Source: Bacteroidota bacterium (GTDB lineage: Bacteria; Bacteroidota; Bacteroidia; Bacteroidales; UBA10428). Taken from it: a stretch of 55,483 nucleotides of DNA. This document shows, piece by piece, positions 1-55,483 of this stretch (its first letter is position 1; each line of letters starts with the position of its first letter). The translations under genes and the position numbers were made by a program. The notes beneath the pieces are model-generated. The model saw nothing but the letters and a program-made list of their open reading frames with translations. It searched no databases and was not told where the DNA came from. Location: positions 1 through 55,483 of the forward strand of contig QKEH01000159.1 of NCBI GenBank assembly GCA_003252385.1, given 5' to 3'.

Positions 1-91
1 GTTTCCCTGAATTGTCTTTTGCATCAACGATCTCGAAATATTCAAGTATCTCGGATGGAAAAAAGTGCTTTAAAATATCCTCAGTTTTCAT
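1..91 (-). CDS. ISAon1-type transposase N-terminal region, partial
   Basis: Reading leftward from the ATG at 89-91, the frame is open to the window edge and gives about 30 residues beginning MKTEDILKHFFPSEILEYF. The hydrophobic start followed by EYFEIVD resembles the N-terminal region protein of ISAon1-family (ISL3-like) insertion sequences common in Bacteroidota. Only the first 30 codons are visible, so neither catalytic residues nor the second transposase frame can be checked. If the call is right, an insertion sequence sits inside the integrated element just left of the AbiE genes. It could instead be another short conserved Bacteroidota protein. Confidence 0.5.
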   Translation of the reverse strand, partial: MKTEDILKHFFPSEILEYFEIVDAKDNSGK

Positions 92-125
92 TTGGGAAAG
101 TTAGATCAAAATCTTTTACCCCACC

Positions 126-323
126 TCATTTCTCCGGTGAGCCGCTTTTCTTAATATTTCGATAGCTTTTGAGGACTTCGAGAGAATAATTGAAGTGCTT
201 TATAAAATATTGAATATTTCGGATAGTGCTTTTAGCAGAAAATTGCCTTCGATGTTGCAGTAAACACACTAAATACCTCAAAAAGAGATAAGCTTTTTGA
301 TAGTACGAAAGTATTTTGGGCAT
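126..323 (-). CDS. doubtful small ORF, 65 residues
   Basis: This is an open frame of 65 codons, basic and rich in Tyr and Lys, with no motif I recognise. It lies just upstream of the transposase start in the same direction and may be chance coding or part of the insertion sequence. Its leftward reading ends 34 bases before the transposase ATG. I list it because nothing else explains this stretch. Confidence that it is a real gene is low. Confidence 0.2.
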   Translation of the reverse strand: MPKILSYYQKAYLFLRYLVCLLQHRRQFSAKSTIRNIQYFIKHFNYSLEVLKSYRNIKKSGSPEK

Positions 324-399
324 AATTTTTACAATTATACCCTTGACGGCTAATAGTGTAAAGATAGCTTTTTTAAACCATGCTTAAAAAATACAATAA

Positions 400-441
400 A
401 AAACCCGGTTACAATTCCAAATCTTTCGGAAGATACCGGGC
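400..441 (-). terminator. rho-independent terminator after the AbiE pair
   Basis: CCCGGT and ACCGGG arms enclose an inner ATCTT/AAGAT hairpin. On the minus strand the structure is followed by a run of T residues. It sits about 20 bases past the stop of the AbiEii gene, as expected for the operon end. Confidence 0.75.
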
Positions 442-459
442 TATTATTACAGTTTAAAT

Positions 460-1458
460 TTACAAATTATTGATTCTTAATTTTAGCTCTTTGATACGTT
501 CTATTAATTTGTCAAATGGTAGCGAAGCACCATAAATCATTTCTTCCTGCATTCGTTGATAATCTTTTCTCCATTTATCAATTACGGCATCAGGAGGAAG
601 TGGGTTTAATGTTTTGGGTTGATGCCCAATGTAATCAATATTACTTATCTTGGTGTAAATGCTTCGGTGTTCAATTATCTCGTTATACAATTCTTTGTCT
701 GATAAAGCAATGTCAGCATATTTTGTCCGCATCAACATTTCAATATCATAAAGGTGACGGCTCAAACGGTCAACCCTGATTTCTTTCTCCGGCTTTTGAA
801 ATTCCTCATGCAATAAGAATAACTTTTCCAAAAAAGTACGTTCGGGATTTACACTTGGTACAGTTATCGGTACATCCGCAAACGGCTTACCCTTGTAATG
901 TTCGCCAACAAGCGATGAAAACACACGATTTGTAAATGGTTCACGTAACGAACGGCTTCCAATCTCAATTTTTACTTCGGGTTTAGTGTAACTGGAAGGA
1001 GGTGTACATGTTTTGTATTTAACCAGAATTTGAACAGGTTCAAGGTTTTCTCCATCTTCTTCGTAAAGTTCAACTTCTACATCAGTATATCCAACATTGC
1101 TAAATTTCTCCTGCAATTGCGGAATAAACTTTTTGTAAATGTATTTCCGGGTAACAGAACGTAATTTTTTTACTTGTTTTACAGTGGTGCATTCATCAAT
1201 TCCAAGAAGTTTTTTATCAAGGGCAAGGTCTATATCTTCCGAAAATCGTTCGATAATACTCCATGCCTTGCTCAACGAAGTACCGCCCTTAAACACAATG
1301 TATAGAGCTGCTTCCAAATCCTGAATCAATGCCAGGGTTTGTACGACCCACCAATCTTTTTCTACTGCGGAAGCAGGAATTCCTATGTTATTTCCTATTG
1401 CCTCGAAAATGTTGTTTTTTTCTTCTGACGTAATTATGTGAAAATCCATTCTACCCAT
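460..1458 (-). CDS. AbiEii-family nucleotidyltransferase toxin (type IV TA)
   Basis: This 332-residue protein belongs to the AbiEii/AbiGii nucleotidyltransferase family, the toxin half of type IV toxin-antitoxin systems that give phage-abortive infection or stabilise mobile elements. The family signature is visible near residues 57-80: KGGTSLSKAW followed by RFSEDIDLAL, that is, the GGT/S motif and the D-x-D metal-binding motif of the nucleotidyltransferase fold. The ATG begins one base after the TGA of the upstream AbiEi-like gene, so the two are translationally coupled in the usual antitoxin-then-toxin order. A second in-frame ATG three codons in is also possible. Length is normal for the family. 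The target of the toxin cannot be read from sequence. Confidence 0.88.
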   Translation of the reverse strand: MGRMDFHIITSEEKNNIFEAIGNNIGIPASAVEKDWWVVQTLALIQDLEAALYIVFKGGTSLSKAWSIIERFSEDIDLALDKKLLGIDECTTVKQVKKLRSVTRKYIYKKFIPQLQEKFSNVGYTDVEVELYEEDGENLEPVQILVKYKTCTPPSSYTKPEVKIEIGSRSLREPFTNRVFSSLVGEHYKGKPFADVPITVPSVNPERTFLEKLFLLHEEFQKPEKEIRVDRLSRHLYDIEMLMRTKYADIALSDKELYNEIIEHRSIYTKISNIDYIGHQPKTLNPLPPDAVIDKWRKDYQRMQEEMIYGASLPFDKLIERIKELKLRINNL

Positions 1459-1459
1459 A

Positions 1460-2056
1460 TCAAATTACCTTTCTCATAATAATTCTTATCCACTCTGGTG
1501 CCATTTTTAAGTCGTGTTGTAATCTGATTTTATCTTCTTTCTTTAACAGTTCAATAATTTTTTTTTCCTCCCACTCCTGAACCTTGTCTTTTCCAATTTC
1601 TTTTAATGCTTGAATGACTAAGGTACTAATTTCGCCGATTGTTGCCAGATTTTTAGGCGAGGTTTTCTTAAAAGTAATTGTCCTATTGTTTAGCCTTATT
1701 TTTCTGGCAGCTCCATCGGTAAGATAAACCACATTCATTGGAACCTGAGTTGACAAACCAATTGCATTTAAAGCGAAACTGCCAGTAGGAACAATTCTCG
1801 CTTTGTCTCTTTTGGCGATTGCCTTTGCAATATCTTCGGCAGTAGGCAATATTTCTCCAATTAAACTGCTTGTTTTAGGTCTTGTGTAAATACCTCTGGC
1901 TACTCTTTTAATTTCATTTTTAGCAACCAGCCTTTCCAATACTTTATTAACTGCTTTTGAATTTCCAAAAGCAATAAAATCATTAACGAAAAATAGCGAA
2001 CCCCTTCCGGCTTTTTTAATTTTTGTAATAATTTTATTTTCAATAGTTAATGACAT
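1460..2056 (-). CDS. AbiEi-like antitoxin (DUF6088 type)
   Basis: This protein of about 198 residues has an N-terminal winged-helix-like region (a unit around residues 15-60 with VNKVLERLVAK) and a body typical of DUF6088/AbiEi proteins. These act as antitoxin and transcriptional repressor of their operon. I choose the ATG at 2056 rather than the longer frame reaching 2134, because the extra 26 residues overlap the inverted-repeat operator and the -7 promoter element. The gene runs directly into the AbiEii toxin gene. An uninterrupted pair of normal length suggests an active system. Partner identification by position is strong; the DNA-binding role is inferred from the family. Confidence 0.82.
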   Translation of the reverse strand: MSLTIENKIITKIKKAGRGSLFFVNDFIAFGNSKAVNKVLERLVAKNEIKRVARGIYTRPKTSSLIGEILPTAEDIAKAIAKRDKARIVPTGSFALNAIGLSTQVPMNVVYLTDGAARKIRLNNRTITFKKTSPKNLATIGEISTLVIQALKEIGKDKVQEWEEKKIIELLKKEDKIRLQHDLKMAPEWIRIIMRKVI

Positions 2057-2072
2057 AATTATATGTTTATTC

Positions 2073-2101
2073 TGTCGCAAAAATAGTAAATATTTGCGAC
2101 A
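2073..2101 (-). promoter_or_regulatory. AbiE operator: 9-bp perfect inverted repeat over the -7 box
   Basis: TGTCGCAAA (2073-2081) and TTTGCGACA (2093-2101) are perfect inverted arms around an 11-bp AT-rich spacer, 17 bases upstream of the chosen ATG. On the minus strand a TATTTTTG match to the Bacteroidota -7 consensus (2078-2085) overlaps the downstream arm. Repressor binding here would block the promoter, the usual autoregulation in AbiE systems. Confidence 0.72.
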
Positions 2102-2175
2102 TAAATAATCAATTAAACCATAAAAAGTATTCAAATCAAATTAACAATTCAGAGCCTATGGTATTTTTCAAAAAC

Positions 2176-2400
2176 TGTCCTCATTCCTCATTTTTGCTAT
2201 AAATCATTAATTTTCAATTATTTAAAATGAGGACTTTGAGGACATGTGAGGGAAAGGGTATGCTTTTTCCTCATTTGTCCCTCAAATATCTCTCATGTTT
2301 CCCTCAGCCGTCCTCACTTATTCTTGGAATAGAAAAGTATATAGTATTAAATATCAGTATATTATTACATTCTATACCTTGTAAGTGAGGAAATGAGGAC
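2176..2400. repeat. iteron-like cluster of TGAGGA/TCCTCA motifs, candidate origin
   Basis: Around ten copies of the heptamer TGAGGAC or close variants occur in 225 bp in both orientations. Plus-orientation copies are at 2228, 2237, 2247, 2386 and 2394. Inverse copies are at about 2177, 2185, 2268, 2278, 2300 and 2310. TCCTCACTTA (2311-2320) and TAAGTGAGGA (2382-2391) form a 10-bp inverted repeat around an AT-rich core. The cluster lies directly downstream of the primase gene. Repeated short motifs next to a replication gene suggest a replication origin or a replication-protein binding region. No gene is seen here. Confidence 0.55.
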
Positions 2401-2449
2401 GGTTTTTGCATTACTACTAAGCTTTAATAATATATTCTGAATTATTTGG

Positions 2450-5400
2450 TTAAATGAAGCGTTCAAACTCAATCCCTTGTTCTTTCAGGGTATCGTAGTT
2501 CAGTATGTAAGCACTTGTTCTATTACTTCCAAATTGTACGTTCTTTCTGCGATAGTCAATAAATGAGCGATGTTTCTTCAGGTATTCACCAATTACCGCC
2601 TGGTCCAATACAGTTATCCCTTCTTTGCGAGCTTGTTCCCTGTATAAACCATGTATTGCTCCAACTCTTAGATAAAGATGTTTTACGCTGTTTTCAGCAA
2701 CCACGATTTTGTAATGTGTATTCTCTGATATTTTATATAGATTAAGCAGGGATTGCAATACATGAAAATACTGTTCCACTTCATCGCTTTGGTTTTGTAC
2801 TGAAATGGTAAGCCTTGCAGAGTGAATTAAGGCTGTTTTTGCCGTTTGATAATCAAAATGGAAATGTAAATCGGATTGTTCCATTAGAATTTTCATTGGT
2901 GTGAGTACGGATGAAATATTAAGAACTGTTCTTCTGTCAACGTTGCCAAATTCGCTAATAAGTTCATCCATAACCTCTGAACTAATACCGGGTTCTTCTT
3001 TAGCGTAGTGTTCTTCAATTAAATGTCGGTTATCAAATACCGAACAGGTAATATTGGTGAACTGCAAACTTTCTTCGGCTGCTTTAAATTCTTTCAGGTC
3101 TTCATAATTCCCTCGATTGGAATCGTCAAATTCGCCTAACAAACTACGACTGCATAAAGCAGGGTCTTGTGTAGGCAAGTCCTGACCGCTAATAATTCCC
3201 GACCCCCTGGGCTTTGCAATACGTGTTTCGTTACCGCCCGATTTTACGCCTGTAAGTTTACCGTTTCGATCGGCAATACCTTTTAAAGCCTCGATTGTGT
3301 TTTTGTGTATGCTGTTCTTGTATTCATTGCCCCAAAACGGATGGTTGGTTGTAGAATCCATACTTCGCTGCATTCCTGTGCTTGTACTTCCCGAAGCAAG
3401 GTTTATACCATCTTCCATTGGGGGCTTGCCAAACATATACATAATACTGCGAGCTGCTGTACTTTTACCGGATTGCCTTTTACCGAACAGGAACAACAAG
3501 GGGAAATAACCGAAATTGGATTTGTAAATAAAATCGCTGAAAATGGTTGCAATGTAGTAAGCTATCAATAGTACCGAATTACCAGGGTACACTTTGTTCA
3601 TGGATACTGCCCATTTTGAGAAATTCCAATTGCTGCCTTTTATTGGTTTTACATATTTTGAATTTTCCTTAAACGGATTACCACCATCAGAACTGCCAAT
3701 TTTAAGAGCTTTACCATACGGCAAATAAAAGAAATGTAACAAATGCACCTGGTCCTTTTTAATATTGTCTATTAATTTTTCCTTACCATACTTTCCTATA
3801 AACTCTGCGGTAGTATTAAGAACATGAAACGTATCGTTGATTCTTATTTGGCTTTCCGGAGGTATAGTATCAAATTCATCCAGATTATTTATTTGTGTAG
3901 CATGGGTAGTGATACCGTATTCATCAATAGGGTGAAAGGTTTTATTATAATATAATCCGTTTGCAAATACCCAAAAATTGTTCTTTTCATTGTAACCCAC
4001 ACGTTCAAGTTCTTTTGCTTCGGGTATGCCAAGTAACTTTACGTTTTTAATATTATCGAGCTGGCTGTCATTACCGTACCAAAAGAAACCATGTCGGCGG
4101 TGTACCTGTTTTTTGAAAGAAGCAGGGGTGCAAAAGTCATCAGAGGAAATAATAGCCAGGCGTTTCCGTCCATATTGGCTCATCAATCGCAATACATATT
4201 TCAGGTCAATTCTGCCTTGAGGGTCTTTATGGAACACACAGAACAAGGCTTCAAAAGTAAAGTTTGAAATTTGCTTCGGGTTCTTTCCTTCAACCGTCCA
4301 ATAAGCACCATCTTCTTCATAAAACTGATTCGTTAAAAGATTTTCCTGTTGTTCCTTTTTCAGCTTGATTATATCGCTTATATTTTCCTTTTTCTTTGCT
4401 TTCTTTTCAATAGGCTGGTTATTGTCTTTCAAGGCATCCTGCCATGCTTTCTTAGGTTTTATTAATTCTGATACAAAATCGAGATAAACTTCCTGGTCGG
4501 TTCTGTCATAACAGGCAATAAGCGATGAAATGTGTTTAATTGCTTCGGACTTTTTAACCGGGTCGTTGGCAAATTTCTCGCTATACCTTTCTGTTTTAAA
4601 AACAATGTAATCCGATTGCTTTTCATTGTGCTGAAGAAATATCTCTTTTTTGGTGAAAGTAGAATCCGGGTCTTGTTTTTCAGGAAGTAAAACAACCGAT
4701 ACATGGAATTGATTTTTTATGAGTATTTCAGCATTCCTGTCGGTTGCACGAATGCCTGCTGCATCACCATCGAATATCAAAGTTGCTTTGTTTGTGTATT
4801 TTTTCAGGAGCTTTGCCTGCGTATAAGTAAGTGCAGTTCCACAGGTTGCAACGGTGTTTGTTATTTCAATATGGTGCATTCGCAATACATCAGAATACCC
4901 TTCAACAATAAATACACGGTCTTCATCTTTTATTGTAAATCGTGCTACATTTAAAGCATACAGTTCATTTCCTTTTGTATATATGCAGCTTTCCTTTGTA
5001 TTGAGGTATTTTACCTTTGGATTGTCATTCAAATCACGCCCGGCAAATGCTATGGTCTGCCCCCTTGAATTGGAAACAGGAAATATAAGTCGGTTACGAA
5101 AGAAATCATACACACCATTGTCAGTACTTTTCAGGACACCAATTTCTTCGAGTATTTCGGTTTTTAAACCTTTTTCCTTTGCATGTGCCAGGAGAACATT
5201 TCCTTTTGGGGCGTAACCAATATTGAAGCTGCCGTTTTCAGGAATTGCCAAATTACGCTCCTTAATGTATGCTTGGGCTTCATCGTTATTAATTTGCTCC
5301 AAAAAGAACTTCTCAATAATATTACAGGCGACACGTAAACTTTCTTCATGTTTATATTTAACTTCATCGAAATTGGTACTTTTCTTCCACTCAAAATTGA

Positions 5401-5668
5401 GATTTAAAATCTTTGCCCCAATTTCAACTGCCTCTTTAAATTCAACGGTTTCATGTTCTTTTATAAACTCAATAGCATTACCGCCTTTATCACAACCAAA
5501 GCATTTATAAATTCCCTTTGTAGGATTAACGCTAAATGAGGCTGTTTTTTCATTATGAAACGGGCAGCAAGCCTTGTAATTACTCCCGGCTTTCTTTAAT
5601 TTGATAAAATTGGAGACAACTTCGTAAATGTCATCATTGATTTGTTCTATAACCCTTTTTGCATCCAT
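2450..5668 (-). CDS. DnaG-like primase fused to a P-loop ATPase domain
   Basis: This large protein of about 1072 residues probably starts and extends DNA replication of the mobile element. The N terminus has a CHC2-type zinc-binding domain (CCPFHNEK near residue 34 and CFGCDKGG near 60). A DnaG catalytic core follows, then a Toprim domain with VEGYSDV near 258 and IFDGDAAG near 300. The C-terminal half holds a Walker A motif, GKRQSGKST, near 730, in a region like the DUF927-type ATPase domain of phage and plasmid primases. The domain order fits a self-contained primase-helicase. I place the start at the ATG at 5668; an in-frame GTG lies three codons upstream. The motif cluster at 2176-2400 is immediately downstream. 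Confidence 0.85.
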   Translation of the reverse strand: MDAKRVIEQINDDIYEVVSNFIKLKKAGSNYKACCPFHNEKTASFSVNPTKGIYKCFGCDKGGNAIEFIKEHETVEFKEAVEIGAKILNLNFEWKKSTNFDEVKYKHEESLRVACNIIEKFFLEQINNDEAQAYIKERNLAIPENGSFNIGYAPKGNVLLAHAKEKGLKTEILEEIGVLKSTDNGVYDFFRNRLIFPVSNSRGQTIAFAGRDLNDNPKVKYLNTKESCIYTKGNELYALNVARFTIKDEDRVFIVEGYSDVLRMHHIEITNTVATCGTALTYTQAKLLKKYTNKATLIFDGDAAGIRATDRNAEILIKNQFHVSVVLLPEKQDPDSTFTKKEIFLQHNEKQSDYIVFKTERYSEKFANDPVKKSEAIKHISSLIACYDRTDQEVYLDFVSELIKPKKAWQDALKDNNQPIEKKAKKKENISDIIKLKKEQQENLLTNQFYEEDGAYWTVEGKNPKQISNFTFEALFCVFHKDPQGRIDLKYVLRLMSQYGRKRLAIISSDDFCTPASFKKQVHRRHGFFWYGNDSQLDNIKNVKLLGIPEAKELERVGYNEKNNFWVFANGLYYNKTFHPIDEYGITTHATQINNLDEFDTIPPESQIRINDTFHVLNTTAEFIGKYGKEKLIDNIKKDQVHLLHFFYLPYGKALKIGSSDGGNPFKENSKYVKPIKGSNWNFSKWAVSMNKVYPGNSVLLIAYYIATIFSDFIYKSNFGYFPLLFLFGKRQSGKSTAARSIMYMFGKPPMEDGINLASGSTSTGMQRSMDSTTNHPFWGNEYKNSIHKNTIEALKGIADRNGKLTGVKSGGNETRIAKPRGSGIISGQDLPTQDPALCSRSLLGEFDDSNRGNYEDLKEFKAAEESLQFTNITCSVFDNRHLIEEHYAKEEPGISSEVMDELISEFGNVDRRTVLNISSVLTPMKILMEQSDLHFHFDYQTAKTALIHSARLTISVQNQSDEVEQYFHVLQSLLNLYKISENTHYKIVVAENSVKHLYLRVGAIHGLYREQARKEGITVLDQAVIGEYLKKHRSFIDYRRKNVQFGSNRTSAYILNYDTLKEQGIEFERFI

Positions 5669-5750
5669 ATTAGCCACCAGTTCATGGTTTTATATTTTAT
5701 TTTTTTTAAAATGACAGGGCTGCCCTTGTACAACCCTGCCAAAACCATTA

Positions 5751-6062
5751 TTAGCCGTCAAGGGTGGTTATTAAATATTTTACATCTTCGGGATTAAAAC
5801 ACAGATGTTTCCTGTCATTTATGGCAGCGGTCAGCTCAATTCTTGCCATAATACTTTCTTTCCAATCGGACATCATGTAAATGGCATTGCTCTTCTGTAA
5901 ATAGTTCAATCGGATTTTTAACTTATCAATCCATTGAATATCTCCCTGTTCTTTTTCTTCCGGAATAATGATACTAAAGCCAAACTCAGTCAAAAACGAT
6001 TTTACACGCTCTATTTCATTTAAGTCAGTTTCATAATGAATTCCAGATAAATAAATATTCAT
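5751..6062 (-). CDS. DUF4406-like small protein
   Basis: This 103-residue protein starts MNIYLSGIHYE and contains SNAIYMMSDWKES followed by an ARIEL segment. That matches the DUF4406 pattern: a Rossmann-like fold related to nucleoside 2-deoxyribosyltransferases, frequent in phages and mobile elements. The family's role is not well established. The gene lies between the DNA-binding genes and the primase in one minus-strand run, so it is probably cotranscribed with the replication module. Confidence 0.6.
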   Translation of the reverse strand: MNIYLSGIHYETDLNEIERVKSFLTEFGFSIIIPEEKEQGDIQWIDKLKIRLNYLQKSNAIYMMSDWKESIMARIELTAAINDRKHLCFNPEDVKYLITTLDG

Positions 6063-6079
6063 AGCGAAATATTTTTTGT

Positions 6080-6262
6080 TTAGGGACGACCGAGAAAATC
6101 GTATATTTTTTCAACCTGCCTTGGGGTGTAGGTTTTACCACGGTATTCACCTAATTCATCCTTTATTGGCTCAATCCATCTATTAAATGTTTTTAAACTA
6201 ACATTATACGCCTCTGCTAATTGGATTTTACTTTGAGCAGTTGCATTAATATAGTTATCCAT
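6080..6262 (-). CDS. small HTH protein (DUF4248-like)
   Basis: This 60-residue protein contains an apparent helix-turn-helix: LAEAYNVSLKTFNRWI followed by a PRQVEKIYDFLG tail. It resembles the DUF4248 proteins of Bacteroidota mobile elements. Its ATG shares one base with the stop codon of the preceding gene (TAATG), so translation is coupled. It may be a regulator or an accessory replication or excision factor; the sequence does not decide. Confidence 0.6.
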   Translation of the reverse strand: MDNYINATAQSKIQLAEAYNVSLKTFNRWIEPIKDELGEYRGKTYTPRQVEKIYDFLGRP

Positions 6263-6552
6263 TATTTGTAGGATTGATGATTAAGATTTGCTTCCTCTTT
6301 TAGCCGATTTATTTCACTTGCATATATCTGCCATGAACCCCCTTTAAACTCTTGTCGTGCTTTTAGCATATTTTTCTTACAATAATGAATAACAGTAGTA
6401 TATGGCATACCAGTTAATTTGCTAAACTGACTTGGGGTATAAAACTCAGGTTTGTCCTTTTCGGATAACCGATGAATCTCACTTATGATTTTCTCTGAAA
6501 AACTGTTTAAATCAGCTACGGTAACTAAATTATTGAAATCCTCTTTTTGCAT
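6262..6552 (-). CDS. excisionase/MerR-like DNA-binding protein
   Basis: This 96-residue protein has the segment FYTPSQFSKLTGMPYTTVIH, followed by C-K-K-N-M and then GGSWQIYASEINRL. That is the pattern of excisionase-type (HTH_17-like) DNA-binding domains: a short helix-turn-helix and a wing ending in a tryptophan-containing strand. Proteins like this control integrase direction or copy control in integrative elements. It lies upstream of, and coupled to, the 60-residue HTH gene. Confidence 0.65.
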   Translation of the reverse strand: MQKEDFNNLVTVADLNSFSEKIISEIHRLSEKDKPEFYTPSQFSKLTGMPYTTVIHYCKKNMLKARQEFKGGSWQIYASEINRLKEEANLNHQSYK

Positions 6553-6713
6553 AATTGTATGTTTTTATTTCTACATCAATTTGTAGGCGAACATACATTT
6601 GCTTTAAACACAAAAAAAGGGACAATGGGGGATGTCCCCCTTTATCCATGTTGTGTAATTTTCAGAATATCAACACTTAATAAAAAGTTTTTTTTGAAAA
6701 AAAATTACAAATA

Positions 6714-7463
6714 CTATGATTTACAGGTCTTAGATAAATCTTTAAATAATGTTTCAACCTTGTCTTTAACAGAATCACTTACTTCAGTAAAGTGTTTTCT
6801 TATCTGACTGGCTTTTGGTGACAAACACATTTTGGTTGAAAAATTTTCTGCTAATAATCTCGATAAATGCGAACGATTAAAGTCCGGGTCTTCTGCAATT
6901 TTTCTTAAAATAGAAAATGCAATGTATGCCAATTCCGGACTTGAAATCTTTGTTTTTATCTTCTCCTGACAATAGCAATTAGTTGTGTTCATTTCAATTC
7001 CGTCATTAAGTGCAATTACTTTTAAAATTTCAACTGCATCTTCAATCTTATCAATGCGTAATCTAAAAGCCACATGAATTTTATGGTAAGCCTTTCTTGC
7101 TTTTAAAAGGTACTTCTTTTGGAAATATCTCGGAAAGCAAAATTGAAACCTAGTTTTTTGAAATGTAATGCAATCATGACTTTGCGAAACAACATGTTTG
7201 AACTGTTCATGTAATAATTCTTTGGTATAAAGAAACTCATCGTACAGATTATAGAGAAAAGTTTTTCTTGAATGCTTTGAATTTAATTTGAATGGTAACC
7301 TTTGTATTTCTTTTCTGAATTCACGCAGGTATTCATCCAGTTTTTCATTGTATTCTTGTTCAGAAGTAAATTCTTCGGTAAACGTTAAATACTGCTTCCT
7401 AAACTTTTTTGAGTATTTCACCTCAATCTTTCCTATTTTCTCTATAAAATCATATACGTCCAT
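6714..7463 (-). CDS. hypothetical protein, 249 residues, element cargo
   Basis: I do not recognise a domain. The protein is basic, rich in Lys, Phe and Arg, predicted mostly helical, without a signal peptide or membrane segment. It has a CYC motif near residue 165 and a region (SPELAYIAFSILRKIAED) that looks like a structured helical repeat. It lies between the integrase and the excisionase-like gene, on the same strand, with about 160 bases before the next gene. Position suggests a role in element maintenance or regulation, but no function can be assigned. Confidence 0.65.
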   Translation of the reverse strand: MDVYDFIEKIGKIEVKYSKKFRKQYLTFTEEFTSEQEYNEKLDEYLREFRKEIQRLPFKLNSKHSRKTFLYNLYDEFLYTKELLHEQFKHVVSQSHDCITFQKTRFQFCFPRYFQKKYLLKARKAYHKIHVAFRLRIDKIEDAVEILKVIALNDGIEMNTTNCYCQEKIKTKISSPELAYIAFSILRKIAEDPDFNRSHLSRLLAENFSTKMCLSPKASQIRKHFTEVSDSVKDKVETLFKDLSKTCKS

Positions 7464-7507
7464 TAATAATTAATTTTGAAAAGTTAATAATAAATTAATA
7501 TTAACGA

Positions 7508-7545
7508 GCAGGGGTATATACATCTGCTTCCCCTTGCACCCCTGC
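7508..7545. other. 8-bp inverted repeat after the integrase gene
   Basis: GCAGGGGT (7508-7515) and ACCCCTGC (7538-7545) enclose a 22-base loop in the 118-base gap between the integrase stop and the next gene. No T tract follows on the minus strand. It could be a weak terminator or a protein-binding site. Confidence 0.35.
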
Positions 7546-7581
7546 CTTTCGTATATGATTTTATTGGCTTGAAGCAATCTG

Positions 7582-8955
7582 TTATTCTACCTTAAATGAA
7601 AATTCTTTTGAACAGGATTGACAATGTAAATTCAGTTTTTTAAGCCTGATAACTCCTTTAGCAAAAGTTAATACTTCACAATCACAGTTTGGACAAATAG
7701 CTTGTTTGAAAGAAATGTTTTCATCATTGAGAAGATTCAACCTGTTCCATTTTGACATTTCTTCTTTCCGCTTATCATCAATGATTTTAGCATAAATTTG
7801 TGTGGTTCTTAAATCATTATGCCCCATTATATCCGATACAGTTTCAAGAGACATGCCTAAAGTCAAAGCACTAACCGCAAAGGTGTGCCTTGTGCAATGA
7901 AATGAGAGGCGTTTTTTAATACCCACCTCATTCATTATAAAGCGTAACATTGGATTTATATCGGAGCTTTTGCGAACAAAGCCTTCGTAAATTTTATCAT
8001 TAGGCTGTTTATCACCTTTTAAATCAATTACTGATAATAGTCTTTCCGTAATTGGAATTCTTAGCATCTTTTCTTTATCCCTCCGGCTTTTTTCCATTGG
8101 CATAATTATCATGTTGTTTTCAATATGTTTGAATCTTAATTTTCTTAAATCAGAGAGGCGTAACCCACTATAACAACTTATTAAAATATGTTGAAGTGTT
8201 TCCTGGTACTTCATTCCGGTTAAGTAGGTTTTACCACGATTATCCTTCTTGTAAATCTTCAAGAATAGTTCTTTGTTATAATAATCATGGAGCATATCTA
8301 TTTCTTTAAGTGTCAGATGTTCTTTTTTACCATCCTCTTTTAAAAAAGAAAAATTGCTAAAAGGATTTCTGTCAATAATGGATTTCTTATGGGCATAGGT
8401 TAAATATTTTCTAATCATTGACAAACCACTATATATGGTGTTTGCTTTATTATCCAGTGTCTCGATTAGGTAATTCCTGTATTTTTCAAGCCAATTTTCA
8501 TCAATTTCGTAAATGGTCACATTGGGCTGGTATCTCTCTACTTTTATTATTTCTAATACCAAACCTGCATAAGTGGAGCTTTTAATTCTATTTCGTTCTT
8601 CGCTTAACCTGTTTCGTGCAAATTCAATAAAGCTTCCATTAACTTCACTATTTGAGTAGAGACTGAGAATATTTGAGAAGGTAACCGATTGTTTTCTTCT
8701 CTCTAATTCAATAATGATTTGTTCAACCTCGCTTTCTTTATCTTTTAAATAGAGGTTGTTTTTTTTCGCATCTGGCACTTCCCTGATTTCTTTAATTTTT
8801 TTGGTCTTTGGATTGTAATACTCCGGCTTAATAAAAAGATTAAGAGGAATCTTTTTAGTTTTCCGATTAAGGGTTACTCTAATGTAAAATCGAGATGTAC
8901 CATCCTGTCTTGTGTAAGAGCTGTCCAAGTAAACACTTACTGTTGCATTTGTCAT
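7582..8955 (-). CDS. tyrosine site-specific recombinase with C-terminal zinc ribbon
   Basis: This 457-residue integrase catalyses element insertion and excision. An N-terminal arm-binding domain (about residues 1-90) and a SAM-like core-binding domain (105-200) precede the catalytic domain. The catalytic residues appear in order: R266 in SGLRLSDL, H353 and R356 in HCTRH, H379 in MGHND, and the nucleophile Y388. An extra tail after residue 410 carries CPNC (421-424) and CQSC (445-448), a zinc-ribbon-like module not needed for catalysis in typical members. The gene ends the element, about 310 bases from the tRNA-Leu fragment, so that tRNA is the likely target. Confidence 0.92.
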   Translation of the reverse strand: MTNATVSVYLDSSYTRQDGTSRFYIRVTLNRKTKKIPLNLFIKPEYYNPKTKKIKEIREVPDAKKNNLYLKDKESEVEQIIIELERRKQSVTFSNILSLYSNSEVNGSFIEFARNRLSEERNRIKSSTYAGLVLEIIKVERYQPNVTIYEIDENWLEKYRNYLIETLDNKANTIYSGLSMIRKYLTYAHKKSIIDRNPFSNFSFLKEDGKKEHLTLKEIDMLHDYYNKELFLKIYKKDNRGKTYLTGMKYQETLQHILISCYSGLRLSDLRKLRFKHIENNMIIMPMEKSRRDKEKMLRIPITERLLSVIDLKGDKQPNDKIYEGFVRKSSDINPMLRFIMNEVGIKKRLSFHCTRHTFAVSALTLGMSLETVSDIMGHNDLRTTQIYAKIIDDKRKEEMSKWNRLNLLNDENISFKQAICPNCDCEVLTFAKGVIRLKKLNLHCQSCSKEFSFKVE

Positions 8956-9030
8956 AATTTTTAAATTTGCGCTATGCAGCTTAAAAAATTCGTAAACATT
9001 TTGTGATTATTGGATAGACAAACTTATATT

Positions 9031-9248
9031 TATTGTAAATTTATCTACAAATAATTCACTCTATCAGATACTTGTATTATTCGGAAACATTTTTTAGTAA
9101 CTGAGAATTATTCGGAAACAATTCGGAAACAAATATTGTATTTGTTGTAAATTTGGTTACGAATAAATTACACTAAAAGAAAGTAAATGTCAGTAAAAGC
9201 TTGTAAAGACAGGTGAAACCAAAAATTATTGTAAATTTGTCTACAAAA
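9031..9248. repeat. integrase arm/core-type repeats at the element end
   Basis: Two repeat families fill the non-coding end of the element. TTGTAAATTT followed by a (C)TACAA/TTACGAA half occurs at 9033-9051, 9145-9163 and 9229-9247; two copies are partly palindromic. ATTCGGAAACA occurs at 9079-9089, 9110-9120 and 9121-9131, the last two in tandem. Position between the integrase and the attachment tRNA suggests arm-type binding sites for the recombinase or excisionase. Confidence 0.6.
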
Positions 9249-9266
9249 ATATTAGTGTCCTACAAG

Positions 9267-9321
9267 TTTGAGGGCCTAGTGACCGTTTTAGGTCGTGCAG
9301 GTTCAAGTCCTGTCCTGGGCA
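9267..9321 (+). tRNA. tRNA-Leu(GAG) 3' fragment, attachment site of the element
   Basis: From the anticodon loop (TTGAGGG, anticodon GAG at 9270-9272) onward this reads as a class II tRNA. It has the 3' anticodon strand CCTAG, a long variable arm GACC/GGTC, a T arm GCAGG-TTCAAGT-CCTGT and the acceptor strand CCTGGGC plus A at 9321. The 5' half is absent: the bases before the loop (CAAGT) cannot pair with CCTAG. It is therefore the chromosomal 3' remnant left by integration. The intact tRNA-Leu should lie at the other end of the element, left of the window. Confidence 0.8.
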
Positions 9322-9324
9322 CAA

Positions 9325-9364
9325 AAGTAAGCCCCTCTCGAATATCATTCGGAGGGGCTTACTT
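9325..9364 (+). terminator. terminator hairpin after the tRNA-Leu fragment
   Basis: GTAAGCCCCTC (9327-9337) pairs with GAGGGGCTTAC (9352-9362), and an inner CGAAT/ATTCG stem extends it. It lies just past the acceptor end and would originally have terminated the tRNA-Leu transcript. Confidence 0.75.
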
Positions 9365-9678
9365 ATTCCTAACGTGCTATCCGGCAAACCTTTAGCATCA
9401 TCCGGTTTTTAATCCGGAACTGGGTTTGCTATTGGGTTGCGCCTAACTTTTTTTTATTGATTCCGTTTAGAGGTTTGGCATAACGTTTTGTAATTCAAAA
9501 TTACAGGATTTCAACAGCCGAGGCAATACCACTTTAGGGGTATTATTGGCTTTCGGTTAAGTGATATGGTGTTAAACAACAGGTAATCAGTACACTGGCC
9601 GGGTATTGCAAAAAACAGAATAATTTGCCAATTTGACAAAAGCTCGGTTTCAATAGACGAGCGTATGTGGCTTCTTGA
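9365..9678. other. intergenic stretch, nothing recognised
   Basis: No gene with family support is seen in these 314 bases between the element end and ndk. There are short CCGG palindromes and a T8 run near 9450 but no clear promoter or RNA. Confidence 0.5.
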
Positions 9679-10119
9679 TTAAGGAATCGTGTCGAACATA
9701 GAGAACCGTTCACTCCGGGAGAAGAAGAAATAGCATTCGCGGGTGGCATTGGCATCACTGTCGGAACCGTGGACGGCATTTCTTTCAATCGATTCGGCAA
9801 ACATTTTCCGAATAGTTCCTTCTTCTGCTTTGGTTGGATCGGTAGCGCCAATCAATTTACGATAGTCCAGTACGGCATTTTCTTTTTCCAGGATGGCAAC
9901 CACCACAGGACCGGAAGTCATAAATTCAATCAAACTATTGAAGAAAGTCTTTTCTTTGTGTACGGAGTAGAAACTTCGGGCCTGAATGGGTGTCAGGCGA
10001 AAGTACTTCATGGCAGCAATGTGAAACCCGGCTTCGTTGATCATGGCCAAAATTGGCCCAATGTATTCATGGCTTACAGCTCCGGGTTTGATAATGGTTA
10101 AGGTCTGTTTTCCGGTCAT
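9679..10119 (-). CDS. ndk: nucleoside diphosphate kinase
   Basis: This 146-residue cytoplasmic enzyme transfers the gamma phosphate of ATP to nucleoside diphosphates through a phosphohistidine. The sequence shows the N-terminal TLTIIKPGAV strand and the active-site segment NAVHGSDS with the phosphorylated histidine at about residue 117. The length is typical of the family. The gene is divergent from nrnA with a 304-base gap between them. It is the first clear core gene to the right of the element. Confidence 0.97.
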   Translation of the reverse strand: MTGKQTLTIIKPGAVSHEYIGPILAMINEAGFHIAAMKYFRLTPIQARSFYSVHKEKTFFNSLIEFMTSGPVVVAILEKENAVLDYRKLIGATDPTKAEEGTIRKMFAESIERNAVHGSDSDANATRECYFFFSRSERFSMFDTIP

Positions 10120-10423
10120 AGCATTACATTTGGCAGGCGTGGGTAAAAGTGTTGACTACATTCTTGGATGAATATTGAAAATTTGATTCATGCTGAATGT
10201 TCGTTTTTTAATAATTAAAAGCTGTTACAGTAGCTGGTTATGGGTGCAAAGAACATCATGCATGGCTCCGTTTCATCCTCTCATCTGCATACTAATTTAC
10301 TAAATAATTGGTATTATCCCTATCAGGCAGGGTATATTCGGCGCGTTGAAAACATTTTGAAACTTTACCCGGCTTGGGCCATGTCATTTAGTATCTTTAC
10401 GGCCAATACGTTCCAGAATAAAA
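10120..10423. other. ndk/nrnA divergent intergenic region
   Basis: These 304 bases separate two divergent core genes and must hold both promoters. On the plus strand TATCTTTA (10392-10399) is close to the Bacteroidota -7 consensus, 25 bases before the nrnA start. I see no equally good minus-strand element for ndk and no RNA gene. Confidence 0.4.
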
Positions 10424-11455
10424 ATGTGTATGATTTTAAGTGGTGTTGATTTCTCAGATTTGCAGAAGAGGTTGATCCATGGGGTTGAAAAAGTGGTGGT
10501 GCTAAGCCATCGAAACCCGGATGGGGATGCCGTTGGTGCATCCCTGGGTTTGTCAAATTTGCTTGAGAAATTAGGTCATACGGTGCATGTGGTGGTGCCC
10601 AATCCCTTGCCTCGTTTTTTGAAATGGATGAAGGGTGCGCGTGATATTGTGGTGCATTCGAATAATACTGCTCGTGCCGAACGCATTATTTCTGAGGCAA
10701 CCCTTATGTTCGCCCTCGATTTTAACGATCTTACACGTATTCGGGAATACGATTCCTTCGTGAGTGGGAACCCCTGCTATAAAGTATTGATTGATCACCA
10801 CCCGCATCCGGGCGATTTTGCCAATCTTGTGATTTCGAATACGGAGTCCAGTTCCACGGCGGAGTTGGTTTACCATGTCATTCATCATTTGGGATTAGCC
10901 TCCTATATCGATTCGGATAGTGCATCGTGCATTTACGCAGGTATTATGACAGATACTGGGAATTTTAGCTATAATTCATCTCGTCCCGATACCTTTATGA
11001 CTGTGGCACGGCTATTGGAATTTGGAATAGAAAAGAACAAGATTTACGATGCTGTGTTTGATAATTTTTCTTTTGAAAGAATGCGCCTGATGGGTTTTTG
11101 TCTGGATCGGAAAATGGTCTTTCTCCCCGAATACCAAACGGCATACATTGCTCTGAGCCAGGACGAACTTAAAGCCTATGATTTTAAAGTGGGCGATTCG
11201 GAAGGTTTTGTAAATCTCCCCCTATCCATTAAAGGGGTACGATTCTCGGCTTTGTTTATCGAAAATAAGGATCGGGTTAAGGTGTCCTTCCGGTCAAAAG
11301 GGTCATTTGCAGTTAACGTTATGGCCAGTACCTATTTTCAGGGGGGAGGGCATCGAAATGCATCAGGTGGAGAATCATTCGACTCACTGGAAGAAACCGT
11401 ACAGCGCTTTGAGGCTCTCTTGCCGGAATTTAATGAGGAATTGCATGCAGAGTAA
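10424..11455 (+). CDS. nrnA: DHH-family oligoribonuclease/pAp phosphatase (NrnA-like)
   Basis: This 343-residue cytoplasmic phosphoesterase is expected to degrade nanoRNA dinucleotides and dephosphorylate 3'-phosphoadenosine-5'-phosphate. Family motifs are present: SHRNPDGDAVGAS near residues 28-40, an ALDFND aspartate near 98, the DHH motif in VLIDHHPHP at 124-126, and the DHHA1 motif GGGHRNASG near 320. ATG codons exist at 10424 and 10430; the choice changes only two residues. The end overlaps the start of gldI by 11 bases, which suggests cotranscription and translational coupling. Confidence 0.92.
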   Translation: MCMILSGVDFSDLQKRLIHGVEKVVVLSHRNPDGDAVGASLGLSNLLEKLGHTVHVVVPNPLPRFLKWMKGARDIVVHSNNTARAERIISEATLMFALDFNDLTRIREYDSFVSGNPCYKVLIDHHPHPGDFANLVISNTESSSTAELVYHVIHHLGLASYIDSDSASCIYAGIMTDTGNFSYNSSRPDTFMTVARLLEFGIEKNKIYDAVFDNFSFERMRLMGFCLDRKMVFLPEYQTAYIALSQDELKAYDFKVGDSEGFVNLPLSIKGVRFSALFIENKDRVKVSFRSKGSFAVNVMASTYFQGGGHRNASGGESFDSLEETVQRFEALLPEFNEELHAE

Positions 11456-11966
11456 GAAACTATATATGATCGGGATTGGAGTTCTGCTGGGCTGTCAACC
11501 ACATGTTCAGGAAGAGCAGCCGGGTAAGCCACTTACCCGGCAGGAACTTATGGACGTTAATAAAACTTTAGTCCGAAAAGATAATCAACGTATATTGGGC
11601 TATCTGACCCGTAACGGATTAAAAATGGAACAAACTGAAACGGGGCTTTGGTATGCCATTGAATCCGACCAGAAAGGCAAGCATGCTCGGCCCGGCGATG
11701 TTATTCGATTAGAGTATACCCTGGAACTGCTGGACGGAACTGTTTGCTACAACTCGGAGCAGGATGGGGTAAAAGAATTTGAAATTGGTCAGGGTGGTGT
11801 TGAAAGTGGACTTGAGGAGGCGGTACTGATGTTGCGGGAGGGCGACAAAGCACTGCTGATTATGCCGCCGCATCTGGCGCATGGATTAACCGGCGATGGC
11901 AAACGTATTCCGGCCAGAGCCATTATCATGTATACTTTAAAAGTAAAATCGATTCATTTCAAATAG
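11445..11966 (+). CDS. gldI: GldI-type FKBP peptidyl-prolyl isomerase lipoprotein
   Basis: This protein of about 173 residues folds or protects exported proteins. It begins at the ATG at 11445 inside the last codons of nrnA; a longer frame from 11307 is only antisense-free read-through in another frame. A lipoprotein signal ends LLGC with the lipidated Cys at 17. The FKBP domain follows, with GDVIRLEYTLELLDGTV, GLEEAVLMLREGDKAL and IMPPHLAHG segments. GldI is required for gliding and T9SS function in Flavobacterium johnsoniae, and an ndk, DHH phosphoesterase, gldI neighbourhood fits that lineage. Here it more likely supports T9SS secretion; gliding cannot be inferred. Confidence 0.85.
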   Translation: MQSKKLYMIGIGVLLGCQPHVQEEQPGKPLTRQELMDVNKTLVRKDNQRILGYLTRNGLKMEQTETGLWYAIESDQKGKHARPGDVIRLEYTLELLDGTVCYNSEQDGVKEFEIGQGGVESGLEEAVLMLREGDKALLIMPPHLAHGLTGDGKRIPARAIIMYTLKVKSIHFK

Positions 11967-11967
11967 T

Positions 11968-12828
11968 ATGAAAACGCAGTTAGCCATTTTGGTAGTTCTT
12001 CTGTTGAGCTCGTGCTTTCGTTCGTCCCCCTATCCGGGATATTCCAAAGGCCATGAAGGAGTTTATTTTCAACTCCATCAAATGGGGGAATCTAACCGAA
12101 AAGCCTGCTTCAACGATTTTATTACAGCCGACATCCAGTACCTGACCCTGGACGATTCTCTTTTTTTTACCGGACGCCGCAAGATACAGCTTACACCATC
12201 AGAGGCCAAAGGTTCTATAGAAGCCTGTTTTCAGATGCTTTCCAATGGCGACGAAGCTTCTTTTATTATTTCGGCAGATGAATTCTTTTTAAAGACGCTG
12301 CAAACCGATATGCCGAAATTTTTACCTTTGGGCAGTTACTTCAAAATAAGAATCCATATAATTGATCTGCAAACAGAGCGTGAATACGAAAAGGAAAAGC
12401 TCGCCTTCTTAAATTGGATTGATGACTTTGGGGAATACGAGCGGGAAATGCTTAAACAATTCATTCAAGAGGAAAAACTTGAGGTGTCACCAACTACTTC
12501 CGGCTTGTATTATCTGAATTTGAAACCAGGGGTTGGGCGGAAAGTAGCAATAGGCGATACTGTAACTATTAATTATGAGGGACGTTTCCTAAATGGCAAG
12601 TTTTTTGATAGCACCATACGCCGAAAACAGCCATTTCAGTTTGTTTATGGAACCGAGTGGCAGGTGGTTAAAGGTTTGGAGGAAGCAATTGGTATGATGA
12701 GCGAAGGAGAGAAATCGCTATTTATTCTGCCTTCGGAACTGGCTTTTGGAAACGAAGGCTCCTCAACCGGAATTATCCCACCGTTCACCTCTTTGCTTTT
12801 TGAGGTAGAACTTGTGAAAATAAATTAG
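11968..12828 (+). CDS. FKBP-type peptidyl-prolyl isomerase lipoprotein
   Basis: This is a 286-residue periplasmic or outer-membrane-attached isomerase. The signal peptide ends LLSSC with the lipid Cys at 16. The C-terminal half is a clear FKBP domain (GDTVTINYEGRFLNGKFFDS, then GLEEAIGMMSEGEKSLFILP and LAFG). The N-terminal half looks like a second, degenerate FKBP unit (LTPSEAKGSIEACFQMLSNG). The gene starts one base after the gldI stop, so it belongs to the same operon. This two-unit architecture recurs in Bacteroidota FKBP lipoproteins. Confidence 0.88.
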   Translation: MKTQLAILVVLLLSSCFRSSPYPGYSKGHEGVYFQLHQMGESNRKACFNDFITADIQYLTLDDSLFFTGRRKIQLTPSEAKGSIEACFQMLSNGDEASFIISADEFFLKTLQTDMPKFLPLGSYFKIRIHIIDLQTEREYEKEKLAFLNWIDDFGEYEREMLKQFIQEEKLEVSPTTSGLYYLNLKPGVGRKVAIGDTVTINYEGRFLNGKFFDSTIRRKQPFQFVYGTEWQVVKGLEEAIGMMSEGEKSLFILPSELAFGNEGSSTGIIPPFTSLLFEVELVKIN

Positions 12829-12894
12829 TAGCTATACGTAAAATAATCCTTCCAATTGTCCGTTGAAACAATAACAATGTTAAAATTTATACCA

Positions 12895-13866
12895 ATGAAA
12901 ATCAATGCATTTGCAACTGCTGCGGTTACATTCCTCCTCTTAGTAAGTTGTCATAAGGACGTAAAGAATGACTATCAGGCGGAACATGATAAGATGATGG
13001 CCAACTTTAAAACAGAATATGGCATCACTGAAAGTGATAAAATAGACGACGGGCTCTATTTAAAGTTTACCCATCAGGTGAATTTGGATTCCAGTACTGC
13101 ACTTTATCCCAATGGAACTTCGGATGTTATTGTGGATCTACTTGGTTTTCTGGGAAGTCAGGGTGTTTTTGAAGCGACCAATTACCAGGATGCAAATGAT
13201 AATGGAATTTACAGCGAGCAGTATGTTTACGGACCCAAACGATTGGATATCCGAAGTTTGCCTCTAGGGCTTGGAGTTGCTCTGCTCTCCATGCAGGAAG
13301 GCGAATCAGCCATAGTGCTTATGGATCATCGTCTGGCATTTGGTGGTTACACACCGGCGTTATATGAAGTGGATTTGTATCGGGTGATAAATAACCAGGA
13401 ATGGTACGATTCCGTTCAATTCCAAACCTATAAGGATTCTTTGCATTTTCATGACACATTGGTGGTAGCCGATGGCAAAACATCTTTTGTAAAGGTTCGT
13501 ACCACGGGGTTGACAAAGCCTGTGTTGGAAAGTGGCGATTGGGTTACTATAAACCTGAGTGGTTATTATGTCGAAGCGGATTCAGTTTTTGTAAGCAGTC
13601 TTCCGGGACGTAACTTTTATCCGTTTGGTCAGGAGAGTGAACCCGAGGAGTTGGTGTTTCAGTTAGGAAGTCAGGGCTATCCGGTGAGTGATATTGTGGT
13701 GTTTGCCATAGATAAAATGAGCATTGGCGATGAATGGGAAATTCTTGCACCATCCGAACATGCCTTTGGAAGTACTGGTTATACTCACCCGACGACCGGA
13801 GCCTATCTGGTACCCCCCGATATGGATGTACATTATCGCATTAAGTTTGTAGGGGTAAATCTTTAA
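12895..13866 (+). CDS. FKBP-fold lipoprotein, degenerate
   Basis: A protein of about 323 residues with a lipoprotein signal ending LLLVSC (Cys at 19 from the ATG at 12895). Two regions recall FKBP folds: LGLGVALLSMQEGESAIVLMDH...LAFGG, and ESGDWVTINLSGYYVEADS with a later FAIDKMSIGDEW...HAFGSTGY. Key aromatic residues of the FKBP pocket are not obvious, so it may be a chaperone-like protein without isomerase activity. It is third in the nrnA-gldI-FKBP run, 66 bases behind the previous gene. An upstream in-frame ATG at 12877 would add six residues. Confidence 0.75.
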   Translation: MKINAFATAAVTFLLLVSCHKDVKNDYQAEHDKMMANFKTEYGITESDKIDDGLYLKFTHQVNLDSSTALYPNGTSDVIVDLLGFLGSQGVFEATNYQDANDNGIYSEQYVYGPKRLDIRSLPLGLGVALLSMQEGESAIVLMDHRLAFGGYTPALYEVDLYRVINNQEWYDSVQFQTYKDSLHFHDTLVVADGKTSFVKVRTTGLTKPVLESGDWVTINLSGYYVEADSVFVSSLPGRNFYPFGQESEPEELVFQLGSQGYPVSDIVVFAIDKMSIGDEWEILAPSEHAFGSTGYTHPTTGAYLVPPDMDVHYRIKFVGVNL

Positions 13867-13894
13867 TACTTGAAGAAAAGTCGTTAAGTACGGG

Positions 13895-14596
13895 CTATTT
13901 CTGTAAAATAAAAAGCGTGGGGATTTTGTGCAGCTCGGGCAGCTCATCCTTCCACGCTTTTATTGTTTTAGTCTTAATGAAGCCGGTGGCCGCTGTTACA
14001 TCTACCCCAAGGCACAAAAGAGTGGTTGAAGAACAGGTATTGAGTAGATCGTTGAGCAATTGATTGTTTCGATAGGGAGCTTCAATAAACAGCTGCGCTT
14101 GTTTTTCGTTAGCCGACCGTTGCTCGAGTTGTCGGATGCGTTGAATACGGTCACTGGTTTTGACGGGTAAATAACCCACGAAGGCAAAATTTTGGCCATT
14201 CATGCCGGAAGCCATCATAGTGAGCAGGATAGATGATGGCCCTACCAGGGGAACTACCTCGCGGTTTTGCTCGTGAGCCAGGCGAACGATATCGCTCCCG
14301 GGATCGGCAATGGCCGGAACGCCAGCCTCCGAGAGCAAGCCAATATCTTCCATACCGGCAGCATGTAAAAAGCCCGGGATGTCGTTGGCAGGGGTATGAT
14401 TGTTCAGAACAAAAAAGACCAGATCATCGATACGGGTGGCAATACCCAATTGAATCAGCATACGCCGGGCGGAGCGCTCGTTTTCCACAATATAATAGCG
14501 AACATGATTAATAACTTCCTTGTTGTAGGGAGGAATCACATGATCGACCGGGCTTTCGCCTATGGTAGATGGTATTAGGAATAATTTGCCTGACAT
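13895..14596 (-). CDS. SAM-dependent methyltransferase, RsmI/tetrapyrrole-methylase family
   Basis: A 233-residue protein of the tetrapyrrole methylase (SAM-dependent) fold. It shows the N-terminal LFLIPSTIGE, the GLLSEAGVPAIADPGSDIVR segment typical of RsmI (16S rRNA 2'-O-methyltransferase), and VVPLVGPSSILLTMMASGM. It is shorter than RsmI and lacks its C-terminal extension, matching the RsmI paralogue annotated simply as SAM-dependent methyltransferase in Bacteroidota. The start is the ATG at 14596; a TATCTTTG promoter box lies 15 bases upstream. Its substrate is not shown by sequence. Confidence 0.8.
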   Translation of the reverse strand: MSGKLFLIPSTIGESPVDHVIPPYNKEVINHVRYYIVENERSARRMLIQLGIATRIDDLVFFVLNNHTPANDIPGFLHAAGMEDIGLLSEAGVPAIADPGSDIVRLAHEQNREVVPLVGPSSILLTMMASGMNGQNFAFVGYLPVKTSDRIQRIRQLEQRSANEKQAQLFIEAPYRNNQLLNDLLNTCSSTTLLCLGVDVTAATGFIKTKTIKAWKDELPELHKIPTLFILQK

Positions 14597-14611
14597 GGAA
14601 TGAAATTTTGG

Positions 14612-14619
14612 CAAAGATA
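14612..14619 (-). promoter_or_regulatory. -7 promoter element of the RsmI-like gene
   Basis: On the minus strand this reads TATCTTTG, an exact match to the Bacteroidota TAnnTTTG -7 consensus, ending 15 bases before the ATG at 14596. Confidence 0.55.
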
Positions 14620-14649
14620 ATTTCTTTTGGTTAATGCCCCGTGAGACGC

Positions 14650-14680
14650 TTGATACAGTAACCCTGTTTAGATATCTTTG
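14650..14680 (+). promoter_or_regulatory. promoter of the MBL-fold gene, near-leaderless
   Basis: TTGA (14650-14653), a 19-base spacer and TATCTTTG (14673-14680) match the Bacteroidota -33/-7 promoter pattern. The ATG at 14687 lies only six bases after the -7 box, so the transcript would start at or within a few bases of the start codon. Confidence 0.6.
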
Positions 14681-14686
14681 TACGTA

Positions 14687-15466
14687 ATGGCGGATCAGAT
14701 AAAATTTACCCTGTTGGGAACTGGTACTTCGCAGGGGGTACCTGTAATTGCATGTGATTGCAAGGTATGCACTTCTGCCGATCCTCGCGACAATCGTTTA
14801 CGTACCTCCGTATTGATTGAGTACCGGCAGCAAGTACTGGTTATAGACACTGGCCCTGATTTTCGTCAACAAATGCTACGCCAGAAGGTTAAAAAGCTCG
14901 ATGCCGTACTTTTTACCCACGAGCACAAGGACCATGTTGCCGGTTTGGATGATGTACGTGCCTTTAATTTCAGGCAGAAGGAAGCTATTGATGTATATGC
15001 CGAACCTCGGGTGCAGGATGCCCTTAGGCGGGAGTACGCCTATATCTTTGCCGATGACCGCTATCCGGGCATCCCGAGCGTGAACATGCACCTGCTTGAA
15101 AACAAACCCTTTCAGATTGGCGCGTTAACGATACAGCCCATTCGCGTAATGCACTATAAACTTCCCATTCTGGGCTTTCGTATCGGTAATTTTGCGTACC
15201 TGACTGATGTTAAATCGGTTCCTGAAGAAGAACTATCCAAGCTCGCCGGACTGGAGGTTTTAATTGTTACTGCGCTTCGCAAGGAGCCACATATCTCGCA
15301 CATGAGCCTTTCTGAGGCGCTGGAACAGGTAGAGCGCATTCGTCCTATTCAAACCTACCTGACTCATTTAAATCATACATTTGGGCTGCATGCCATCGAG
15401 GATGCCCAATTGCCCAAAGGGGTGAATATTGCGTACGATGGGCTGGAAATACTGCAACAACTTTAG
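14687..15466 (+). CDS. metallo-beta-lactamase-fold hydrolase (PhnP-like)
   Basis: This 259-residue cytoplasmic metal-dependent phosphodiesterase-like protein carries the zinc-binding HEHKDH motif at 78-83, a GTGTSQGVPVIACDCKVC start (the Cys-rich loop seen in PhnP-like proteins) and late metal ligands H145 and D165 (VMHY, YLTDV), with LTHLNH near 224. Related proteins cleave cyclic phosphates; the physiological substrate in Bacteroidota is not established. The start chosen is the ATG at 14687; an in-frame TTG three codons upstream lies on the promoter box and is unlikely. It is divergent from the methyltransferase gene. Confidence 0.88.
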   Translation: MADQIKFTLLGTGTSQGVPVIACDCKVCTSADPRDNRLRTSVLIEYRQQVLVIDTGPDFRQQMLRQKVKKLDAVLFTHEHKDHVAGLDDVRAFNFRQKEAIDVYAEPRVQDALRREYAYIFADDRYPGIPSVNMHLLENKPFQIGALTIQPIRVMHYKLPILGFRIGNFAYLTDVKSVPEEELSKLAGLEVLIVTALRKEPHISHMSLSEALEQVERIRPIQTYLTHLNHTFGLHAIEDAQLPKGVNIAYDGLEILQQL

Positions 15467-15497
15467 GGTCAGTAATTTCGGTATTATTAGAGCGGAA

Positions 15498-15509
15498 TTC
15501 CGATCGGAA
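15498..15509. repeat. 12-bp perfect palindrome
   Basis: TTCCGATCGGAA is a perfect palindrome in the gap between the hydrolase gene and the next lipoprotein gene. It may be a binding site or chance; nothing else is recognised in this 236-base gap. Confidence 0.3.
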
Positions 15510-15702
15510 AGAATTAGTGGTCGGAATCTACAGAAAGGCATCCGTTTTTGGCAGAGTAGTTGATAATTCTAGTTCGATAGTAGCATTTTTTATGCTGAAA
15601 AAAATTGTAACTTTAATAAAACTTCTTAAACCAATTAACGTTGTAAGTAAAGTTTTAAAGTGATTGTAACTAGATCAAATACTTAAATTAAAATTGAGCA
15701 TT

Positions 15703-16539
15703 ATGAAAAAACTGAATTTGTTTTTAGGCCTTAGCGCCTTGAGTCTGGGAGTGCTTTTTACATCGTGTAACAAAGATGAGGATCCGGCTGCTGCCCCTGT
15801 AATCAGCTTTGATCAAACCAGTCCGGTGGTTTTAGCGGCAGGTGTAGATAGCACCGTATTAACCGGTACCATCAAAGCGGACGGGAAATTAAGTAGCATA
15901 AAAATCAGTAAAACAGTTGGAACTACCGAGTCTACCCTTGAAACGATTACCAGTTTTGACGAAGGTGATTTTACTTCATCCGATGACATTAACTGCAATT
16001 TCCGTTATGCGGTAAGTGATATTACTGCCACTACAACCATTGCTATCGAAGTAACCGACAAGGAAGATCAAACCACCAAAACCTCTATTGAAATTCAAGT
16101 AACAGCGCTTGGTGTACTGACCTCAAAAGGTACATCCCAATTAGGAGCAGGCGGTAATTTAACACTGCCCAGCTACTACTCTGTGCAAACCGATCAGACT
16201 TATTCTTTAAGTGCAGCACGTACCAATGCAAGTATTCTGGATATCGTGTTCACATCAACTGCTTCGGTAGCCAAATTTATTTCGCCTAAAGATGCCAGTG
16301 ATGCAACAATTAGCGGAGCCAACCGCACCACTTTGTATGCGTCCACCAGCATTGCTTTTGACGCGATTACCGCTGAACAAGTGGCTGCTGCTTCTCTTAG
16401 TGCCGACAATATTACCGTAGCACAGGGCGATGTGATTATTTTTGAAACCACTGAAGGAACCAGAGGTGTGTTCGAAGTAACCCAACTTACTATTGCCACC
16501 GATGGTTCTACAACGATTGACATTAAAGTAAAAGAATAG
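15703..16539 (+). CDS. lipoprotein of unknown function
   Basis: A 278-residue surface or periplasmic protein with a lipoprotein signal ending FTSC, then KDEDP (Cys at about 22). The body is rich in Thr, Ser, Ala and Val with alternating short strands, consistent with beta-sandwich (Ig-like) domains: one at about 35-130 ending in a TSIEIQV strand, and a second part to the end. The aspartate-rich tail of the signal (NKDED) is typical of surface-exposed Bacteroidota lipoproteins. I recognise no enzyme motif. It is monocistronic with a strong terminator after it. Confidence 0.8.
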   Translation: MKKLNLFLGLSALSLGVLFTSCNKDEDPAAAPVISFDQTSPVVLAAGVDSTVLTGTIKADGKLSSIKISKTVGTTESTLETITSFDEGDFTSSDDINCNFRYAVSDITATTTIAIEVTDKEDQTTKTSIEIQVTALGVLTSKGTSQLGAGGNLTLPSYYSVQTDQTYSLSAARTNASILDIVFTSTASVAKFISPKDASDATISGANRTTLYASTSIAFDAITAEQVAAASLSADNITVAQGDVIIFETTEGTRGVFEVTQLTIATDGSTTIDIKVKE

Positions 16540-16556
16540 TTTTAGTTTTACTACAT

Positions 16557-16592
16557 AAAAAAGGCTGGCAGATGTTGCCGGCCTTTTTTTAT
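16557..16592 (+). terminator. rho-independent terminator
   Basis: GGCTGGCA and TGCCGGCC pair around a GATGT-type loop and are flanked by A6 and T7, 20 bases after the lipoprotein stop codon. This is a textbook terminator for the plus strand. Confidence 0.85.
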
Positions 16593-16664
16593 TTGGCAGG
16601 TATAGAAATGAAAAGAATGGCAGCTTTTAACATTTTAGTACTTTCGTGCCATAAATCCTATTAA

Positions 16665-17792
16665 ATGAAGATTGCTGTTAACACTCGCTTATTATTACCC
16701 GGAAAGCTCGAAGGCATTGGATGGTTTGCCTGCGAAACCCTGCGCCGTATTACCCAGCAGCACCCCGAGCACGAATTTGTTTTTATCTTCGACCGGCCAT
16801 ATAGTGAGGAATTTTTGTTTAGTTCCAATATTACTCCGGTGGTTACTTACCCCCAAGCCCGGCACCCAGTACTTTGGTATCTGTTTTTCGATTGGGGAGT
16901 GCCCCCTGTACTTCGAAAACACAAACCCGATTTGTTCTTCTCGCCCGATGGTTGGTTGAGTTTGCGAACCCGGGTACCCTCCATGCCCGTTATTCACGAT
17001 CTGAACTTTTTTCACAATCCCCAATGGGTATCGCGTGGGCCTCGTCAATACTACAACTATTTTTTTCCCCGTTTCATACGGCAGGCAAAACGTATTGCCA
17101 CCGTATCGGAATTTTCGAAACAGGATATTTCCAATCGTTTTTTGGTGGGTCCCGAAAGGATTGATGTGGTGTACAACGGTGCCAACAACACGTACAAGCC
17201 GCTTTCTGGCGAGGAAGTTCAGGTAACTCGTGATACCTATACCCGGGGGAAACCCTATTTTCTTTTTTTGAGCCTGGTGCATCCACGGAAAAATCTTACC
17301 CGAATAATTGCTGCCTACAATCAATTTCGAGAAAAAACCAGCGCCGGAGTTCTTCTTCTGGTAGTGGGTTCCACCAAGTATTGGACCGACGATACTCGTG
17401 AAGCCTGGGAACAATCACCCTATAGCGACGACATTATCTTCACCGGCCGCTTAAACGGCGAAGCGTTGAACCATGTTATGGCCTCTTGTTTGGCACTGGT
17501 GTATGCTTCGTTGTTCGAAGGATTTGGTATTCCCATACTGGAAGCGCTCTATTGCAAGGTGCCAGTTATTGCCTCCAATACCAGTTCGATGCCGGAGGTG
17601 GGTGGAGATGCGGTTCATTATGTGGACCCGTATAGTGTGTCGTCGATTACGGATGGCCTGGTAAAAATCTATTCCGATCCGGCATATAGCGAAGCGCTTA
17701 CCCAAAAAGGGGTGGCGCAGGCTTCGAAATTTACCTGGGATCGCACGGCCGATTTGCTGTGGGCGGGTATGGAGAAAGCTTTGGCGAAATAA
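16665..17792 (+). CDS. GT4-type glycosyltransferase
   Basis: A 375-residue retaining glycosyltransferase of the GT-B fold, likely acting in envelope glycan or LPS/capsule synthesis at the inner membrane face. N-terminal Rossmann region starts MKIAVNTRLLLPGKLEGIGW. The donor-binding half has FLFLSLVHPRKNLTRIIAAY, a TGRLNGEALNHVMASC segment and the E-x7-E motif in SLFEGFGIPILEALYCKVPV. It stands alone, not in a visible polysaccharide operon. The acceptor cannot be predicted. Confidence 0.9.
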   Translation: MKIAVNTRLLLPGKLEGIGWFACETLRRITQQHPEHEFVFIFDRPYSEEFLFSSNITPVVTYPQARHPVLWYLFFDWGVPPVLRKHKPDLFFSPDGWLSLRTRVPSMPVIHDLNFFHNPQWVSRGPRQYYNYFFPRFIRQAKRIATVSEFSKQDISNRFLVGPERIDVVYNGANNTYKPLSGEEVQVTRDTYTRGKPYFLFLSLVHPRKNLTRIIAAYNQFREKTSAGVLLLVVGSTKYWTDDTREAWEQSPYSDDIIFTGRLNGEALNHVMASCLALVYASLFEGFGIPILEALYCKVPVIASNTSSMPEVGGDAVHYVDPYSVSSITDGLVKIYSDPAYSEALTQKGVAQASKFTWDRTADLLWAGMEKALAK

Positions 17793-17944
17793 AAATCGGC
17801 AGTTAAGTAACAGCCAAAAGAGCAGTGATTGCAACCCCGACAGCCTGATATATCGTGTTGTGATTGTTTTGGGGGTACAAAACCTGTTGATTTTTAGCAT
17901 CCTGTTTTATACTTTTACCGTTCCCTAACACTAATAAACAACCT

Positions 17945-18541
17945 ATGAAGAAGCTAAATATCTGCTGTTTGGCAGTATGGCTTGTTTTTTTTCAACCTGC
18001 TCTAATAGCCGGGGAAGACCCCGAAAGCTGTTTGCTGTTTTCCATAACATCCGAAAGCATGGCCCGGCTGGGTGTGGTAAATACCGACCGGGTAAGTGCC
18101 AGTCTTCAAATCGTGAACAAGGAGGGGAACACCTTCCTGAACCAACCGGTGTCCGGTAATTCCACTTTTTTTAAACTGGTTAACCTCAAGAGTTTACCCG
18201 ATGGAGTCTATACGGTAACTCTTAATTCAAAGGGAACACTTTATAACCGAAAGTTTACGGTTCAAAAGGCTCAGGCAACAATTGAAAAAATCCCGGTTCG
18301 TACCCCGCCGCGTTTTAAAATGGTGGACAACAACAGCCTGATCATCAGTTATCACAACTCGTTCAGTGAAATGGTAAATATCTTCTTCATTCGGGGGGAT
18401 GAAGTGGTGTTTGAAGATCGAGGAATATCTGCTCTCCAAATTTTAAAACGCTATCCTCTGGAGAAACTTCCCCGCGGCCAGTATACCGTTCAGTTGTATT
18501 CCAATGGGTTGATATACCCATTTTCCATGGTTCTTGAATAG
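17945..18541 (+). CDS. secreted protein of unknown function
   Basis: A 198-residue protein with a cleavable signal peptide (hydrophobic CLAVWLVFFQPALIAG). The rest looks like two related beta-rich units: LKSLPDGVYTVTLNSKGTLY at about 80-100 and LEKLPRGQYTVQLYSNGLIY near the C terminus. Both resemble the final strands of T9SS-type or fibronectin-like folds (a pattern of PxGxYxVxLxSxG). No catalytic motif is seen. Six bases separate it from the TPR gene, so the two are probably one operon with a joint envelope role. Confidence 0.75.
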   Translation: MKKLNICCLAVWLVFFQPALIAGEDPESCLLFSITSESMARLGVVNTDRVSASLQIVNKEGNTFLNQPVSGNSTFFKLVNLKSLPDGVYTVTLNSKGTLYNRKFTVQKAQATIEKIPVRTPPRFKMVDNNSLIISYHNSFSEMVNIFFIRGDEVVFEDRGISALQILKRYPLEKLPRGQYTVQLYSNGLIYPFSMVLE

Positions 18542-18547
18542 TACATT

Positions 18548-19498
18548 ATGAAATCCTGTCAACTCCTTTTTCTTCTTACTCTGTTATTGGTATGTGGCCT
18601 GACTTATGGCAATCAGGAAGCGGACACCCATTACCGGGCTGCCTATCAATCTTTTGATGCCGGGCACTTCGAACAGGCTTTAGCGCAAGCTTCTTCTGCC
18701 TTACAGGTGGACTCAACGGTAGCCGATTATTTCCTGCTTCGGGCTCGTGTGTATTTCAAACTGGGGAAATACAACCAGACCATTAGCGATTGTTATTCCG
18801 TTTCGCGCATACAGCCTCGCATGCCTCAGGTGTACCTCTTGCGCGGACAAGTAGCCCTGGTAACGGAGAGTTATGTGGGTGCTGTTATGCTACTCGGCAA
18901 AGCAATTGAAAGTTCCAGCGATGCAACGCTTACCGGTGAAGCATACTTCCTTAGAGGCAAAGCCAACACGGCATTGAAACGATACCCCGCCGCTCTGGAT
19001 GATTTCAAGAAGGCGCAACAGTATCCTGGTTCCGGAGAAGAGATTGAACGAGCCATGACCTATGCCTATATGCAGGCAGGCCAGTTGGAGGAAGCTACGG
19101 CACTTAACAAACAACTGCTCACCCAAACACCTGAAGATCCGTCGATGTACCTGATGCAAGCCCAGATTGCTCAAAAAAAGGGAGATATTGCTACGGCGGA
19201 GGGCGCGTATGAAAAGTATATCGGTTTGGTACCTGAGGACTATACGGCCTACCATGCCCTGGCTTGCATTTACTTCGATAAAAAGGATGGCGATAAGGCT
19301 TTGATGCACTTGCAACATGCCATACTGCTGGAACCTGGCGAACCGGCACTTTATAAAACACATGGGCAGGTTTTACTGATCCAGGGGAAAACCGAAATGG
19401 GTTGTAATTCTTTATTTAAAGCGTTGCAGCTGGGTTATCTGGATAAATACGGATACGATCTGTTGGAGCTGTATAAGCAATCCTGCGAAACCGAGTAG
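18548..19498 (+). CDS. secreted tetratricopeptide-repeat protein
   Basis: A 316-residue protein with a signal peptide (LLFLLTLLLVCGLTYG) and about seven TPR-like units, for example HYRAAYQSFDAGHFEQALAQ, DYFLLRARVYFKLGKYNQT and AYHALACIYFDKKDGDKAL. TPR proteins are scaffolds for protein assembly; this one would act in the periplasm. It follows the secreted 198-residue protein by six bases and ends in a hairpin that includes its stop codon. Confidence 0.88.
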   Translation: MKSCQLLFLLTLLLVCGLTYGNQEADTHYRAAYQSFDAGHFEQALAQASSALQVDSTVADYFLLRARVYFKLGKYNQTISDCYSVSRIQPRMPQVYLLRGQVALVTESYVGAVMLLGKAIESSSDATLTGEAYFLRGKANTALKRYPAALDDFKKAQQYPGSGEEIERAMTYAYMQAGQLEEATALNKQLLTQTPEDPSMYLMQAQIAQKKGDIATAEGAYEKYIGLVPEDYTAYHALACIYFDKKDGDKALMHLQHAILLEPGEPALYKTHGQVLLIQGKTEMGCNSLFKALQLGYLDKYGYDLLELYKQSCETE

Positions 19499-19514
19499 GC
19501 TCGATTTCGCAGGA
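19481..19514 (+). terminator. hairpin spanning the TPR gene stop codon
   Basis: TCCTGCGAAA (19481-19490) pairs with TTTCGCAGGA (19505-19514), and an inner CGAG/CTCG stem closes it. The TAG stop lies within the loop. There is no strong T tract, so termination efficiency is uncertain. Confidence 0.5.
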
Positions 19515-19530
19515 TGATCTCAAAATAAAA

Positions 19531-19556
19531 CAGGGCTTCGCGATAGCGAAGCCCTG
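19531..19556 (-). terminator. strong terminator after the TonB receptor gene
   Basis: CAGGGCTTCGC and GCGAAGCCCTG form an 11-bp perfect stem with a four-base loop. On the minus strand it is followed by TTTTATTTT, about 35 bases after the receptor stop. Confidence 0.8.
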
Positions 19557-19590
19557 CAAGGTTACCCGAAAGAAGGTGTTATGGTTTTGA

Positions 19591-21693
19591 TTAGAAGCCG
19601 TTTAGTTTGTAAGCAATTCCTCCAATGATCCAACGGCCAGGTTGTTCCATGCTGCCTACATCAATATAATCGGCATCCAGCAAGTTGGTCGCTTCAAGAG
19701 AAAAGGTGAAGTTGAGGAAGGTATAATCGGCTTTGGCATCGACCAGCCAATACGCCTTATAAGGGTGTTGGGTATAGGTCTTTTGAATAAAATCGTATCC
19801 CTGGTAGCTTCCGGTGCGCTCGGCGTAGGCGGTGTTTACCGACATAACCAGATTGCGGAAGAGGGTTCGGGAGAATTGTCCGGAAAATTTCTGGCGGAGA
19901 TGGGAATATTTCAGGAAGTTGCCAATTAAATTTTTATCTACATCCATATAGGTGTAATTCAGGCGAACCGTGCTGAGCAGGTACTTTACCACAGGGGTTT
20001 GCGATACGTCTATTTGGGCGCTGCATTCTACCCCTTTAGAATGGTAGTATGGAACATTGATGGGTTTGAATTTGTTCTCGTCTTGAAACCAAACCCAGTC
20101 GATGGTGTTTGAACCTTCCATCAGAAAGTAGTTGACCGAGAGGTTAATTGTTCGATCCTGCCATTGCAAACCACCTTCGTAGGACTGCATCTCGTAGGAA
20201 GCCAGATTGTTATTGCCCGTATTGTTCGGATCGTTATAGGTGAGGTCGGTAAAGGTGGGGTGACCCAGAGTGTAGTTGTAACTACCTAAGACAGATAGGT
20301 GGCTAATAACTCGATATCGTGCATCAATACCGGGGAAGAAGTTGAGTTCGTCGGGCAGGTACGAATTCCAGTTGGCCAGCAGACCGGCGGAGATCATCAG
20401 GTTGTCCGTTGCATACTGTTGTTCCAGATGCAGGTCAAAATTGGTGCGGTTATCACTCAGGGTGTAGAGAGCATCGTAGCCCCGAACGGGAATTTTTGTC
20501 CCCCGGTTGTATCCAATGCTATTACTGATAATATTTTCGGAACGGGTATGAAATCCCAGCGTAGTGGTACCCAGAAACCATTTGGTGGAAAGGTTCAGTT
20601 TTGCACCCATCACATCGTTAATATGGTGGTTGGTGTAGACAAAACTGGTATCGAAGGTTGTGTTTTTCGGGTTATTGCTGATTGACTGATTATTTTCCAC
20701 CCGGTACCAGTCGTCATCCACCCGGAACATTTCCCAACGGTCGCGGTGGCGGCGCCAATATACCTGGGGATGTATTTTTATTTTCTTACCGGTTTTATAT
20801 CCCACAGCCGCATAGGTCATCTGGTTTTCTTCAAACTGATCGGGATATTTTGGGGTGTAGAAACTGTTGGAACCGAAAGCCCGGTCGGTGTATCCCAGTT
20901 GGATATCCAGTATGCCATCAGGGGTAAGCACGTTGCCATGGTAAAATACCGATTGGCGTTTAAAATCGGTATTGGGGGCGTATCCATCGCTAAAGGCGTT
21001 GTTGTAGTGCACTAAATTTCGGGTGTTGCCGGTTACCAGATTGAGGGTAATGGCATTGCTGAAGAAGTCGTATTGGCCGTAGCGGCTCGACAGGCTCAGC
21101 GAATTTACTTCCGAAGGGCGGGTTACAAAGTTGACGGCTCCCGAAATGGCATTGGCTCCGTGCACCCTGGATGCCGGGCCATTGAGAATTTCGATACGGC
21201 TTATGGCTTGTGTTTCTACCGGAAGGTTTAAGCTTAAATGTCCGGTTTGGGGGTCTGAAATGTTGATTCCGTTGAGGAGAAAGAGATTGTGGTCGAAGGA
21301 ACTACCACGGATACTGAGGTCGGACTGGATGCCTGCTTTGCCGCGCTGGCGCAGGTCGATGTTGGCGGAATAGGTAAGGAGATCGGTGAGGCTTTGCGCC
21401 GGGGAATGCTCAATATCGGTTGAGGTTATCACTGAAACCAACCGGGGAAGTTCCTGCAGAACTGCCGGACTCATTTGACTGACTACTTCCACTTCCTCCA
21501 GATCGTACTCCTGACTTACCCGGGTGGTGTCGTCCTGGGCTATGCTGGTTGCAGGTGCTGCAATCAGGGTGTATGCCAGGGCAATATTCGATATGTGTAC
21601 CACCTTGCGCAGGGAACTGAATACCGAATACTTCTTCCGCTTAAATTGCTGAAAGAAGATTTTCTTTCCATTGTTTACTTTGTTTGTATTCAT
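19591..21693 (-). CDS. TonB-dependent outer membrane receptor
   Basis: A 700-residue outer-membrane active transporter. After an export signal (ALAYTLIAAPATSIAQ) comes a TonB-box-like LEEVEVVS, the plug domain (VSVITSTDIEHSPAQSLTDLL, then LSIRGSSFDHNLFLLNG, and GPASRVHGANAISGAVNFVT), and a beta barrel ending in a C-terminal aromatic-type strand (GGIAYKLNGF). It resembles BtuB/FepA-type receptors and has no N-terminal carboxypeptidase-like domain. No cobalamin riboswitch is visible in the upstream 150 bases, so a vitamin B12 ligand is not supported. The start is the ATG at 21693; an upstream TATCTTTG box supports it. Confidence 0.9.
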   Translation of the reverse strand: MNTNKVNNGKKIFFQQFKRKKYSVFSSLRKVVHISNIALAYTLIAAPATSIAQDDTTRVSQEYDLEEVEVVSQMSPAVLQELPRLVSVITSTDIEHSPAQSLTDLLTYSANIDLRQRGKAGIQSDLSIRGSSFDHNLFLLNGINISDPQTGHLSLNLPVETQAISRIEILNGPASRVHGANAISGAVNFVTRPSEVNSLSLSSRYGQYDFFSNAITLNLVTGNTRNLVHYNNAFSDGYAPNTDFKRQSVFYHGNVLTPDGILDIQLGYTDRAFGSNSFYTPKYPDQFEENQMTYAAVGYKTGKKIKIHPQVYWRRHRDRWEMFRVDDDWYRVENNQSISNNPKNTTFDTSFVYTNHHINDVMGAKLNLSTKWFLGTTTLGFHTRSENIISNSIGYNRGTKIPVRGYDALYTLSDNRTNFDLHLEQQYATDNLMISAGLLANWNSYLPDELNFFPGIDARYRVISHLSVLGSYNYTLGHPTFTDLTYNDPNNTGNNNLASYEMQSYEGGLQWQDRTINLSVNYFLMEGSNTIDWVWFQDENKFKPINVPYYHSKGVECSAQIDVSQTPVVKYLLSTVRLNYTYMDVDKNLIGNFLKYSHLRQKFSGQFSRTLFRNLVMSVNTAYAERTGSYQGYDFIQKTYTQHPYKAYWLVDAKADYTFLNFTFSLEATNLLDADYIDVGSMEQPGRWIIGGIAYKLNGF

Positions 21694-21717
21694 ACTTAAG
21701 TGAGTTAAAAATTTGGG

Positions 21718-21725
21718 CAAAGATA
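21718..21725 (-). promoter_or_regulatory. -7 promoter element of the TonB receptor gene
   Basis: On the minus strand this reads TATCTTTG, matching the TAnnTTTG consensus, 24 bases before the ATG at 21693. Confidence 0.5.
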
Positions 21726-21867
21726 GTTAAATAGCATAGGAAAATATTAACTAAGCGCGCACCTGAATGAATCGGGATAGCGATCAAGTGTTTGGATCTG
21801 TTTCGTTTTTAACGCTGTCCGGGAAACAGACTCCGCTCCGGTGTTGAAGACAAAGGCTGTTTTGGAC

Positions 21868-23943
21868 TCAATTATTTTCAATGGGCAGGAAACTGTATTT
21901 TCTGGAGTATTGCAACATCTGCGAGGCATAATCTTTTGCGTAGTGTAGCTGAATATCAATTATTTCTCCGTTTTTTTCAATGGGTTGGTATTCCGGATTG
22001 ACAAATCCACTGTATGCTGCCATGTGTATGGACTCAAAGCGCTTCAGCACCTCCGTGTGGAGCACAGGATCCACTTTTACCCCATAGGTTTCAACCAGTG
22101 TTTTGCCGGCGGTGTAGTCGCCTTCCGATTTGATCCGTTGTATTTCGGCCAGCAGTATGGCAAAAAGCTGGCGTAATTTTTCGTAATCGTTGATGCGGAA
22201 GTAGGTTTTTCCTTCTTTCTGCATTTTTTCAATGATGTTTTCCGACTGACCCTTTTCGTAACACCAACGTGCAATAAGTTGCCGGTTACGCATATGAGCC
22301 TGCTCAATGTTTTTGCCTGGCTCAATGCGCCGTAACTGGGTCATCAGTCCGTTACGAATGTACGACAGGTATTGCGCCTTGGCTGCATCGGGATTCGGCA
22401 GCAGCCCCAGTTCAATCATTTTAGGATCCATGAGGTAGTAGAGGGCAAACAAATCGGCGCGAGCCTCTTCCAGTGGTGCATGGTAATTTTTCAGGGCTTC
22501 GGAGCTTACTCCTTCGATCAATTGGCCCGACCCGTGTCCCAGGCATTCGTGCAGGTCGGTATGCAGGTTGTCGGTTAGCGGACCGAATGTTTTTACCAAT
22601 TTGTATTCGTTGGTATCGTAAGAGAATTCTTCGAGAAACCCCGATTGTAAATTGGCCTGTGCATGGGCCTGCGCAATGTTTTCGAGGCTCACCGACTTAG
22701 ATCCGTAATCTTTTCGAATCCAATCGGAGTTGGGCAGGTTGATGCCCAGGGGGGAGTATGGGTAGCAGTCGCCTCCCAGCATGGCCACGGTAATCACTTT
22801 TGCCGAAATGCCTACTACCTGTTGCTTTTTAAATCGGTCGTCAATGGGTGAGTGGGCTTCGAACCATGGAGCGTTTTGCGAAATAATTTGCGTTCGCCGG
22901 GTAGCTTTCAGGTCGGTAAAATTTACCACGGATTCCCAGCTGCCTTTCATGCCTAAAGGATCGGAATAGGTTTCAATAAAACCATTTACAAAATCAACCT
23001 GAGCCGTATCTGCCACCCATTGAATGTTGTATTCGTCCCAGGTTTTCAGGTCGCCTGTTTCGTAATACCTTATCAACAGGGCAATACCCGCTTGTTGCTC
23101 GGAGGTTTCGGCCACGGTTTGTGCCTGTTGCAGCCAGTAGACGATTTGGTCGATGGCCGGGCCGTACAAACCGCCGCTTTTCCAAACCTGTTCCTCCAAA
23201 ACGCCAGATTTAGCTGACAGGCGTGAATTTAGGCCATAGGAAGGAGGGGAGCTGTCGGAAGGATTTTTCATTTGGTGGTAGAATTCCGTTGCCTCGTGCT
23301 GCGAAACCTGTCGGTAAAAGTTAACCGCCGATTCGGCAACCATATCACTTCCTTCCTTCTGATTTACCTTTTTGTTTAAATATTGAGGGTCAAACAGCAC
23401 CGGGATAAGCGTGTTCAGGGTTTCTTCGGGGGTGGAGCCTTTAAAGGCAGGAAAACCTTCGGGATTTGATTTGTAAACCAGCTCGTTAAAGTAGCCCACA
23501 CTAAAACCGGGCAGTATTTTATCGTTCGAATAGTGGTGGTAAATGCCGTTCCAATACCAAACCTGCTTCAGGTAGGTGAGGAAGGCTTTATACGAATCGG
23601 AACTCATATCGCCGGTGTAGGTGGTGTAAATGTTTTCCAGAACCTGACGAATAGCCAGGTTGTAGCGCCCGTTCTGATCCCAAAGGATGTCGCGCCCGCA
23701 CAGGGCTGCCTGGCTGAGAAAGTATATGAGTTTCTTCTGCCGCAGGTTCAGCTGGTCGAAATTCGGAACCTGATAACGCAGGATGCGCAGGTCAGCAAAT
23801 TGTTCGAGCTGGTAGTTAAAATGGGTATCCGATCCAGCTGATGAATCGGGACTTGTTGTCTGACAACTGGTCGATACTAGCATGCTGCTAAAAATTATTG
23901 ATCGTATGAATGTGGCGGATGTGGTGTTGGATCTGGGTTTCAT
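21868..23943 (-). CDS. M49-family (dipeptidyl peptidase III-like) metallopeptidase lipoprotein
   Basis: A 691-residue zinc exopeptidase that removes dipeptides from peptide N termini. A lipoprotein signal ends VSTSC (Cys at 27), so it is envelope-anchored. The family's HEXXGH-type zinc motif is present as HECLGH at 465-470, and the third ligand glutamate lies in EEARAD at about 492-496. Length fits bacterial DPP III. It is a single gene between the TonB receptor and the STN-domain gene, possibly involved in peptide nutrition. Confidence 0.9.
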   Translation of the reverse strand: MKPRSNTTSATFIRSIIFSSMLVSTSCQTTSPDSSAGSDTHFNYQLEQFADLRILRYQVPNFDQLNLRQKKLIYFLSQAALCGRDILWDQNGRYNLAIRQVLENIYTTYTGDMSSDSYKAFLTYLKQVWYWNGIYHHYSNDKILPGFSVGYFNELVYKSNPEGFPAFKGSTPEETLNTLIPVLFDPQYLNKKVNQKEGSDMVAESAVNFYRQVSQHEATEFYHQMKNPSDSSPPSYGLNSRLSAKSGVLEEQVWKSGGLYGPAIDQIVYWLQQAQTVAETSEQQAGIALLIRYYETGDLKTWDEYNIQWVADTAQVDFVNGFIETYSDPLGMKGSWESVVNFTDLKATRRTQIISQNAPWFEAHSPIDDRFKKQQVVGISAKVITVAMLGGDCYPYSPLGINLPNSDWIRKDYGSKSVSLENIAQAHAQANLQSGFLEEFSYDTNEYKLVKTFGPLTDNLHTDLHECLGHGSGQLIEGVSSEALKNYHAPLEEARADLFALYYLMDPKMIELGLLPNPDAAKAQYLSYIRNGLMTQLRRIEPGKNIEQAHMRNRQLIARWCYEKGQSENIIEKMQKEGKTYFRINDYEKLRQLFAILLAEIQRIKSEGDYTAGKTLVETYGVKVDPVLHTEVLKRFESIHMAAYSGFVNPEYQPIEKNGEIIDIQLHYAKDYASQMLQYSRKYSFLPIENN

Positions 23944-24110
23944 TACATAAAACTACGAGTTTTATGCCAACTTTTTACATGTATACAGATAAACAGGATG
24001 AAGCGGTGAATGTTTTAAAATCAGTCGGTAATGAGCTACTTGATCTCCGGTGCCGGGAGTATAAGCTCCACTTATTATATGGTCGACTTGGTATACCATG
24101 TTAACCTCAA

Positions 24111-25658
24111 TTAGTTGGGTTGTGCTACATCGGGGGCTATTAAATTCCGGGTGCGCTCGGGGTTTGCGACCCATAATTTCTGGATGGTTTCCTGAAGCGG
24201 TTCTTCCGGAACAATAACGGTTTCGGTACCCCAAAATTCATTGTCGGTGGCGGTTATTTGTTCGTACAGTACTTCATTGGGCTTGGCGGCATCGCGATAG
24301 CGGATTTTATCGAAATTTTCATCCGTTTTGCCGGTGATTACAAATTCGGTAGCAAAGTTATGTTGACTGGTTACTTTGTTTCCATTTTCATCTTTACGTC
24401 GTTTCCTGAGTTTAAGAGAAACCTCGCTGCGGGCGTAATAAAGGTTCCAAATGGCATCGTACTGGCGGTATTCCACCACATAACTTCCGTACCGGGGAGC
24501 AACACGGTATTCTTTTGGTGCCCGTTTTATAAGCCAGGTATAGGCAAGGGCTAAGCTACGCGGGTCTATTTGGAATTCGGCTCGTACAACTGCCAGCGAG
24601 ATCGCATCCAGGTAAATGACGCCATCGAATCCGATAAAATCGCGAGGTTCTTTAAAGTGAAAGGCTATGGAATAGGTTTGCCGGCCATTATACATTTGCT
24701 GTCGTAGGAATTCGTACTCGTAGTACTGCATGAATTCGGTATTCAGAAAGTTTACCCCGTATTTTATTATATCCAGTTGCAGCGTGTTGTACAGGCCTCC
24801 TTCCACCACCAGATTGATTTCCTGATCGTCGACCAGACTGTGTTCTTTCCGGCCTTTCTTGAGCTTGATCAGATCGTTTTCGTTGCTTAGATAGGGGGTT
24901 TTGTATATGTCAATTACTGCTTCGGAAAGAGAAATGTATTGATCGTTTTGGCGGGTAGTTTCCCGTATGAATGCAGTGAGCAGTTCGGGGTGGGAGGCAT
25001 AGTTTTGTTCTTTCTTCTCCAGTGCCAGGTAGAGCAGGTTGTAGGGGTCGTGAGGACGAACAATCAACTCGTTGATTTGGAACTTTTGAGGTTCCAATTG
25101 AATTTCAACCGAATTCACCAGAAATTTCTCGATACTGATGGACTGCTGATAGTAACCCAAACAGCTGACAACAATACTATCAACTCCCAGATCCATGGGA
25201 ATAAAAAAATTGAAGCGGCCTTCTGAATTAGTAATAGTTCCGGTGGTTTGATAAGGAATAAATACGTTAGCGTATGGGATTACCTTTTGGGTTTTGCCGC
25301 TTCGCACTACCCCGGAAATGCTGATCAGGTTTTTTCCGCGTGCATTGACCTGTACCAGGGGCGCCAGAATTAATTGTCCATCGTAGAGGTAGTACTGGAT
25401 GTCTTGTCCGTAGAACAGGGTGTCCAAAAGTTTTCGCAGCAGCATTTGCTCGTCGGGCAATCGGTATTTTCGCTCCGGAACAATAGCGCTGCTGTAGGCA
25501 AGGGGTACTTCGGTTGCTTGTTCAATATGGTATAAAAACTGCTGTACCGATAACTCCTGGGGAGGTATCGGTACATACTGCTGTAAAACTTGCTGAGCCC
25601 TGCTGCTGTTGGCCGGAAAAAGCAGTAAAAGGAGAAGGTATTTTACTGCACGGCTCAT
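24111..25658 (-). CDS. STN plus carboxypeptidase-regulatory domain protein without a TonB barrel
   Basis: A 515-residue exported protein. Signal peptide (YLLLLLLFPANSSRAQ); STN-like domain at about 35-100 (LSVQQFLYHIEQATEVPLAY), the domain that contacts FecR anti-sigma factors; then a carboxypeptidase-like regulatory domain at about 110-195 (ISGVVRSGKTQKVIPYANVF, SCLGYY). The remaining 300 residues are not a TonB plug or barrel; they look like a soluble beta-rich domain. Its start overlaps the FecR gene by four bases (ATGA), and ECF sigma and FecR genes precede it. It probably takes the receptor's place in this signalling unit. The sensed ligand is unknown. Confidence 0.82.
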   Translation of the reverse strand: MSRAVKYLLLLLLFPANSSRAQQVLQQYVPIPPQELSVQQFLYHIEQATEVPLAYSSAIVPERKYRLPDEQMLLRKLLDTLFYGQDIQYYLYDGQLILAPLVQVNARGKNLISISGVVRSGKTQKVIPYANVFIPYQTTGTITNSEGRFNFFIPMDLGVDSIVVSCLGYYQQSISIEKFLVNSVEIQLEPQKFQINELIVRPHDPYNLLYLALEKKEQNYASHPELLTAFIRETTRQNDQYISLSEAVIDIYKTPYLSNENDLIKLKKGRKEHSLVDDQEINLVVEGGLYNTLQLDIIKYGVNFLNTEFMQYYEYEFLRQQMYNGRQTYSIAFHFKEPRDFIGFDGVIYLDAISLAVVRAEFQIDPRSLALAYTWLIKRAPKEYRVAPRYGSYVVEYRQYDAIWNLYYARSEVSLKLRKRRKDENGNKVTSQHNFATEFVITGKTDENFDKIRYRDAAKPNEVLYEQITATDNEFWGTETVIVPEEPLQETIQKLWVANPERTRNLIAPDVAQPN

Positions 25659-26644
25659 TGTTTGCGCACAATGAGCTTATTGTCGGTGTGCACCAGTTTA
25701 ATATCTTCAACCACAAAGGAGTTGATCATGCCGAGCACCTGATCCAACGACTGCGAATTGCAGGTAATATTTATCGAATCCAGGAATTCTACCTGATCAT
25801 CGGTTTCCAGTTGCAGTTGATAGTGGTTGGCCAAAACCTTACATACGTTTTGTAAAGGTTCGTTATGGAAAACAAATTTTTTGGTTCGCCAGGTTAACGA
25901 GTTGGGATCGAATGAATTCAGATAGTCTATGCGTTTGTTGTCGGCATGAAATACCCCGGTGTTGTTGGTGGTAAGTTCCACCCGGTTATTGGTGTTTTCA
26001 TTTTCGTAGAATGCCACCTTGCCGCTAACTACACCCACGGTAATCAGATTGGAATCGGCGCGAATATCAAACTTGGTCCCCAATACTTCGACCACCGAGT
26101 TCAGGGTATGTACCTTGAAAGGTAGCTTCTCGTTGCGGGCTACTTCAAAAAAGGCTTGTCCTTCCAGAATAATATCGCGATTGGCACCTCCAAAGTGGTT
26201 GGTGCGGATGATCTTGGAATTTTTATTCAGGGTAACCGTACTTCCATCGGGAAGTTCCACGGTTCGGATTTCGGCTCCGGATGCCAACTCAAAATACTGG
26301 GTATTGGCGTTGGAGCTGGTGTGTAGGATACGGGCAAAAAATACGGCCAGTCCTGCGGCAAAAATCAAAATAGCCGCAATTCTCAGAAAATAGCTTCGGA
26401 AAGGTATGGTTTTCGATTTCTGATCAAAACCCATTCGTTTCCTTACTTTTATCCAGTCTTCCTGGGTATCTATTTCCTGATACTCACTCAGCTTTGCCGA
26501 TTTCTCCCACACATCGAGGTATTTCTCAAACTCCAAACGGTCGGGTCCATCACTTTTTATGATCTTATCTATCATTTCTTTATTCTTGTCCGTATCAAGC
26601 ACGTATTGCGTTAGCTGTTCTGCTGAAAATTTTATCGGTTTCAT
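25655..26644 (-). CDS. FecR-type anti-sigma factor
   Basis: A 329-residue inner-membrane regulator that binds an ECF sigma factor and is relieved by a signal from the outer membrane. One transmembrane helix (LRIAAILIFAAGLAVFFARI) near residue 90 separates a cytoplasmic N-terminal region from a periplasmic FecR domain with TVELPDGSTVTLNKNSKI and GQAFFEVARNEKLPFKVHT. A DUF4974-like C-terminal part follows (NEPLQNVCKVLANHYQLQLE). It lies between the ECF sigma gene and the STN gene. I take the ATG at 26644 over a longer upstream frame. Confidence 0.9.
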   Translation of the reverse strand: MKPIKFSAEQLTQYVLDTDKNKEMIDKIIKSDGPDRLEFEKYLDVWEKSAKLSEYQEIDTQEDWIKVRKRMGFDQKSKTIPFRSYFLRIAAILIFAAGLAVFFARILHTSSNANTQYFELASGAEIRTVELPDGSTVTLNKNSKIIRTNHFGGANRDIILEGQAFFEVARNEKLPFKVHTLNSVVEVLGTKFDIRADSNLITVGVVSGKVAFYENENTNNRVELTTNNTGVFHADNKRIDYLNSFDPNSLTWRTKKFVFHNEPLQNVCKVLANHYQLQLETDDQVEFLDSINITCNSQSLDQVLGMINSFVVEDIKLVHTDNKLIVRKQ

Positions 26645-26775
26645 AGTGTTTGATCTGTTCAGATTAAACGGCATGATCCAAAATAATTACTTTCGTAAAA
26701 TGAGTAACCCTCCGGAGTTAACGAATAATTACTTGTACTATGCTTGTGTTTTTTATAATATACTTTTTATACCAA

Positions 26776-27384
26776 TTACTGCCAGTGTTTAAGTAAAGTA
26801 AAAATTACTATGGCACCGGCTGCCATAAAGGGATCCAGTTTTATTCGCAGTATTTTGAGTGCCTTGCTGATTTGTGTTTCCACAGTTCTTTTGGAAAGGC
26901 TCAAAAGTTCGGCGATTTCATCGTTGGTTTTGCCCTCGAAGCGGTTGAGTTTAAATATTTCCTGACAACGAGCGGGTAAGTCGCCAATTGCCTTGAAAAG
27001 AGCATGTTCAAGCTCTGATTTGTCCACCTCCTGTTCAATTGAACTTTCATGTTCTGCCTGCGATTTGATTACAAATTCGGCATACTTCGTTCGCGTTTTT
27101 TGTGCCTGAATATAATTAATGCAACGGTTATGAACCGAGCGGAACAGATACGATTTCAGCGAAGTGTTTATAGACAGGCTATCGTGTTTTTCGTAAAGAT
27201 GAACAAAAAAGTCCTGAACTATTTCTTTGGCTACTTCCAGTTCGTCTACATATTTTTTTGCGAAAATGGTAAGTTTCGGATAGTACTCATTGAATAGCAA
27301 CTCGTAAGCTCCTTCGTTTCCATTACGGAGCTGGTTTATAAGGTAATTTTTAGAATCGTGGGTTGTAAAAGGGTTGTCTCTCAT
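26776..27384 (-). CDS. ECF sigma factor, FecI-like
   Basis: A 202-residue RNA polymerase sigma factor. Region 2 appears as GNEGAYELLFNEYYPKLTIF and EIVQDFFVHLYEK; region 4 as LPARCQEIFKLNRFEGKTND followed by SLSKRTVETQISKALKILR. A hydrophobic tail (GAIVIFTLLKHW) ends the protein, as in many Bacteroidota members. The ATG at 27384 is preferred to an in-frame GTG five codons earlier. It is followed by FecR and the STN gene, forming a cell-surface signalling unit. Confidence 0.92.
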   Translation of the reverse strand: MRDNPFTTHDSKNYLINQLRNGNEGAYELLFNEYYPKLTIFAKKYVDELEVAKEIVQDFFVHLYEKHDSLSINTSLKSYLFRSVHNRCINYIQAQKTRTKYAEFVIKSQAEHESSIEQEVDKSELEHALFKAIGDLPARCQEIFKLNRFEGKTNDEIAELLSLSKRTVETQISKALKILRIKLDPFMAAGAIVIFTLLKHWQ

Positions 27385-27467
27385 ACCTGTACCAATCACC
27401 TGGTTACTTTACTGACCATTTAGGACAGGGTAACACGTATGGCAAAATAAAGTTTGTACTAAAAATT

Positions 27468-29510
27468 TTAATCCTCGTACGAGTCAAGCATTCTGATTTT
27501 ATCCTTGAGCTGTTCAATTTTATGTTTAGCGTCTTCAATTTTATGACGTACATCGCGGATCATGGCTTCGGCATTTTTGGAGTTGGCAAAGAAACCAATA
27601 TTATTTTCCCAGAGGGTGATATCGTTTTCGAGTTGCTTCATTTTGGTGAAACACTTGTCACGTTCCACATTCATCCGACGGTCGGAGTTGGTCTTGGACT
27701 TCATGCCTTCCAGGCGATTGCGGAATTTAATCAGCGATTTGCGGTCGTCATCCACTTTTAACTGATCGAACTTGTTATTGATGGCTGCACGGTAGTGTTC
27801 CTGTATTTCGTTTTTAAGCTGTATGGGAACAAAACCAATCTCTGACCACCTGCGTTGGAAATCTTTGAGCGATTTCAGGTTCTTTTCCACGTCGCTGGAG
27901 AATTCGTATTTTTCTATTTCTTCAATCAGCTGTTTCTTCTTGTTCATGTTGTCTTCGTACGAACTGTCGATATTATCGTAGAAAGCAGCTTTGTTATTAA
28001 AGAAAGTGTCGCAGGCAGCACGGAAACGTTTCCATATTTTATCGGAGTTTTTGGAATTTACCGGACCAATGGCTTTCCATTTCTTTTGTAAGGCAATAAA
28101 TTCCGCGGTGGTTTTTTTCCAGTCGGTACTGTTCATGATGGCTTCGGCCTGCATGCACAATTCCGTTTTAAGCTGGTAGTTGTTCGACTGTTCCTCGCGA
28201 TTCTGCGAATAAAACTCCCGTTTCTGTACAAAGAAGGCATCGCATGCTTTGCGGAATCGGTCGTAGATTTGGGTGTTGTATTTTTTAGGGGCGAAACCAA
28301 TGGTTTTCCAAACTTCCTGAAGGGCTACAAAGTCCTTGGAGTTTTTCTCCCAATCGGAATGATTGTCGGGGTTCTCGGCGAGTATGGCCTCTGCGCGTTC
28401 GCACAAAACCAGTTTTTCATCGTAATTTTTCTTTTGTTGCTGTTTAAGTTCTACGAAGTATTCCTGGTGTTTTTTATTGATATTAGCGGTAACCTCTTTG
28501 AAACGCTCCCACATCTCGGCACGTTTGTCGGCCGGAATAGGGCCGATTTCGCGCCATTGGTCATGCAGTTTCTGGAGTTTTCGGAATGCATCGACTACCG
28601 AGGGTTCCAGCAAAAGCTCTTCTGCCAGTTCGCAAAGCCTTATTTTGGCGTCGAGGTTCTTTCTGAAGTCCAGGTCGCGAAGTTCTTTGTTGATTTTTAT
28701 ATAATCGTAAAACCCTTCTACCTGATAATGGTAGGAATCCCACAATTCTTTGATGCTTTGCTGGGGAACCGGCCCTATATCGCGCCATTGGTTTTGTAAA
28801 TCGCGAAATTCATGAAAAGTCTTGTTTAAGGATTCCTGACTGGTAACCAGTTCTTTTATTTTTTCTATAATCTCGTACTTCTTCCGAAGATTATTTTCTT
28901 TCTCATCTTCCTGTTTTTGAGAAATATCGCTTCGCAGGTTGCGGTATTTATTGAGGAGTTCTTTCAACTCTGCTTCAACCGGGGTTTCCTCCACTTTAAA
29001 ATCCTGTATTGCTCCACCCTCGGTTAAGAATTGCTGCCTGATTTCATCAATTTCGGCTTTGTGCTTTTTGTAAAAGTGGGTTTTTATCTGATCGATCTCT
29101 CTCTTTATTTCAATAATATGCCCCGAGTTAATAAGATCCTTAAGCACTTTCACTAAATCCTCTTTGGAAAGTTTAGCATAATCGATCGCTTCAGGCACGT
29201 ACCTGGGGGTGTTGTCGTGTTTTTCGGGCTGCTCTTTGTCCGGTTCGTCGGGGTGCTCTTCCTCCAGGTCGTTGGTTAGGTCCTCGGAGAACGACCCGGT
29301 TGGAATCGTAGGGTCGGCAGTCGATACGGGGGTGCTGTGCATGGGGAGTTCCTCCGGAATGGCTTCATCAGAAGGCGGAGGCGCTTCGTGCGTGTTATCG
29401 GTCGGTTGGGAAGCCGAAACGGGTTGTGAATGGGAGGTCGTATTTTCGGAATTATCGTTAATTCCGCATTGTTCATTCTGAACAGAGTCTTTAGAATCGT
29501 TAGTTATCAT
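27468..29510 (-). CDS. DUF349-repeat protein
   Basis: A 680-residue cytoplasmic protein found widely in Bacteroidota. The first 130 residues are acidic, Pro/Ser/Glu-rich and probably disordered. The rest holds about five helical DUF349 repeats, each with a W-K/R-x-I-G-P/F motif (QWRDIGPVPQ, QWREIGPIPA, VWKTIGFAPKK, KWKAIGPVN, RWSEIGFVP), then a coiled-coil tail. The DUF349 function is not established. The start is the ATG at 29510, favoured over an upstream in-frame codon seven residues earlier. Confidence 0.9.
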   Translation of the reverse strand: MITNDSKDSVQNEQCGINDNSENTTSHSQPVSASQPTDNTHEAPPPSDEAIPEELPMHSTPVSTADPTIPTGSFSEDLTNDLEEEHPDEPDKEQPEKHDNTPRYVPEAIDYAKLSKEDLVKVLKDLINSGHIIEIKREIDQIKTHFYKKHKAEIDEIRQQFLTEGGAIQDFKVEETPVEAELKELLNKYRNLRSDISQKQEDEKENNLRKKYEIIEKIKELVTSQESLNKTFHEFRDLQNQWRDIGPVPQQSIKELWDSYHYQVEGFYDYIKINKELRDLDFRKNLDAKIRLCELAEELLLEPSVVDAFRKLQKLHDQWREIGPIPADKRAEMWERFKEVTANINKKHQEYFVELKQQQKKNYDEKLVLCERAEAILAENPDNHSDWEKNSKDFVALQEVWKTIGFAPKKYNTQIYDRFRKACDAFFVQKREFYSQNREEQSNNYQLKTELCMQAEAIMNSTDWKKTTAEFIALQKKWKAIGPVNSKNSDKIWKRFRAACDTFFNNKAAFYDNIDSSYEDNMNKKKQLIEEIEKYEFSSDVEKNLKSLKDFQRRWSEIGFVPIQLKNEIQEHYRAAINNKFDQLKVDDDRKSLIKFRNRLEGMKSKTNSDRRMNVERDKCFTKMKQLENDITLWENNIGFFANSKNAEAMIRDVRHKIEDAKHKIEQLKDKIRMLDSYED

Positions 29511-29677
29511 GGCGCAAGCTTTGAATTCCACAAGGTGCTTTTCCTCCTACGAAAATAGAGATTAACCTGTAATAGTACAATGTTTTTATGGGTGTTGCCT
29601 GGTTTTTTCAGAATATTGCTTGTTTGGCAGGCTGGTTACCACGGAACAGGTGTGTTTTCAGGATAAGGGAAGAGTGT

Positions 29678-29685
29678 TACCTTTG
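29678..29685 (+). promoter_or_regulatory. -7 promoter element of trmD
   Basis: TACCTTTG matches TAnnTTTG, 15 bases before the trmD ATG at 29701. A T-rich stretch about 20 bases upstream could serve as the -33 part. Confidence 0.5.
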
Positions 29686-29700
29686 CGAAAAATTGCAACC

Positions 29701-30387
29701 ATGCGCATAGATATTCTTACCGTGTTACCGGAATTGTTAGACAGTCCGTTGAATCATTCGATCCTTAAACGAGCTGTTGCCAGCGGCGTGGCCGAGTTGG
29801 TGGTGCACAATATCCGCGACTATTCTACCCAAAAGCATCAACAGGTCGATGATTATTCGTTTGGGGGAGGCGCCGGAATGGTGTTGGCCATTGAGCCTAT
29901 TGACCGGTTGCTGACGAAGCTGAAAGGTGAAAGAACGTACGATGAGATTATTTTTATGACTCCCGATGGGGAACGTTTTAATCAGCCAATTGCCAACGGA
30001 CTTTCCATTCTCAATAATATTATTATTCTTTGCGGACACTATAAGGGTATCGATCAGCGGATACGGGAGCATTTAATAACCCGGGAAATTTCCATTGGCG
30101 ACTACGTGTTAACGGGAGGGGAACTGGCCGCAGCCATTGTAGCCGATGCTGTAATCCGTCTGTTGCCGGGAGCTATTTCCGACGAAACTTCGGCGTTGAT
30201 GGATAGTTTTCAGGATCATTTACTGGCACCACCGGTATATACCCGGCCGGCAGAATACAAGGGATGGAAAGTGCCCGATATTCTTCTTTCGGGAAATCAC
30301 AAGGGCATTGAGGCATGGCGGCACGACCAGTCGGTTGAGCGAACCAAACGACTGCGGCCCGATTTGTTTGAAGGAAATCCTCAATAA
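29701..30387 (+). CDS. trmD: tRNA (guanine-37-N1)-methyltransferase
   Basis: A 228-residue SPOUT-family enzyme that methylates G37 of tRNAs with SAM and prevents frameshifting. Visible motifs are [13 protein letters not shown] at the start, [14 protein letters not shown] near 55, [18 protein letters not shown], and the trefoil-knot [16 protein letters not shown]-terminal region with [20 protein letters not shown] completes the domain. It is monocistronic and converges with the HdeD-like gene, 25 bases away. Start is fixed at the ATG at 29701 by the conserved N terminus. Confidence 0.97.
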
Positions 30388-30412
30388 CCGGAGAGGAAAA
30401 CCCGGGAGGTGT

Positions 30413-30952
30413 TTAGAGGTATATGTTGCGCAGCAAGCGCGAGGTGTATACCAGAATTAGGCCAAAAAGGATACAGGCGGCTCCAATGGTAGCCCCCATT
30501 GCGAAACGGGTATAGAACGGATTGATAAATGCCAACACTGCAAAACCAATAGAAAAAACTCCGGCTATTAACATAGACCACCAGCGATCCATATACGTGG
30601 CCATGCGCACAGAAGTGAGTATTTGAACGATGCCAATCCCAAAGGCCCAGAGTGCCAGGAAGATCAGAAAGAAAGCCTTGGCAAAATCGGTTTCCAGAAT
30701 AAAGAAAGTGCCCAGGGTGATATCAATCAGACCTTCGATTAACCAAAGCCTCCACCGTGGATTGTTCTTTTTGTGCAAAAACGCCCCGGAAAAAATCATG
30801 ATTCCCGAAGCAATTACAATGCCTCCGAAGCTAATTACCAGCGATGTTTTGATTAGAGGGTATTGTTTAATAAGTAAGACCATGCCAAAGCCTATGGCCA
30901 GTAAGCCTTTAAGTGTCAGGAGCCACCAATTCTTAAAAAGTCGAAATTCCAT
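30413..30952 (-). CDS. HdeD-family (DUF308) membrane protein
   Basis: A 179-residue inner-membrane protein with about six hydrophobic helices in the HdeD/DUF308 pattern: LLAIGFGMVLLI, LVISFGGIVIASGIMIF, IDITLGTFFILE, FLIFLALWAFGIGIVQI, SMLIAGVFSIGFAVLAFINP and a final TIGAACILFGLILVYTSRLL. HdeD is linked to acid resistance in E. coli, but the role here is unknown. It is a single gene with its own start region at 30953-31149, in which no further feature is recognised. Confidence 0.85.
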   Translation of the reverse strand: MEFRLFKNWWLLTLKGLLAIGFGMVLLIKQYPLIKTSLVISFGGIVIASGIMIFSGAFLHKKNNPRWRLWLIEGLIDITLGTFFILETDFAKAFFLIFLALWAFGIGIVQILTSVRMATYMDRWWSMLIAGVFSIGFAVLAFINPFYTRFAMGATIGAACILFGLILVYTSRLLRNIYL

Positions 30953-31149
30953 TATATTGCTTCTTACTTGTTAAAAGTAGGAAAAAAAGACGGCAAAAAC
31001 TCTGGTGCCTTTCTATTAAAGAGCTTTCCAACCAATCCGGAGCTGCTGGTTTAATGCGCAATGAGGCGGCCACCTGTCTGTAAAGCCTGTATTTGTGGGC
31101 GTAATCCGGGCAAATCGCAGCTCTGACCGGGTTGTTAATAAAAAGAAAT

Positions 31150-34026
31150 TCAAGGTCTGTTTTTTCGCAGGCAAATGGTGCTGTAGGGGCAGTATTGACA
31201 GTTTTTCTCGTTGCCGGTTTGTTCGAATGGTATCTTTTCGTTGAACAGTTCTTCGAGTAACTGTATCAGTTTTTCTTGAAAAACGGGAGCGTAATCGGCA
31301 TAGGATCTCACGGGAGTTTTGCTGTGACTGATTCCGGGGGCAAAGTCGGGATTCTCAATGCCGCGGAGGAAAAACAGTTGAGGCAGGAGGTTGTGGCGAT
31401 ATTCCGGCTGGTCAAGTATCCAACAGTACATCAGGCTTTGGAAAACGGCATCGGTTTTATGAGTTTTTTCCGGGGCAAACAGATCCTGAATACCTTCGAA
31501 TGACGCCTTTTTTGTTCCAGTTTTATAATCGATCACCCGCAGATTGCCATCCTTTTCATCGAGCCGGTCAATATACCCGCCAATGGACACCTGCTTTCCT
31601 GAGGGTAAGAGCAGGGTTCGGCTGAATAATTTTTCCAGAGCACGGAGGGTAAAAGGGGTGTTCCTGCTGTCGTAACGGATCAGCCCTTTGATATACCGTT
31701 CAATCACGGAGCGAACGATCAGGTCGCGCCCCTTGAAATTTAAAACACTTCCGGCTTCCTGGTGGAAATAGTCTTCGGCAAAGGCCGTGTCAATAGCCCG
31801 GGTAATGCGCTCCGAATCGTTCAAAAGAGCGCTGAGCCTGGATGTGTCCAGTGGTTGGTCAATATAGTCCTTATACAGCAGTGATGCTGCTTTGTGCAGT
31901 ATGCTTCCGAAGACATTGGCTTCTACTTCTTCGCTGATTTGTTCGGGTTCCCGCATCTTCTGTATGTAGCGGAAATAGAACTTTAGCGGGCATTGCAGGT
32001 AACAGATCAGGGCGCTGGGCGATAGTGTTTTTGTTCCGCAGGGGCGCAGGTACTCGTTTAGCAGGGCAAGCTGTCCGGTGCTTTTTTCGGCCTTGCAGCT
32101 GTTCACCGAAAGCGGTTCTATCCGGTATCCTAGATTGTGATGTGTTATGGGGGTGGTTTGGGTGAAACGTAATTGCTGAAGGTACCTGCTGGGTTCGCCT
32201 TTTTGAAGTCCTTCCGTTTTGGTGTGATATACCAGTACAATATTTCGGGAACGGTGCAGCAAGCGATAGAAGTAGTAACTGAAAATAGCATCCTGATGTT
32301 TTTGGGTGGGCAGTTTAAAGCCTTCGCGCAGCGCATAGGGAATCAGCGATGGGGCACCACTGCTTTTGGGAAAGTTACCTTCATTCATGGACAGAATAAT
32401 CAGGTTTTCGAAATCGAGGGTGCGGGTTTCGAGCACTCCCATTACCTGGAGCCCTTCCAAAGGTTCTCCGGAAAAGGGTACCGAAATACCCTGGAGTATT
32501 TTTCGAAAGAGTTGTAATACAGTGGGAAAGCTCATGGAAATGGGGGTTTCCTCCATCAGTGCCTCAAAACGAAGCAGCACCTTGTGGGTTTGGAACAACA
32601 ATTCGGCATCCCATTGGTTCTTGGGGGTGGCTTCCTGAGCGTGTGGCAGGTTTTGGGCCAAAAGTTCGACAATCCGGCGAAGGTAACTTCCGAAGTGTTT
32701 GGGCGAATCTACCGATTGGAGTACCGCCTGCAACAAGGGGTGGGCTCCCGGCACGCTTTCCGGGTCGATATAAATGCGGTTGGTTAGTCGGCATTGTTGC
32801 AGGAACTCTGAAAAATCGGTCGATTGGGCTACCGTATGTACCAGCTCGTGTTGAAATACATTTATAAAATCGCGGTGATAGTACCAGTAGGAAGAACCGG
32901 ATTCGGAGGGCTTTCTGCGGTTGGCCTGCAGGTCGGTCAGGGCACTGATCAGGCTGTAAAGCGGCGAGTCGATAAGGGGGTAGCCCATAGAAATGTTGAT
33001 GCGGGCAGCCTGGTCGGGCAGGGAGTTGACCACCGGGAGCAGTAGATTTTCGTCGGCCAGTACCAACGCGGTTTGTAGCGGCGATGCAATGGTCTCGGCA
33101 CCTAATATTTGCAGACTATGGTTAATGGCCTTGGCTTGTGCCAATGCTGCGGGAACCGATAGTGTATGAATGTGTTGCCCGGGAGGCGGCGGACACGGGG
33201 TGGCCGTAAAGTCGGCGGGTTGGGGGTAGCGTTGTACGTACTTACGTAGAAAAAAACCAGCTTCGTGCTTCTCGTTGTGGAGGTAATTCTCGGCAAAATC
33301 CCAGAAAAACAGGGCATTGCCCTGCTTGAGAAACTGGTCGAACAGGAGTTCTTCGGAATAGTTTAATGCGTTGAAACCTGCAAAAACCAGCTGTTTGGTA
33401 AATACGTCTGGAAGGGAGTCGCTATGTAGCCGATTGATTCCTTGTCGATAGGCTTTGCCTTCATAGCCTATCGATTCCGAATCGAGTACTTCATTAAAAC
33501 GCAGGTAGATCTTGTGCAAGGCATCCCATAGGGTAATGAAGTCCTGTTTCTCGTGCGAGTTGGCCGAACGGTTTACAAGGTCCCAAAAGTTACGGAGTAA
33601 TTGCAATTGTTCGTCGCTTAACACTCCGGTCATGTCGTCCAGGTTCTTTATGTCTTTCAGGTTTTTAAACAATTTGTCGGCCGGCACCTGGTATTTGTCT
33701 ATGTCATCGAAATCGGCCAGAATCATTTCGCAGTAGAAATAGAACGAATCAAAAGGTTCCGTAGAGTGGGTAATTTCACGAAATACCTGAAAGAGTTTGA
33801 ATAACAGGGTGAGCGGATCGGCAACCTGCAGGCCGCTCAATTTCTGAACAAAATCGTTGATGGTGAAGAACTGTGGTGCCCATAGGGGGACGTTAGTTTG
33901 TTTCGACAGGAAATGGTTGAAAAACAAACGAGCCCGTCGATTGGGAAATACCAGGAGGGTGTTCCGGAAATCGCCTTGGTTTTTTCGGTAGAGATAATTT
34001 GCTACATCTTGTAAGAAGTACTCCAT
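31150..34026 (-). CDS. AddB-like PD-(D/E)XK exonuclease subunit
   Basis: A 958-residue protein, probably the second subunit of an AddAB-type helicase-nuclease that resects double-strand breaks. The N-terminal helicase-like half begins with LLVFPNRRARLFFNHFL. The C-terminal nuclease has IGGYIDRLDEKDGNLRVIDYKTG. An iron-sulphur cluster is indicated by CPLKFYFRY near residue 680 and CQYCPYSTIC in the last 20 residues, the split four-cysteine arrangement of AddB and Cas4-type nucleases. It is third in the operon with the AddA-like helicase and the radical SAM gene. A Bacteroidota-specific variant is likely, so I do not give a gene symbol. Confidence 0.85.
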   Translation of the reverse strand: MEYFLQDVANYLYRKNQGDFRNTLLVFPNRRARLFFNHFLSKQTNVPLWAPQFFTINDFVQKLSGLQVADPLTLLFKLFQVFREITHSTEPFDSFYFYCEMILADFDDIDKYQVPADKLFKNLKDIKNLDDMTGVLSDEQLQLLRNFWDLVNRSANSHEKQDFITLWDALHKIYLRFNEVLDSESIGYEGKAYRQGINRLHSDSLPDVFTKQLVFAGFNALNYSEELLFDQFLKQGNALFFWDFAENYLHNEKHEAGFFLRKYVQRYPQPADFTATPCPPPPGQHIHTLSVPAALAQAKAINHSLQILGAETIASPLQTALVLADENLLLPVVNSLPDQAARINISMGYPLIDSPLYSLISALTDLQANRRKPSESGSSYWYYHRDFINVFQHELVHTVAQSTDFSEFLQQCRLTNRIYIDPESVPGAHPLLQAVLQSVDSPKHFGSYLRRIVELLAQNLPHAQEATPKNQWDAELLFQTHKVLLRFEALMEETPISMSFPTVLQLFRKILQGISVPFSGEPLEGLQVMGVLETRTLDFENLIILSMNEGNFPKSSGAPSLIPYALREGFKLPTQKHQDAIFSYYFYRLLHRSRNIVLVYHTKTEGLQKGEPSRYLQQLRFTQTTPITHHNLGYRIEPLSVNSCKAEKSTGQLALLNEYLRPCGTKTLSPSALICYLQCPLKFYFRYIQKMREPEQISEEVEANVFGSILHKAASLLYKDYIDQPLDTSRLSALLNDSERITRAIDTAFAEDYFHQEAGSVLNFKGRDLIVRSVIERYIKGLIRYDSRNTPFTLRALEKLFSRTLLLPSGKQVSIGGYIDRLDEKDGNLRVIDYKTGTKKASFEGIQDLFAPEKTHKTDAVFQSLMYCWILDQPEYRHNLLPQLFFLRGIENPDFAPGISHSKTPVRSYADYAPVFQEKLIQLLEELFNEKIPFEQTGNEKNCQYCPYSTICLRKNRP

Positions 34027-34042
34027 AAGTTACGGGTGTAGT

Positions 34043-34999
34043 CTAATTTTTAAAGTATTTTCCCTGCCAGGTATCCAGTCGGGCCATTTGCTCTTCAATA
34101 CGTTTGAGAACCTGGTCGTAGCGCAATCCCCAGGGTTCCGAAAGTTGGACATCGGGTTGGCTTTCGCCGGCCAGGCGTTCCACAATAATTTCAGGGTTCA
34201 GGCTTCCCAGGTAGTCGCACATAAAATCGATATATTCTTCGAGCGAAAAAAGATCGAATTGCGAAGGGGCTTCCTGGTACTCCAGGGCAAAACGAGTGCC
34301 TTTAACTATTTGGAGCTGGTGGAATTTTATAGTGTGCAACGGAAGTTCGGAGATGATGTCGGCGGAGGCCATCATATCGGCTCTGCTTTCGCCGGGCAAA
34401 CCGAATATCAGGTGGACACCGGCTTTTAGGCCATACTTACGGGTAAGTTCCAGTGCTCGTAACGATTCTTCGAAGGTATGGCCCCGGTTGATGCGTTCCA
34501 GGGTTCGATCATACACCGACTCCAAACCATATTCAATGACCACGTAGTACTTCTCTGCCAGTGTAGCCAGGTATTCCAGGATGCCTTCGTCCATGCAGTC
34601 GGGGCGGGTGCCAAGTATCAATCCGATTACTTTTGGGTTGGCCAGTGCTTCGGAGTAGCGGGCCTTGAGTTCGGGAAGTGTCGCATAGGTGTTCGAATAG
34701 GCTTGAAAATAGGCAAAGAACTGGGGGGCTTTTCGATATCGATTTTCATGAAAACGGATGCCCTTTTCCAATTGCCAGCTTATGGACTGCTGCGGATCGC
34801 AGTACGACGGGTTGAATGCATCGTTGTTGCAGTAAGAGCAACCACCAACTCCTTTGGTGCCATCGCGGTTGGGGCAGGTGAACCCGGCATCGATAGTGAG
34901 TTTCTGAATCCGGGATCCAAAAGTTTTACGCAGGTAGTTCGATGCGGCATGGATGCGGCGGGTATCGCCCCAGGGATAGTATGTGGTTATTTCAGACAA
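34043..34999 (-). CDS. YhcC-like radical SAM protein (TIGR01212 family)
   Basis: A 318-residue radical SAM enzyme. The cluster ligands are in FTCPNRDGTKGVGGCSYC (residues about 40-57), with C-x10-C-x2-C spacing as in the TIGR01212/YhcC family rather than the canonical C-x3-C-x2-C. Other conserved parts are QAYSNTYATLPELKARY, GTRPDCM and VEYGLESVYDRTLERINRGH. Its physiological reaction is not established. It sits between the AddA-like and AddB-like genes in the same operon, with short gaps of about 15 bases each side. Confidence 0.9.
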   Translation of the reverse strand: MSEITTYYPWGDTRRIHAASNYLRKTFGSRIQKLTIDAGFTCPNRDGTKGVGGCSYCNNDAFNPSYCDPQQSISWQLEKGIRFHENRYRKAPQFFAYFQAYSNTYATLPELKARYSEALANPKVIGLILGTRPDCMDEGILEYLATLAEKYYVVIEYGLESVYDRTLERINRGHTFEESLRALELTRKYGLKAGVHLIFGLPGESRADMMASADIISELPLHTIKFHQLQIVKGTRFALEYQEAPSQFDLFSLEEYIDFMCDYLGSLNPEIIVERLAGESQPDVQLSEPWGLRYDQVLKRIEEQMARLDTWQGKYFKN

Positions 35000-35014
35000 G
35001 TTCGTTTGTTATGT

Positions 35015-38000
35015 TTAATTTACCGGAATCACTTCGTTCAGATCAATGTACCAGAGAAAGCCTTTCACCTGGGTATACCCCATTTTTAACAGCAACTGGA
35101 TGTACTCTCTTACCTGTTGCTGATGAGTAGTTTCGGCACGGTTGCTGCCGAATTTATAGTCCACAATATGCACCAGGTTATCCCAAATGATCACCCGGTC
35201 GGGGCGGCGTGTGGCGCCTCCCGGGAGGAGCAGTTCGGCTTCGTTTACAACTTCGCCGGAACCATCGAACCACCGGGCTGCGGGATCCTGGAGCAGGCAA
35301 TTCTCAATGTGCTGCTGAAGGGCAAAGCCCTCCTCAATGGCAATCCATCCTTCGTACACGACTTTCCCAACCGCCGACTGGATATCGGCAGTGGTGCGGA
35401 TACCAGCCAGCAGGTTGTGCAATACCTTCCCCCGTAGCTTACGTTCATCGGCTGTTGGGTGACTTTCGCTAAAATAGTCCAGGGCCTGACTGCCAAAAAA
35501 CAGCCGATCCATAGCCGGAGTGTGGAGGGTAGGGGAAATATATTCTTCGGGAGCGGATGTTGCCGCCTGCGGTATGGCTTGCAGAGGAAGAAATCCGATT
35601 CGCAATTCCCGATTTTCCGGGTGGTAGTGGTTGGCAAGATCGGGGTGGGTTGAATTGCAGATGCTTTGGTACAGCAGATCGCCCGTGGTATTAAGTTTGT
35701 CGGTGGAATCCGGTTGTTCCACTTTGGAAAATACAATTAGGCTCTCTACCGCACGCGTTAGGGCCACGTACAGCAGGTTCAGGTTATCGACATGAGCCCG
35801 GAACATTTCCTGGTAGTAGGACTGGGCAAATTGGGTGTCGCGTAGTGACATTGTGTATTCGACCGGATAGGCCGGAAATTCTCCGGAGGCAGCACCGGGA
35901 AGAGTAGCCCAAATCAGTTCAAGTGTTTTCTGATCCAGATTCCAGCTACCAAAGGGGATTAGCACCGCTTTAAATTCCAGCCCTTTCGATTTATGGATGG
36001 TAAGTATCCGAATGGCATTTTGACTTTCGGATACCGAAACCGACGTGGACTGACCTTCTTTTTCCCAGTAGTCCAGAAAAATGCTCAGGTTACCCGGATG
36101 GTTTTGGGTGAACTCATGCACCACATTCAGGAATGCATGCAGGTAAGGTAACTCGCGGCTGGAGGCATACAGGTTAAAGAGGCTGATCAGCTGTTCGGTT
36201 AATTCATAGAGCGGAAGCGACCGGTAGGTTTCCTGTTGATGGTGGAGTTCGTTGGGTATGCCATCGGATGTAGCACTGAAGAGGGGCAGCGAATACTGCG
36301 AATGGGTTTCGCCGCTTAGAAGGCTTCCGGGCAGCATGGCTAGCAGTGCGGCCAGTTGATTCCGATAAAACGTTTCGTCGGGCTGGTGGAGAAAGTAAAA
36401 TGCGGCAACCAGCAGTTGAACGCTGTGCGATGCGGTAAGGAACAACGATTCGTTGGAAATCACCTGCAGATCGGTCAGGAACGCCTTTTGGCTGTTCTTT
36501 TCGATGAGCAGGTCCGCAATTTGTTTGCCTTCTTTGGCTTTTCGCACCAGAATGGCCATATCGCCAGGCTGGTAACCCCGCTCCAGAAGGGTGTTGATAC
36601 TGTCAATTACTTGCTGGTTAAGCTTCTCGTCAGTTCCTTCTGTATCGTTATTTTCGAAAAACCGAATGTGAACATTGCCCTTGCCGGGGGTGTGCTGAGC
36701 GCAGTGCTGTGCCACATCCTCGTATATGTTCGCAAGCAGTTTTAATTCTTCATCGAAGTTAGCATCCGATTCGACAACTCGTGCTTCCAGTTTGGAGTGT
36801 ACGCCACGAACCAGTTCCCTGAACAGGGCATTGTTGAAATCGACCACTTCGCGACAACTGCGCCAGTTGGTGTCCAGTATTTTTATGTTCAGGCTTTCGG
36901 GACGAAAACTTTCCTGGATTTGGCGGGCCAGAATATCCCAGTCGCCATTTCGCCATCGGTAGATCGATTGTTTGGCATCGCCCACCAACAGGCAATCGTC
37001 CGCCTGCGACAGGGCGTGCTCCATGAGCGGCCTGAAATTATTCCATTGCAGGGACGAGGTGTCCTGAAATTCGTCGATCAGATAGTTGCGGTAACGATTG
37101 CCCATTTTTTCGTACAAAAAGGGCGTGTCATTATCCCGGATCAAGCGTTCGATAAGCACGGGTGCATCGCTCAGAATAAAGGTGTTTTTTTCATACCGGA
37201 AGGCTTTGACTTTGTCACTAAGTTTCACCAGAATACCCAGCGGGTAAAGGGTTTTTGTCAGGGTTTTCAGGGTGCAATACCGGGTGTAGTTTGTTCTGAT
37301 ATACTGTATGGTTTCGTTCAGTACTTTTTGCAAATCTGAATGAACCAGCGCCAAAACGGCTGATCGGTTCTTACTGTCCTTATGTGGCCAGTATTCGGCG
37401 TCATTCAATAAGTTTAGAATAAGAGGCTGTTGGGTAATAAATTCCTTTTTGGAATTATGCAGTTTCAGTTGGCTGATATTTTTAAATACCGCAGTGGCTC
37501 CGCGGCTTTTTTGGTTGAAGTCGTTGGGCGACAGCTCTGCTTTTTCAATCAGCTGAAGCGCTTTTTCGCCATAATTTCGGCAGTGTTGTTCGAACTGGAT
37601 TTTCTCCTTATGCCAGTTGGTTCGTATGGCATGCAGTTGGGAATAGTCGGAAAGCAGGGCGGTAAATTGTTCCGCCCGGGAAGCAAAAGTTTCGTTAAAA
37701 AGTTCGCGACCCAATTTGCTCAAATCGCTGCGAAAGTCCCACGATTTCCCTTGCGCTATCTTATCAAAGGCAAAGTGGGTGAGCCATTCCAGAAGCTGAG
37801 GGTCTTTGGCAGCATCTTCAATCAGGTGGTCGATGGCATAATCCAGTACTTCATCCATGTTCAACTGGATGGAATAGTTGCCAGGCACACCCAGTTCGCG
37901 GGCAAAGGAGCGTATGATGCGTTGGAAAAAGCGGTCGATGGTTTCGATGCTGAACCACGAATAATCCTGGAGAATGCAGTTTAGCAGGCGGGCGGCTTTG

Positions 38001-38260
38001 CTGCGCAGGGTGGCTTCGTCGTGCTGCAAAGTTTTTTGCAGCGGTTCAATAAAGAGTGAATGGGCGCCCGAAGCCAATTTAAAAAGTTCACCCACGATCC
38101 GTTCCTTCATTTCGCCCGTAGCCTTGTTGGTAAAAGTTACCGCCAGAATGGATCGGAAATACGCATCGTGGTGGCGGAATAACAGTTGGAGATAATACCC
38201 CGTAAGCGCGTGGGTTTTCCCCGAACCAGCCGATGCTCGTATAACGGTAAGTTGACTCAT
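35015..38260 (-). CDS. AddA-like UvrD-family helicase-nuclease subunit
   Basis: A 1081-residue protein that unwinds DNA from breaks and, through a C-terminal nuclease, degrades it. UvrD motifs occur in order: I, ASAGSGKT at 9-16; Ia, VTFTNKATGEMKER; II, YLIDEFQDTS; III, LVGDAKQSIYRWRNGD; IV, LDTNWRS; V, RILTIHKSKGLEFK; VI, LLYVALTRA. The PD-(D/E)XK nuclease ends in RRPDRVIIWDN and HIVDYKFG near residue 1035. It is first in the operon with the radical SAM and AddB-like genes. The ATG at 38260 precedes motif I closely, as in the family. Confidence 0.9.
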   Translation of the reverse strand: MSQLTVIRASAGSGKTHALTGYYLQLLFRHHDAYFRSILAVTFTNKATGEMKERIVGELFKLASGAHSLFIEPLQKTLQHDEATLRSKAARLLNCILQDYSWFSIETIDRFFQRIIRSFARELGVPGNYSIQLNMDEVLDYAIDHLIEDAAKDPQLLEWLTHFAFDKIAQGKSWDFRSDLSKLGRELFNETFASRAEQFTALLSDYSQLHAIRTNWHKEKIQFEQHCRNYGEKALQLIEKAELSPNDFNQKSRGATAVFKNISQLKLHNSKKEFITQQPLILNLLNDAEYWPHKDSKNRSAVLALVHSDLQKVLNETIQYIRTNYTRYCTLKTLTKTLYPLGILVKLSDKVKAFRYEKNTFILSDAPVLIERLIRDNDTPFLYEKMGNRYRNYLIDEFQDTSSLQWNNFRPLMEHALSQADDCLLVGDAKQSIYRWRNGDWDILARQIQESFRPESLNIKILDTNWRSCREVVDFNNALFRELVRGVHSKLEARVVESDANFDEELKLLANIYEDVAQHCAQHTPGKGNVHIRFFENNDTEGTDEKLNQQVIDSINTLLERGYQPGDMAILVRKAKEGKQIADLLIEKNSQKAFLTDLQVISNESLFLTASHSVQLLVAAFYFLHQPDETFYRNQLAALLAMLPGSLLSGETHSQYSLPLFSATSDGIPNELHHQQETYRSLPLYELTEQLISLFNLYASSRELPYLHAFLNVVHEFTQNHPGNLSIFLDYWEKEGQSTSVSVSESQNAIRILTIHKSKGLEFKAVLIPFGSWNLDQKTLELIWATLPGAASGEFPAYPVEYTMSLRDTQFAQSYYQEMFRAHVDNLNLLYVALTRAVESLIVFSKVEQPDSTDKLNTTGDLLYQSICNSTHPDLANHYHPENRELRIGFLPLQAIPQAATSAPEEYISPTLHTPAMDRLFFGSQALDYFSESHPTADERKLRGKVLHNLLAGIRTTADIQSAVGKVVYEGWIAIEEGFALQQHIENCLLQDPAARWFDGSGEVVNEAELLLPGGATRRPDRVIIWDNLVHIVDYKFGSNRAETTHQQQVREYIQLLLKMGYTQVKGFLWYIDLNEVIPVN

Positions 38261-38363
38261 TTTCAAAATATTTCTCAAAAGTATCAATTTTTAAAGCAAA
38301 AAAAGGGTGCGTTATTCTCTTAAAATTCATATCATTGGGCTCTTGTCATAAACGAAACAGGTT

Positions 38364-38941
38364 ATGATCAGTCCGCCTGACCAATGGGTTTCCGATTACG
38401 GAGACTATCTGTACAGTTATGCTATACTTCGTGTCCGGGATACAAGCCTGGCCTGCGACCTGGTACAAGATACTTTCCTGGCAGCACTTAAGGCACGTCA
38501 CGATTTTGAAGGGCGCAGCAGTGAAAAAACCTGGTTTTTTCCATCTTAAAACGCAAGATTATTGACCATTACCGGAAACAGGGTCGCAATAAGGAACATA
38601 ACCTTTTGGATGCAAACTACCACGAAGGCAAGGAAGAACTTCCCTTTCAAAGTGAGGGAATTAGGGCAGGCAGCTGGAAGGAGGATCGAACACCACAGGA
38701 CTGGGGAATAGCCCCCGATGCAGCCATGGAAAACGACGAACTGGGAAACATGTTGTTACATTGTATGTCCATACTTCCCGAAAAATGGAGAGCTGTATTT
38801 TCACTGCGTGTAGTGGATGAGTTGGATACTGAAACTGTATGTAAGGAACTGGATATTACTTCGTCTAATCTTTGGGTGATTTTACACAGAGCCAAATTGC
38901 AATTGCGGGAATGTGTGGAAAGAAACTGGTTTACAGATTAA
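38364..38941 (+). pseudogene. ECF sigma factor interrupted by a one-base frameshift
   Basis: Two frames join into one ECF sigma factor of about 192 residues. The first (38364-38549) holds region 2 with SLACDLVQDTFLAALKARH and stops just after TWFFPS. The second, in the -1 frame from about 38540, continues SILKRKIIDHYRKQGRN and then region 4, LPEKWRAVFSLRVVDELDTE and SSNLWVILHRAKLQLREC. The break lies at a run of six T (38535-38540); seven T would restore one frame. It may be a real inactivation, programmed slippage or a sequencing error. The next gene is a zinc-finger anti-sigma candidate, so the pair is otherwise intact. Confidence 0.8.
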
Positions 38942-38947
38942 GATGCA

Positions 38948-39259
38948 ATGAACAGGAGCATGAAGAATACCATGATGTCGCTTATGCGGCGGATAATGTT
39001 GAGCTGCGAAGAAGCAACCCAACTGGCCAGCCGAAAGGAAGAAGAGGCCCTGGGTATGGCGAAAACCATGCACTTGCATTTACACCTTGCTGTATGTAAA
39101 CCTTGTATGCGGTTTTATCGTCAATCGGCTTTGTTGTCGGGGGTGGCCAAGAAACAGGTCGACAGGGCCCTGGGAAGGAAAGTACCCTTGCATCGGATGT
39201 CCGATGAGGAGAAGGTGAAATTGCAAAAGCTCATTCACAACAGAATTCAGAAAATCTAA
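38948..39259 (+). CDS. zinc-finger anti-sigma factor candidate (zf-HC2-like)
   Basis: A 103-residue soluble protein starting seven bases after the ECF gene. It has LSCEEATQLASRKEE near residues 17-31, then HLHLHLAVCKPC at about 40-51. The Cys followed by a His-x3-Cys-x2-Cys spacing is the zf-HC2 zinc-binding pattern of anti-sigma factors such as ChrR/RsrA-type proteins. No membrane segment is visible, so the sensing is probably cytoplasmic. It likely controls the adjacent ECF sigma factor, with the downstream Cys-rich protein as the target gene. Confidence 0.72.
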   Translation: MNRSMKNTMMSLMRRIMLSCEEATQLASRKEEEALGMAKTMHLHLHLAVCKPCMRFYRQSALLSGVAKKQVDRALGRKVPLHRMSDEEKVKLQKLIHNRIQKI

Positions 39260-39326
39260 TACACGAAAACACGTCATTTTTAGTAATTATTGTATTTAAA
39301 TTAAATCTAAACTAAATTGTAACAAC

Positions 39327-39692
39327 ATGAGAATTCAAAAGAAAACCTTAAAAGTAAGCGCCCTGGTGCTTAGCGTATTGTTTGTAGGCATGGTTGCCCT
39401 TTCGGCCAATGTGAAAAGCGGAGTAAGTTCCGACGACGATCAGGATACCACGGTAACCGAGCTGAACCACCTGGTGGCTTTATCTGTTAGCCTTTGTTCC
39501 GATGAGGATCAGGATACTACCGTGGCCGAGTTGAATAACCTGCTGGCTTTAGCTACCGATGATAGGTGTGGCGAATCGAAATGTGGCGAATCGAAATGCG
39601 GTTCTGGTGATGATGGCGATGATGGCGGCGACGACTCGGGTGATGACGACTCTGGGAGCGACGATCAAAACAAATGTGGTGAAGGAAAATAG
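39327..39692 (+). CDS. secreted acidic Cys-rich repeat protein, bufferin/HvfA-like precursor
   Basis: A 121-residue protein with a signal peptide (VSALVLSVLFVGMVALSA). Two tandem units of about 25 residues follow, each with D(E)DQDTTV-x-ELN-x-L-x-AL. Then CGESKCGESKCGSG at about residue 80, an Asp/Gly/Ser-rich acidic stretch, and NKCGEGK at the end. The KCGEGKCG-type repeats are characteristic of precursors of HvfA/bufferin oxazolone-thioamide peptides that bind metals. No DUF692-family modifying enzyme is in this window. It follows an ECF sigma/anti-sigma pair and has a strong terminator. It might instead be an unmodified metal-binding protein. Confidence 0.7.
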   Translation: MRIQKKTLKVSALVLSVLFVGMVALSANVKSGVSSDDDQDTTVTELNHLVALSVSLCSDEDQDTTVAELNNLLALATDDRCGESKCGESKCGSGDDGDDGGDDSGDDDSGSDDQNKCGEGK

Positions 39693-39727
39693 GATCACGT
39701 AATAACCTTTACACGCAAAATTTAAAA

Positions 39728-39770
39728 AAACCCTTAACCGGATACCCAGGTTGAGGGTTTTTCTTTTTAT
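39728..39770 (+). terminator. rho-independent terminator after the Cys-rich protein gene
   Basis: A 12-bp stem (39728-39739 with 39749-39760, one G-T pair) is followed by TTTTTCTTTTT. It ends the transcript 35 bases past the stop codon, separating it from the next gene. Confidence 0.88.
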
Positions 39771-39785
39771 CCTCCGGGAAAATAA

Positions 39786-39793
39786 TACCTTTG
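39786..39793 (+). promoter_or_regulatory. -7 promoter element of the small membrane protein gene
   Basis: TACCTTTG matches TAnnTTTG, 18 bases before the ATG at 39812. With the terminator just upstream it gives this gene its own transcription unit. Confidence 0.5.
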
Positions 39794-39811
39794 GACTCAA
39801 TTTTATTCAAT

Positions 39812-40255
39812 ATGGCTCAAAAGATTCCGGTAATTCGCAATACAAATCTTTCCTATTTTATACCTCAGGTTGCTACGGCATTATTGCTTGTATCGTTGTT
39901 GTACGGATTGGGAAACGAGCATTATTTCCTGTTGGGTTTGGCCTTGTATTTTTTACTATCCTTCTACCTGAAAGTGCTTATACCCAAGTGGCACCGTAAA
40001 GGGATATTTGCCCTGAAAAAAGGCAAACTCGATTTGGCGGTGTTGGCTTTTGAGCGCAGTTACGCGTATTTTCACCGGTATCCGTGGATCGATAAGTATC
40101 GGGCTTTCACACTTTTGAGTTCCTCGCGTTACAGTTACATCGAAATGGCTCTGATGAACATGATTTATTGTCTGGAGCAGATGGGCGACCACAAAACCGC
40201 CAAAAAATACCACCAACGCCTGAAACAGGAATTTCCCGACAATACGTATGCTTAA
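39812..40255 (+). CDS. membrane-anchored TPR-like protein
   Basis: A 147-residue protein with two N-terminal transmembrane helices (FIPQVATALLLVSLLYGL and YFLLGLALYFLLSFYLKVLI), then a cytoplasmic region with one TPR-like pair (GIFALKKGKLDLAVLAFERSY and EMALMNMIYCLEQMGDHKTA). No function is recognised. The stop TAA overlaps that of the convergent histidine kinase gene by the shared TTAA. Start is the ATG at 39812; an upstream in-frame TTG lies on the promoter box and is unlikely. Confidence 0.75.
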   Translation: MAQKIPVIRNTNLSYFIPQVATALLLVSLLYGLGNEHYFLLGLALYFLLSFYLKVLIPKWHRKGIFALKKGKLDLAVLAFERSYAYFHRYPWIDKYRAFTLLSSSRYSYIEMALMNMIYCLEQMGDHKTAKKYHQRLKQEFPDNTYA

Positions 40256-41907
40256 GTGGCAGTTGTTTTGTCTGGAAGGCTGACGTAAAAACAAGAGCCT
40301 CGGCCGGGGTTGGACTCTACCCATATCTTTCCGCCCAGCAATTCAACAAATGCTTTGGAAATAGCCAGTCCCAAACCGGTGCCGCCGTGTTCCGGGTCGG
40401 GGGAGGTGGCCAAACGTCGGAAGCGTTCAAAGATCACTTCGTGTTTATCCTTAGGTATGCCTATGCCGCTGTCCTTTACATAAAAAACCAGCTGCTTGTC
40501 CGTTACGGTGTAACCCAGTTCAATTTTGCCCTGTGTGGTAAATTTAATGGCATTGTTTATCAGATTGGAAAGCACCTGACGGAGTTTGGTCCCGTCGGTG
40601 TGCAGGATAATCTGCTCCTGAGAGCAATCTTTGTGCACCAAGAATCGAACTTTGGATGCGCTGAGTTGATTGGTGTAAATGGTGAACAATTCATCCAGCA
40701 GCTCGTTGAGATGTAATTCTTCCACCTGCAGAATTTCCTGTTGGGTTTCCAAACTGGCAAGGGTTAGAATATTATTGACAATGGATAAAAGTTGATTGCT
40801 GCTGTTCCAAATGATGTTGTGGAAACGTTCCTGCCTGGGGGCCATAGGATACTGCGAGAGGAGCAACTGGGCAAAACCACAAATGGCATTGAGCGGAGTG
40901 CGGATTTCGTGCGAAAGGTTTTGAAGAAAGGCAGTTTTCAGCCGGCTGCTTTCTTCGGCTTTCTGTTTGGCAAATAGCAAATCCTGATGGATTTTTTCCT
41001 GCTGGCGCTCCACTTCCTTCTTATAGGTAATGTCCATAAGATTTGTCATGGTCAACATGGGGTTGCCCTGTTTGTCGTACAGAATTTTAGAGGAGATCAA
41101 CAGGTCAATAACCGCACCGCTTTTGGTGATGGCCTGAGCTTCTACTTGGGTAAGGGTGCCATTGGCCATAAATTGTGGGATCAGTTGGGCATAAAGGGTT
41201 TGGGAGGCCGGGGTGAGGTAATCACTGGATCGGGTTCCCTGAATTTCATCGTAGGAATAGCCCATGGTTTGAAGCCAACATTCGTTTACCGATACAATCT
41301 CACCCTGCATATTGGCCGATTGCAGCATGATGGGGGTGTGCTGGTACAGGGTTTGAAATTTTATTTCGGAAACATCCCGTTTTTCTCTTTCGGTTTCGAG
41401 GCCTTTTTGAAGTTCCGATATGCTTTGATTGGCAGAGCGGAGCTGTTCGTTGTTCGACAGGTATTCCTCGTAGAGGCTCAAATATTCGTCGCGTTGTTTA
41501 ACCAGCTCGTGCTGCACATTTCGCTGCCGGGTTATGTTCTCGCCCAGGCAGGCAAGTCCGGTTACGTTTCCATGGAGGTCGTGTATCAGGGCATAGTGCC
41601 AGGCTATTGGTATCTCGGAACCGGTTCGGGTGGAAATGCAGCCTTCGGTTGCCGGGGGTGCACTGGCGGTTTCCAGGGCTGTTTGATGTAGCTTTATGGA
41701 TGCCGGGCGATGCTGCAAGGGAACCAACTTGTCAAACCACAACTGACCCAGAATTTCTTTTTGAGAATACCCGGTAAGTCGCAACAGATAAGGGTTGCAA
41801 TAGAGGAGCGTGCCTTTTCGGTCAATCAGGAAGGCAATCAGTTCCAGGTCGTCAATAATCTCGGCAAAACGGTATTTTGGCTGATCAGATTTCCCCTTGG
41901 TCATCAT
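40252..41907 (-). CDS. PAS-PAS histidine kinase without membrane segment
   Basis: A 551-residue sensor kinase. Two PAS domains (about 15-130 and 185-300, with YCNPYLLRLTGYSQKE and VNECWLQTMGYSYDE) are joined by a coiled coil at about 130-180. The dimerisation domain carries the phospho-accepting H333 in FLQNLSHEIRTPLN. The ATPase domain has N, G1 (KDSGIGIPK) and G2 (HGGTGLGLAI) boxes. No transmembrane helix or signal peptide is visible, so it is probably cytosolic and senses redox or a small ligand. No response regulator gene is adjacent. Confidence 0.92.
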   Translation of the reverse strand: MMTKGKSDQPKYRFAEIIDDLELIAFLIDRKGTLLYCNPYLLRLTGYSQKEILGQLWFDKLVPLQHRPASIKLHQTALETASAPPATEGCISTRTGSEIPIAWHYALIHDLHGNVTGLACLGENITRQRNVQHELVKQRDEYLSLYEEYLSNNEQLRSANQSISELQKGLETEREKRDVSEIKFQTLYQHTPIMLQSANMQGEIVSVNECWLQTMGYSYDEIQGTRSSDYLTPASQTLYAQLIPQFMANGTLTQVEAQAITKSGAVIDLLISSKILYDKQGNPMLTMTNLMDITYKKEVERQQEKIHQDLLFAKQKAEESSRLKTAFLQNLSHEIRTPLNAICGFAQLLLSQYPMAPRQERFHNIIWNSSNQLLSIVNNILTLASLETQQEILQVEELHLNELLDELFTIYTNQLSASKVRFLVHKDCSQEQIILHTDGTKLRQVLSNLINNAIKFTTQGKIELGYTVTDKQLVFYVKDSGIGIPKDKHEVIFERFRRLATSPDPEHGGTGLGLAISKAFVELLGGKIWVESNPGRGSCFYVSLPDKTTAT

Positions 41908-42013
41908 GGTTTCGTGACGAATGACTTTAATTAAGGTAACTAGATAAAAGTTACGATTAAAAAATTACATTCGCGACACGATGAATACAGATTAGCCTGG
42001 CCCGGGGATGGTT

Positions 42014-42823
42014 TTAGAGGTTATCTGCTTCCGATTTCCAACTAATCAGGGTATAAAACGCAATAAGGAATACTCCCAGTCCGTAGCAGACAAAGAAGGG
42101 CCAAATCACGCTATTTTTTCCGAACACCAGGCTTACACCCGGAACCTGTGAATTTGTGTTTTGGGGAAGGTAAAAGCTACTAAGGGTAATGCGCAACGAT
42201 CTGTATACCAGTGGTGTAAGCATACCTATATTGCTTTCAGCCAGCAAAACTCCGTTTTTGGATAGCGACATCCGAGCGGTGTTCTTCCTGTAGTGAAACT
42301 CGTTGGGCGATTGGTGTTGGCGTTGTTGACGGAAGGGCATGTTCAGAACGGATACATCGTCGGTATACTGTACGCTGCGGAGCAGTATATGGTAACCTTC
42401 TGGTGAAGTCCAGCTTTGTCCGGGTTCCAATTGTATGTTGCTGTATTTGAAACCTGTGCTCATGCTGAACAAATGTAGCAGCATAATGCCCATGCACAGC
42501 AGGTGCAGGGTAAAGAGGAGGGTGGTTTTAAGGCTCGGTGCGGTCTGTACTTTTTTGAGCAGGGTTCGTGAAGTGCAAAAAAGAAAGCTTACACCCAGCA
42601 CAAGGCACATGGCACATAATACCAAGAACCAGCTTAGCAATACCGGCTGGTGAAGCGCTTCGTTGGTCAGCCAGGTGCTTAGAACCTGGAGGTTCATTGC
42701 CTTTGTAGCTTCGTAGTACGAAGGGCTGTTGGCAATAATTACGCCTACCAGCAACCACAAGAGGAGTGCAATGAGGGACCAAAAAGCCAGTCGCATGGAG
42801 GATAGAAAACGCATCATAATCAA
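42014..42823 (-). CDS. ResB-like cytochrome c biogenesis membrane protein
   Basis: A 269-residue membrane protein with three N-terminal helices (FWSLIALLLWLLVGVII, LSWFLVLCAMCLVLGVSFL, LLFTLHLLCMGIMLLHLF), a periplasmic domain of about 100 residues, and a last helix (IWPFFVCYGLGVFLIAFY). This layout matches short ResB proteins, which with CcsA present haem for cytochrome c maturation. It overlaps the CcsA-like gene by four bases (ATGA). No cytochrome c gene is present, so the pair may have a different haem or metal role tied to the TonB receptor. Its divergence makes the family call moderate. Confidence 0.68.
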   Translation of the reverse strand: MIMMRFLSSMRLAFWSLIALLLWLLVGVIIANSPSYYEATKAMNLQVLSTWLTNEALHQPVLLSWFLVLCAMCLVLGVSFLFCTSRTLLKKVQTAPSLKTTLLFTLHLLCMGIMLLHLFSMSTGFKYSNIQLEPGQSWTSPEGYHILLRSVQYTDDVSVLNMPFRQQRQHQSPNEFHYRKNTARMSLSKNGVLLAESNIGMLTPLVYRSLRITLSSFYLPQNTNSQVPGVSLVFGKNSVIWPFFVCYGLGVFLIAFYTLISWKSEADNL

Positions 42824-43554
42824 TGAGATAGTAAATATATGGAAAGAATGCCCAGGGGAGGGAATAGGTTCAGCAGAGTTTGCAGTGGCTTTTTATTGAA
42901 AAGAGCCAGCGGCACGTGCCGGGACAACATGGAAAGTAAAAAAACAACCATGGCCAGCATAAATCCTTTGCTCCAGTGCCAGGTGTCGCCCCACCATTGC
43001 AGGCACCAGTACGAACCACTGAATTCTCCCGCCAAAAAGAAGGAGGCTCCCAGCAGGGTGAAGTTCCGGCCTTGTTTTAGGGCATAGGGGTAATCGTTAT
43101 CGCGATCGGGGAGCCACAGCGAAGCCGCATATTGAATGCTACTCAGGGTGAAACATGCCATGGCCCAGACACGGCATTGGAAGAAGGCAGTTACATATAC
43201 CTTTTGGTACATGTAGTAGGCAGTGTCCGGGGTAAATTCGTAGCACAACACCAACGCCTGCAGAATAACCACCGTGCAGGAAGATAGCACAGAAACCATG
43301 GGGTGCTGCCGCTTGGCATAGTATTGTGACGCTAAAAGAACCAGGAGTACGATATTTTGGAGCGTTGCGAATTTATTGTACACCGGAAGAAAACCGGAAT
43401 GTACATAAAAACCAATCAGGCTTGTCAGACTGAGGGCTATGGCAGCACAGCGAAGGTAGTATGCCCAGGTGTATTGCCGTACGATGGTTAGAGTAGCTAC
43501 GCCAATCAGCAGTGCCAGGGTGCTGTAGTAGGTAATAATCAGAAAGAGTTCCAT
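42820..43554 (-). CDS. CcsA/CcmC-like haem-handling membrane protein
   Basis: A 244-residue protein with about eight transmembrane helices. It shows an HSGFLPVYNKFATL segment near 52-66, matching the R/H-x-G-x-x-P-x-x-N-x-x-E/T element of CcsA. Near 187-195 is WWGDTWHWS, the tryptophan-rich haem-handling motif of CcsA/CcmC (canonical WGxxWxWD, here with Ser in place of the final Asp). The gene starts five bases after the molybdopterin-like lipoprotein gene and overlaps the ResB-like gene. Function within this TonB cluster is inferred only. Confidence 0.75.
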   Translation of the reverse strand: MELFLIITYYSTLALLIGVATLTIVRQYTWAYYLRCAAIALSLTSLIGFYVHSGFLPVYNKFATLQNIVLLVLLASQYYAKRQHPMVSVLSSCTVVILQALVLCYEFTPDTAYYMYQKVYVTAFFQCRVWAMACFTLSSIQYAASLWLPDRDNDYPYALKQGRNFTLLGASFFLAGEFSGSYWCLQWWGDTWHWSKGFMLAMVVFLLSMLSRHVPLALFNKKPLQTLLNLFPPLGILSIYLLSH

Positions 43555-43559
43555 GCTGT

Positions 43560-44627
43560 TTATTCGGTTGTTTCGGAATACCAAACGCTGCGAATGCCTT
43601 TAATCGCACGGTCTGAGAAAAAATCGCCCGGATGAATAAGGCGGAACGCTCCTCCGTCCTTCCATTCCGGCATATATTGTAGCAGCACTTCCGAACCATC
43701 GTTCCGGTTCACGACTTCGCTGTAGCTAAATGCGGCACGGTAACCATCTTCGGAGGCCACAATAAGCAAGCCCTGCCTAAGGCTTCGGGCGGTTTTCGGA
43801 GTCAGCTCCCATAGAACATCCTTAAAACAGGCTCCGGAATAGGGCGTTACACTGTGTATTCCACGGCCTTTTCCATAAAATATGGTGTGTATATTTTCTG
43901 GTTGAATAGTTTCAGGCAATTTGCTGATGTTCTGAGTTATTTCAGAATTGCAATACAAATCGAATGCTGGTGCATACAAGGGACTCAGTCCTTTTTGGGT
44001 ATTAAATTTTTTGGGATACGATTTTACAACGATCCGGGTCGGATTGCTAATGTTTCGTTCGGTGAGCAAATCCGATACCACTACTACTTTTGCACTGTCG
44101 GGCAGGGGCCACTGGTCTTTCGATTTTTCGGGAACAATGTGCATTACAGCAGTCGCAATCAGTATCTGATGACGGTTGGTTGGGAAAAACACTTCGCCCC
44201 AACTGTAGCAGGCGGTATCGCCACGGTTGTTTGTTATCAGGATGTAGGCATCTACATTGGGGCGGAAATCTTCAGCATTCTTTTTCTGTAACGGGTTGTC
44301 TTTCAAAATATCGTGTAGGGAATATCCCAGGTATTTGTAGGCACCCACAAAAACGGTATCGCCTTGTTGCAGTCGCGTTTCCTTAGCCAGCACCTCACGC
44401 AGGGGCAGCCCTGTGAAATCTACCGTTCGTTCCTGTTCCAATTCGCCAGTCACCTGAATCGTTGCATGCGGGAGCAGTTGAATCGGGTCGTTGTCAAAAT
44501 GATCGTTGTTTTGCATTTCGGTGTCGCAGTGGTATTGGAAGGCTTCACCAATTTGAAAGGGGGTTTGCCGGCACGATACCAGGCAAAGGCATCCACAAAG
44601 GACGAGGAGGTATAAAAAAGTTTTCAT
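43560..44627 (-). CDS. lipoprotein with two degenerate molybdopterin-oxidoreductase-like domains
   Basis: A 355-residue periplasmic or outer-membrane lipoprotein; the signal ends CLVSC. Two tandem units recall the PF00174 Moco-binding fold: the first has YKYLGYSLHDILKDN and RGDTACYSWGEVFF, then RIVVKSY; the second has FKDVLWELTPKTAR, VASEDGYRAAFSYSEVVNR and later GGAFRLIHPGDFF. No conserved Moco-ligating cysteine is visible, so it probably binds a ligand or metal rather than catalysing a redox reaction. The ATG lies two bases after the TonB receptor stop (TAA-GC-ATG), so translation is coupled. Substrate unknown. Confidence 0.65.
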   Translation of the reverse strand: MKTFLYLLVLCGCLCLVSCRQTPFQIGEAFQYHCDTEMQNNDHFDNDPIQLLPHATIQVTGELEQERTVDFTGLPLREVLAKETRLQQGDTVFVGAYKYLGYSLHDILKDNPLQKKNAEDFRPNVDAYILITNNRGDTACYSWGEVFFPTNRHQILIATAVMHIVPEKSKDQWPLPDSAKVVVVSDLLTERNISNPTRIVVKSYPKKFNTQKGLSPLYAPAFDLYCNSEITQNISKLPETIQPENIHTIFYGKGRGIHSVTPYSGACFKDVLWELTPKTARSLRQGLLIVASEDGYRAAFSYSEVVNRNDGSEVLLQYMPEWKDGGAFRLIHPGDFFSDRAIKGIRSVWYSETTE

Positions 44628-44629
44628 GC

Positions 44630-46960
44630 TTAGAATTTGTATTGTATTTCCCCGGTGATAAAACGGCCGGGACAACGTTGAAATTTGCTATTCATGTAGA
44701 TGGTGTTGAACACGTTGTTAACGCTAAATTTTAGGTACAGCCCCCGTACCAGTTTCCTGCGGGCCATCAGGCTGACAACGGTGTAGGCCGGGAATTTGTC
44801 CAGTTCATATTCTATGTGTTTGTCGTTGAGATCGGTGATCCATCGCCAACCTACATACTTGAAATCGGCTCCGGTTTCGATAAAGGGGGAATGGTAACTT
44901 ACCGCAGCAGAAACCGTGTTGCGTGGAATATTTGTAAGGTATTTGCCCGTCAGGTTCTCATCGGCTCCGGAATCGTGCATTTGGTGGTCTTTAATCCGTG
45001 AAATGTTATAGGTATAATTAACCGAGGCACTCAGGTGATCGTTGATTTGATAGTCTCCACTAAATTCGTAGCCTTGGATTTGAACTTTGCTGATATTGTC
45101 GACCACATACACCGGCGCCAGTTTATACCCCAGATTAACTGTATCGCCGGTACTGATCAGGTACATGAAATCTTTTCCAATGGAGTGGTAAGCGGATTGT
45201 TTGATCCGGATCCGTGCCGTCAGATTGAAATCGATGCCGGTTTCGAAATTGTGGAGGTATTCGGGCTCGAGCATCGGATTGGCCTGCCGGAAGCCATCGT
45301 TCTTGCGGGCACTGCGGCACAGGTCGTCGAGCAGTGGTGCCTTAAAACCTTTACCGTAGGAGAGGTACCAGCGGGTGTTTTCGGCAAAATGTTTTTGGAC
45401 GGAAAGTTTGGGGCTCCATGCATGCCAAAAATGCGGGATGGCCAGGGTATCCTGGAAATTGAGCATAAAGCTCATAGTATGTGAGGGGTGTTCAATTTGA
45501 AACCGGCCATTGTTGAAATTGGCGTGGTCGTACCGCAGCCCCATAAGCAGTTGGATATTCAAAGGTTCTATCTGTAGCTCATCCTGAACATAGGCTGCAC
45601 AACTATACATGGAGCCGGCATTGCTTACAATGTCCGACTGGGTGTAATACACATCCTGGGCGGCAACACTACCCTGACGGGTCGAAGCACCAAACGAAAA
45701 GTTGTGCCGCTTGTACATGTAGGAGAAATCCAGCTGTCCCCCTAAATCCTTGCGATCCGAGTCGACATAGTACCACTTGTATTCGCCTTCTTTCATGTAT
45801 TCGTTAACGCGGTAGTAATTTTCGAAAAGGTAGTAGAGGTTGGCGAAACTGCTGAAACGTTTGGTTTGATGGGAAAACTGTAGCGATGTGGTCCATGTGT
45901 CGTGTTCGGTACAGTCGCCCAACTTTTCGAAGACCTTCATGCCGTTGCCGCGCAAATCGTCGAAATAACGGCTCGTAAGCTCAATAAAAGTTCGTGTGCC
46001 CAGATTATAACCTACTCTTGCCTGGGTATTAATTTCCTGCAGGTAAACGGGGACAATAATGGAGTCGGCAATATTTTGTTTTCGAAGGTATTCCTCCAGT
46101 TCAACGATGTAGCCATCGCTTTTTTTAGCCGAACCCGACGTGCTCCAGTAGAGACCTTTTCCGGTAGTAGTTTGTGGTTTTCCGGCCAATTGGAGGCTTG
46201 CGCCCATGGTGTTGTAGGTTCCATAACTCACATTGGCACGTCCGCTAAGTTTTTGGGCAGGCCTTTTGGTAGTAATATCAATTACCCCACCCATGGCGTT
46301 GCTGCCATATCGTACATGGGCAGGCCCTTTTATCACTTTAATGGTTTCAATGTCGTCTTTGTCAATAACATTCCAGTTTACCGATCCGCCGTCCGATTTA
46401 TTCAGTGGAATTCCATCGAGAATGACCAGGGTCCGGGATTGGTCGGAGCCACTCACCCCGCGCAGCGAAACAGTGGTATTGCTGGAAAACATGCCCAGCG
46501 TGTTGTCTATTTGGACCCCGGATAAGTTGCCCAGAATATCGGCTAACGATTCTTCGGAACTTTGCGCGATCAGTTGAGAGGTCACCAGATCGATGCGGGT
46601 GGGAATTTTTGCCAGTTCCTTGTAGGCATCGGCTTGTACCCGTATTTCCTGTAACTGGTATGGGTCAGGCAGTAGCTCTATCACTATGGGTCGCTGGGGT
46701 TCGTGTATGCGGAAGGTTTTTGTGGCAGATTGGTAGCCCAGATAGTTGAACTGTACCAGGTAGTTCCCTTCGGGGATGTCGTGTAGTTGAAATACTCCTA
46801 AGGGATTGGTGGTGGTTCCTTTGTTGAGGGATTTAATAAATATGGTGGCTCCGTAAAGTGGTTCACCGGTGTTGGCGTCCACCATTTTTCCTTCGAAAGT
46901 ATAGGGAAAAGCAGAGGCAAACAGCAGGTTGGCCCATGCCAGGAGAATGATTTGTTTCAA
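44630..46960 (-). CDS. TonB-dependent receptor with carboxypeptidase-like N-terminal domain
   Basis: A 776-residue outer-membrane transporter. Signal peptide, then a carboxypeptidase-regulatory domain at about 20-100 (FEGKMVDANTGEPLYGATIF), the plug (PTRIDLVTSQLIAQSSEESL, TVSLRGVSGSDQSRTLVILDG, KVIKGPAHVRYGSNAMGGVI) and a beta barrel ending ITGEIQYKF. It is the central gene of a six-gene minus-strand cluster with lipoproteins and CcsA/ResB-like proteins, which suggests uptake of a haem-like or metal-chelate ligand. The gap before it (46961-47183) contains a possible structured leader. Confidence 0.92.
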   Translation of the reverse strand: MKQIILLAWANLLFASAFPYTFEGKMVDANTGEPLYGATIFIKSLNKGTTTNPLGVFQLHDIPEGNYLVQFNYLGYQSATKTFRIHEPQRPIVIELLPDPYQLQEIRVQADAYKELAKIPTRIDLVTSQLIAQSSEESLADILGNLSGVQIDNTLGMFSSNTTVSLRGVSGSDQSRTLVILDGIPLNKSDGGSVNWNVIDKDDIETIKVIKGPAHVRYGSNAMGGVIDITTKRPAQKLSGRANVSYGTYNTMGASLQLAGKPQTTTGKGLYWSTSGSAKKSDGYIVELEEYLRKQNIADSIIVPVYLQEINTQARVGYNLGTRTFIELTSRYFDDLRGNGMKVFEKLGDCTEHDTWTTSLQFSHQTKRFSSFANLYYLFENYYRVNEYMKEGEYKWYYVDSDRKDLGGQLDFSYMYKRHNFSFGASTRQGSVAAQDVYYTQSDIVSNAGSMYSCAAYVQDELQIEPLNIQLLMGLRYDHANFNNGRFQIEHPSHTMSFMLNFQDTLAIPHFWHAWSPKLSVQKHFAENTRWYLSYGKGFKAPLLDDLCRSARKNDGFRQANPMLEPEYLHNFETGIDFNLTARIRIKQSAYHSIGKDFMYLISTGDTVNLGYKLAPVYVVDNISKVQIQGYEFSGDYQINDHLSASVNYTYNISRIKDHQMHDSGADENLTGKYLTNIPRNTVSAAVSYHSPFIETGADFKYVGWRWITDLNDKHIEYELDKFPAYTVVSLMARRKLVRGLYLKFSVNNVFNTIYMNSKFQRCPGRFITGEIQYKF

Positions 46961-46984
46961 GCTTCTAAGGTTAATATGGGGTAT

Positions 46985-47023
46985 CCCAGGGAATTGTTCA
47001 TATCAGTAGGGCCTACTCCTGGT
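46985..47023 (-). promoter_or_regulatory. possible structured leader of the TonB receptor gene
   Basis: In the 223-base gap between the T9SS-protein gene and the receptor, CCAGG (46986-46990) pairs with CCTGG (47018-47022) and encloses a perfect hairpin AGTAGG-G-CCTACT (47005-47017). It could fold as a nested leader element. I could not match it to a known riboswitch family. Confidence 0.3.
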
Positions 47024-47112
47024 TACCTGTTTTGTGGAGAGAGCGCATTAGCTATTCGCAACGTGTGTAGGTAAAACGGTTTTTGATCTTATGTTCCTGC
47101 AAGAACTAAATA

Positions 47113-47145
47113 CGTCCGGGAATACGTATAAATTATTCCCGGACG
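47113..47145 (-). terminator. terminator-like hairpin after the T9SS protein gene
   Basis: CGTCCGGGAATA and TATTCCCGGACG form a perfect 12-bp stem with a nine-base loop, 39 bases after the stop codon. The T tail on the minus strand is poor, so it may attenuate rather than fully stop transcription into the TonB receptor gene. Confidence 0.65.
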
Positions 47146-47183
47146 CCTGGTTAAAATGACTGCCCATTTAAGCGGTTAGCCAA

Positions 47184-48068
47184 CTACTCCACGATTAATT
47201 TTTCCAAATGCGTGGTGTTTCCGGCTTCGCGAATTTCTACAAGGTAAAGTCCGTTGTTCAGTTCATTAACCGGAATAGCTACCTGGTTGCTGTAGCCGTT
47301 AACTTCCATTACCTTGGCGCCTAAGGCATTATATACACGAACCAATTCAATGGTTGAGGCCGTTTGAACGGTGCAGTACTCGTTAGCCGGGTTGGGGAAT
47401 ACGGCGGCAAATGAGTTGTACAGTACCTCTTCAACCCCGTTAGTTATTAAAGTTCCGGTAACCAAAATGTCGTCAATTTGTGCTTTTCCGGTAGCAAGTA
47501 CTTCATCGCCATTGATATCCAGGTTGGAGGTCATCACCCAGCGGATTTTAATCGATTGGGTACCGGGATTGTCAAAATCATCGGGCAGTTCCAGTCCATC
47601 CACCGCGCCGGTTGTCCAATCGTTGGCAACGGTTACGGTACCTCCGGGAACATCCATCCAGTCAGCGTCCATTTTGGCTTGAATTTTCCAGTCGCGGGGG
47701 CCGGGGTTGCTGTTTCCTGATTTTTGTTTCGAGTAAATTTTCAGGTCTTTGTAATTTTCGGCCTTAAATTTAATCGACCATTGTTTAATGTCGGCACCAC
47801 CGTCCCATCCTGTTGCTACTGCAGCAAAGGTGGTAGCTCCGTTTGCAAACGTTATGTCACGTTGGGCGGCACGCCAGTCGGACGAGGTGTCATCATCGGC
47901 ACCTAAAAACCAACGGAAGTTGCTTTCCATGCCCATGTGGGCATAAAGGCTGGTATCAGCATCTACTGCAAAGTTCCATCCGGTGATGGTGTCGTTTTGT
48001 GCAAACATATTGCCAGCGGCAAGCAGGCACAATGATAAGGCAACTAGTACTTGTTTTCTCATACTCAT
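47184..48068 (-). CDS. secreted protein with T9SS type A sorting domain
   Basis: A 294-residue protein with a signal peptide (VLVALSLCLLAAGNMFAQ), a beta-rich body (WNFAVDADTSLYAHMG to about 200) and a type IX secretion C-terminal domain of about 75 residues: AVFPNPANEYCTV, LVRVYNALGAKVMEVNGY and a final GLYLVEIREAGNT...LEKLIVE. It is therefore exported across the outer membrane by T9SS. No enzymatic motif is seen; its body may be a ligand- or surface-binding module. It sits between the lipoprotein and the TonB receptor genes, 12 bases from the lipoprotein gene. Confidence 0.88.
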   Translation of the reverse strand: MSMRKQVLVALSLCLLAAGNMFAQNDTITGWNFAVDADTSLYAHMGMESNFRWFLGADDDTSSDWRAAQRDITFANGATTFAAVATGWDGGADIKQWSIKFKAENYKDLKIYSKQKSGNSNPGPRDWKIQAKMDADWMDVPGGTVTVANDWTTGAVDGLELPDDFDNPGTQSIKIRWVMTSNLDINGDEVLATGKAQIDDILVTGTLITNGVEEVLYNSFAAVFPNPANEYCTVQTASTIELVRVYNALGAKVMEVNGYSNQVAIPVNELNNGLYLVEIREAGNTTHLEKLIVE

Positions 48069-48080
48069 TTAATTTATGGT

Positions 48081-49001
48081 TTATAATTGCATTTTAAGAG
48101 CAAATTCTATGGAACCGGCCGGATCGTGATCGGCTCGCAATACTTTGATAAGCCCCCGTTTGCCATTATGGTTCTGGAACGGAATTACCCTTCCTTCGGT
48201 GGCCCATTTAAATTTCTTTTTTCCCCATACATCGTGGTAGCCCACAATAATCAGGCTGTCGTTGTGGCATTGGTCAAATGCGGAGGCATCCATTGGGTCG
48301 TCATCCACGCTGATGTCCCATAGCACATAGTTTCGCTTGTTCCAGTTTTTGATGGAAGGATAGTAGAGGCCGGCTTCGGTACTGTAATGATCGTATTCGC
48401 CGGGCGATGAAAATACCGGCGATGGTAGGCCTTCGTCTACAATATAATAGGTAAGCAGGTCGATGGAATCGGGTTCTATTCCGGCAAGGGTTTCGGTATA
48501 TACCGAGTCGGTTTCCAAGTTATAAAACTGCCCGTAAGTGCTGTTATTCTGATATCCCATGGTAACGGATGGATAGTCGCGAATGCCGCCAAATTGAGAA
48601 TTGGGATCTTTGTACACGGTGAGAGAAACTTCTGACGTCAGTCGGTTTTGATCCATAACCCGAATGGTCCAATGGACTACCTCTTCAATACTTTGATAAA
48701 ATATCTTATTCAGATTTAACTGGGGCGCATACATGCCGGAATCCAACACTACCGAGTAGCTGCCATCAGGCAGTACTTTTTCAATCACTAAATTGGTGAG
48801 TACGGCATGCTGACCCTGTGCTTCAAAACCAAACGATATGGATCGGCCAACCGCTATGGTATCGCCGCTTTGTGTGAACTGGTCATCGCCTTTGAGCTGA
48901 AGGGTAGGGGGTACATGGGAGTCATCCTTTGGCTTGCATGCCTGGGTTATAAGGCCAACCAGTACCCATATAGTAACTATGCGACAGGTATAAAAATACA
49001 T
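48081..49001 (-). CDS. lipoprotein, first gene of the TonB cluster
   Basis: A 306-residue lipoprotein with signal ending ITQAC (Cys near 22). The N-terminal half looks like an Ig-like beta sandwich (IAVGRSISFGFEAQGQHAVL, HWTIRVMDQNRLTSEVSLTV); the C-terminal half is a beta-rich domain with SSPGEYDHYSTEAGLYYPS and a WDISVDDDP acidic loop. No family is recognised. It probably faces the cell surface and binds or delivers the ligand of the receptor downstream. A 14-base direct repeat overlaps its start region. Confidence 0.7.
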   Translation of the reverse strand: MYFYTCRIVTIWVLVGLITQACKPKDDSHVPPTLQLKGDDQFTQSGDTIAVGRSISFGFEAQGQHAVLTNLVIEKVLPDGSYSVVLDSGMYAPQLNLNKIFYQSIEEVVHWTIRVMDQNRLTSEVSLTVYKDPNSQFGGIRDYPSVTMGYQNNSTYGQFYNLETDSVYTETLAGIEPDSIDLLTYYIVDEGLPSPVFSSPGEYDHYSTEAGLYYPSIKNWNKRNYVLWDISVDDDPMDASAFDQCHNDSLIIVGYHDVWGKKKFKWATEGRVIPFQNHNGKRGLIKVLRADHDPAGSIEFALKMQL

Positions 49002-49017
49002 AACGACAGGTATAAAA
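48982..49017 (-). repeat. 14-bp direct repeat spanning the start of the TonB cluster
   Basis: CGACAGGTATAAAA occurs at 48982-48995 and again at 49004-49017, 22 bases apart on the plus strand. The start codon of the first cluster gene lies between the copies. A two-turn spacing suggests a regulator binding pair at the promoter/start region. Confidence 0.5.
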
Positions 49018-49277
49018 TTTGTTTTAAATGGCTGTTTTTAGGTGTTCGATATGCAAAAAAACACAAAACGGAAGCAAATCTACGATAATATTTTAAAAGC
49101 AGCTTAGTTGACCTTAATTCTTGAAAGGATTATAATACATAGGGATGGTTGGCCTGTACAAGTCCAAAGAAGTTGGAGCGTGAATTTGAAGTGCAACAGG
49201 GTGTAGGATTAGGATGGCCAGGCGTATGTGGTTGGCCACACGGTGAGGTTGGTTGCCACCGGCATGCCATCATCTTC

Positions 49278-49505
49278 TCAATCGAAAGGCCGCTTCAACA
49301 ATAAACATCCCACTTTAATACGAACAGGCATACCGGGTTGCCCAGTATTGGAGTACAAATCTATGAAGCTGTTCTCAAAGTATTTCCAGTCAATGCTATC
49401 AGCCAACAGAACAAGTTCGTGGCTCATGTCAATGAATTGCTTTAACAAAGGAGTGAATAAAATGGTCTGGTTCTGGTCATGTGACTTTCCTAACATAATC
49501 CGCAA
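49278..49505 (-). pseudogene. IS5/IS1182-type transposase remnant
   Basis: A 75-codon frame whose middle reads LFTPLLKQFIDMSHELVLLA, then DSIDWKYFENSFIDLYSNTG and GMPVRIKVGCLLLK. This is the N-terminal DUF772 region of IS5-group transposases (pattern of hydrophobic, DWxFFE, LYS, GxPxR, GxLLLK). The frame stops after KRPFD, where the catalytic DDE region should continue, so only a fragment remains. No complete inverted repeats are identified. Confidence 0.7.
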
Positions 49506-49664
49506 AGTTTTTAAGGCAAGATATATGATCCCTTGTAGTTTATGTCATTAAAAAACCTGTGGTACTTAACAATATTATGTTAATTGTCAGCAATAAGCAA
49601 TGATGTTAAGGAGCAACTAAATATTTCATAACGTTAGATGACTTTGCTACAAAAATAAGTCGGA

Positions 49665-49698
49665 AAATCAGTTTTGCCTGATAAGGCAAAACTGATTT
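49665..49698 (-). terminator. terminator after the GH117 gene
   Basis: AAATCAGTTTTGCCT (49665-49679) and its complement (49684-49698) form a perfect 15-bp stem with a GATA loop, directly after the stop codon of the GH117 gene. On the minus strand a T4 run follows. Confidence 0.88.
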
Positions 49699-49699
49699 A

Positions 49700-50986
49700 C
49701 TAATGTTCATTTTGTAACGATTCGTTTTGTTTTTGTATGCGTTCTTTCTGGGCTTCGCTCAACGATTTTTTAAAATACACCTCGGCATCAATCGGATAAT
49801 GGTTCCCTTTCATCTCCTTATCGTGTACATCCTGACTCAAATCACAATCAAAACGGGCTAAGTACGAACAATCATCGGAATATCTAAAAAAGCATAACCC
49901 CCAGGTTATTCCTCTCCCATCTTTCGTATCGGTAAATGCATCCGGAACAAAACCGTTTCCTCCAAGGGGCATCATTTCGGTTATTGCTGCAATTTCAAAA
50001 TTCACCCAGTCTTTGGCATACTGAATGGTAAAATGCTCATTGCCGTCGGTAATAGCAAAGCCTGCCACCCCCTCTTTGAACGGAAAGAAACATACTTCGT
50101 GACCGGAATTGATAACCGGATTTAAAGGATGTTTTTGAAATGGGCCTAACGGATTGTCGGATGTAGCCAACCCAAGTGCCACGAAAACGGTATTAGGACG
50201 ATTGAAAGCCCCTTTGTAGTATATATATATTAACCCATTGTGTACCAGTGGCGTTGGATCCTGTACCGCATATTGATCCCATTCGCCTTTAGCACCGGTA
50301 TCTAAGGCAACTTTGGTAGAATGTAACCACGGGCCATCGGGTGAATCGCTGTATGCTACACCAACCGGGCAATAATCGCCACGGGTTCCCGGTGCTTCAA
50401 CAAATGCCTGGTAATACAGATAGTACTTTCCCTTAAATTTAAGAATATCGGGGGTAGCCACTGAACGCCAGCCGGGCGTTGGTTTGGCCGGGCGCTTAAC
50501 GGCAACTCCCTGCTCCACCCAATTAAAACCATCAATACTGGTGGCATACCATATCTCGGCCAAATCCCAGTCAACCGACGGAATGGTATCGTTCCATTTT
50601 GGATTAACCGGAGGCGTGTTTTGGTAACCCGAAGTCCAAACCCCACCTACAGGTTTAACCGATGTTTGTCTTTTGGTGTAATACACATAATATTTCCCGT
50701 TTTCAAAAATAATTTTTGATGGATCGCGACGTGTAACTGTGCCATCGTTATTATTATAGCCTAAACCCGAAATACGGGTATAGCGAAACTGGCTATACAA
50801 CTCATTCTCAGGTAAAAATGGCGATTGGTATTGATAAAAACTACGTTTCATGGCAGCACTTAACTCCCTGTTTTTTACATCGTTAGTTATTGAATAGGGA
50901 AATGCATTTTGTGCATAGGTTTTACCGATGCCTTCAAAAATACATAGTAATAAAACAAGTACTTTTAATAAACTATTAAATTTCAT
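49700..50986 (-). CDS. GH117-family 3,6-anhydro-L-galactosidase-like hydrolase
   Basis: A 428-residue exported protein (signal peptide VLVLLLCIFEGIGKTYAQ) of the five-bladed beta-propeller family GH117, which cleaves 3,6-anhydro-L-galactose from agaro-oligosaccharides or related galactans. Family motifs are visible: RRDPSKIIF with a candidate catalytic D88, GKYYVYYTKR, EIWYATSIDGFNW, VQDPTPLV with D243, and NSGHEVCFFPF with H295/E296. The FAD-dependent oxidoreductase gene lies upstream on the same strand, 106 bases away. No SusC/SusD pair is present, so this is an isolated fragment of a polysaccharide pathway. Substrate among GH117 subgroups is undecided. Confidence 0.85.
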   Translation of the reverse strand: MKFNSLLKVLVLLLCIFEGIGKTYAQNAFPYSITNDVKNRELSAAMKRSFYQYQSPFLPENELYSQFRYTRISGLGYNNNDGTVTRRDPSKIIFENGKYYVYYTKRQTSVKPVGGVWTSGYQNTPPVNPKWNDTIPSVDWDLAEIWYATSIDGFNWVEQGVAVKRPAKPTPGWRSVATPDILKFKGKYYLYYQAFVEAPGTRGDYCPVGVAYSDSPDGPWLHSTKVALDTGAKGEWDQYAVQDPTPLVHNGLIYIYYKGAFNRPNTVFVALGLATSDNPLGPFQKHPLNPVINSGHEVCFFPFKEGVAGFAITDGNEHFTIQYAKDWVNFEIAAITEMMPLGGNGFVPDAFTDTKDGRGITWGLCFFRYSDDCSYLARFDCDLSQDVHDKEMKGNHYPIDAEVYFKKSLSEAQKERIQKQNESLQNEH

Positions 50987-51092
50987 AGGTAACTATCATT
51001 AATGTTATTTTTGGAATTTGCATGAGAATTCACAACCTAAATTGAATATAACGAACATGCTCGTATTTAATTTATTGCCAGATGTTTAAATA

Positions 51093-52895
51093 TTAATTGC
51101 CTAAAATGGTTTTCTTTAATTCATCACAATAGCTTTCATAAACCCCGCGAGGTGATGTATTGTATTTAATGGCCAGGCTGGCCGCGTATCCAACCAATTC
51201 GCCCATCATTCCGGTAGTACGCATAACCCGTGTGGAGCCAAATGCAACATGGGTTGTACTTATGTTGCGCCCGGCCATAAACAAATTGTTAATATTTCGG
51301 GAATATAAGCAACGGTAAGGTATCTGATAAGGTTTTACACGGATATGCTCCGTTGCACTTAAAAATTCCTCGCCCGGAAAATATTTTGAGTTATCAGCAT
51401 CGGGAAAATGCAGGTCAATGGTCCAGGTTGCCGTAACAAATGCATCGGGTTGTTTTTCCCGGGTTCCTTCACAATCCATTTGTGTAAGTATATAATCGCC
51501 CGAAATCCGACGCGATTCTCGTTTACCTGCAATATAAGATACCCAGGTTAAAGCGTAGTTCGAATAATTAGTAGTTTTGTTTTTAAGATACGACCAGTTG
51601 CCGTATACTGCCCTAAAATTGTGGTCACGAATTTCTTCGGCCTGGGTAAGCGGATCAAAATTATTGAACCCAGTTTCCCAGAACCACTCTGAGGTTGGCG
51701 AATTAATAAAGTATTCGTCGGAAAATTGCAAAGCCCAAGGCGTTTCCGGAAATTGGGATGCTTGACCCATATCGGCTGCATACCACATGTTGGTTGCTCC
51801 TAATACAAAATTATCGGCAGTATCGGGAGCTAACGATTCTCCGGTTTCGAATTTGCTTTCTCTCCCAATTCGGTAATCGGCACCTGCCTTGCTTGCAATG
51901 GTTCCATCGCCGGTACAGTCGGCAAACAATGTGCCGGCAAATTGTATATCCTCGTTCGTTTTTATATTTCGGGCAACAATTGCTGTAATCATATCTCCTT
52001 CTTTTTCAACTTTATAGGCAAACATATTAAGATATAAATCAATATTTTTTTCACTGGCAACAATAGCAGCCTTACGGTCATCGCCATACAACCTTCCATC
52101 GGGGTTGGCATTTTCCGGGTCTCCATTGTCGAGCTCACGTACTACTCTTCCTAAAACCGGGTACGGATTTTCCAAGTCAATAAGCCCCATAAGGTGAACC
52201 CGTATTTCGGAACTATTATTTCCTCCTAATACAGGCCTGTCTTGAATAAGCGCCACTTTCAACCCTTGTCGTGCTGCAACTACTGCCGTGCAAATTCCAG
52301 CCATACCACCTCCTGTTACAACCAAATCGTAATTTCCGGCAAGTTTTGGTTGTTCCGGTATATGAAGCAATTCTTTACGCCACTGCATCATGGCCTTATA
52401 ATCCGATGGGGGTACGTCATTTTTTTTAGTTGTAAAGTAAATGGCATCACATCGTCCGTCAAACCCGGTTAAATCGGTTAAAGAAATATCAATACGGTTC
52501 GGGTTGCTAACCTGTAATGTGCCACCGGGAATCCACTGCCAACCTATTTGACCCGTAGCACCAAAGGCTCTACAGTAATCTGTACCAATTTTTAGTTCAA
52601 ATTTTCCTGGACCAATCGGATACGGTGCCCAGTCTTTTGTACGCACCCAAACATAGTACTTTCCTTTTGCCGGAAGCGAAATTTGCGTTTTTGCATCCCC
52701 CACCGGCTTACCCAAACCATGGGCTATCAGGTACGATGAACCCATTATTTCAAAAAATTGTTGATCGATACTCCATCCACCAGTATGTGCAAAAGATTCG
52801 GCTTCGAGCAAATAACCTGTTTGTACCAATGCTTTAGGTGCTATTGTAACAAGCATCAGTAAAATTATTACAACCCTATATTGTATTCGTATCAT
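51093..52895 (-). CDS. exported FAD-dependent oxidoreductase with N-terminal CBM-like domain
   Basis: A 600-residue exported protein. After a signal peptide (IILLMLVTIAPKALVQ), a beta-sandwich region at about 27-155 starts YLLEAESFAHTGGW, typical of carbohydrate-binding modules of the EAE type. Then comes a FAD-binding domain with VVTGGGMAGICTAVVAARQG (GxGxxG at 195-200) and GGNNSSEIRVH, the PF12831 family pattern, plus FADCTGDGTIASKAGADYR later. Such proteins act on sugars, though the reaction is not known. With GH117 it forms a probable carbohydrate-utilisation operon. Base composition looks more AT-rich than the surrounding core genes. Confidence 0.8.
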   Translation of the reverse strand: MIRIQYRVVIILLMLVTIAPKALVQTGYLLEAESFAHTGGWSIDQQFFEIMGSSYLIAHGLGKPVGDAKTQISLPAKGKYYVWVRTKDWAPYPIGPGKFELKIGTDYCRAFGATGQIGWQWIPGGTLQVSNPNRIDISLTDLTGFDGRCDAIYFTTKKNDVPPSDYKAMMQWRKELLHIPEQPKLAGNYDLVVTGGGMAGICTAVVAARQGLKVALIQDRPVLGGNNSSEIRVHLMGLIDLENPYPVLGRVVRELDNGDPENANPDGRLYGDDRKAAIVASEKNIDLYLNMFAYKVEKEGDMITAIVARNIKTNEDIQFAGTLFADCTGDGTIASKAGADYRIGRESKFETGESLAPDTADNFVLGATNMWYAADMGQASQFPETPWALQFSDEYFINSPTSEWFWETGFNNFDPLTQAEEIRDHNFRAVYGNWSYLKNKTTNYSNYALTWVSYIAGKRESRRISGDYILTQMDCEGTREKQPDAFVTATWTIDLHFPDADNSKYFPGEEFLSATEHIRVKPYQIPYRCLYSRNINNLFMAGRNISTTHVAFGSTRVMRTTGMMGELVGYAASLAIKYNTSPRGVYESYCDELKKTILGN

Positions 52896-53095
52896 ATTGG
52901 TTTAAGTAATTTTTAGAGGGTATAAAGTATTTAGTATAACGTAGAATAGAGCAATTGCCTCAGCCTGTATTGATTCGAAGATAGTCAAAAATTAGTGATG
53001 TATAATTCCCCAGTTTTGGATTGACATACCCCTCTTTTCTTTGATGTTCATAATTGATACACCCAGTTCAATCATTACAAATACTAATGGTTGAT

Positions 53096-53251
53096 TTACA
53101 ATAAGTTTCTAATGCTTAGTTTTAGAGATTCTTCAATGTAAAATTCGTATTGTTTTTCTGCTGTATGCCCTCCAAGCATATCTAATATATCATTTTTTCC
53201 TATTGAGTAATTTGGGATCAAAAAGAGGCTGTTATAAGAGTCTGATTCTAT
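53096..53251 (-). pseudogene. C-terminal gene remnant, unknown
   Basis: An open minus-strand frame of about 51 codons bounded upstream by a TAG, reading in part ILDMLGGHTAEKQYEFYIEE and ending SIRNLL. It has no start codon at a suitable place and looks like the 3' end of a lost gene. I could not place the family. Confidence 0.25.
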
Positions 53252-53302
53252 CTAAGAGGTTTGGTTTATTTGAGATAAGCATCGAATAGGTATACAAATA
53301 AA

Positions 53303-53335
53303 AAGGGGCTATTCAATACCTTTGGACAGCCCCTT
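53303..53335 (-). terminator. terminator of the tRNA-Arg gene
   Basis: AAGGGGCT (53303-53310) pairs with AGCCCCTT (53328-53335); on the minus strand TTTTTATTT follows. It begins two bases past the tRNA acceptor end. Confidence 0.8.
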
Positions 53336-53337
53336 CG

Positions 53338-53411
53338 TGATTCCGACAGGATTCGAACCTGTGACCCTCTGCTTAGAAGGCAGATGCTCTATCCAACTGA
53401 GCTACGGAACC
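53338..53411 (-). tRNA. tRNA-Arg(TCT)
   Basis: A 74-base minus-strand tRNA: acceptor GGTTCCG/CGGAATC with discriminator A, D arm, anticodon stem TCTGC/GCAGA around the loop CTTCTAA (anticodon TCT, reading AGA), and T arm ACAGG-TTCGAAT-CCTGT. All arms pair, one G-T in the acceptor. CCA is not encoded. Confidence 0.95.
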
Positions 53412-53497
53412 GTTTTGGCAGGTAAAATTCGTTAAAGCGGGTGCAAATTTATAAAAATAATTAGCACCAAGAACCCGATTAGGCATTTAATATTGGG

Positions 53498-55483
53498 TTA
53501 GTGGCGGATTCGAATGGTAAGTATACCATTTTGGCCGAGTTCAGCCATTAAGAAGGGCTTCTTAGTAACGTGGTAACAACTCACATTTCCGCCAATTTCT
53601 ACCTCATCTTCGTATTCCTGGGTACCATTTTCCAGGGTATCCATATCGTGTTGATGTTCGGCTTCGTAGCGTTTGGCCGGTAGTAATTCGTGATCCGACT
53701 TCCCGATTACCCGGTCGATGGTCGATTCGTAATAGGCTGCACCCTCGCTATTTATAAGGTGGATAACTCCATTCGCATCCTTTAGTGTGTAACCGCCGGG
53801 CAGAGCCTCGACGAGTGACTTTAACGTATTGCGTGTATTTTCAATCCGGAGTTGCATCTCTTCCGACTTTCTTTCGTCATCCTGGCGTAACCGGGCTAGT
53901 TCTTCCTGGGTGGCCTGCATCTCTTCCAGATTCTGACGCATTTCCTCTTCCTGTTGGGTAATTTCTTCGGCTCTCCGGTTCGACTCTTCCAGCAGGCTGG
54001 CGGTTCTCATATTAAGACGCACACCAATGAAGGTGCCGGCAATACTGTCGGCCAACTGATTGATTAGTTCAATTTTGTAGTTATCCAGTAAATCAAACGA
54101 TGCAATTTCGATGATTCCCAATACTTCTTCATCCACCAACAGAGGAACCAGGTATAGACAGGTGGGTATCTGGCTGCCCAGGCCCGATCCGATTTCAATA
54201 TAATCGTTAGGGATCTTCTTCAAGAATATGGGTTTCTTTTCCTGGCAGCAGGCTCCCAGCAGTCCTTCGTTGGTGGCGTAGCTTTTGGTTAAGTATTTAC
54301 GGCGGTCGTAGGCATAGGCAGAAAGAAGCTCGATGCGCTTATCCGATTCGGTTTCGCCTTCTACCAGATATATCCCGCCTACATTAGCACCGACATAGTC
54401 TACCAGGTTTTCAATAATGATATAGGCTAATTTTTTAATGTTGTTGTTATTGGAACGCAATAGGTCGTTGAATTTTGCTACACCGGCGTTGCTCCAGTTT
54501 CGGATCTTGTCTTCGACAGCCCGCTGATCGTGCTCGGCCTTAGACTGTATGAGTTTTTCCTTTAATACATTCAAAGATTTTCCCAGGCTGTCTTTTTCGC
54601 TGAGTACTTCAAAATTGTAATTGTAGTTGCCATCGCTCATTTCCAGCGCAAATTCTTCGGCATTTATAATCCGTTGCCGCATAGCATTGTATGCCTCAAT
54701 GGCACTGCCCAGCTCATCGCGGATGGTATTTGGGGCGCCTTTTCGCCTCGTTGGAGCAATTGTATGGATTCCAGCAACTGCATGAGGCGCGAAGCAAAAT
54801 TTCGGCTCAAATACCGGATCAGGAAAAACATAGAAGCCAGTATAATAAACACCACAGCCAGATGTTTGCTGCCTTGTTGTAAAAATTGCCGGTTCACTTC
54901 GGAACGATTGATTTGAGTGACCAAATACACCGGCAGGCCATTAATGGTTAGTTTTACCGTACTGGCCAAAACCGGAGTGTTGTTAAAATCGCGTAGTTCT
55001 GTAACTCCTTCGTTCTGTATGCGATCTTTGAAATCGAAAGGATATTGGGTTATTACTGCCAGGTTCCCCATCTCCAGGTGCTTGGCCACTTGTCCGGCTT
55101 CACTTCGCCTGGCTTTTCGAAGTAATTTCTGTTCGTAGTTTTTGGGCGATAACAAGTATTCTTTGGGGTTGTTGTAGAGTTGAAGATTTTCGTTCACAAC
55201 CGCGTATTGCAGGCTGCTATTGCCGACTTTCATGTAGTCCTGAACCAGGCGTGTGTCAAAAATATTGGTTTCAAACGATAGCACTAAAACCGAAATAAAA
55301 CGCTCGTTGTAATACACTGGCATCGAAACAAAGAGTAACGGTTTATCCGAAGCGGGCAGGTAGGGGCTATAGTTGCTCAGGTGGATGTCGTTTTCTTCGG
55401 AAGCCATGGATTGGTGCATGACTTCGGCCAGTTTACTGGTTTTAAAAAGTCCTTTATTCAGGTCGACTCCAAAGTCGATGTTT
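53498..55483 (-). pseudogene. Cache-HAMP-GAF-PAS sensor protein, partial and frameshifted
   Basis: The gene enters from the right edge, so its 5' end is missing. The first frame (open from 55483 down to about 54740) holds part of a Cache sensor (FVSMPVYYNERFISVLVLSF), a transmembrane helix (LAVVFIILASMFFLIRYL) and the start of HAMP. The second frame, -1 relative to the first, continues HAMP (IRDELGSAIEAYNAMRQRI), then GAF (LLSAYAYDRRKYL, GLGSQIPTCLYLVPLLV), a coiled coil and a PAS domain ending at 53498. The shift lies at 54732-54743 (G4/T4 runs); one extra base restores one frame. No kinase or other effector domain follows the PAS domain. Confidence 0.78.

Follow-up and report, generated by a model that had tools for sequence, protein, structure and literature searches.

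A locus in a Bacteroidota bacterium that encodes an ECF sigma factor in two pieces, an anti-sigma factor and an exported Cys-repeat protein (Table 1) is likely to be the remnant of an HvfABC operon. According to this interpretation, enzyme-less proteins of this kind would work unmodified, a promoter embedded in the sigma gene would serve as feedback and the copy described here would be decaying. The ancestral operon would have encoded sigma factor, anti-sigma factor, HvfA, HvfB and HvfC, of which HvfB (DUF692) and HvfC (DUF2063) are gone while the Cys-repeat protein stayed. The position of the locus and the absence of both enzymes from the genome are read directly, and we infer that the enzymes were lost rather than never gained. 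The locus is part of a stretch of 55,483 nucleotides (hereafter the window), which is contig C52 of a draft genome of 3.93 Mb in 182 contigs with a completeness of 97.55% and a contamination of 0.06%.

Table 1. Features of the locus and its two boundaries, in positions of the window.
Feature	Position	Strand	Remarks
UvrD-type helicase, divergent	35015..38287	-	left boundary of the slot; common to G002, G004, G010 and G139
N-terminal piece of the ECF sigma factor, region 2, ending with TAA	38364..38549	+	PF04542, 37.8 bits; shorter than in relatives
T6 run, one-base break of the sigma frame	38535..38540	+	compared sigma genes of relatives continuous here
C-terminal piece of the ECF sigma factor in the -1 frame, from the remainder of region 2 through region 4	38540..38941	+	PF08281, 36.5 bits; match to the G002 sigma factor
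Promoter-like TGTAAGG-N15-CGTCTA in the region 4 codons for CKELDITSSN	38840..38867	+	108 bp ahead of the anti-sigma start
Anti-sigma factor, 103 aa, H-x3-C-x2-C	38948..39259	+	no transmembrane segment by eye; NCBIfam score and relatives
Upstream region of the precursor gene, promoter of relatives missing	39260..39326	+	possible remnant limited to CGTC at 39272-39275
Exported acidic Cys-repeat protein, HvfA-like, without LGSGxELR motif	39327..39692	+	121 aa; sequence
Probable terminator, consisting of a stable hairpin and a T-rich tail	39726..39762	+	-21.2 kcal/mol, z -4.9, 0/200 shuffles as stable
TPR-like protein	39791..40255	+	right boundary of the slot

The genes described in an earlier note on this DNA are found where it had placed them, with two corrections: the sigma factor is not a single open frame, as it is split into two pieces by a one-base frameshift at the T6 run, and the gap to the following gene, given as seven bases, measures 6 (38942-38947). 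Sigma regions 2 and 4 consequently lie in different reading frames, and each piece matches sigma factor families in Pfam. The C-terminal piece shares 59% identity with the intact sigma factor of G002 over 142 residues (query residues 56-197), a match that was reported from position 38504 with two stops read through, and the frame continues without a break in the sigma genes of relatives that were compared at this point. Programmed frameshifting was considered and rejected, since a T6 run preceded by G does not fit the classical slippery heptamer rule; either a genuine lesion or an error of the assembly is therefore likelier. In the latter case, the evidence for decay would be weaker. No near paralogue able to replace this sigma factor was found in the genome, the next best candidate showing 31% identity. 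The best named match to the sigma family comes from Bacteroidales bacterium CSMAG_82 (L142), and the G002 sigma factor resembles the TIGR02943 ECF sigma family with a score of 158.8 bits, just under the cut-off of 162.2. The small His/Cys protein noted behind the sigma gene was recovered as a 103-aa ORF with the motif HLAVCKPC and is predicted to be a zinc-type anti-sigma factor; it has no Pfam match and reaches 48.9 bits with the NCBIfam antisigmaE model (NF052368-type), just under the cut-off of 50. The locus differs from TIGR02943 and NF052368-type pairs in these two sub-threshold scores and in the frameshift of its sigma gene.

Comparison of the genomic context revealed a common slot in related genomes. 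In G004, of the same genus, and G010, of the same family, UvrD and rSAM genes are found beside genes for a sigma factor, an anti-sigma factor, an HvfA-type precursor, DUF692 and DUF2063, to which G010 adds DoxX; the contig of G004 stops shortly after HvfC. In G002 (same genus), the UvrD gene, at which the examined stretch ends, lies beside the sigma and anti-sigma genes and no precursor is present. Here, the TPR-like gene directly follows the anti-sigma gene and can therefore be regarded as the right edge of the slot; it was seen in the window and G002 only. G139, a member of another family of the order, exhibits UvrD and rSAM beside the sigma factor, the anti-sigma factor, a CGEGKCG protein and DoxX, with neither DUF692 nor DUF2063 in the slot. 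As the window protein occupies the same UvrD-side slot as these operons, it is probably the remainder of an HvfABC operon. The window fits into the series as a copy that retained the Cys-repeat protein, under an order of losses and gains that is itself reconstructed.

The secreted, acidic CGES/CGEG protein of the earlier note corresponds to a 121-aa ORF whose N-terminus resembles a signal sequence by eye and which contains RCGESKCGESKCG and NKCGEGK; both of its tandem DQDTTVxELN units were found again. A signal-type N-terminus followed by CGE-x-KCG repeats is a feature of HvfA/Buf_EGKCG proteins. The CGESK repeat is encoded by a 15-bp DNA repeat (2.1 copies, 100% match), and the CGE-x-KCG DNA pattern shows two matches in the locus and none elsewhere in the genome (reversed control: 0). 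Both HvfA models score below their cut-offs, with 15.2 of 95 bits for NF050188 (HvfA) and 14.2 of 19.5 for NF050137 (KCGExKCG_twice). For comparison, NF050137 was passed by 9/9 related precursors tested and NF050188 by 0/9. A search with the 121-aa protein in 60 relatives returned only the protein itself, and relatives were therefore sought via the anti-sigma factor and the DNA motif. These failed models and the missing matches leave position and motif as the basis for homology. The interpretation of the earlier note was partly supported: the kinship with HvfA/bufferin precursors gains support from the shared slot with the HvfABC-type operons of G004 and G010, against the sub-threshold profile scores, while the driving role of the sigma locus is doubtful and the named chemistry has been revised (see below). 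Compared to known HvfA, Buf_EGKCG, oxazolin and fontiphorin precursors (captophorins), the window protein shares the signal-like N-terminus, the repeated CGE-x-KCG, the ECF sigma neighborhood and the slot of the relatives' HvfABC-type operons. It differs in the lack of DUF692 and DUF2063 in its genome, the missing LGSGxELR-like motif, scores under both NCBIfam cut-offs and an acidic, Asp-rich linker. Among the proteins seen, the nearest in acidic make-up is a second CGDGKCG/CGEGKCG protein of G139, which is located near GMC genes (L055:1315-1653).

The absence of a modifying enzyme from the neighborhood, as first noticed, extends to the assembled genome (97.55% complete). The DUF692 profile (PF05114) gave 0 matches among four scored candidates (2/14 control genomes positive), and DUF2063 (PF09836) likewise gave 0 matches, with 3/17 genomes positive (G004, G010, and G029) and none in G002. 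No ORF of the window matches HvfB, HvfC, DoxX, GMC oxidoreductase or gluconate-dehydrogenase subunit 3. In total, 13 genomes with enzyme-less precursors, including that of the window, were searched, and both DUF2063 and DUF692 were absent in 13/13. Within the order, the CGE-x-KCG DNA pattern, which misses variants so that the counts cover pattern matches only, occurs in 45 of 392 genomes, and DUF692 exceeds the cut-off in 14 of 392. In-frame CGEGKCG-type proteins are found in 24 genomes of the order, comprising 14 with and 10 without DUF692 (G000, which is the window's genome, G066, G070, G074, G077, G139, G271, G342, G365, and G403); G066, G070, and G077 contain only orphan proteins with no sigma gene in the examined stretch. 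Among the other 21 pattern-positive genomes, 15 were examined and rejected, as five of the hits belong to presumably ribonucleotide reductase-like frames of some 500 aa and the rest fall outside open frames or into frames that are short or unrelated, and the single hits of G132, G133, G167, G261, G289, and G336 were left out. Most of the compared genomes are drafts, G003 being 66% complete. DUF692 genes were assigned with the Pfam profile and, in named loci, by similarity; the labels GMC oxidoreductase, gluconate-dehydrogenase subunit 3, DoxX, DUF2063 and DUF427 derive from a Pfam run on one example each and from similarity thereafter.

Enzyme-less genes have been reported before. In Table 3 of Antoine et al. 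(2025; PMC12452194), 67 of 2,583 Buf_EGKCG genomes lack an MNIO, a number termed very few, and it was suggested that precursors distant from MNIO genes are either modified from another locus or remain unmodified. The likeness lies in a precursor whose genome lacks the enzyme and the difference in frequency, with very few cases there and 10 of 24 genomes of one order here, two figures that are not strictly comparable as the former is based on profile and the latter on pattern detection. The parts of that study available to us contain neither a motif nor a promoter analysis.

Enzyme-linked and enzyme-less precursors are distinguished by a motif following the signal sequence. An LGSGxELR-like motif occurs in 29/29 full-length precursors whose locus contains DUF692, against 0/18 precursors from genomes that lack DUF692; it is also absent from the window protein. 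The expression used, [LM]G[STN][GA]x[EQD][LVI]R (typically LGSGAELR), was written after inspection of the sequences, and since the rows are related, the counts represent a strong correlation and no blind test. Excluded were G222a, which is truncated, and L167, in which DUF692 is present and no precursor was called. In G385, the ORF caller missed the precursor; its motif is present on reading and stands outside the count of 29. Two precursors located away from the DUF692 gene of their own genome were counted apart, G222b with and G004b without the motif. HvfBC was found to modify full-length HvfA far better than signal-less HvfA (partial view of PMC13419390). The joint disappearance of motif and enzymes makes the motif a candidate recognition element of HvfBC in Bacteroidota.

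A common promoter-like pattern, TGTAAGG-N15-CGWCTA, was identified upstream of the relatives' precursor genes. With at most two mismatches, it precedes 23 of the 28 enzyme-linked genes with enough upstream sequence, a similarity reached by 0.14% of base-shuffled upstream regions. There are five exceptions: G124, whose examined stretch contains a sigma gene of the same family, and G035, G062, G151, and G303, whose stretches contain none. For enzyme-less genes, the tally covers 19 genes without DUF692 in the locus, with G222b set apart. All seven that lie beside a sigma gene of the same family, window excluded, carry the pattern with 0-1 mismatches (G003, G074b, G271a, L145, L158, L163, and L210), which argues for a function with free cysteines. 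G342a and G365, with no sigma gene in the stretch, also carry it with 0-1 mismatches, and nine unlinked genes, among them lipoprotein and EF-hand genes, lack it (4-6 mismatches).

In the window, the pattern is absent from the precursor upstream region, where the best match has five mismatches. A housekeeping promoter of Bacteroidota (TAnnTTTG) was sought by eye in the same region and not seen. Given the frameshifted sigma gene and the loss of the relatives' precursor promoter, it is doubtful that the sigma locus drives the 121-aa protein. With only the embedded copy left, this type of sigma factor could reach the precursor gene from there alone, and any synthesis of the precursor would depend on a joint transcript with the anti-sigma gene that terminates at the downstream hairpin. 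A simple scan for sigma-70 promoters and terminators performed no better than on shuffled sequences, and the hairpin was absent from its list. If the frameshift is no artefact of the assembly, the broken sigma frame, the lack of a near paralogue and the eroded Cys motif indicate that the copy in the window is probably poorly expressed or decaying.

Other genes found behind the pattern suggest a regulon for oxidant or metal stress. It precedes DUF427 genes in G146 (Pfam) and, by similarity, in G003 and G284, DoxX genes in L149, L166, and L175 and, with one base changed, a gene for a methionine sulfoxide reductase (MsrA-type) in L212. DoxX, the MsrA-type enzyme and DUF427 would point to oxidative stress as much as to metal, and direct evidence of control by metals was sought without success. 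The exact pattern yielded 28 matches in 22 whole genomes as compared to 11 for the reversed control; single distant matches thus mean little and may be due to chance. The DUF427-type genes behind the pattern in three genomes (L130:1201-1482 by Pfam, L139:1560-1766 and L119:1184-1462) probably belong to the same sigma regulon. A 10.5-kb locus of Arachidicoccus (L212:4102-10168) contains four exact and one near match preceding MsrA-like, ABM-like and other genes, possibly a concentrated regulon.

The same pattern is found inside the sigma genes themselves, which appear to carry their own promoter in the region 4 codons. The copy in the window is the only exact match of its genome, the reversed control also giving one. 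In a first count, the embedded pattern was exact in 6 of 17 sigma genes, where codon use for the encoded amino acids predicts 0.035. The enlarged set comprises 78 genes including the window, with identical 36-base stretches counted once and 15 rows without the amino-acid expression dropped; here, 28 genes are exact vs. 0.25 expected, the -35 part is present in 46 of the 53 genes with Lys at codon 2 vs. 8.1 and the -10 part in 51 of 78 vs. 2.3, the sigma genes being related and hence non-independent trials. A pattern-blind scan of 73 sigma genes, without the window, ranked 179 codon columns by the departure of the third base from codon use. The first four ranks were taken by the pattern's four wobble positions (G of 214.7, 97.2, 43.8, and 37.2; next column 32.0; 95th percentile 20.4), and in the clearest of them a third-base G (NCG codon) occurs in 68 of 73 genes vs. 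12.0 expected. With a relaxed pattern in 80 named loci, 54 of 59 embedded sites are located 86-129 bp before the anti-sigma start. Exact copies exist in records labelled Chlorobiota, Acidobacteriota, Desulfuromonadales, Neomarinimicrobiota and Bacteroidota; G002 and G004, the window's nearest relatives, show one mismatch in the -10 part.

A cause of the silent-site constraint other than a promoter, such as codon bias, pausing of the ribosome or a small RNA that overlaps the gene, is improbable. Flavobacterial members, many of which carry TGTAATG or TGTAAAG in the embedded copy while keeping the -10 part, speak for such a cause, but the bases under constraint reproduce the 28-bp pattern that precedes the precursor, DoxX and DUF427 genes, the scan returned precisely its wobble positions, including one that favors NCG, and the sites keep their distance to the anti-sigma start. 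In addition, a precedent exists in Corynebacterium glutamicum, where an experimentally supported, SigH-dependent promoter of the anti-sigma gene rshA is located within sigH (partial view of PMC3489674). Both systems would thus place a sigma-dependent anti-sigma promoter inside the sigma coding region; they differ in promoter sequence, and the pattern predicted here overlaps region 4 codons whose silent sites are kept family-wide, features distinguishing it from what the available part of that report describes. A literature search, outside of which most subscription journals fall, found nothing on the sigma family of the window. If the promoter is confirmed, one and the same DNA stretch encodes the promoter-reading region and is that promoter.

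In the proposed mechanism, stress would free the intact sigma factor of relatives from its zinc-type anti-sigma factor, and the sigma factor would fire a pair of like promoters, the first upstream of the precursor gene and the second within the codons for its own region 4. Transcription from the latter would raise the level of anti-sigma factor, thereby shutting the response down. Enzyme-linked precursors would be converted into thiooxazole copper buffers and enzyme-less proteins would retain free thiols, acting as exported buffers for copper-like metals or oxidants with unmodified cysteines. The enzyme-less state recurs in relatives, with no enzymes, no LGSGxELR-like motif, the sigma promoter kept and DoxX often adjacent. 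In a tree of 52 sigma proteins built with a quick method, the nine enzyme-less rows require eight changes, at least four of which are forced by well-supported branches; the row of G365 represents a sigma gene from another contig and that of the window the C-terminal piece, which groups with G004 and G002 (99% SH-aLRT). Eight changes for nine scattered rows indicate that the enzyme-less state arose several times. The chances are about even that an exported, ECF-controlled CGEGKCG family repeatedly outlived its enzymes and works with free cysteines, often together with DoxX, and that the embedded promoter is an anti-sigma off switch maintained by selection on silent sites.

Other histories have to be weighed against the remnant operon. 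The enzyme-less loci could be ancestral, with HvfBC gained later, and an unrelated modifying enzyme may act on the precursor. A working HvfA-type RiPP precursor, whose product carries thiooxazoles and whose enzyme is encoded elsewhere or hidden in an assembly gap, is quite improbable. Two CGE-x-KCG units remain in the window protein, and FonBC was shown to modify a two-repeat and not a one-repeat substrate (partial view of PMC13097082); moreover, the genome is split into many contigs, and modification from another locus is one of the options given for precursors away from MNIO genes (PMC12452194, as far as available). Yet the motif of enzyme-linked precursors is missing from the window protein, and with both enzymes missing from all 13 enzyme-less precursor genomes tested, the same gap would be needed in each of them. 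The missing enzymes likewise disfavor the earlier suggestion of modification by an enzyme encoded elsewhere in this genome.

Rather unlikely, with somewhat more in its favor, is plain decay, in which the window locus is dying, its enzyme-less relatives represent earlier stages of loss and the unmodified protein has no function. The window itself shows the signs of such a process (sigma frameshift, lost precursor promoter, drifted Cys motif), and G002 lacks the precursor as well. Against this, nine other enzyme-less genes, seven of them sigma-adjacent, retain the promoter with 0-1 mismatches and intact CGEGKCG-type repeats, and the enzyme-less rows fall on separate branches of the sigma tree. 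Even in the window, the anti-sigma frame, the precursor frame, the embedded pattern and the terminator-like hairpin are all intact.

The oxazolone-thioamide groups that had been named as the product have since been reassigned to 5-thiooxazole for HvfBC (partial views of PMC13419390 and PMC13097082). The model NF050137, passed by 7/7 enzyme-less precursors tested, needs only the KCGExKCG motif to name a protein a modified RiPP metallophore. Should the enzyme-less class prove real, this name is wrong for its members, and the class would offer a natural comparison between the modified and the unmodified form of a single metal buffer.

Orphan CGEGKCG proteins repeatedly adjoin genes for a GMC oxidoreductase and a gluconate-2-dehydrogenase subunit 3, a candidate alternative partner or maturase (L035:1509-4182, L089:1996-4510, L090:3034-5998, L096:5717-9055, L158:6025-8943, and L084:7200-9862). 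The Pfam run was performed on the pair of L035, and in L158 the pair comes after an ECF-linked precursor. The idea of this pair as an HvfB substitute, which arose from several such neighborhoods, was rejected for the window, as it has no matching ORF. In genomes without DUF692, CGEGKCG blocks are also combined with EF-hand-type repeats in lipoprotein-like proteins (L096:8111-9052 by Pfam, L087:7033-7638 and L098:6455-6994 by reading); EF-hand fusions have been described (PMC12452194, in the part available). A further protein from a genome without DUF692 (L097:6627-7136) is weakly NosL-like (18.4 of 24 bits) and carries KCGDGKCGG near its C-terminus.
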